DNA of 34,236 nucleotides from Tannerella sp. (GTDB lineage: Bacteria; Bacteroidota; Bacteroidia; Bacteroidales; Tannerellaceae): assembly GCA_031267935.1 (NCBI GenBank), contig JAIRYD010000167.1, forward strand, positions 1-34,236. Reading direction: 5' to 3'. The translations under genes were made by a program, and so were the position numbers. The notes under the pieces are model-generated. The model was given only the letters and a program-made list of their open reading frames with translations. It searched no databases and was not told the DNA's origin. Numbering within the stretch: the first letter of the stretch is position 1; every line of letters starts with the position of its first letter. Of this stretch, positions 1 to 34,236 are shown piece after piece.

Positions 1-43
1 CAATCACAGCCATGTTCCACCCCGTCATTGCGAACGCGGTGAA

Positions 44-71
44 GTAGAGACGGGGCGCGCCCCGTCTCTAC
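44..71. repeat. 28-bp perfect palindrome GTAGAGACGGGGCG|CGCCCCGTCTCTAC, preceded by REP-like GTCATTGCGAACGCGGTGAAG
   Basis: Both halves read directly and are exact reverse complements; located outside coding sequence. Confidence 0.85.
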
Positions 72-182
72 GTGCCCTTATTTCAAAAAAGAAATAGCAC
101 CTCAAAAAAAGAATTAACCGTTCTCTTCGCGCCCTCCGTGTTTGAAAATAAGAATACTCCGCGTTGAGGAAGTAGCTGTACG

Positions 183-218
183 AAAAAAAACTCCGGCCGG
201 CATGATTCCGACCGAAGT
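183..218 (-). terminator. Rho-independent terminator downstream of the DUF1080 gene
   Basis: Minus strand ACTTCGGTCGG-AATCAT-(G)CCGGCCGGAGT followed by a T8 run; 11-bp stem including G-U pairs. Confidence 0.65.
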
Positions 219-263
219 CCTTTCTTCTTCAAACTTTAAACCCCGAATTCCGCGCGTCCCGGG

Positions 264-1043
264 CTACAGTTCCCTGATCCATATATTGCGGAAACTGATC
301 GGCTCGCTGGGGTCGCCGTGGCTTTGCAGGATGATCGGACCGGCGCCGTGGGGCTGCACCCGGGGGAATCCGATGTATTCGGTGGTACCGAGTATCGTCG
401 TGTTGTGCTGCACGACCACGCCGTTGTGCAGCACGGTCACGCGCGGCGGGATGCGATACGTCCCGTCGTCCTTGAACACTGGCGCGGAGTAGAGGATGTC
501 GTAGACGTTCCATTCGCCCGGTTTGCGCATCGCGTTCACAAGCGGGGGCGACTGCTTGTAGATGCTCGCCGCCTGCCCGTTGGCGTAGGTCTCGTTCACG
601 TAGCTGTCCATCACCTGCACTTCGTATTTGCCCTGCAGATGGATCCCGCTGTTGCCGCGCGCCTGACTCTGTCCGCTGATGTTTTCGGGGATGCACCATT
701 CGATGTGCAGCTGGAAGTCGTCGAAAGACTGTTTCGTCTGGATGTCGCCGGCTTGCTTGTTGACGGTGAAGGTGCCGTTGCCGTTGACCGTCCATCCTGC
801 GGCGGACTTGTCGCGCGAGGATTCCCACGCCGCGAGGTCCCTGCCGTCGAAGAGGACGATGGCGTCCGACGGCGCGCTGCCGGTCTGTATATTGCCGGGT
901 GTGATGACCCGGGGCTGGGGCAGCCAGAATTCGGACATGCCGGGACGCATCCGTTCCGGTTCGGGATAAGTGGTCTGTGCATACGCAGTCGCTGAAATCA
1001 GGGAGGCGGCGATCAGCGCGCCGCATTTCATAAATCTGTTCAT
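264..1043 (-). CDS. Secreted DUF1080 (3-keto-disaccharide hydrolase-like) protein
   Basis: 259 aa, signal peptide (ALIAASLISATAYAQ), DUF1080-like motifs (LFDGRDLAAW, FDDFQLHIEW, NSGIHLQGKYEVQVMDSY, FRNIWIREL). Confidence 0.85.
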   Translation of the reverse strand: MNRFMKCGALIAASLISATAYAQTTYPEPERMRPGMSEFWLPQPRVITPGNIQTGSAPSDAIVLFDGRDLAAWESSRDKSAAGWTVNGNGTFTVNKQAGDIQTKQSFDDFQLHIEWCIPENISGQSQARGNSGIHLQGKYEVQVMDSYVNETYANGQAASIYKQSPPLVNAMRKPGEWNVYDILYSAPVFKDDGTYRIPPRVTVLHNGVVVQHNTTILGTTEYIGFPRVQPHGAGPIILQSHGDPSEPISFRNIWIREL

Positions 1044-1074
1044 GGTCGTTCTTGTTTAATTGATTAATAACGTG

Positions 1075-1082
1075 CAAAAATA
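1075..1082 (-). promoter_or_regulatory. Candidate Bacteroidota -7 box (TATTTTTG) for the DUF1080 gene
   Basis: Matches TAnnTTTG on the minus strand ~32 nt upstream of the ATG; no clear -33 box seen. Confidence 0.45.
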
Positions 1083-1130
1083 CATGTTTTTTTAAAATAA
1101 AGCGTCGCCCGGTCACAAAAAATTTACCGG

Positions 1131-3686
1131 TTAAAACCACCGCACACAGGCAAAATCCATCCGGTGAGGCAATTTTTCATGGACGGGATACACGCGGAAT
1201 CCTACTTTCAGGTGGCCGAAGCCGGACGTTTTCTTTTTCAGTTCGAAATGCAGCTTCGCGCCTTCCTCCCGTATCAGTTTGAAAGGCGTGGCGGAAACGA
1301 ACTCCAGCTTGTGCCGGTCGGGATCCTCGCGCGTATAAACCAGTTCGACGCCGAGCATGCACTTCAGTTGCCGCCGGTCGATCGTCACCCGGATGATGTA
1401 GTCTTCGCCCACGACGGCGTGCATGAGGTCGTCGTACTCGAACGATTCGACCGCGAAGGAGTCCCAGTGCGCCGCCACTTCCCTCTTCCAGTGCGCCAGG
1501 TTTCGGGCTTCGGCAAAATCGTCGCCGGAGAGCATCTTCACGCGAGCGGCCAGCTTGCTGTAGAAACGGTTGATGTAGTCGTCCAGCATGCGCTTCATCG
1601 TGTAGTGCGGCGCAATCTGCGAGATGGAGTTTTTGATGTACTGTATCCATTCGGGCGAATATCCCTTGCTGTTTTTGGCGAAATAGAGCGGGATGATTTC
1701 GTGTTCGAGGATATGGTAGATCGTGGCGGCGTCGAGCTGGTCCTGATACTGCTGGTTGTCGTACGTGCGCTTGTCGGTCAGCGCCCATCCGGCGCCCTCG
1801 CGATAGCCTTCGTACCACCAGCCGTCGAGCACGGAGAAGTTGAGCACGCCGTTCATCTCGGCCTTTTCGCCCGACGTGCCCGAAGCTTCGAGCGGTCGCG
1901 TGGGCGTGTTCAGCCATACGTCCACGCCGGAAATCAGACGGCGCGCCACGCGCATGTCGTAGTTCTCGAGGAAAATAATCTTCCCGAGAAATTCAGGCCG
2001 GCGCGAAATCTCGACGATGTGCTTGATCAGTCCCTGTCCGCCTCCGTCGGCGGGATGGGCCTTGCCCGTGAAGACGAACTGGATGGGACAGCTTTCGTTG
2101 TTGACGATCTTGGCCAGCCTGTCCAGGTCGGTAAACAGCAGGTGAGCCCGTTTGTAGGTGGCAAAGCGGCGTCCGAATCCGACCAGCAGGGCGTTCGGGT
2201 CAATTCTTTCGAGCAGCGAAACGACTTTCGACGGGTCGCCCTGGTTCTTCAGCCAGTTGTCGCGATATTCAATCTTGATATACTCGACCAGCCTGTTCTT
2301 CAGCTTACGGCGTATATCCCATATTTCGCTGTCGGCCATCTGCTGGATGGCCTCCCAGATGCGCGGGTTCGACTGGTCCTGCAGGAAAGACGGGTCGAAG
2401 ACCTTGTCGCAGTACTGTTTCCATTCGCGCGCCATCCAGGTGGGCATGTGCACGCCGTTGGTGACGTATCCCACGTGCAGCTCTTCCGGGAAATAGCCTT
2501 TCCAGACGGGCGCGAACATCTGTTGCGACACTTTGCCGTGCAGCTGACTCACGCCGTTGACTTCCTGGCAGGTATTCAGCGCGAAGGTGCTCATGCTGAA
2601 TTTTTCGCTGCTTCCCGGATTTTCGCGTCCCATGTCGATAAACTCCTGCCAGCTGATGCCGAGCCGGGCGGGATATTCGCTCATGTACTTCCCGAACAGG
2701 GTTTCGTCGAAATAGTCGTGCCCGGCGGGAACGGGCGTATGGACGGTGTAGAGTGATGATGCACGGACGACTTCGAGCGCTTCGTTGAAGTCGAGACGTT
2801 CGTCCTGTATGTAGTCCACCAGACGCTGCACGTTGATCAGGGCGGCATGTCCTTCGTTGCAGTGATACACCTCTTTTTTTATCCCCAGTTTATTGAGCAG
2901 CAGGATACCGCCGATGCCCAGCATGTATTCCTGCTTCATCCTGTTTTCCCAGTCGCCGCCGTAGAGCTGGTGGGTGATGGAACGGTCCCAGTCGCTGTTG
3001 TCGGGGATGTCCGTATCCATCAGATACAGCGGTACGCGTCCGACGCTTACTTTCCAGACGTGGGCGTATACCTTCCGTTCGGGGTAAGGCACTTCGAGCA
3101 CGAACGGGTCGCCGTTTTCGTCGAGCAGCTGCGTGAGCGGCAACTGCTCGAAGTCCTGCGATTCGTAGTTGGCGACCTGCTGGCCGTCCATCGCAAGCGT
3201 CTGCGTGAAGTATCCGTAACGGTAAAGGAACCCGACGGCCACGAGGTCGACGTTGCTGTCGCTGGCTTCCTTCAGGTAGTCGCCCGCCAGAATGCCCAGT
3301 CCGCCGGAGTAGATTTTCAGCACGTTGGTCAATCCGTATTCCATGCTGAAATAGGCTACGGACGGTTTTGAATGGTCGGCCCTGACCTGCACGTAGCTTT
3401 TGAACTGCCGGTAGACCCGGTCGATTTTGGCCATCAGTTCCGGATTGCCCTGTATCTGTTCCACGCGTTCGTGAGATATTCTTTGCAGCAGGACGGCCGG
3501 GTTGCCCTGCGTTTCTTCCCAGATGACCGGATCCAGTTCCTTGAAAAGGTTCGCACCGCTGTGATTCCACACCCACCAGAGGTTGGTTGCCATCTCCTGG
3601 AGATTTTTCAACTGATCGGGAATCCTGGACTGTGAATAAATATCCCTCCAGATTGCGTCGTTCGATTTACTTGGTTGCGTTCTCAT
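1131..3686 (-). CDS. glgP: Alpha-glucan (glycogen/starch) phosphorylase, GT35
   Basis: 851 aa with N-terminal DUF3417-like region ([13 protein letters not shown]), [71 protein letters not shown]. Confidence 0.95.
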
Positions 3687-3719
3687 AAGTTTGTTGTTAT
3701 TGTTTAATATCGTTCCTGA

Positions 3720-5405
3720 TTATGTGTTTCGACACAGGTTGTCCTGCATCCGTTTTTCCGCCTTTTCCAGTGCAATGCCGTAAGCGCGGAAGTAGAATTT
3801 GATGAAATGCGACCATGTGGCTTTCGATGCCGTACGGAAACAGTTTTGCGCAACGGCATTTCTTTCCGTTTCGTTTTTCTGCATGAGCGCACGCAGGCAG
3901 GCGGATATGTCGCAGACCACATTATCATAATTGTCGTCCGTGCGATGAATCACGGCCACTCCTTCGCCGATGTCGTGTCCCGAGACGATGCTTTTCGCCC
4001 ACAGTCCGAATCCTGCCAGGTCGGTAGTGACGGTCGGTATGCCGAAGGCGATGCTTTCCATCGGCGTGTATCCCCACGGCTCGTAGTAGGAAGGAAAGAC
4101 CGTGCAGTCCATCCCCGGCAGCAAGTCGTAGTACGTCATGTCGAAAATGCCGTCCTTTCCGTCCGCATAGCAGGGCACGAAGATGATTTTCAGTTTTTCG
4201 GACGCGGCATTGGTAAATCCCGCATGGCGGATAAAATTCATCACGCGGTCTTCGTCCATGCCGTGCAGCCAGTGCGTAAGGAAAGGGGTCTGCATCGGTT
4301 CCGTGATGTCGATGTCTTTGTCCAGCGCTTCTTTCAGGTCGGCTCTTGGCGCGTAGATCCAGGCGGGCACCATCACGAAGGCGACGGTTTCGCCCGTCCA
4401 CGTGTCGTCGTGTCGCAGGCGGTTCATCACGTCGATAAACACGTCGATACCCTTGTTTCGATATTCGTACCGTCCGCCGATCGAGACAAGAAAAGCGTCT
4501 TCGGACACGGCGCGTCCCAGCAGTTTTCCGGCGACGCGTCGCAGTGCATGGCGAGCCTGACGGCGTTTTGCTTCGTACGGTTCGCCGGCGGGAGGCACAA
4601 AATCCGGTTCGAAGCCGTTGGGTGTCACCATGTCCGGTTCCTTTTCGAGCAGGCGGCGACATTCCAGCGCCGTGATCTCGCTCACGGTCGTGAAGCAGTC
4701 GGCATGATGCGCCGTCTGTTTTTCGAGCGAGTGTTTTGCTTCCATGTTGAGTTCCGCCGCCATCTGGTCGCCGTTGTATCCGTCCAGATAGTCGTGCAGC
4801 GGTTTGCCGTTGCCGGCGATGGACCGGCCGATGGAAGTGGCGTGCGTCGTGAAAACGGTGGCTACGGCAGGCAGTTGCTGCTGCAGATACAGCGCGCCCA
4901 TGCCCGTCGTCCATTCGTGGAAGTGGGCGACGACGTGTTTGTCTTCCAGATGATGATACTGATAAAAATGACGAATGACCTTTGCCGCGGCGTATGCAAA
5001 AATACATGCTTCGTCGTAATCGCCGTATGCGCACGAAGAATCCACGCCGAAAGATTCCCAAATGGAATAGTAAAGCATGTCGCGCCCGGCAAAAAACGGC
5101 TTGAAGTCGATCAGTACGACGAGCGGTTCTCCGCAGACAGTCCATCGTCCGACGCGGACGTGAAGCGCTTCGTCCTTCCCGGCGGCTTTGCGCCAGGCGG
5201 AAAGCAGTTTGCGGTCTTCGCTGAAACCGGTGTCCGGCGTGCCGGTATCGGGGCCGATAAATATCAGATTGTTTTTAAATTGCTGTTGCAGCGTACGCGC
5301 CATCGTGGAGAGTACCGTGTAGATCCCTCCCACTTTGTGACAAACTTCCCAGCTGCTTTCGAAAATATAGTCAGGCTTGATCATCTCGGATTTCATTTTT
5401 TTCAT
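3720..5405 (-). CDS. Glycogen synthase, GT3 (GYS-like) family
   Basis: 561 aa; FESSWEVCHKVGGIYTVLSTMA, HFHEWTTGMGALYL, FTTHATSIGRSIAG, VFPSYYEPWGYTPMESIAFGIPTVTTDLAGFG. Confidence 0.92.
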   Translation of the reverse strand: MKKMKSEMIKPDYIFESSWEVCHKVGGIYTVLSTMARTLQQQFKNNLIFIGPDTGTPDTGFSEDRKLLSAWRKAAGKDEALHVRVGRWTVCGEPLVVLIDFKPFFAGRDMLYYSIWESFGVDSSCAYGDYDEACIFAYAAAKVIRHFYQYHHLEDKHVVAHFHEWTTGMGALYLQQQLPAVATVFTTHATSIGRSIAGNGKPLHDYLDGYNGDQMAAELNMEAKHSLEKQTAHHADCFTTVSEITALECRRLLEKEPDMVTPNGFEPDFVPPAGEPYEAKRRQARHALRRVAGKLLGRAVSEDAFLVSIGGRYEYRNKGIDVFIDVMNRLRHDDTWTGETVAFVMVPAWIYAPRADLKEALDKDIDITEPMQTPFLTHWLHGMDEDRVMNFIRHAGFTNAASEKLKIIFVPCYADGKDGIFDMTYYDLLPGMDCTVFPSYYEPWGYTPMESIAFGIPTVTTDLAGFGLWAKSIVSGHDIGEGVAVIHRTDDNYDNVVCDISACLRALMQKNETERNAVAQNCFRTASKATWSHFIKFYFRAYGIALEKAEKRMQDNLCRNT

Positions 5406-6184
5406 TTAATCACAAACGAATCGGCGTCTTCCAGGACCGGGAATTTTGTGCGCAGGGCATCCAGTGCGTCTTTTTCCAGGAGGCAGGTCCTCACCGTTTC
5501 CCTGTTTCCGGCGTCGACCAGTTTATTTCCTTTGGGCGACCAGACCGCCGATCCGCCGTCGTAGGCATATCCGTTTCCGTCCGCCCCCACCCGATTCACG
5601 CCGCACACGTACGCCATGTTTTCCATGGCGCGTGCAGGCAGCAGTGTTTTCCACACGTTTTTGCGCACCGCCGGCCAGTTGGCCACGTAAATCAGCAGGT
5701 CGTATGCGTGCGGCACATTGCGGCTCCACACGGGGAAACGCAGGTCGTAGCACACGAGCGGACAGATCTTCCAGCCGCGGTAGTCGACCGTCAGCCGCTC
5801 GCGGCCGGCATCGAAGTATCTGTTTTCGCTTCCCATCCTGAACAGATGACGTTTGTCGCCGTAATACGCGTCGCCGTCGGGCGTGACGAAAAAGGCGCGG
5901 TTGAAATACCGTCCGCCATCGCTTGCCATGAAGCTGCCTGTGAGAGCCATCCCGTAAGCCGATGCCCAGTGTTTGAGCGTGGTCACCGTTTCGCCGTCCA
6001 TCGAATCGGCCAATGTTTCTACCCGCATCGAAAAGCCGGTGGAGAACATTTCGGGCAGGACTGCCAGATGCGTCCGTCCGCTTATTCTGCGAAGCAATTC
6101 GCCGAAACGGCGCAGATTTTCCGCCTTGTCCTCCCATTCGATCCGGGACTGGATGATGCTGATCCGCAATATATTGTTATCCAT
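5402..6184 (-). CDS. Carbon-nitrogen hydrolase, omega-amidase/YafV-like
   Basis: 260 aa; nitrilase triad contexts VLPEMFSTGF (Glu), YGDKRHLF (Lys), PLVCYDLRFPVW (Cys). Overlaps the start of the GT3 gene by 4 nt. Confidence 0.9.
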   Translation of the reverse strand: MDNNILRISIIQSRIEWEDKAENLRRFGELLRRISGRTHLAVLPEMFSTGFSMRVETLADSMDGETVTTLKHWASAYGMALTGSFMASDGGRYFNRAFFVTPDGDAYYGDKRHLFRMGSENRYFDAGRERLTVDYRGWKICPLVCYDLRFPVWSRNVPHAYDLLIYVANWPAVRKNVWKTLLPARAMENMAYVCGVNRVGADGNGYAYDGGSAVWSPKGNKLVDAGNRETVRTCLLEKDALDALRTKFPVLEDADSFVIK

Positions 6185-6284
6185 ATTTCAGTCGTATAAA
6201 ATCATTCCGGAAGATAACCCGCTGTCCTGCTGCTGCCGAACGAAAACGCGGGACAGTCATTCCGCACCGTACAAATCGGCGCAG

Positions 6285-6292
6285 CAAAGTTA
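6285..6292 (-). promoter_or_regulatory. Candidate -7 box (TAACTTTG) for the amidase/glycogen operon
   Basis: Matches TAnnTTTG on the minus strand ~100 nt upstream of the 6184 start. Confidence 0.45.
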
Positions 6293-6422
6293 ATGTTTTT
6301 TTCTATTTTGGAATGAACTGTGTGAGGATTTCCGTTGTCGTGCAGCGACTTCTTCAGATAGGTTTATTATAATCAGCAGAATAAAAAAAGTGCGGCGGGG
6401 TGGCGTAAAACACGGCTGATTT

Positions 6423-7010
6423 TTATCGATACTGGTTGTATAATTGCGCCGCGGCATGCTTCCCGTTTCGTTTTTTGGCGCGTGCACTTGGCCGGAAAAT
6501 GTATTCCAGGATCTCTTCGGCGCTGAACGAAATGCCGCCCGAGCGAATGGTAGACGGGTCGTTCACGACTGCTTTTCGCGGCGTGGCGGACTCCAGCCAC
6601 TCGAGCTCGACGACGACGAGCGATTTTTGGAGACGCGGGACGTATGATTCGAGACGCGGCGCGGTCGACGGCCGTGTCCCGCCAATACCCAAACCTTCCA
6701 TCAGCATGACGGACGGGGGCAGTTCCGTCAGGCTCTTCTTCTGATGTCCGGAGGGTTGGATGTTGTCGAACGATTTCGTGAAAGGCAGTTCGGGCGGACT
6801 GAGCTGCATCTGCTGCTCGGACTGCGGATCGGTCGAAATGAGCGAGCCTTCGCGGATGGCACGTTGCGTCGCATCGTTCAACTGCAGCTTTTCCTCGCCC
6901 GACAATACGCGGCGAAGCCATACGGAATCCCGTACAGACCATTCCTGTGCATGGAGATGAACAACCGCAGACATGCCGGTGATAAACAGCAGAAAGCCAT
7001 ATTTTCGCAT
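6423..7010 (-). CDS. Secreted hypothetical protein, DUF4858-like
   Basis: 195 aa with signal peptide; WSVRDSVWLRRVLSGEEKLQLNDATQRAIREG resembles a short Bacteroidales-restricted family. Family assignment from memory. Confidence 0.65.
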   Translation of the reverse strand: MRKYGFLLFITGMSAVVHLHAQEWSVRDSVWLRRVLSGEEKLQLNDATQRAIREGSLISTDPQSEQQMQLSPPELPFTKSFDNIQPSGHQKKSLTELPPSVMLMEGLGIGGTRPSTAPRLESYVPRLQKSLVVVELEWLESATPRKAVVNDPSTIRSGGISFSAEEILEYIFRPSARAKKRNGKHAAAQLYNQYR

Positions 7011-7149
7011 CAGCCTTTTTTTTCGGCAAAGAAAGATAATATTTGCGTAAAAAAATATCCCCGTTTCAATAAAAATTTATAAGAGTTGCGAAATAAACCA
7101 CATGTGCGTGTTTTTCTGCATCCGACTGTCCGTGCGTTCCGTGTACGGT

Positions 7150-8823
7150 TCAGCTGTATCCGTCCAGGTGGATGTCTTTGACGGCGCGTCCGCTGGGTTC
7201 GTTCATGTGGAGAAAGGTGCTGTCCCAGGCGAGCGCTTCGGCGGTCGAGCAGGCTACGCTGGGAACGGAGGGTACGGAGCGTGCGGCGCTTTCGCTCGGG
7301 AAGTGTTCTTCGAAGATGGAGCGGTAGTGATATTCTTCTTTGTTTCGCGGTGTGTGGACGGGGAAGCGGAGGGCGGCGTTTTCCATCTGCCGGTCGGAGA
7401 CATGCGCTTCGGCTACGTGGCGGAGTGTGTCGATCCAGTTGTAACCGACGCCGTCGGAGAACTGTTCTTTCTGCCGCCAGACGATGCTTTGCGGGAGCAG
7501 GTCTTCGAATGTTTCGCGAAGGATTTTCTTTTCGACTGTTCTGCCGGGGGCCATTTTGGAGGCGGGATTGAGTGTCATGGCGACGTCGAGAAATTCTTTG
7601 TCGAGAAACGGTACGCGTCCTTCGACGCCCCATGCTGCCAGGCTTTTGTTGGCTCTCAGGCAGTCGTAGAGATAGAGTTTGTCGATTTTGCGGAGTGTTT
7701 CGTCGTGGAAGGCGCGTGCATCCGGCGCCTTGTGGAAGTAGAGGTATCCGCCGAATATTTCGTCGGCGCCTTCGCCGCTGAGTACCATTTTTATTCCCAT
7801 GCTTTTGATGACGCGTGCGAGCAGGTACATGGGTGTCGAGGCGCGAACGGTCGTTACGTCGTACGTTTCGATGTGATAGATCACGTCGCGGATGGCGTCG
7901 AGGCCCTCCTGTATCGTGTAGTGTATTTCGTGATGGACGGTGCCGATGTGTGCCGCTACTTTCTGTGCGGCGATCAGGTCGGGGGATCCTTCGAGTCCGA
8001 TGGCAAAGGAGTGGAGCTGCGGCCACCATGCGTCGGTTTTCTGTCCGGATTCGATGCGTTTGGGGGCGAACCGTCTGGCGATGGCGGAGATGATGGACGA
8101 GTCGAGTCCGCCGGACAGCAGTACGCCGTAGGGGACGTCGCTCATCAGCTGCCGGTAAACGGCGTCTTCGAGCGCTTTGCGCAGTGCGTGGCGGTCGGTG
8201 GCGCGGTGGCGTACGTTTTCGTAGTCCATCCAGTCGCGTCTGTACCACCGGACGGGTGCGGGGTCTTTGCTGCTGAGGTAGTGTCCGGGCATGAACTGAT
8301 CGTACTGTGTGGCAAATCCTTCCAGCCCTTTCAGTTCTGACGAGACGAGGAGGTGTCCGTCGCTGTCCGTCCCGACGTAGAGGGGGATGACGCCGACCGG
8401 GTCGCGTGCGATCAGGAAAGTTCCGTCCGTTTCGTCGTAGAGTGCAAAGGAGAAAATGCCGTTCAGGTCTTCCAAAAAATTGATCCCTTTTTCCCGGTAG
8501 AGGGCGAGAATGACTTCACAGTCGGAGCCGGTGCGAAATTCGTACTTGCCTTTCAGGCGTTCGCGTATTTCCAGATGGTTGTAAATTTCGCCGTTGACGC
8601 AGAGAATTACTTTGCCGTCGGGGCTGAAGAGTGGCTGCTTGCCCGAGGCGGGGTCGACGATCGAGAGTCGTTCGTGCACGAGAATGGCTTTGCGGCCTGT
8701 GTATATCCCGCTCCAGTCCGGGCCGCGGTGGCGTATGCGTTTGCTCATTCGCAGGGCCTGCGTCCGGAGGTCGTCCGGCGATTCTTCTTCACGGATATTG
8801 AATATGGCTGTTATTCCGCACAT
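7150..8823 (-). CDS. asnB: Asparagine synthase B (glutamine-hydrolysing)
   Basis: 557 aa; N-terminal MCGITAIFN nucleophile Cys, SRGLDSS-type motif LLSGGLDSSIISAIARR, VLSGEGADEIFGGYLYFHKAP, GVEGRVPFLDKEFLDVAM. Confidence 0.95.
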   Translation of the reverse strand: MCGITAIFNIREEESPDDLRTQALRMSKRIRHRGPDWSGIYTGRKAILVHERLSIVDPASGKQPLFSPDGKVILCVNGEIYNHLEIRERLKGKYEFRTGSDCEVILALYREKGINFLEDLNGIFSFALYDETDGTFLIARDPVGVIPLYVGTDSDGHLLVSSELKGLEGFATQYDQFMPGHYLSSKDPAPVRWYRRDWMDYENVRHRATDRHALRKALEDAVYRQLMSDVPYGVLLSGGLDSSIISAIARRFAPKRIESGQKTDAWWPQLHSFAIGLEGSPDLIAAQKVAAHIGTVHHEIHYTIQEGLDAIRDVIYHIETYDVTTVRASTPMYLLARVIKSMGIKMVLSGEGADEIFGGYLYFHKAPDARAFHDETLRKIDKLYLYDCLRANKSLAAWGVEGRVPFLDKEFLDVAMTLNPASKMAPGRTVEKKILRETFEDLLPQSIVWRQKEQFSDGVGYNWIDTLRHVAEAHVSDRQMENAALRFPVHTPRNKEEYHYRSIFEEHFPSESAARSVPSVPSVACSTAEALAWDSTFLHMNEPSGRAVKDIHLDGYS

Positions 8824-8856
8824 AAGATTTTGTTTTTTATTGTTTGATGAGAGATG

Positions 8857-10281
8857 TTATTTGTCTGACAGGTGTTTTTCGATTGCGTCGGCCGTGGTGC
8901 GTCCCGATGCCATGGCTCGGACGACGAGGCTTGCGCCCGATGCGGCGTCGCCACAGGCAAACACGTTCGGGTGCGACGTCAGGCCGTCGGCATCGGTTGC
9001 GATGGTACGGCGGGCGGTGGTCTGCAGCGCCAGTTCTTTCAGCAGGCCGTCCTGTACGGGATTGACGAATCCCATCGAGAGGAATGCAAGGTCGGCCTGC
9101 AGTATTTCCTTTTTCCCCGTCGGTTTCATGGCCGGCCGGGCGCCGTCTTTTGCCGGCGTCCATTCTACTTCTTCCACTTCGACGCCTTTGAGTATGCCCC
9201 GCTCGCCGACAAACCTGTTTGTCGTCAGGCTCCAGCGGCGGGTGCATCCTTCTTCGTGGCTGCTGCTTGTCTTGAGGATCTGCGGATACATGGGCCAGGG
9301 GGTTTCGGGGTTATAGTCGGCGGGAGGTTCGGGCAGTATTTCGATCTGCGTGATGCTTGCCGCGGCGTGGCGGTTGGATGTGCCGACGCAGTCGCTGCCC
9401 GTATCTCCGCCGCCGATGACCAGCACGTGTCTGTCTTTTGCTGCGATGATGTCTTTCCGGGGCACGTTCTGCTGCTGGAGGAGGCGGTTCTGCTGCGACA
9501 GGAAGTCCATCGCGAAGTGTATGCCTTTCAGACTGCGGCCCTCGACGGGCAGGTCGCGCGGCACTTCGCATCCGATGGCGATGCATACGGCGTCGAAAGT
9601 GTCGACGAGGGTCATGGCGGCAATGTCGCGCCCTATTTTCGTTTTTGTTCTGAACAGGATGCCTTCGGTTTCCATCAGGCGGATGCGGCGGTCGACAACG
9701 GTCTTGCCCAGCTTGAAATTGGGGATGCCGTATCGCAGCAGGCCGCCCGGCTGCTCGTCTTTTTCGAAAACGGTTACTTCGAATCCTTTTCGATTCAACT
9801 GGTTGGCTACGGTCAGTCCTGCCGGTCCGCTGCCGATAACCGCTACTTTTTTGCCGTTGCGGACAGGGTTCACCGACCGGACGAATCCTTCTCTGAAAGC
9901 CATCTCGGCTATCGCCACCTCGTTTTCGCGAATCGTCACCGGTTCGTGGATGGCGAGCGACAGCACGCAGCTTTTTTCACAGAGCGCCGGACAGATGCGG
10001 CCCGTAAATTCGGGGAAGTCGCATGTCTGTTCCAGCACGTAATAGGCGTCCCGCCATCGTCCGCGATACAGCATGTCCTGCCATTCGGGCTGTTTGTTGC
10101 CGATCGGACATGCCCAGTGGCAAAACGGTACGCCACAATCCATGCAGCGGGAAGCCTGCATGCGGCGGTCGCTGTTGTTCAGCGTCTGCTCCACTTCGCC
10201 GTAGTCGTGTATCCTGTCGTGTACAGGGCGATAGCCGGCTTCTTCTCTCGGGATGGTCAAAAATGCTTTCGGGTTACCCAT
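8857..10281 (-). CDS. gltD: Glutamate synthase small (beta) subunit, NADPH-dependent
   Basis: 474 aa; MDCGVPFCHWACPIGNKQPEWQD, CPALCEKSCVL, VIGSGPAGLTVANQL, VIGGGDTGSDCVGTSNRH. Confidence 0.95.
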   Translation of the reverse strand: MGNPKAFLTIPREEAGYRPVHDRIHDYGEVEQTLNNSDRRMQASRCMDCGVPFCHWACPIGNKQPEWQDMLYRGRWRDAYYVLEQTCDFPEFTGRICPALCEKSCVLSLAIHEPVTIRENEVAIAEMAFREGFVRSVNPVRNGKKVAVIGSGPAGLTVANQLNRKGFEVTVFEKDEQPGGLLRYGIPNFKLGKTVVDRRIRLMETEGILFRTKTKIGRDIAAMTLVDTFDAVCIAIGCEVPRDLPVEGRSLKGIHFAMDFLSQQNRLLQQQNVPRKDIIAAKDRHVLVIGGGDTGSDCVGTSNRHAAASITQIEILPEPPADYNPETPWPMYPQILKTSSSHEEGCTRRWSLTTNRFVGERGILKGVEVEEVEWTPAKDGARPAMKPTGKKEILQADLAFLSMGFVNPVQDGLLKELALQTTARRTIATDADGLTSHPNVFACGDAASGASLVVRAMASGRTTADAIEKHLSDK

Positions 10282-10299
10282 TTGTCTATCTTTTTTAAA

Positions 10300-13200
10300 T
10301 TAATAATCATGCTGCATTTCGGCAATCTTCTGTTGCAGCTTCTTCATCTGCTCTTCCTGCAACACTTTCTTGTATTCGATCGGAACGATCTTGATGAATT
10401 CTTCCACATAGTTGTCCCACTGTCCGATCATCTTCCATGCCAGCGGACTGCCGGTATGGCGGTAATGCCTGTTTATCAGCTCATACAATTCTTTCCGCGT
10501 GATGTTGTCCTCGATCAGGGAGAGTTCGACCATTTCCATGTTGCAGTAAAAATCGAAATTGCCCTTTCTATTCCACACGTATGCCACGCCGCCACTCATT
10601 CCGGCAGCGAAGTTGCGTCCCGTTTCACCCAGGACGACGACGCGTCCGCCCGTCATGTATTCGCAGCAATGGTCGCCCACGCCTTCCACTACGGCAATGG
10701 CGCCGCTGTTCCGGACGCAGAAGCGCTCGCCCACGCGTCCGCTGATGTATACTTCGCCACTCGTGGCGCCATATAATAATGTATTGCCGGCAATGGTGTT
10801 TTCGTTTGCCACGAAAGTGGAACGGATGGGGGGCATCACACTGATGTGTCCTCCGCTCAGTCCCTTGCCGAGGTAATCGTTCGTTTCGCCTTCGAGCCGG
10901 AAATGGACGCCATGTGCCAGAAATGCGCCGAAGCTTTGCCCTGCAGAGCCTTTAAATTTTACGTTCAGCGTATTGTCCGGCAGTCCTTCATGCCCGTACT
11001 TCTGTGCGATGATGCCCGAAAGCATGGCGCCCACTGCCCGGTCGGTATTGGCAATGGCATAGTCGAGCGAAACCGGCTGCCGATGCTCAATGGCGTCTTT
11101 CGCCTGACGGATGATGTCGCGGTCTTTTATTTCCGTGATGCGGTGTATCTGCCTTGTCGTCCGGCAGATGGATGAAGTGTGTCCTTCGTCGGGGAAACAG
11201 ATGAGGTCGGTGAAATTCAGCAGGTCATGTTTTTTATTTCCCGTGAAAGGTTTGCGTTCCAGCAGATCTGTCCGTCCAATGATTTCTTCCATCGTCCGGA
11301 ATCCCATTTCCGCCAGATATTCGCGTACTTCCTGCGCGAGGAAGGTGAAGAAATTCACCAGATATTCATGCTTGCCGTGGAAACGTTTGCGCAGGTTTTC
11401 GTCCTGCGTAGCCACGCCTACCGGACACGTGTTCATGTGACATTTGCGCATCATCACGCAGCCAAGCACAACGAGCGCCGAGGTGGCGAAGCCAAATTCT
11501 TCGGCGCCCAGCATCGCCATCAGGATGATGTCGCGGCCTGTCTTCAACTGTCCGTCGGTCTGCAGGCGTACCTGTCCGCGAAGACCGTTCATGACCAGCG
11601 TCTGCTGCGTTTCCGACAGTCCGAGTTCGGGAGGAGTGCCGGCGTAGCGTATGGAGCTGATGGGCGATGCGCCCGTCCCTCCGTCGGCGCCCGAGATGAT
11701 GATCCGGTCGGCTTTCGCTTTGGCCACGCCTGCCGCAATGGTGCCCACGCCATTCTCGGAGACCAGTTTTACGCTGATCTCGGCATTGGGATTCACGTTT
11801 TTAAGGTCGAAAATCAACTGCGCCAGGTCTTCAATCGAGTAGATGTCATGATGGGGCGGCGGCGAAATCAGGGAAATACCGGGAATGGAATGTCGTGTGC
11901 GTGCGATAATGACATTCACCTTGTGTCCGGGCAGCTGGCCGCCTTCGCCCGGTTTTGCGCCCTGTGCTATTTTGATCTGTATCTCGTCGGCGTTTACCAG
12001 ATATTCGGTCGTCACACCAAAGCGTCCCGAAGCGACCTGTTTGATTGCCGAACGGAGCGACAGTCCGTCTTCGCGCGGCTTGAAACGCGCCGGGTCTTCG
12101 CCGCCTTCGCCGGTATTGCTGCGTCCGTGGATTTTGTTCAATGCCATTGCAATGGTTTCGTGCGCTTCCTGGCTGATCGAGCCGTAACTCATTGCACCCG
12201 TCACGAAACGTTTCATGATTTCGCTCGCCGGTTCCACGTCGTCTACCGGAATCGGTTTTCTCTTTTTACAGGTCAGGAAATCGCGCAGAAAAATCGGTTC
12301 GCGCTTTTCGTCGACCAGACGCGAATATTCCCTGAATTTGCCGTAACTGCCCAGCCGGGTGGCCAGCTGCAAAGTGGAGATCGTTTCGGGATTCCATGCA
12401 TGCCGTTCCCCGTCCTTTCGATAGCTGAGCATGCCCTTGTACGAAAGTACGTGCGTCAACGGTTCCCTGAATGCCGCTTCGTGAAGCCGGCGGGAATCGT
12501 CGGCAATTTCTTCCAGACGGACACCGCCTACCCTGCTCACCGTACTGCCGAAATATTTCTCGGCCAATTCCGGATTAAGTCCTACGGCTTCGAACAGTTT
12601 GGCGCCGCGATAGCTTCGAATCGTGCTGATGCCCATTTTGCTGAGTATCTTGAACAGCCCTTTGCAGAGGGCTTTGACATAATTCTTCTCGGCCGTGCCG
12701 TAATCGAGCTGTATTTCATTGTTTTTGACCAGTTCTTCCATCACGGCAAAGGCCATGTAGGGATTCAGCGCGCTGGCGCCAAAGCCCAGCAGGAGTGCGG
12801 CGTGCATGACTTCGCGCATCTCGCCCGTTTCCACGATGAGCGCGGTCTGCACGCGTTTCTGCACGGAAATAAGATAGTGATGAACGGCGCTGACGGCCAG
12901 CAGCGAAGGTATAGGGGCATATTTTTCGTCTGCATTCCGGTCGCTCAGGATGATGTAGTTCCGGCCTTCGCTGACGGACTGTTCGGCCTGCCTGCACAAC
13001 TGCTCCAGCGCACGCTCCATTCCCGGACTGCCCTTGCCTGCTTCGTAGAGCATCGAGAGCTTGACACAGTGGAAACCCTTGTAACCGATGTTGCACAGCA
13101 CGTCGAGTTGCGTATTGCTCAGGATGGGATGCGGCAGACGCACCATCTTGCAGTGCGATTCGTTGGGGACAAGTATTTGATCGCCCACCGTGCCGATATA

Positions 13201-14859
13201 TTCCGTCAGACTCATCACGAGTTCTTCGCGGATGGGGTCGATCGGCGGATTGGTGACCTGCGCAAACTGCTGACGAAAATAGTTATACAGCAACTGCGGA
13301 CGCGACGAGAGCACGGCCAGCGGCGTATCGTTTCCCATCGAACCGACAGGTTCTGCGCCGCTCGTGCACATCGGGATCAGGATGCGTTCGATGTCTTCGC
13401 GGCTGTAGTCGAACAGACGGAGCAGCCGTTCATATCCTTCGACCGTACTCGTCACATGACGTCCCGACCGCAGTTCGTCCAGTTCTACCCTGTTATCCGT
13501 AAGCCACTTGCGGTACGGCCTGTCTTCAGACAGCTGTTTCTTCAGTTCGTGGTCGAAATAGATTGTACCTATTTCCGTATCTACCAGAATGATTTTGCCG
13601 GGCTGCAACCGGCCTTTGGCTTTGATTTCGCCCGGTTCGAAATCGATGACGCCCACTTCGGACGACACGACCATGATGTCGTGGGTCGTCACCAGATAAC
13701 GGGCCGGCCGCAATCCGTTACGGTCGAGCATCCCGCCTGCATAGCGGCCGTCGCTGAAAAGCAGCGCCGCGGGGCCGTCCCACGGTTCCATCAGGATGGA
13801 ATGATATTCGTAGAAGGCTTTCAAGTCTTCCGTGATGGGATTCTTGTCGTTGAAGCTTTCGGGGATCAGCATGGCCATGGCGTGCGGCAGGCTCATGCCC
13901 GAAGCAATCAGAAATTCCAGTACGTTGTCGAGCGAGGCGCTGTCGCTCATGCCCGCCTGTACAATCGGACGGACATCGTCGATATTGTGCAGCGTGGGCA
14001 ACGTCAGTACGCTTTCGCGCGCGCCCATCCAGCCGCGGTTTCCGCGGACGGTGTTGATCTCGCCATTGTGCGCCAGCAGACGGAAAGGCTGGGCAAGGCT
14101 CCAGCGCGGGAACGTGTTCGTGCTGAAACGCGAATGCACGAGCGCCAGTCCCGACGTGAAATAGCTGTTCATCAGGTCGGGGTAGTAATGACGCAGTTGC
14201 ATCGTTTCCAGCATGCCCTTGTATACGATGTTGCGCGTCGAAAGTGATGCCACATAGAAATCGTCTTTGGCCGGCAGTTGGCTGCCTGCGACGCGTTTTT
14301 CGATTCGCCGGCGTATGATGTACAATTTCAATTCGAGTTTCTTCTGGTCGCTGCATCCGGTGATAAAGACCTGTTTGATATCCGGCTCCGTCGCAAGGGC
14401 TTCTTTTCCGAGAATCGATGGATTCGTCGGGACTTTCCGCATGTGCATCATCGAGAGGCCTTCTTTTTCTACTTCCTCGATCATTATACTCAGTATTTTG
14501 GACTGCTGCGCTTCGTCTTTGGGAAGGAATATCAGACCTGTACCGTATTTTCCTTTTTCGGGTACGGGAATTCCCTGCAACAATATAAATTCATGCGGGA
14601 TCTGCAACATGATACCGGCGCCGTCGCCGGTCTTGTTGTCTGCACCTTCCGCTCCGCGATGTCGCAGGTTTTCAAGCACTTTAAGGGCAGATTCCACGAT
14701 CTCGTGCGATTTTTCGCCATGCACCTGTACAATCATTCCCACACCGCACGCATCATGCTCGTTCGATACATCGTATAAGCCTCTTGCTTCTTTAAAGTTA
14801 TTTGTTTTATCCATTTTTTCAATTGACATTTTGCCGTTCTCAGCCACCATATTCATCAT
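10300..14859 (-). CDS. gltB: Glutamate synthase large (alpha) subunit; start probably at 14829 or 14814
   Basis: 1519 aa from the first ATG; Ntn Cys motif NEHDACGVGM, SRFSTNTFPRWSLAQPFRLLAHNGEINT, FMN-domain GEGGEDPARFKPREDG, CHMNTCPVGVATQ, C-terminal GXGXG-rich domain. Confidence 0.95.
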   Translation of the reverse strand: MMNMVAENGKMSIEKMDKTNNFKEARGLYDVSNEHDACGVGMIVQVHGEKSHEIVESALKVLENLRHRGAEGADNKTGDGAGIMLQIPHEFILLQGIPVPEKGKYGTGLIFLPKDEAQQSKILSIMIEEVEKEGLSMMHMRKVPTNPSILGKEALATEPDIKQVFITGCSDQKKLELKLYIIRRRIEKRVAGSQLPAKDDFYVASLSTRNIVYKGMLETMQLRHYYPDLMNSYFTSGLALVHSRFSTNTFPRWSLAQPFRLLAHNGEINTVRGNRGWMGARESVLTLPTLHNIDDVRPIVQAGMSDSASLDNVLEFLIASGMSLPHAMAMLIPESFNDKNPITEDLKAFYEYHSILMEPWDGPAALLFSDGRYAGGMLDRNGLRPARYLVTTHDIMVVSSEVGVIDFEPGEIKAKGRLQPGKIILVDTEIGTIYFDHELKKQLSEDRPYRKWLTDNRVELDELRSGRHVTSTVEGYERLLRLFDYSREDIERILIPMCTSGAEPVGSMGNDTPLAVLSSRPQLLYNYFRQQFAQVTNPPIDPIREELVMSLTEYIGTVGDQILVPNESHCKMVRLPHPILSNTQLDVLCNIGYKGFHCVKLSMLYEAGKGSPGMERALEQLCRQAEQSVSEGRNYIILSDRNADEKYAPIPSLLAVSAVHHYLISVQKRVQTALIVETGEMREVMHAALLLGFGASALNPYMAFAVMEELVKNNEIQLDYGTAEKNYVKALCKGLFKILSKMGISTIRSYRGAKLFEAVGLNPELAEKYFGSTVSRVGGVRLEEIADDSRRLHEAAFREPLTHVLSYKGMLSYRKDGERHAWNPETISTLQLATRLGSYGKFREYSRLVDEKREPIFLRDFLTCKKRKPIPVDDVEPASEIMKRFVTGAMSYGSISQEAHETIAMALNKIHGRSNTGEGGEDPARFKPREDGLSLRSAIKQVASGRFGVTTEYLVNADEIQIKIAQGAKPGEGGQLPGHKVNVIIARTRHSIPGISLISPPPHHDIYSIEDLAQLIFDLKNVNPNAEISVKLVSENGVGTIAAGVAKAKADRIIISGADGGTGASPISSIRYAGTPPELGLSETQQTLVMNGLRGQVRLQTDGQLKTGRDIILMAMLGAEEFGFATSALVVLGCVMMRKCHMNTCPVGVATQDENLRKRFHGKHEYLVNFFTFLAQEVREYLAEMGFRTMEEIIGRTDLLERKPFTGNKKHDLLNFTDLICFPDEGHTSSICRTTRQIHRITEIKDRDIIRQAKDAIEHRQPVSLDYAIANTDRAVGAMLSGIIAQKYGHEGLPDNTLNVKFKGSAGQSFGAFLAHGVHFRLEGETNDYLGKGLSGGHISVMPPIRSTFVANENTIAGNTLLYGATSGEVYISGRVGERFCVRNSGAIAVVEGVGDHCCEYMTGGRVVVLGETGRNFAAGMSGGVAYVWNRKGNFDFYCNMEMVELSLIEDNITRKELYELINRHYRHTGSPLAWKMIGQWDNYVEEFIKIVPIEYKKVLQEEQMKKLQQKIAEMQHDY

Positions 14860-14868
14860 TTATGGCCG

Positions 14869-14902
14869 CAAAGATAGTAATTATATTTCCAAATAACACA
14901 AA
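14869..14902 (-). promoter_or_regulatory. Bacteroidota-type promoter for gltB: -33 TTTG (14899-14902), -7 TATCTTTG (14869-14876)
   Basis: Both boxes read on the minus strand with 22 nt between; perfect TAnnTTTG. Confidence 0.65.
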
Positions 14903-15073
14903 TAGAGAGGCCGCTTTATGCAAATTGTATGCGATTTGGAATTAAAATTTAACTAATGTGCTGTTAAACATGTCCTGCGGCGGAAAGATTCTGCATGCGG
15001 AAATTAAACTTGACGGCAGATATGCAGTCTAAGAAACAATAAAAGACGAGAACCGAGTATTAATTTCTAAAAC

Positions 15074-15817
15074 ATGAAGGTTATGAAAACTTTAATTGTT
15101 GTTTCGGTATTGGGCTTGACGGTCGGAATGTGCAATGTCAATGCCCTGCACGCACAGAATGTGTCGGTAAACGTACACGTCAATCTCGACCGCCAGCCGG
15201 CATGGGGCCCTTCGGGTTATCATTATGCCGCGTTCTACTATTTTCCAGCCATCAACGTATATTACGACATTGACCACGAACTGTTTTATTACCGGCGAAG
15301 CGGCACATGGGCGGCCAGTTATTATCTTCCGTCGAAATATCACGGATACGACCTTTACAGTCTGTACAAGGTGGTACTGAACGACCTTACCCGCCCGTGG
15401 CTCCAAAACAAACTGCACAGACAGACGTATGCCCGCCTGAAAAACGACCGGACGCAAATCCCGATCCACCGCATGAGCGATCACCGTTACCTCAAGGCGA
15501 AAAGCAATACACGCGCCTGGGTAGCGCCCCGCAAGCCGGAAACGGACAAACGGACGGCCGTTCGTGAGGACAATCGTCGCAACGACAGGAAACCGGTCGT
15601 CCGCGACTCGGCCCGGGAGAAAAACAAAAAGGCTGTCCGAAGCGACAAGGACAGCCGGCAGAGCCGGAATACGGAAACGTCCGCCGCCCGTTCGTCCAAA
15701 CGCACAGACAGCAGTAAGGCGGGCACGTCCAAAAGCGTCCGCCGCGACAGCAAAGAAAAAGCGCCTGCACCGGACGAGAAAAGAACAGACCGGAACAGCC
15801 GTTCAAGGTCAGATTAG
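15074..15817 (+). CDS. Secreted protein: aromatic-rich N-terminal domain plus long Arg/Lys/Asp/Ser-rich low-complexity tail
   Basis: 247 aa; signal peptide, WGPSGYHYAAFYYFPAINVYYDIDHELFYYRRSGTWAASYYLPSKYHGYDLYSLYKVVLND, then a charged tail; intrinsic terminator follows. Confidence 0.8.
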   Translation: MKVMKTLIVVSVLGLTVGMCNVNALHAQNVSVNVHVNLDRQPAWGPSGYHYAAFYYFPAINVYYDIDHELFYYRRSGTWAASYYLPSKYHGYDLYSLYKVVLNDLTRPWLQNKLHRQTYARLKNDRTQIPIHRMSDHRYLKAKSNTRAWVAPRKPETDKRTAVREDNRRNDRKPVVRDSAREKNKKAVRSDKDSRQSRNTETSAARSSKRTDSSKAGTSKSVRRDSKEKAPAPDEKRTDRNSRSRSD

Positions 15818-15845
15818 GGGACAAAAAGAGAGCGTTGTTTTATCG

Positions 15846-15879
15846 AAACGGAGAGGCGGGGGAACTCTCCGTTTTTTTT
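15846..15879 (+). terminator. Rho-independent terminator for the 15074-15817 gene
   Basis: AAACGGAGAG / CTCTCCGTTT stem (15846-15855 region with 15865-15874) followed by a T8 run. Confidence 0.8.
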
Positions 15880-15994
15880 GTTTATACCGTGCGCGGCATA
15901 GTTTTGCGAACGATGAACGATGAACGATGAATCCGCTCATAGTTTATCGTTAAACTCACAATTTTAGACCACGTGAAGTATAGCAGGACGATCG

Positions 15995-16481
15995 TCCGGA
16001 ACCTGAGTTTTGGATAAGCAAACCTCATTTTTCCCGATTCAAACAAAAACAACCCCGGCAGTTCGGGTTTTCGATGCCGCAAACCTGTTTTCGGGCTTAA
16101 GAAAACTGGTTTCGGGCTTAAGAAAACTATTTTCGGGCCTAAGAAAACTATTTTCGGGCCTAAGAAAACTGGTTTCGGGCCTAAGAAAACTATTTTCGGG
16201 CCTAAGAAAACTGGTTTCGGGCTTAAGAAACTTATTTTCGGGCCTAAGAAAACTGGTTTCGGGCATCGCAAACCTGTTTTCGGAGAGCGGTATCGCGGTT
16301 TTTGCAATATCCGCCTGTGGAATATTGTGCTCCCGTGCACGTGCCGTGCATCAGCCGCAGCCGGCCGGAGACCCCGTCGGCGTCGGCGTCGGGGTACGGG
16401 CTGATGTGCAAATATTTCGTGTCTTTCATCCGCCACGCTTATCCAAAACTCAGGTTTCTCAGGTCGAACTCAGGTTCCGGA
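15995..16481. repeat. Inverted-repeat-bounded intergenic element: left arm TCCGGAACCTGAGTTTTGGATAAGC (15995-16019), right arm 16437-16481 containing its complement with a ~20-nt internal duplication
   Basis: 16001-16019 and 16437-16455 are a perfect 19-bp inverted pair; 15995-16007 and 16469-16481 are a perfect 13-bp inverted pair. Confidence 0.85.
16066..16275. repeat. Tandem array, 21-bp unit (RKTTTCGGGCYTAAGAAAACT-like): 8 core copies (16087-16254) plus a diverged copy at each end, total 10 x 21 bp
   Basis: Units read directly. End units GGTTTTCGATGCCGCAAACCT and GGTTTCGGGCATCGCAAACCT resemble each other more than the core. Confidence 0.93.
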
Positions 16482-16513
16482 AGATTTCCGTTTTTTCAGT
16501 TTTTCACGAAAGC

Positions 16514-17839
16514 TCAGACCTTCTTTCCCCACCAGGAAGCAAAGCGGAAATAAAGCATACTCCCGACGAGCATGCAGGCGAAATAGATCGGCTCGGAGAT
16601 GAAACAGACGTGCACGGGCTGGCGAAAGCGTATGCCCGTGAGGTAAATGAAAAGAATGTAGACGACCAGCACGCCCATCTCGATGACGAAAGCCGGACGC
16701 GTATTGCCCGTGCCCGACAGGGCATTGAAGACGATGCTCGCCAGCGACGCGATGAGCGCGGCGACGACCACCACCTGCAGCGCGGCGATGGAATCGGCTA
16801 CCAGCGATGCATCGTTCGTATAGACGTGCAGGACGGCCTGCGGAAACAGTCCCGGCACGAGGGAAAAGACGAGCATCACGCCGAGCGACACCAGTGCAAT
16901 CCGTCGGACGAGCGGAACGACTTCCCGGACGCGGCCTGCACCGACGGTATTACTGACCATCGTATTGGCCGTGGTAGCAAAGGCATTGACGGGGATGAAC
17001 ATCACGATGTAGACGCTGCGCACGATGTTGGCCACCGCCAGCGCCCGCAGGCCGAGCCGCTCGACGACGATGAAGAACAGGAAAAACGTGCTCATCGAAA
17101 CGAAATGCTGCAGCATCATGAAGATGGAAATATGGAGAATACGCTTCATCAGCCCGAAATCGAATGCGTGCAGCCGCTGCAGTCCGTATTTCCGGCGGTC
17201 GACGGTCAGAAACGTGTATGCCAGAAAGAACACGAGCGAAACGCCCTCGGAGATGACCGACGCCAGCGCCGCGCCTTCGATGCCCATTTGCGGAAAGCCG
17301 CCGTGCCCGAAGATCAGCAGCCAGTCCAGCACGACGTTTGTCAGCGACATCAGGATGGCATTGAATGTAAGCGCCTTCGTGCGCGTGATGCCGACAAACA
17401 GCGCGCGAAATATCACGTTGACGAACGAGAAGAAAAAACCGTACGCACGCACGTCCAGGAAATCCATCGTCGACGCCAGCACGATATCGGACGAAATCAT
17501 CCACCGCATCAGCCCGGCGCCCGCCAGGCGGGTAAAAGCAAACATCAGCACGGCAAGCGCGAAGAGGAAGATGACGCCCTGAAGCAGTACCGGCCCCACG
17601 GCAGCATGCTGCCGCTCGCCGTTTCGACGGCCGATGACGATCTGCGCCCCCATGCTGAACCCGAACGCAATCGTAAAGGCGCAGATGTAGTACAGCCCGC
17701 CCATCGCCGAGGCGCCCAGCTCCACCTCCCCCACCCTGCCCAAAAACGCCGTGTCGGTCACGTTGATGATGTTCTGCGCCAGCAGGCTCAGAAAAATCGG
17801 GGAAGCGATTTGCAGTATGTCCTTGTTTCTGTACATCAT
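16514..17839 (-). CDS. MATE family multidrug/solute efflux transporter
   Basis: 441 aa, ~12 hydrophobic segments; IASPIFLSLLAQNIINVTDTAFLGRVGEVELGASAMGG, GFSMGAQIVIGRRNGE. Confidence 0.92.
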   Translation of the reverse strand: MMYRNKDILQIASPIFLSLLAQNIINVTDTAFLGRVGEVELGASAMGGLYYICAFTIAFGFSMGAQIVIGRRNGERQHAAVGPVLLQGVIFLFALAVLMFAFTRLAGAGLMRWMISSDIVLASTMDFLDVRAYGFFFSFVNVIFRALFVGITRTKALTFNAILMSLTNVVLDWLLIFGHGGFPQMGIEGAALASVISEGVSLVFFLAYTFLTVDRRKYGLQRLHAFDFGLMKRILHISIFMMLQHFVSMSTFFLFFIVVERLGLRALAVANIVRSVYIVMFIPVNAFATTANTMVSNTVGAGRVREVVPLVRRIALVSLGVMLVFSLVPGLFPQAVLHVYTNDASLVADSIAALQVVVVAALIASLASIVFNALSGTGNTRPAFVIEMGVLVVYILFIYLTGIRFRQPVHVCFISEPIYFACMLVGSMLYFRFASWWGKKV

Positions 17840-17856
17840 GATGATACGGCGGCGGC

Positions 17857-18207
17857 CTACTTCAGCCGGTTGGTCGCCGTATCGGGAAAAACGATGGTCG
17901 GACGAAACGTCCGGGCTTCTTCATAATCGATTCGGGCATACGAGATGATGATGACGACATCGCCCGGCTGCACGCGCCGCGCCGCCGCGCCGTTCAGGCA
18001 GATCGTGCCCGAACCGCGCTCGCCCCTGATGACGTACGTTTCGAAACGCTCGCCGTTGTTGTTGTTCAGCACGTGCACCTTCTCGTATTCAATCAGATCG
18101 GCGGCTTCCATCAGATCGGCGTCGATCGTGATGCTTCCGATATAGTTCAGGTTCGCATCCGTTACCGTGACGCGATGAATTTTCGATTTCAGGATTTCGA
18201 TATACAT
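17857..18207 (-). CDS. panD: Aspartate 1-decarboxylase precursor
   Basis: 116 aa; [23 protein letters not shown] with Gly-Ser self-cleavage site, [21 protein letters not shown]. Confidence 0.95.
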
Positions 18208-18220
18208 TCCTTTGTTGTAT

Positions 18221-19102
18221 TTAATTTACAATCCCCGCCTCCACGTACCGCACGTTGTCTATCAACCGCACTTCGCCGCAAAAGACGGCGATACACCCGA
18301 TGATGTCGTCCGATTCGTTCCAGTCGCGTACGGACAGAAGCGTTTTCGTATCTGCAATTTCGTAATATTCCACGCGCAGCAGAGGCGTCCTGTTCAGCGT
18401 GTCCGTCACCAGACCGACTACCTCCTTTACGCTTTTTTCAGGTACAAAGGTACGACTTTCTTTTAATGTAACGGCAATCGCCGGCGCAATTCGACGCTGT
18501 TCGGGCGTCAGGCGCACGTTGCGGCTGCTCATCGCCAGTCCGTCCGCCTCGCGAAGTATCGGACAGGGCACGATACGCACCGGCAGCGACAACTGCCGCG
18601 TCATTTCACGGATAACGGCAATCTGCTGGAAGTCTTTCTCCCCGAAATACGCGCTGTGCGGCTCGACGATACGAAACAGTCTACTCACGACCTGCGCCAC
18701 GCCGTTGAAATGTCCCGGCCGGAAAGCCCCTTCCATCACCTGCGCCACCGTTCCGAGGTCGAACACGCGCCCGTCCGGTTCGGGATACATCTCCCCCACC
18801 GGCGGCATGAACACGCAGTCGCAGCCGGCCTCTTCGAGCAGCCGGCAATCTTTTTCCGGCGTCCGCGGATACGCCGCCAGGTCGCGCACGTCATTGAACT
18901 GCGTCGGATTCACAAAAATGCTGGCCACGCACACGTCGTTTTCCGCCACGCACGCCTTCACCAGGCTCAGATGCCCGTCGTGCAACGCGCCCATCGTCGG
19001 GACGAAGCCGATCCGCCTGCCCGCCTGTCGCTCCGGAGCGAGATACGCCCTCAAGTCATTTATCGTATATGCTACTTTCATCATACCGTATTTTTTATCC
19101 AT
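18221..19102 (-). CDS. panC: Pantothenate synthetase; start may be 19084 or 19081 (MKVAYTIND)
   Basis: [59 protein letters not shown]. Confidence 0.94.
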
Positions 19103-19208
19103 ATCCGTCCAAAAAAAAACGACTGCAAAGCAACAAAATATATCGACACGCGGATACGGTTTTAAAAAGATTTTTTATCGGATCGTGTGTAATTCAAAAA
19201 AAATCACG

Positions 19209-19216
19209 TACATTTG
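19209..19216 (+). promoter_or_regulatory. Candidate -7 box (TACATTTG) for the GT5-like/DUF4270 genes
   Basis: Perfect TAnnTTTG 28 nt upstream of the 19245 ATG. Confidence 0.5.
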
Positions 19217-19244
19217 TGGTCGATTTTACATACTCAGTCAAAGA

Positions 19245-20063
19245 ATGGATGCTAAAAAGATTTTATTCATAACTCAGGAAATCTCCCCCTACTCACCGGA
19301 CTCCGAAATTGCCATTATATGCCGGGATCTCCCACACGGCATACAGGATCATGGAAGAGAAATCAGAACTTTCATGCCCAAATACGGCTGTATCAACGAG
19401 CGACGCAACCAGTTGCACGAAGTCATCCGGCTCTCGGGCATGAACCTGATTATTGACGATACCGACCATCCACTCATCATCAAGGTGGCCTCGATACAGT
19501 CGGCGCGCATGCAGGTTTACTTTATCGACAACGAAGACTTCTTCCAGCGCAAAGCCATGCTTGCGGACGACGAAGGCCGCGAATTTGAAGACAATGACGA
19601 GCGCGCCATCTTCTTCGTGCGGGGCGTCTTCGAAACCATCAAGAAACTGCGCTGGATGCCCGACGTGATCCACTGCCACGGCTGGCTCACCGCCCTCACG
19701 CCGCTATATCTCAAACGGATGTATATCGACGAATCGCGCCTTGTAGACACGAAAGTCGTCTACTCCGTCTACGACGACGCTTTCAGCAACCCGCTCAGGG
19801 ACGAGTTTTCCAGCAAACTGATACAGGACGGCGCCACGAAAGACGATACGCACCTGCTCAAAATGCCCGACCACCGGTCGCTGACAAAACTGGCCGTCCA
19901 GTTCTCCGACGCCATTATTCAGGGCAGTCCGCAAATAGACGGCGAAATACAGGAGTTCATCACGCAGTCGGGGAAAACATTCCTCCCCTACCATTCTTCT
20001 ACAGATAATTACATCCACCAATATAACGACCTTTACGATTTGCTCATTCATTCAAAAGAATAA
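19245..20063 (+). CDS. Truncated GT5-like protein (N-terminal glycogen/starch synthase domain only)
   Basis: 272 aa from MDAKKILFITQEISPYSPDSEIAIICRDLPHGIQDHGREIRTFMPKYG; MPDVIHCHGWLTALTPLYLK. No C-terminal GT-B domain. The 18399 start in the track is an over-extension antisense to panC. Confidence 0.82.
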   Translation: MDAKKILFITQEISPYSPDSEIAIICRDLPHGIQDHGREIRTFMPKYGCINERRNQLHEVIRLSGMNLIIDDTDHPLIIKVASIQSARMQVYFIDNEDFFQRKAMLADDEGREFEDNDERAIFFVRGVFETIKKLRWMPDVIHCHGWLTALTPLYLKRMYIDESRLVDTKVVYSVYDDAFSNPLRDEFSSKLIQDGATKDDTHLLKMPDHRSLTKLAVQFSDAIIQGSPQIDGEIQEFITQSGKTFLPYHSSTDNYIHQYNDLYDLLIHSKE

Positions 20064-20068
20064 AAATC

Positions 20069-21445
20069 ATGAATATCAAACAGTATATGGCGGCCATTGC
20101 CGGCCTGGGATACCTTTTGCTGACAAGCTGCAACGACGAGATAAATCCGGTGGGCACCGGCATCCTGCCCGACGAAGACCACATCACGGTCTACGCGGAT
20201 ACGTTCCCGATGATGGCCTCGACCGTCCAGTACGACTCGCTCTACGCCCGAAGCCATTCCGGCTTCCTCGGCGAATTTTACGACCCGCTCTACGGCCGGC
20301 TCAAATCCGACTACGTCTGCCAGTTCTACTGCAAGGACGGGTTCCGCTTCGCCCACACCCCCGACAACGGCCTGATCGACTCCATCTCGCTGGTACTTGT
20401 CTACTATGAGTGGCAAGGCGACCCGGCCATCCCTATGCAGGTCTCGATCTATCCCGTCACGGAGCAACTGCCGAAAAACTACTACACCAACGTCGATCCG
20501 ACGCCCTTCTGCGACCGCAATCCGATACTGTCGCAGGCCTACGCGGCGCAGAGCGGGATCCTCGTCGATACGGCAGATACGGAATCGGGGCGGATGCAAT
20601 ACTTCCGGCTTCCCCTCGAATGGGGACAAAATATATACAACGAAACGGTAAACAATCCCTCTTCGTTCGACAGCCAGGAATCATTCAACCGCTTCTTACC
20701 CGGCTTATACATCACCACCGACTACGGCAGCGGGAACATGCTCTACATTTCCAGCACGCAACTGCTGATCAACTATCACTACACGGAAACAGCCAGCACG
20801 GGCGAAGACTCCGTCATCACTGCCTGGGAGATATTCAACGTCAGCAAAGACATCATCCAGCTCAACCGTTTCGAAAGCACGTACACGGAACCGCTGCTCG
20901 CGGACACCGACTACACGTACCTCAAGACGCCCGCCGGCATTTTCACGCGCATCGTCGTCCCCGCCGCCGAAATCAGCCGCGTCATCGAAAAGCGCATCAT
21001 CAACTACGTGTCGCTAAACCTCAGATACATGCCGCAAGAAAAATGGGAATATGCCCTGACGCCGCCATCCTACATGCTGCTGATTCCCGAAGACTCGATC
21101 CACACGTTCTTCGAAAACAGGAACATCGAGAACAATATCACCTCGTATCTTTCGGACTATTCCAGTTCGTCTTCTCCGGCCGGATATAATGAAGCGGGGC
21201 GCGTCTATCCCTTTCCCAACATCGCGAACCTGCTGAACTACCATATCGCCTACAACCCGGACGAAGACCTGCGGCTGCTGGCCGTGCCCGTAAGTCGCAA
21301 CATCGCCACCTCGTCGAGCTACTACTCCGGCTCCACCTTCTACACAACGTCGCTCAGCCATTATCTGGCGCCCTCGGGACTGAAAATCCGCAAGGACGGA
21401 AACAACATGAAGGTAGTCATCATTTCGAGCCTGTTAAACAATTAA
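20069..21445 (+). CDS. DUF4270 family lipoprotein
   Basis: 458 aa, lipobox LLLTSCNDE, NPVGTGILPDEDHITVYADTF, SGFLGEFYDPLYGRLKSDYVCQFY. Confidence 0.85.
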   Translation: MNIKQYMAAIAGLGYLLLTSCNDEINPVGTGILPDEDHITVYADTFPMMASTVQYDSLYARSHSGFLGEFYDPLYGRLKSDYVCQFYCKDGFRFAHTPDNGLIDSISLVLVYYEWQGDPAIPMQVSIYPVTEQLPKNYYTNVDPTPFCDRNPILSQAYAAQSGILVDTADTESGRMQYFRLPLEWGQNIYNETVNNPSSFDSQESFNRFLPGLYITTDYGSGNMLYISSTQLLINYHYTETASTGEDSVITAWEIFNVSKDIIQLNRFESTYTEPLLADTDYTYLKTPAGIFTRIVVPAAEISRVIEKRIINYVSLNLRYMPQEKWEYALTPPSYMLLIPEDSIHTFFENRNIENNITSYLSDYSSSSSPAGYNEAGRVYPFPNIANLLNYHIAYNPDEDLRLLAVPVSRNIATSSSYYSGSTFYTTSLSHYLAPSGLKIRKDGNNMKVVIISSLLNN

Positions 21446-21551
21446 GCGACATGAAACATTTGTATGGAGAACTGACCGTTCAGCACGACATGGCGAAACG
21501 CCAAACCGAGCAGGGAAAATAAAAAAACAGACCGGAATAAAAAAATATTAC

Positions 21552-21559
21552 TACCTTTG
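21552..21559 (+). promoter_or_regulatory. Candidate -7 box (TACCTTTG) upstream of dnaN
   Basis: Perfect TAnnTTTG ~50 nt upstream of the dnaN ATG in an AT-rich stretch. Confidence 0.6.
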
Positions 21560-21610
21560 TTTCGTCGCAAGAACAAGGAATAAATTTTATGTATAACAAA
21601 AATAAAACGT

Positions 21611-22750
21611 ATGAAATTTGACGTATCAAGTAACGCGTTACTAAACCGCTTACAATCCATCAGTAAGGTGATTGCCTCAAAAAACACGCTGCCGGTGCTG
21701 GACAGTTTTCTTTTCCGGCTGGAAGACAACAAACTGACCATTGTCGCCTCGGACGTGGAAACCCGCCTGATCACGAGCGTGGACGTGATGAACGCACAGG
21801 GAGCGGGGATTTTCGCCATCTCGGCAAAGATGCTGCTCGAGCCGCTCAGAAAACTGCCCGAACAGCCGCTGACGTTCGATATCAATGATGACAACATGGA
21901 GATTTTCATCTACTTCGTGAACGGGAAGTACAACTTCATCGGTCAGACCGGCGACACCTATCCGTCGCAAAAACCGCTGAACGAAAACACCATGACACTT
22001 ACGATGGCATCGGAAGTATTGCTGAACGGCATCAGCCGCACGATCTTCGCCACGGCCGACGACGAACTCCGCCCGGTGATGAACGGCGTTTATTTCGACA
22101 TCCAGACGGACCATACCACGTTCGTCGCATCCGACGGGCATAAACTCGTACGCATGCGCAACAGTACCGTCCGGTCCGAAGGCCGCGCATCGTTCATCCT
22201 GCCGAAAAAACCGGCTTATCTGCTCAAGACGCTACTGTCCAAAACGTCGGAAATCGTCAAAGTCCGGTTCGACGAAAACAGCGCCTGCGTGACGACCGAA
22301 AACTTCGAAATGGCATGCCGTCTCATCGAAGGACGTTATCCGAACTACAACAGCGTCATCCCCGACAACAACCCGAACGAGGTGACCATCGAACGCCTCC
22401 CGCTCAACAGCGTGCTGGAACGGGTCGTCGTCTTTTCGAATCAGGCCAGCAACCTGATCAAGCTGCAATTGATGGAGAACCAGATCGTCGTCTCCGCACA
22501 GGACATCGACTTCTCAACCTCGGCGGAAGAAAAAATCACCTGCCGATACAGCGGCGCAAACTTCAGTATCGGCTTCAAGGCCACGTTCCTGATCGAAATG
22601 CTGTCCAATATCGGCTCGGACGAAGTCGTGATCAAACTGGCCGATCCGTCGCGCGCATGCATCATCGTACCGATCGAAGACGAAGAGGACGAAGAACTGT
22701 TGATGCTGCTCATGCCGATGGTACTGAACGACGAAGGGACACACACATGA
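21611..22750 (+). CDS. dnaN: DNA polymerase III beta subunit (sliding clamp)
   Basis: 379 aa; SKNTLPVLDSFLFRLEDNKLTIVASDVE, FVASDGHKLVR, EGRYPNYNSVIP, near-C-terminal LLMLLMPMVL. Confidence 0.96.
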   Translation: MKFDVSSNALLNRLQSISKVIASKNTLPVLDSFLFRLEDNKLTIVASDVETRLITSVDVMNAQGAGIFAISAKMLLEPLRKLPEQPLTFDINDDNMEIFIYFVNGKYNFIGQTGDTYPSQKPLNENTMTLTMASEVLLNGISRTIFATADDELRPVMNGVYFDIQTDHTTFVASDGHKLVRMRNSTVRSEGRASFILPKKPAYLLKTLLSKTSEIVKVRFDENSACVTTENFEMACRLIEGRYPNYNSVIPDNNPNEVTIERLPLNSVLERVVVFSNQASNLIKLQLMENQIVVSAQDIDFSTSAEEKITCRYSGANFSIGFKATFLIEMLSNIGSDEVVIKLADPSRACIIVPIEDEEDEELLMLLMPMVLNDEGTHT

Positions 22751-23523
22751 AGTTGAATCTGAACAAGCCGCTGGTCTTCTTCGACCTGGAAACAACGGGC
22801 ATCAACATCAACAAAGACCGTATCGTCGAAATCTCGTTGCTGAAAATCTACCCGGACGGAAACGAAGAAAGCAAAACGCGACGTATCAACCCCGAAATGC
22901 CGATACCTCCCGAAGCCACCAAAATACACGGCATCACGGACGAGGACGTCAAGGATTGCCCTTCCTTCAAGGCCATCGCCCGGTCGCTGGCGATGCTGAT
23001 CGATGATTGCGACCTCGCGGGATTCAATTCCAACCGGTTCGACATCCCGCTGCTTGCCGAAGAATTTCTGCGCGCCACGGTGGATATCGACCTTGGCAAA
23101 CGACGGTTTGTCGACGTGCAGACCATCTTTCACAAAATGGAACAGCGCACGCTCTCGGCCGCATACAAATTCTACTGCGACAGAGAACTCGACAACGCCC
23201 ACAGCGCCGAAAGCGATGCGAAGGCGACCTACGAAGTGCTTAAAGCCCAGTTGGAACGATATTCCGCCCTGCAGAACGACATCCGGTTCCTTTCCGAGTT
23301 TTCAAGTTTCACGAACAATGTCGATTTTGCCGGACGGATGATTTACAACGAAAACAAAGAAGAAGTAATCAATTTCGGCAAATACAAGGGACGACTGGTA
23401 AAGGACGTGCTGGCAAGCGATCCGAGCTACTACAATTGGATCATGAATGGCGATTTTGCATTGAATACGAAGCAAAAACTGACGGAGATACGCCTGCGCG
23501 ACATACAGGCAAAAAAAAACTGA
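22747..23523 (+). CDS. 3'-5' exonuclease, DnaQ/DNA pol III epsilon-like
   Basis: 258 aa from ATG 22747; FFDLETTGININKDRIVEIS (ExoI), GFNSNRFDIPLLAEEF (ExoII), DNAHSAESDAKATYEVL (ExoIII). ATGA overlap with dnaN. Confidence 0.92.
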   Translation: MKLNLNKPLVFFDLETTGININKDRIVEISLLKIYPDGNEESKTRRINPEMPIPPEATKIHGITDEDVKDCPSFKAIARSLAMLIDDCDLAGFNSNRFDIPLLAEEFLRATVDIDLGKRRFVDVQTIFHKMEQRTLSAAYKFYCDRELDNAHSAESDAKATYEVLKAQLERYSALQNDIRFLSEFSSFTNNVDFAGRMIYNENKEEVINFGKYKGRLVKDVLASDPSYYNWIMNGDFALNTKQKLTEIRLRDIQAKKN

Positions 23524-23586
23524 CGCGCCCCGTCCGCATTTTTGCCGGACACACGTACAGATCGTTTTTTTGCAATCCGTAAAAAG

Positions 23587-24792
23587 ATGAAAGACAAAAA
23601 AATCATACTCGGCATCACAGGCAGCATCGCCGCATACAAGGCCGCCATTCTGACCCGCCTCCTGACGAAGAAAGGCGCCGAAGTACAGGTCGTGATGACG
23701 CCCGCCGCAAAAGAGTTTATCACGCCGCTCACGCTCTCGACCCTGAGCCGCAAGCCCGTCATCAGCGAATTTTTCTCGGCGCGCGACGGCTCGTGGCACA
23801 GCCACGTCGAACTGGGCGCGTGGGCCGACGCCATGCTGATCGCTCCCGCAACAGCCGCCACCATCGGAAAAATGGCCAACGGCATAGCCGACAACATGCT
23901 TGTAACCACCTACCTCTCGTGCAAGGCGCCCGTCTTCGTCGCCCCCGCGATGGATCTGGACATGTATGCACATCCTTCGACCCGGCATCAAATCGAACGC
24001 CTGTGCAGCTACGGCAATCACATCATCGAACCGGTCGAAGGCGAACTGGCAAGCCTCCTGAACGGAAAAGGACGGATGGAAGAGCCTGACAGGATTGTCG
24101 GCGTGCTCGAAGATTTTTTTACCTCGCAAAACCTGCTGCGAAAAAAAAAAATACTGATCACGGCCGGCCCGACGTATGAAAAGATCGATCCCGTACGTTT
24201 CATAGGTAACTACTCGTCCGGCAAGATGGGTTTCGCACTGGCCGAAGCCTGCGCACGAAAAGGCGCAGAGGTGCATCTCGTCGCAGGCCCCGTGGCGCTG
24301 AAGACCGTGCATTCCCGTATCCGACGGACGGACGTGGAGTCGGCCGACGAGATGTATGCGGCAGCAACTGTTTCGTTTGCAGAGGCAGACATCGCCATCC
24401 TCTGTGCCGCCGTAGCAGACTACCGCCCCGAAACGCAGCGGACGGACAAGTTGAAACGCGAAACGGACGCACGCCTCACGCTACCCCTGACGCGAAACAG
24501 GGACATCGCCGCCGCACTTGGCGCCACGAAGCGCAAAAATCAGTTGCTGATTGGCTTCGCACTGGAAACGAACGACGGCGTCAGGCATGCGCGCGAGAAA
24601 CTGGCACGAAAGAATTTAGACCTGATCGTCCTCAATTCGCTCGAAGACGAGGGCGCAGGTTTCAGATACGATACAAACAGGGTCACGCTCATCGACCGCA
24701 AGGGAGAAACGACGGCGCTCCCGCTGAAAAGCAAAACGGAGATTGCCGAACAAATCGTGGCCGAAGTGATAACTTTAATGAATGAAAGATGA
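23587..24792 (+). CDS. coaBC: Bifunctional phosphopantothenoylcysteine decarboxylase / phosphopantothenate-cysteine ligase
   Basis: From MKDKKIILGITGSIAAYKAA; PATAATIGKMANGIADNML, APAMDLDMY, ITAGPTYEKIDPVRFIGNYSSGKMGFALAEA. Confidence 0.95.
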   Translation: MKDKKIILGITGSIAAYKAAILTRLLTKKGAEVQVVMTPAAKEFITPLTLSTLSRKPVISEFFSARDGSWHSHVELGAWADAMLIAPATAATIGKMANGIADNMLVTTYLSCKAPVFVAPAMDLDMYAHPSTRHQIERLCSYGNHIIEPVEGELASLLNGKGRMEEPDRIVGVLEDFFTSQNLLRKKKILITAGPTYEKIDPVRFIGNYSSGKMGFALAEACARKGAEVHLVAGPVALKTVHSRIRRTDVESADEMYAAATVSFAEADIAILCAAVADYRPETQRTDKLKRETDARLTLPLTRNRDIAAALGATKRKNQLLIGFALETNDGVRHAREKLARKNLDLIVLNSLEDEGAGFRYDTNRVTLIDRKGETTALPLKSKTEIAEQIVAEVITLMNER

Positions 24793-25691
24793 AAAGATTG
24801 GGATTACTTGCAGGTATGTGGCTGCTTGCCGTGGCGGCGGGACTGGCGCAGTCGTCGGAACTGAACGCCCGCCTGACTATCAACAGCAGCAAGATTCAGG
24901 GCACGAACACGCAGATATTCACAACGCTGCAGACGGCTCTGAACGAATTTATCAACAACAAGAAGTGGACGACCGCCACCATCGCGCTGAACGAACGCAT
25001 CGACTGTACGTTCACGATCATCCTGAACGAAATGACAGACAGTCACTTCACCGGCGAGATTCAGGTACAGGCGCGCCGACCCGTGTTCAACTCGACGTAT
25101 ACCACGACGATCTTCAACTTCCGCGACACGCAGTTCGATTTCGACTACACGGAGTTCGAACCGCTGGAGTATACCGAAAATACGCTCGAGAGCAACCTGA
25201 CGGCAACCATCGTGTTCTATATCTACACGATTCTGGGACTTGACTTCGACAGTTTTTCACCCAAGGGCGGCAGCGCTTTCCTGCAGGAAGCGCAACGCAT
25301 CGTTTCGCTCGCACAGGGGCAGATGGGATGGTCGGGATGGAAGGCTTTCGACAGCAACCGTAACCGCCACGCGCTGGGCACGGCCCTGACCGAAAACAGC
25401 AGCGAAGCCTTCCGTCAGTTCTGGTACGACTATCACCGCAAAGGACTGGACGAAATGGCCGCCAATCCCGACCGCGGACGTACGAACATCCTCGCCGTGC
25501 TGCCCGCACTGACCACGTTCAAAACCGCACGCCCCAACTCCATCCTCCTGCAAATGTTCTCCGACGCCAAACTGGACGAAGTCACCGCCCTCTATTCGAA
25601 AGCGACGACGCAGGAAAAACAGGAAGGCTACAAAATGATGTCGAATCTGTTTCCGGCCGAAAGCCTGCGGCTGGAAGCGCTAAAAAAATAA
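24789..25691 (+). CDS. DUF4835 family secreted protein (PorD-like, type IX secretion associated in some annotations)
   Basis: 300 aa with signal peptide; LNARLTINSSKIQGTNTQIFTTLQTALNEFINNKKWT; position between coaBC and recN typical of this family. Confidence 0.82.
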   Translation: MKRLGLLAGMWLLAVAAGLAQSSELNARLTINSSKIQGTNTQIFTTLQTALNEFINNKKWTTATIALNERIDCTFTIILNEMTDSHFTGEIQVQARRPVFNSTYTTTIFNFRDTQFDFDYTEFEPLEYTENTLESNLTATIVFYIYTILGLDFDSFSPKGGSAFLQEAQRIVSLAQGQMGWSGWKAFDSNRNRHALGTALTENSSEAFRQFWYDYHRKGLDEMAANPDRGRTNILAVLPALTTFKTARPNSILLQMFSDAKLDEVTALYSKATTQEKQEGYKMMSNLFPAESLRLEALKK

Positions 25692-25698
25692 ATCACAC

Positions 25699-27384
25699 AT
25701 GCTGAAATCCCTGTCCATAAAAAATTTTATCCTGATAGACAAACTGGATATCCGCTTCGAAGACGGTTTTTCCGTCCTGACAGGCGAAACGGGCGCCGGA
25801 AAGTCCATCATTCTGGGTGCGCTGGCGCTGGTGCTCGGACAGCGGGCCGACAGCAAAAGCATCCACGACGGCTCGGACAAGTGCGCGGTCGAAGCTGTCT
25901 TCGACATCTCGGCATATCCGCTGAAAACGTTCTTCTCGGAAAACGACCTTGAATACGACCCGCAGCACTGCATCCTGCGCCGCGAAATTCTCCACTCGGG
26001 CAAGTCGCGCGCCTTTGTGAACGATTCGCCTGTCCAGTTGAATATTCTCAAACTGCTTGGCGACAGATTGATCGACGTCCATTCGCAACATCAGAATCTC
26101 CTGCTCGCAGATACGCATTTCCAACTGAACGTGGTAGACGTGATGGCCGGTACGGCCGCGCTGCTGCACGAGTACGGAGCGGAATACGACCGTTACCTCG
26201 CCATCACGAGTGAACTGAACGGGCTGACGGAAAAAATGCAGCGGACGAAGGCGGAAGAAGATTATGTCCGCTATCAGTCCGAAGAACTGAATGCCGCCCG
26301 TCTGACCGACGGCGAACAGACCGATCTGGAACAGGAACTGGGCACACTCTCGCACGCGGAAGAAATCAAAAACGCCCTCTACAAGGTCGCCGCGCTGCTC
26401 AACGGCGACGAACCGTGTGCCGTGCAGATGATCAGAGAATCGTGCGCCACGATGGACTCACTCGCCCCTCATTTTCCCCGGGCCGGCGCATTTGCGGAAC
26501 GCCTGCGTACCGCCTTCATCGACCTCAATGACCTTGCCCTCGAGACGGACGTCCTGAAAGACGACATCGAATTTAACCCCGAACGCCTCGAATGGGTCAA
26601 CAGACGCCTGAACACGCTCTATGCCCTGCAACAGAAACACCACGTCTCGTCGGTCGAAGCGCTCATCGCCTGCCGGAATGCGTTCGACAGGCAGTTGCAA
26701 CTCATCGACTCGTTCGACGAAGAGATTGCCGCGCTGACAAAACGACAGACCGAATCGCACCGGGCAGTGCTGGACAAGGCACACGAAATCAGCCTGAAGC
26801 GCAAGGCGACAGCCGAAGACATCGAACAGCAGATCGTCCGGCGGATGGTGATGCTCGGAATGCCCCACACGCGCTTCGGTATCGAATTTACCGACAGGCC
26901 GCAACCGACTTCCGACGGCATGGACGAAGTCGGCTTCCTCTTCGCCGCCAACAAGAACGAACCGCTGAAACCTGTCGCACGCACGGCCTCCGGCGGCGAA
27001 ATATCGCGGCTCATGCTATGTGTCAAGGCCATGATTGCCGGATATGCGGCGTTGCCGGCGATTATTTTCGACGAAATAGATACCGGCACGTCGGGCGAAA
27101 TCGCCGACAGAATGGCCGGCATCATGCAGGATCTGGGACAGAAGATGCAAGTCATCGCCATCACCCATCTTCCCCAGATCGCCGCGAAGGGGAAGGCACA
27201 CTATTTTGTCTACAAGGAAGACGGCGAAGACCGCACACACACGCGCATACGCTGCCTCGACATGCAGGAACGCGAACACGAAATCGCCCGCATGCTCAGT
27301 GGAGCCACGCGTACCGACGCCTCGTTTGCCAATGCCCGGGAACTGCTGCATGCCGCCGGAATCACAAACAACAACTCTCGATGA
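25699..27384 (+). CDS. recN: DNA repair protein RecN
   Basis: 561 aa; MLKSLSIKNFILIDKLDIRFEDGFSVLTGETGAGKSIILGALALVLGQRAD, ASGGEISRLMLCVKAM, IIFDEIDTGTSGEIADRMAGIM. Confidence 0.96.
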   Translation: MLKSLSIKNFILIDKLDIRFEDGFSVLTGETGAGKSIILGALALVLGQRADSKSIHDGSDKCAVEAVFDISAYPLKTFFSENDLEYDPQHCILRREILHSGKSRAFVNDSPVQLNILKLLGDRLIDVHSQHQNLLLADTHFQLNVVDVMAGTAALLHEYGAEYDRYLAITSELNGLTEKMQRTKAEEDYVRYQSEELNAARLTDGEQTDLEQELGTLSHAEEIKNALYKVAALLNGDEPCAVQMIRESCATMDSLAPHFPRAGAFAERLRTAFIDLNDLALETDVLKDDIEFNPERLEWVNRRLNTLYALQQKHHVSSVEALIACRNAFDRQLQLIDSFDEEIAALTKRQTESHRAVLDKAHEISLKRKATAEDIEQQIVRRMVMLGMPHTRFGIEFTDRPQPTSDGMDEVGFLFAANKNEPLKPVARTASGGEISRLMLCVKAMIAGYAALPAIIFDEIDTGTSGEIADRMAGIMQDLGQKMQVIAITHLPQIAAKGKAHYFVYKEDGEDRTHTRIRCLDMQEREHEIARMLSGATRTDASFANARELLHAAGITNNNSR

Positions 27385-28151
27385 AAAACAACGACCTCAT
27401 ATTCGGCATCCGCGCCATCATGGAAGCCCTCCTGGCCGGCAGAGAAATAGACCGGCTGCTCGTAAAGAAAGACCTGCAGGGCGATCTCATCCGCGAACTC
27501 TATGCAGCCCTGAAAGAGCGGCACATACCCGTACAGCACGTCCCCGTCGAACGCCTCAACCGCATCACGCACGGAAACCACCAGGGGGTGATCGCCTTCG
27601 TTTCCGCCGTCGCCTACCACCGCCTCGACGACGTCGTACCCTTCGTCTACGAACAGGGACGCGACCCTTTCATCGTCCTCCTCGACGGCATTACCGACGT
27701 ACGCAATTTCGGCGCCATCGCCCGCACGTGCGAATGTGCCGGCGTCGACACCATCGTAATCCCGGCCAGGGGAAGCGTCTCCGTCAATGCCGATGCCGTG
27801 AAGACTTCGGCCGGCGCCCTGCATGTGATCCCCGTCTGCAAAGAACCTTCCATCCGCCAGTCTGTCCGGCTGCTCCGGGACAGCGGCATCGCCGTCTATG
27901 CCGCCAGCGAAAAAGCGTCGAAGAATTATACCGAAGTGGCGTATGACCGCCCCGTCGCCATCGTCACCGGCGCCGAAGATACCGGCGTAGCCCCGGAAAA
28001 CCTCCGTATCTGCGACGAGATCATAAAAATCCCGCAGTTCGGGACGATCGGCTCGCTGAACGTTTCCGTCGCCACCTCCGTCATCGTCTACGAATGCGTC
28101 CGGCAAAGAATGAAACAGAATATCCAATCATTAAATATCCACGAAAAATGA
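27381..28151 (+). CDS. rlmB: TrmH/SpoU family RNA methyltransferase (RlmB-like)
   Basis: 256 aa from ATG 27381; [79 protein letters not shown]. Confidence 0.92.
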
Positions 28152-28543
28152 AAAAAGTGATCAGTACAACACAGGCGCCTGCCGCCATCGGCCCGTACAG
28201 CCAGGCCATACAGGTCGGAAACATGCTTTTCGCATCCGGCCAGCTCGGGATAGACCCCGCTACGAACGACTTCGTCGAGGGTGGCGTCAAGGAACAGACC
28301 CGACAGGCTTTCCACAATATCCGCGCCATCCTCGGCGAAGCCGGATACACACTGCAGGACGTCGTCAAAGCGACCGTCTTCCTCGCCGACATGGCCGATT
28401 TTGCAGCGATGAACGAAGTGTATGCCGCCCAGTTCGACAGCGATTTCCCCGCCCGATCGGCCGTTGCCGTTCGCACCCTGCCCAAAAACGGGCTTGTGGA
28501 AATCGAGGTGATCGCGGCGCCGAGATTCAAAGGTGGTGTGTGA
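28148..28543 (+). CDS. ridA: RidA family reactive intermediate/imine deaminase
   Basis: 131 aa from ATG 28148; [80 protein letters not shown]. Confidence 0.95.
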
Positions 28544-28784
28544 GAATCGGGAATCGTCTTTTTTTTACCGGCGCGCCGGCTGAGTGACGGTCCAAACATA
28601 AGTGCGCTAAAATGTCCGGTCTGTGCGATTTTTTTCATCGGACGCTTGTTGTTTGAAAAAAAAGTCTTATCTTGCGCCGCAAAATGAGATAACAAAAAAA
28701 AGGATGATTCCGTACATGAAAAATATAAAAACGAAAAACACTTCATGCCGTCTCCACCCGCTTATATGTGAGCAAATGTTAATC

Positions 28785-28793
28785 GGGGGGGGG
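28785..28793 (+). repeat. Homopolymeric G9 tract upstream of susC
   Basis: AATC-GGGGGGGGG-CATACC read directly. Confidence 0.9.
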
Positions 28794-28880
28794 CATACCT
28801 CTTATGTTACAAGAGATTACGGAATAATATTTTTACATTTCGGAAGCGATTACGTACACAACGGTCGCTCCACAGGCAGA

Positions 28881-28927
28881 AACGGCGCTTTGCCCTGTCC
28901 ACACGACAGGGCGAAGCGCCGTTTTTT
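28881..28927 (+). terminator. Strong intrinsic-terminator-like hairpin upstream of susC
   Basis: AACGGCGCTTTGCCCTGTC-CACAC-GACAGGGCGAAGCGCCGTT followed by T-run; 19-bp stem with one non-Watson-Crick position. Confidence 0.85.
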
Positions 28928-29005
28928 ACATGTATGTCCGCGCACGATTACACATATAACTCAGTAAAAATATACTCAGTTTTTAACCATTAATTAATTC
29001 AATGT

Positions 29006-31984
29006 ATGAAAGAAAAAGCAAAATCAGAAAAAAACTTGTTCAGCCTTGTGCGAAGGGCAGGGGTCTTTACCCTGGTGATGAGTTTTTGCATGTCGACAGC
29101 ATTCGCACAAATGACGGTAAAAGGCAAGATTCTCGATGAAACGGGCGAAACCATCATTGGCGTCAACATCCTCGAGAAGGGAACCACGAACGGGACCGTG
29201 TCGGACACGGACGGTAATTATTCGCTTATCGTTCAGAACGGACAGCGGGCGACGCTCCAGTTTTCGTACGTAGGCTACAACACGCTGGAAGAAGACGTCA
29301 ACAGCCGCAGCGTGATCGACGTCACGCTGGCGCCCTCGGTAGTCAACCTGGGTGAAGTAGTGGCGATCGGCTACGGCACGCAGACGCGCCGTCAGATCAC
29401 CGGCTCGGTAGCCAACGTTTCGGAAGAAAACTTCAACAAGGGTATCACGCGCGACGCGGCAGACCTGCTGCAGGGCAAAGTGGCGGGTCTGACCATCACG
29501 AGCGGTTCGGGCGACGTCACGCGCGGCAGCCAGATTCGCCTGCGCGGTACCTCCACGCTGCAGAACGACCAGGGTCCGATGATCGTCATCGACGGCATTC
29601 CGGGCGGCGACATGTCGACCGTTTCGCCTTCGGACATCGAATCCATCTCCGTGCTGAAAGATGCTTCCTCGCAGGCCATCTACGGCTCGCGGGCGGCAGG
29701 CGGCGTCATACTGATTACGACCAAGCGCGGATCGGGTGTGAAAACGCAGATCACGTACGACGGGTATGCCTCGGCAGACTTTGTCTCCAACAAACCGCAT
29801 CTGCTGAACGCCACGGAATGGCGCGACATCAACCGGCAACTCGGTAACGACATTTCCAACATCGACCGCTTCGGCGCGGAAACCGACTGGCTGGGTGAAA
29901 TGCTCCGCACGGGATTTTCGCAGAATCATTCTCTGTCGATGTCCGGCGGAGGTTCGAAAAATACCTACCGCGCCTCGTACACCTACCTGGATCGCAACGG
30001 GATTGCCCGCGACAACTTCATCGAGCGACACAGCTTCCGGTTCCATTTCCAGCAGCGCGCCATCAACGACCGCCTGCGCATCGACATGACGGGCGCAGCC
30101 ACGCTGAGCAACATGCGCTTCCCCTTCCGCGACGACTTCATCCTTGCCTACAACCTGCCTCCGGTCTATCCCGTCAAGAACGCCGACGGCAGCTGGTATA
30201 CGGGCATGTTCGGACAATACGACCAGGGAAATCCGGTACAGAATCAGGAAGAAAACTACAACTTGATGAAAAACAACTATTTCTACGGCGCAGGAAACAT
30301 CCAGTTCGACATTGCGGAAGGACTGAACGCCAAGGTGCATCTCTACAAGAGCATGTTCAACGGCGACCAGAGCCAGTGGCACGCCCCGGGCAACTCGCGC
30401 GGACGCGGCGACAACGGCTATGCACGCCGGTTGGGACAGACGTGGGAACGCGACCTGATGGAATGGACGATCAACTACAACCGTGAGTTTAGCGACAAAC
30501 ACAAGGTAGACGCCATCGCCGGATATTCGTGGGAAAACGACATGTACCAGTCGCAGCAGTCGGTAGCCACCGATTTTGCCGTCAGTTCGATGGGCGCCAA
30601 CAACATCCAGAGCGGAAACCTGCTCAAGGTGGGCGACGTGACTTCGTCGAAGAACGAATACAAGCTCATCTCCTTCTTCGCGCGCGGACATTACAGCTAT
30701 GCCGACAAGTACATGGTAACGGCCACGGTGCGCCGCGACGGTTCGTCCAAGTTCGGGGCCAACAACAAGTGGGGTATCTTCCCGTCCGCTTCGGCGGCAT
30801 GGGGCATCACGCAGGAAGATTTTATGAAGGATGCGTCGTGGCTCAACGACCTCAAACTCCGCGTCGGCTACGGTATCACCGGTAACCAGGATGGCCTGCA
30901 ACCCTACAGGACACTCGAGCTGTACGAAGCCTACGGCACGTATTACGACAACGGCAGCCAGTCCATCGCATACCGCGTTTCGCAGAACGCCAATCCCGAC
31001 CTGAAATGGGAAGAAACGGCCATGTTCAACATCGGAATCGACTTCTCGCTCTTCAACGGACGCGTGGGTGGAACCGTCGAATGGTACGACAAGCGGACGA
31101 CGGACATGATCTACCGCTACAGGGTACCGACACCGACCTTCGTCTACGACCGCATCTATGCCAACGTGGGCGACATGCTCAACACGGGTATCGAACTGCT
31201 GCTGAACGTCGACGTCGTGCGCGGCAAAACGTTCAACTACAACACTTCGATCAATCTCGCGCACAACAGGAACGAAATCCTCCGCCTCTCGAACGACGTC
31301 TATACGACCGACCGCATCTACACCGGCGACCCGTGGATTCGCGGCGCATCGGGCGTCACCTCCCACGTGATCGAAGAAGGACGCCCCGTAGGACAGTTCT
31401 TCATGCTGAAAGTAAATGGACTGGACGAAAACGGCAAGTTCATCATCGAGGATATCAACGGCGACGGACAGTATACGGACGACGACCGCACATACGTGGG
31501 CAGCGCTCAGCCCAAACTGACGTTCGGATGGAACAATACGTTCGGATACAAGAACTGGGATGCCAGCTTCTTCATCCGCGGCACGATCGGCAACAAGGTG
31601 CTGAACAACCCCATAGCCGCATACGGCAACAACAACTACGTCGCCGGCGCCAATGCGATCATGAACGACAACATCCTGAAGTTTACCGAAAACTCCCGCG
31701 TATGCTCGTTCTTCCTCGAAGATGCCTCGTTTGCACGGCTCGACAACATGGCGATCGGCTACACATTCAATACGCAGAAAACAAACTGGCTGAACAGGGC
31801 GCGCATATACGTGGCTGCCCAAAACCTGTTTGTGCTCACCAGCTATAGCGGACTGGACCCCGAAGTCGAACTCTTCCGCGGCAATGCGACCGACGACGAC
31901 GCCGGCCTCTCGCCCGGTATCGAAGCGCGCAACTACTTCCCCAAAGCCCGTTCGTTTACGTTTGGCGTCAATTTAACTTTCTAA
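29006..31984 (+). CDS. SusC/RagA family TonB-linked outer membrane protein
   Basis: 992 aa; signal peptide, carboxypeptidase-D-like domain (VKGKILDETGETIIGVNILEKGTTNGTVSDTDGNYSL), VVAIGYGTQTRRQITGSV plug, C-terminal FTFGVNLTF beta strand. Confidence 0.95.
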   Translation: MKEKAKSEKNLFSLVRRAGVFTLVMSFCMSTAFAQMTVKGKILDETGETIIGVNILEKGTTNGTVSDTDGNYSLIVQNGQRATLQFSYVGYNTLEEDVNSRSVIDVTLAPSVVNLGEVVAIGYGTQTRRQITGSVANVSEENFNKGITRDAADLLQGKVAGLTITSGSGDVTRGSQIRLRGTSTLQNDQGPMIVIDGIPGGDMSTVSPSDIESISVLKDASSQAIYGSRAAGGVILITTKRGSGVKTQITYDGYASADFVSNKPHLLNATEWRDINRQLGNDISNIDRFGAETDWLGEMLRTGFSQNHSLSMSGGGSKNTYRASYTYLDRNGIARDNFIERHSFRFHFQQRAINDRLRIDMTGAATLSNMRFPFRDDFILAYNLPPVYPVKNADGSWYTGMFGQYDQGNPVQNQEENYNLMKNNYFYGAGNIQFDIAEGLNAKVHLYKSMFNGDQSQWHAPGNSRGRGDNGYARRLGQTWERDLMEWTINYNREFSDKHKVDAIAGYSWENDMYQSQQSVATDFAVSSMGANNIQSGNLLKVGDVTSSKNEYKLISFFARGHYSYADKYMVTATVRRDGSSKFGANNKWGIFPSASAAWGITQEDFMKDASWLNDLKLRVGYGITGNQDGLQPYRTLELYEAYGTYYDNGSQSIAYRVSQNANPDLKWEETAMFNIGIDFSLFNGRVGGTVEWYDKRTTDMIYRYRVPTPTFVYDRIYANVGDMLNTGIELLLNVDVVRGKTFNYNTSINLAHNRNEILRLSNDVYTTDRIYTGDPWIRGASGVTSHVIEEGRPVGQFFMLKVNGLDENGKFIIEDINGDGQYTDDDRTYVGSAQPKLTFGWNNTFGYKNWDASFFIRGTIGNKVLNNPIAAYGNNNYVAGANAIMNDNILKFTENSRVCSFFLEDASFARLDNMAIGYTFNTQKTNWLNRARIYVAAQNLFVLTSYSGLDPEVELFRGNATDDDAGLSPGIEARNYFPKARSFTFGVNLTF

Positions 31985-32009
31985 CTTTATTAAAAAAAAT
32001 GAACAGACT

Positions 32010-33575
32010 ATGAAAAAGATAACAATAATACTGTTTACAGCGATCACTTCGGCTGTCCTCATGCCGTCGTGTACAAATCTGGACGAAAACGTGTATGACC
32101 GCCTGCCGGCAGACGACTTCGGCAGTACGGAAATAGAAGTGAAAGCCCTGATGGGCACGGTTTACAACACGCTGAAGACCTACTGGCCCAGCAACTTCAT
32201 GTATCTCTCCGAATGTGGAGGATCCATGGCGGTAAGCCCCACGCGTATCGGCGGCGACTGGTACGACGGCGGGCAGTATCGCGAAATGTACATGCACACG
32301 TGGACGGGCATGACGCAGGTCATACGCGACTCGTGGAGCGCCGCATCCACCGCCCTCGGCACATGTAACGCCACCATAGACGTACTGAAAAACTCGACCT
32401 TCATGACCGACGCCCAGAAAACCGAAAACATCGCCTCCATGCGCGGCATACGCGCCTTCTGGATCTACGCAATGATGGACAACTGGGGCAACATCCCGCT
32501 GGTCACCGACTATCAGGACAAGGAACTGCCCGCCAACCGTCCGCGTCAGGAAATATTCGACTGGCTGGTACAGGAAGTAAGCGAAATCGCCGAACAGTGC
32601 CCCGACGGAACATACGACAACTACGGCAAATTCACCAAAGGCGCCGCATGCTTCCTCCTCGCCAAACTGTATCTGAACGCCGAAGCATGGAAAGTAAGCG
32701 TATCGGGCAATGCCTGGCAGCAGTGCATCGCCGCATGCGACAGGGTGCTCGCCATGGGATACGTGCTCGAACCGAACTACAAAACCAACTTCGGCATCAG
32801 TGACCGCTCGCGCGAAGGCATACTCACGGTTTGCTTCAGCGAATCCGATACGCAAAACCGGAACCAGCTGATGCTGCGCACGCTCCACTATGCCGACAAT
32901 CTTTCGGACGGATCCAAGTACAGCGCATGGAACGGCGTCTGTGCACAGCCCGACTACGTGAAACTTTTCGACGCCGAAGACCCGCGCTACGAAACCACGT
33001 TCCGCATCGGTGAACGCCGCAACCTGGAAACGGGCGAAATACTGATGACAGGCTATGACGACCCGCTGATCTATACGGTAGACATGAGCCTCATCCCCGG
33101 TCGTGAATACGACGGCGGACCGTGGGCCGACGTCGTGCAGGAAGCCGGCGCCCGTTGCCAGAAATGGCCCTACTCCACCAGCCTGACAAACGCCATGGGC
33201 AACCATTTCCATATCTTCCGCCTGGCCGACATTTACCTGACTAAAGCCGAAGCCCTGCTCCGCTCGGGTGGCGACGCAGCCGAAGCAACACGACTGATAA
33301 ACGTCATCCGCGAAAGAGCCTACGGCAATACCGACCACAACCATGCCACCGTGGACCTGGCGAAAGTACAGCAGGAACGACGTTTCGAACTGGCCTGGGA
33401 AGCATGGTCGCGACAGGACGACATCCGCTTCGGCGATTTCGAAAAAGCCTACTGGTCGGCGTCCAACTGCCCGCGCAACACAAGCGAACACCTGCGGATC
33501 TACCCCATCTCGCAAACGGCATGGCAGACAAACCAGAACCTCGCACAGAACCCGGGCTATCCGTCATTTAACTGA
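32010..33575 (+). CDS. SusD/RagB family outer membrane lipoprotein
   Basis: 521 aa; lipobox AVLMPSCTNLDEN, RGIRAFWIYAMMDNWGNIPLVTDY, IFRLADIYLTKAEALLRSGGDA, INVIRERAYG. Confidence 0.93.
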   Translation: MKKITIILFTAITSAVLMPSCTNLDENVYDRLPADDFGSTEIEVKALMGTVYNTLKTYWPSNFMYLSECGGSMAVSPTRIGGDWYDGGQYREMYMHTWTGMTQVIRDSWSAASTALGTCNATIDVLKNSTFMTDAQKTENIASMRGIRAFWIYAMMDNWGNIPLVTDYQDKELPANRPRQEIFDWLVQEVSEIAEQCPDGTYDNYGKFTKGAACFLLAKLYLNAEAWKVSVSGNAWQQCIAACDRVLAMGYVLEPNYKTNFGISDRSREGILTVCFSESDTQNRNQLMLRTLHYADNLSDGSKYSAWNGVCAQPDYVKLFDAEDPRYETTFRIGERRNLETGEILMTGYDDPLIYTVDMSLIPGREYDGGPWADVVQEAGARCQKWPYSTSLTNAMGNHFHIFRLADIYLTKAEALLRSGGDAAEATRLINVIRERAYGNTDHNHATVDLAKVQQERRFELAWEAWSRQDDIRFGDFEKAYWSASNCPRNTSEHLRIYPISQTAWQTNQNLAQNPGYPSFN

Positions 33576-33580
33576 CAACC

Positions 33581-33718
33581 CGTGAAAAAGTGAAGAATGA
33601 AAAATTAAGAACCGCGGATTTCGAATTGCGACTGCGCAGCGAAATCGAAACAGTCGGGAAAACCGCATTCTTAATTTTTCATTCTTCTTTTCATGTTCAT
33701 TCTTCACTGTTTTTCACG
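33581..33718. repeat. Nested inverted-repeat element between susD and the convergent fimbrillin-like gene
   Basis: 33592-33611 is a perfect 20-bp inverted match to 33668-33687; 33590-33601 matches 33696-33707; 33581-33589 matches 33710-33718. Confidence 0.85.
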
Positions 33719-33924
33719 CACCCTCCGATATAAAAAAGCGTGGCGTCGGGGCGACGAACAAACCGACGGAACTGACAAAATATATCCTTTCCTGTAAAAT
33801 CTCAAGGAAATCCCTAAAATCTCCGAATTCAAGGATTGCAAGGAGCTAAAAGCGGCGTTTACTAATCGTAAAAGTGCATTTTAGCGACGAAGCGTCACGC
33901 AGAAGTCGGTTTTTAGAGGTTTTC

Positions 33925-34236
33925 TCAGCTTACTTTCAACGTAATGGCATACGTATAGCGTTTGCCTGGCTGGAAGATGTCCGCAGTGGGGACGGTCCAG
34001 TTGTATTCGTTGCCGTTGAGGTGGAAAGTCACGCGGCGCGTACCGCCCGTGCCCGGAATGACAACGGCGTCGAACGTCGCGATGCTTCCCGATGCGGCAG
34101 TTGCTTTCCGCATCGGGAAAGCGAGGTTGCCTTCCGGCACAAACTGCCTGTCCGAAAGCGAGAATCCGGCCTTCACCGGCATACCGGACATGGTGGCGGT
34201 GATGTCTGCAAAATCGGAATCGACCAGGCCCGTACC
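33925..34236 (-). CDS. Fimbrillin (Mfa-like)-family protein, C-terminal part; 5' end outside window
   Basis: Frame open to the window edge (GTGLVDSDFADITAT...); VTFHLNGNEYNWTVPTADIFQPGKRYTYAITLKVS is a typical fimbrillin-like C-terminus. Confidence 0.65.
   Translation of the reverse strand, partial: GTGLVDSDFADITATMSGMPVKAGFSLSDRQFVPEGNLAFPMRKATAASGSIATFDAVVIPGTGGTRRVTFHLNGNEYNWTVPTADIFQPGKRYTYAITLKVS

Follow-up and report, generated by a model that had tools for sequence, protein, structure and literature searches.

The 462-nt gap between the ridA stop codon (28543) and the susC ATG (29006) in the window (the whole 34,236-nt stretch of Tannerella sp. DNA analyzed here) is best read as a phase-variable, translation-coupled transcription attenuator of susC/susD, a reading to which we assign a probability of roughly three in four. 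Small slips in a run of G's would probably switch the operon on and off, and related bacteria appear to have a switch of this kind at dozens of their receptor operons. A first-pass annotation of this DNA, which put the gap at ~460 bp in agreement with our measurement, had suggested either a small RNA or an attenuated leader at 28650-28930. The interval was correct, although the leader open reading frame (ORF) and the G9 tract within it (28785-28793) were absent from that annotation. Comparative sequence data give good support to conditional attenuation, whereas a stand-alone regulatory RNA of ~240 nt is unsupported, since the stretch looks translated, is poorly conserved in sequence, and shares its promoter with susC. 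A terminated transcript of ~245 nt is expected as the OFF product.

Table 1. Features of the susC leader and neighboring genes (window coordinates)
Feature	Position	Strand	Basis or remark
ridA (RidA/YjgF family)	28148-28543	+	Pfam PF01042; 5' neighbor, outside the switch
Putative promoter: CTTG (28645-28648), 19-nt spacer, -7 box TATCTTGC (28668-28675)	28645-28675	+	Spacing kept in relatives
Leader ORF, 87 aa at the assembled G9	28704-28967	+	ATG at 28704, 36 nt past the start of the -7 box
G9 simple sequence repeat within the leader ORF, proposed switch	28785-28793	+	Direct sequence
TAA ending the leader ORF at G8/G11 (predicted OFF phase)	28825-28827	+	Computed, G6-G13
Predicted intrinsic terminator, proposed attenuator: hairpin 28880-28924, T-run 28922-28927	28880-28927	+	Fold z = -8.9
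TAA ending the leader ORF at G7/G10 (predicted second ON phase)	28991-28993	+	Computed, G6-G13
susC-type TonB-dependent receptor, 992 aa, proposed controlled gene	29006-31984	+	Pfam CarbopepD_reg_2, Plug, TonB_dep_Rec
susD-type lipoprotein, 521 aa, one operon with susC	32010-33575	+	Pfam SusD_RagB, SusD-like_3

Organization of the leader

The -7-like box TATCTTGC is one base away from the TAnnTTTG consensus. A promoter-like stretch had been noted before at 28652-28683, and the promoter itself appears real, but CTTG at 28645-28648 is a better partner element than the TTTG at 28652 because it lies exactly 19 nt 5' of the box and because the arrangement (C/T)TTG-N19-TATCTTGC is retained in L011 and L014, two relatives found by homology. 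Transcription is expected to start near 28680-28685. The median distance from a TAnnTTTG-type box to the leader ATG is ~35 nt in 38 leaders and is 36 nt at the window locus, and the leader start ATGATT is kept in L010, L011, and L014. The product of the gene that would be controlled scores 797 bits against TIGR04056 in a profile search, above the cut-off.

The G9 tract lies 27 codons into the leader ORF. Its length was varied in silico from G6 to G13, and the stop codon of the leader ORF was recorded each time. At G6, G9, and G12 the stop falls at 28965-28967, beyond the hairpin and 41 nt before susC, and at G7, G10, and G13 it falls at 28991, likewise beyond the hairpin and 13 nt before susC. 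At G8 and G11, translation would stop at 28825, leaving 53 nt between the stop and the hairpin. Two of the three frames are therefore open, so that OFF would correspond to a single tract length in every three.

The hairpin, AAACGGCGCTTTGCCCTGTC-CACAC-GACAGGGCGAAGCGCCGTTT at 28880-28924, is followed by T's that bring the run to six by 28927. A 66-nt piece containing it folds at -42.9 kcal/mol, against a mean of -15.6 kcal/mol for 200 shuffles (z = -8.9), which confirms the earlier observation of a hairpin and T-run between the promoter and susC; a simple terminator scan did not pick it up. Conservation of the hairpin had been named as a check, and it holds for position and type, which recur in the genus, but not for sequence. 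Covariation amounts to one compensatory pair among four close relatives, and in another set the outer helix is replaced (seen by eye); both were judged too little to count.

Proposed mechanism

RNA polymerase would initiate near 28680, and ribosomes would enter at the ATG at 28704 and translate the leader ORF with its G9 tract. At G9, G10, and lengths differing from these by multiples of three, the ribosome would trail the polymerase through 28880-28927, the terminator would be blocked from folding or acting, and transcription would reach susC (ON). Slipped-strand mispairing to G8 or G11 would halt the ribosome at 28825; the terminator could then form, a leader RNA of ~245 nt would be released, and susC expression would be low (OFF). 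The parts of this switch, the dependence of the stop codon's position on tract length, and the recurrence of the anatomy across the genus can be read from the sequence itself. We infer translation of the ORF, slippage of the tract in the cell, and termination at the hairpin. Translation coupling may add to attenuation, as several leaders have an open frame that ends in an ATGA overlap with susC.

Repeat-containing leaders in the genome and genus

When the leader was searched by BLAST in 41 genus genomes, conserved start regions and a G-run appeared in further leaders. In the genome that contains the window, 31 SusC genes exceed the TIGR04056 cut-off, and 9 of the 30 that were inspected have a repeat no more than 500 nt ahead of the start (G8, G9, G9, C8, C9, and four (AG)n). 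The same genome has 56 G-runs of at least 8 and six TTAG(AG)n tracts, four of the latter being located in SusC leaders; by our arithmetic, the chance expectation is ~0.25 in roughly 29 × 400 nt of leader. Other SusC leaders have G8-G13, C8-C9, or (AG)n at the corresponding place. The repeat may thus be G, C, or AG, which suggests that its role lies in the frame and not in its sequence. An invariant G9, as first seen in seven loci, proved wrong, since lengths span 8 to 13. Variation of the tracts is known from near-identical leader copies, which differ in length (e.g., G9/G10; AG tracts of 24/43 or 49/51 nt), as metagenome-assembled genomes give one length per tract.

TTAA+G9 tracts and TTAG(AG)n tracts each occur in 28 of the 41 genomes. 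Neither was found in G003 (a single contig), G007, G011, G012, G028, G029, or G034, and the trait is patchy within the genus. The AG form is restricted to this genus (1 of 16 genera among 125 genomes of the family), and a scan of the whole collection for TTAA(N)CG9 returned mostly unrelated tracts outside the genus. Many contigs (noted at L247, L278, L287, L305, L307, L308, and L314) terminate in a repeat tract or no more than a few hundred bases from one, as though the assembly had broken there.

The same types of repeat also precede genes whose products were judged by eye from their N-termini to be ECF sigma factors (L196, L300, and L326), hybrid two-component sensors (L033 and L240), and HU-like DNA-binding proteins (L034, L197, L198, L267, L286, L288, L297, and L302). 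Repeats ahead of regulatory genes suggest that the switch may operate above the level of the single receptor. In L023 (G006:C5), a G12 tract read by eye appears to lie inside the signal-peptide region of SusC, so that classical in-gene phase variation appears to exist beside the leader type.

Statistical analysis of the leader family

For the window leader alone, openness downstream of the tract is not significant (shuffle P = 0.08), and the case rests on the leader family. The genus has 151 repeat sites, 77 of them with a SusC gene downstream, and 61 were scored as leaders, in a discovery set about half of which was chosen by the motif TTAA+G9. In these 61 leaders, the best frame past the repeat is open over a mean of 83% of the distance to susC, compared with 42 ± 2.7% for dinucleotide shuffles (49% in the best of 300 shuffled sets) and 25% for the reverse strand of the same stretches (Wilcoxon P = 5e-11). 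Sixteen repeat-free SusC genes gave a mean openness of 0.63, although their stretches partly overlap upstream genes and make an imperfect control. In 85% of 60 leaders, versus 14.5% of shuffles, an ORF that begins with ATG and has 24 codons or more extends to the tract.

Of the leaders, 33% have a hairpin plus T-run that folds at -18 kcal/mol or better; among shuffles the figure is 1.3%. Where a hairpin of -15 kcal/mol or lower is present, all 26 leaders have at least one frame that passes it and at least one that stops before it, against an expectation of 39% (binomial P = 3e-11). The assembled phases look random, with 27 ON and 22 OFF where 23.0 ON are expected by chance. Codon positions change equally, with no bias, a result that is reliable for about four pairs, as most of the alignments are chance ones. 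As judged from these comparisons, openness is kept and the peptide is not.

The relatives found by homology (L010, L011, and L014) have a weak canonical terminator or none, and two loci (L123 and L263) have a G9 tract without a leader ORF. Among 45 open leaders, six have no open frame other than that of SusC, and classical in-gene phase variation is possible for those six. The orthologous susC in L012 (G015:C80) has a start homologous to that in the window, its leader being unrelated and repeat free; SusC genes seem to swap leaders.

Alternative explanations

The hairpin could be a mere ridA terminator, with susC transcribed from its own promoter downstream of the hairpin. It does lie 3' of ridA, and the + strand has no second clear terminator after that gene. 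However, inspection of 28928-29005 revealed no TAnnTTTG-like box, 38 leaders have the conserved box ahead of their leader ORF, and a plain terminator leaves the enriched open frame and the repeat unexplained, so we regard this explanation as unlikely. It is quite improbable that the product of the leader ORF is a small, phase-variable protein with a function of its own, effects on susC being secondary. Although most leaders have such an ORF with a precisely placed ATG, the residues after the repeat are not conserved, indels between relatives shift the frame, and codon positions change equally in the few pairs available; the leader ORF product has no Pfam match, and the end of the open frame lies near the next gene however long the frame is. 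A conserved small protein was dropped as a candidate because neither the frame relative to the tract nor the later residues are conserved between loci.

The poly-G tract may also be viewed as a site in the 5' untranslated region for a C-rich small RNA or an RNA-binding protein, its length tuning translation or stability. The position of G9 within the 5' leader and the TTAAC-G tract context common to the relatives found by homology fit such a site, but C tracts and AG repeats occupy the corresponding place in other leaders, which weakens any sequence-specific G-tract element, and neither the open frames that end at susC nor the stops split around the hairpin are predicted by it; we consider it very doubtful. 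A promoter and a terminator do bracket a possible trans-acting small RNA of ~240 nt (28685 to 28926). Sequence conservation is nevertheless limited to the promoter/start region and the G-tract, the remainder varying freely between relatives, and Rfam gave no match at gathering score to leader, riboswitch, or sRNA families anywhere in the window. A discrete functional RNA of this kind is therefore highly improbable.

Comparison with known systems

Beyond the attenuator proposed for the window, we lean slightly toward a broader reading in which much of the outer-membrane nutrient uptake of the whole genus, along with a number of its regulators (ECF sigma factors, hybrid two-component sensors, and HU-like proteins), depends on independent repeat-slippage attenuators, each cell having a random set of receptors that are turned ON once transcription is under way. 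In gut Bacteroidales, surface proteins are known to vary in phase chiefly by DNA inversion. Slippage within a leader peptide, with a terminator opened or closed as the result, would, if true, be a second route to phase variation in this order, and would amount to receptor-level bet-hedging with respect to diet, phages, and competition in uncultured bacteria.

In Helicobacter pylori, the small RNA RepG binds a G-repeat in the tlpB mRNA. As proposed for the window, the G tract there lies in a 5' leader and is variable in length, but it is an sRNA that acts on the mRNA, and no leader ORF runs through a terminator. The flgB leader switch of Clostridioides difficile relies on DNA inversion and Rho-dependent termination; it resembles the proposed mechanism in that phase variation takes effect after transcription start, via termination in the 5' leader, and differs in using inversion and Rho where the window would use repeat slippage. 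Control at the RNA level, of SusC operons or of carbohydrate metabolism, is also found in Bacteroidales with DonS-type cis-antisense RNAs, GibS, and FopS/RbpB in Bacteroides (PMC7366714, PMC11697453). Those are antisense or trans-acting small RNAs without a slippable repeat, whereas control at the window is proposed to be in cis and dependent on translation. The first-pass annotation had invoked the RNA-based control of SusC/SusD operons in Bacteroides, which is documented and is related to the window leader by analogy only.

The closest likeness is to Streptococcus gallolyticus, where repeat-driven attenuation by GCAGA repeats was demonstrated for the pil1 pilus operon, in part with mutants of the terminator, the ATG, and the stop codon (Danne et al. 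2014; PMC3894217). Common to pil1/pil3 and the window are a simple sequence repeat inside a leader-peptide ORF, a premature stem-loop terminator (predicted in the window) ahead of the first structural gene, and a repeat number that places the stop either before or within/beyond the terminator (PMC3894217). The window leader has its repeat in the leader ORF, a predicted terminator before the structural gene, and a stop that is moved across that terminator. With regard to trp-type attenuation, its peptide has no run of one amino acid's codons besides the Gly-Gly-Gly of the tract that might stall ribosomes, and the single minimum free energy fold of the leader has no clear competing helix that might act as an antiterminator. 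The pil1 and susC leaders differ in phylum (Bacteroidota versus Firmicutes), in repeat (G, C, and AG tracts versus GCAGA), in product (a SusC/SusD nutrient receptor versus a pilus), and in the number of loci per genome (many versus two). The pil1 switch is also experimentally established, while the susC switch is proposed from sequence. The susC leaders would represent a pil1-type switch in Bacteroidota, working at many loci through other repeats, and the comparative support for it is good. We found no literature on repeat-based phase variation of SusC, and the sole leader-peptide precedent found is that in S. gallolyticus; repeat-driven attenuators may thus be more widespread.

Additional features of the window

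Two further elements lie close to the genes in Table 1. Close behind ridA is a perfect palindrome, CCGGCGCGCCGG (28570-28581), that has a T-run on its upstream side and is thus no terminator for the + strand. An inverted repeat (AGAATGAAAAATTAAGAA ... TTCTTAATTTTTCATTCTTC) follows susD at 33592-33720 and may be either a terminator or some small mobile element.
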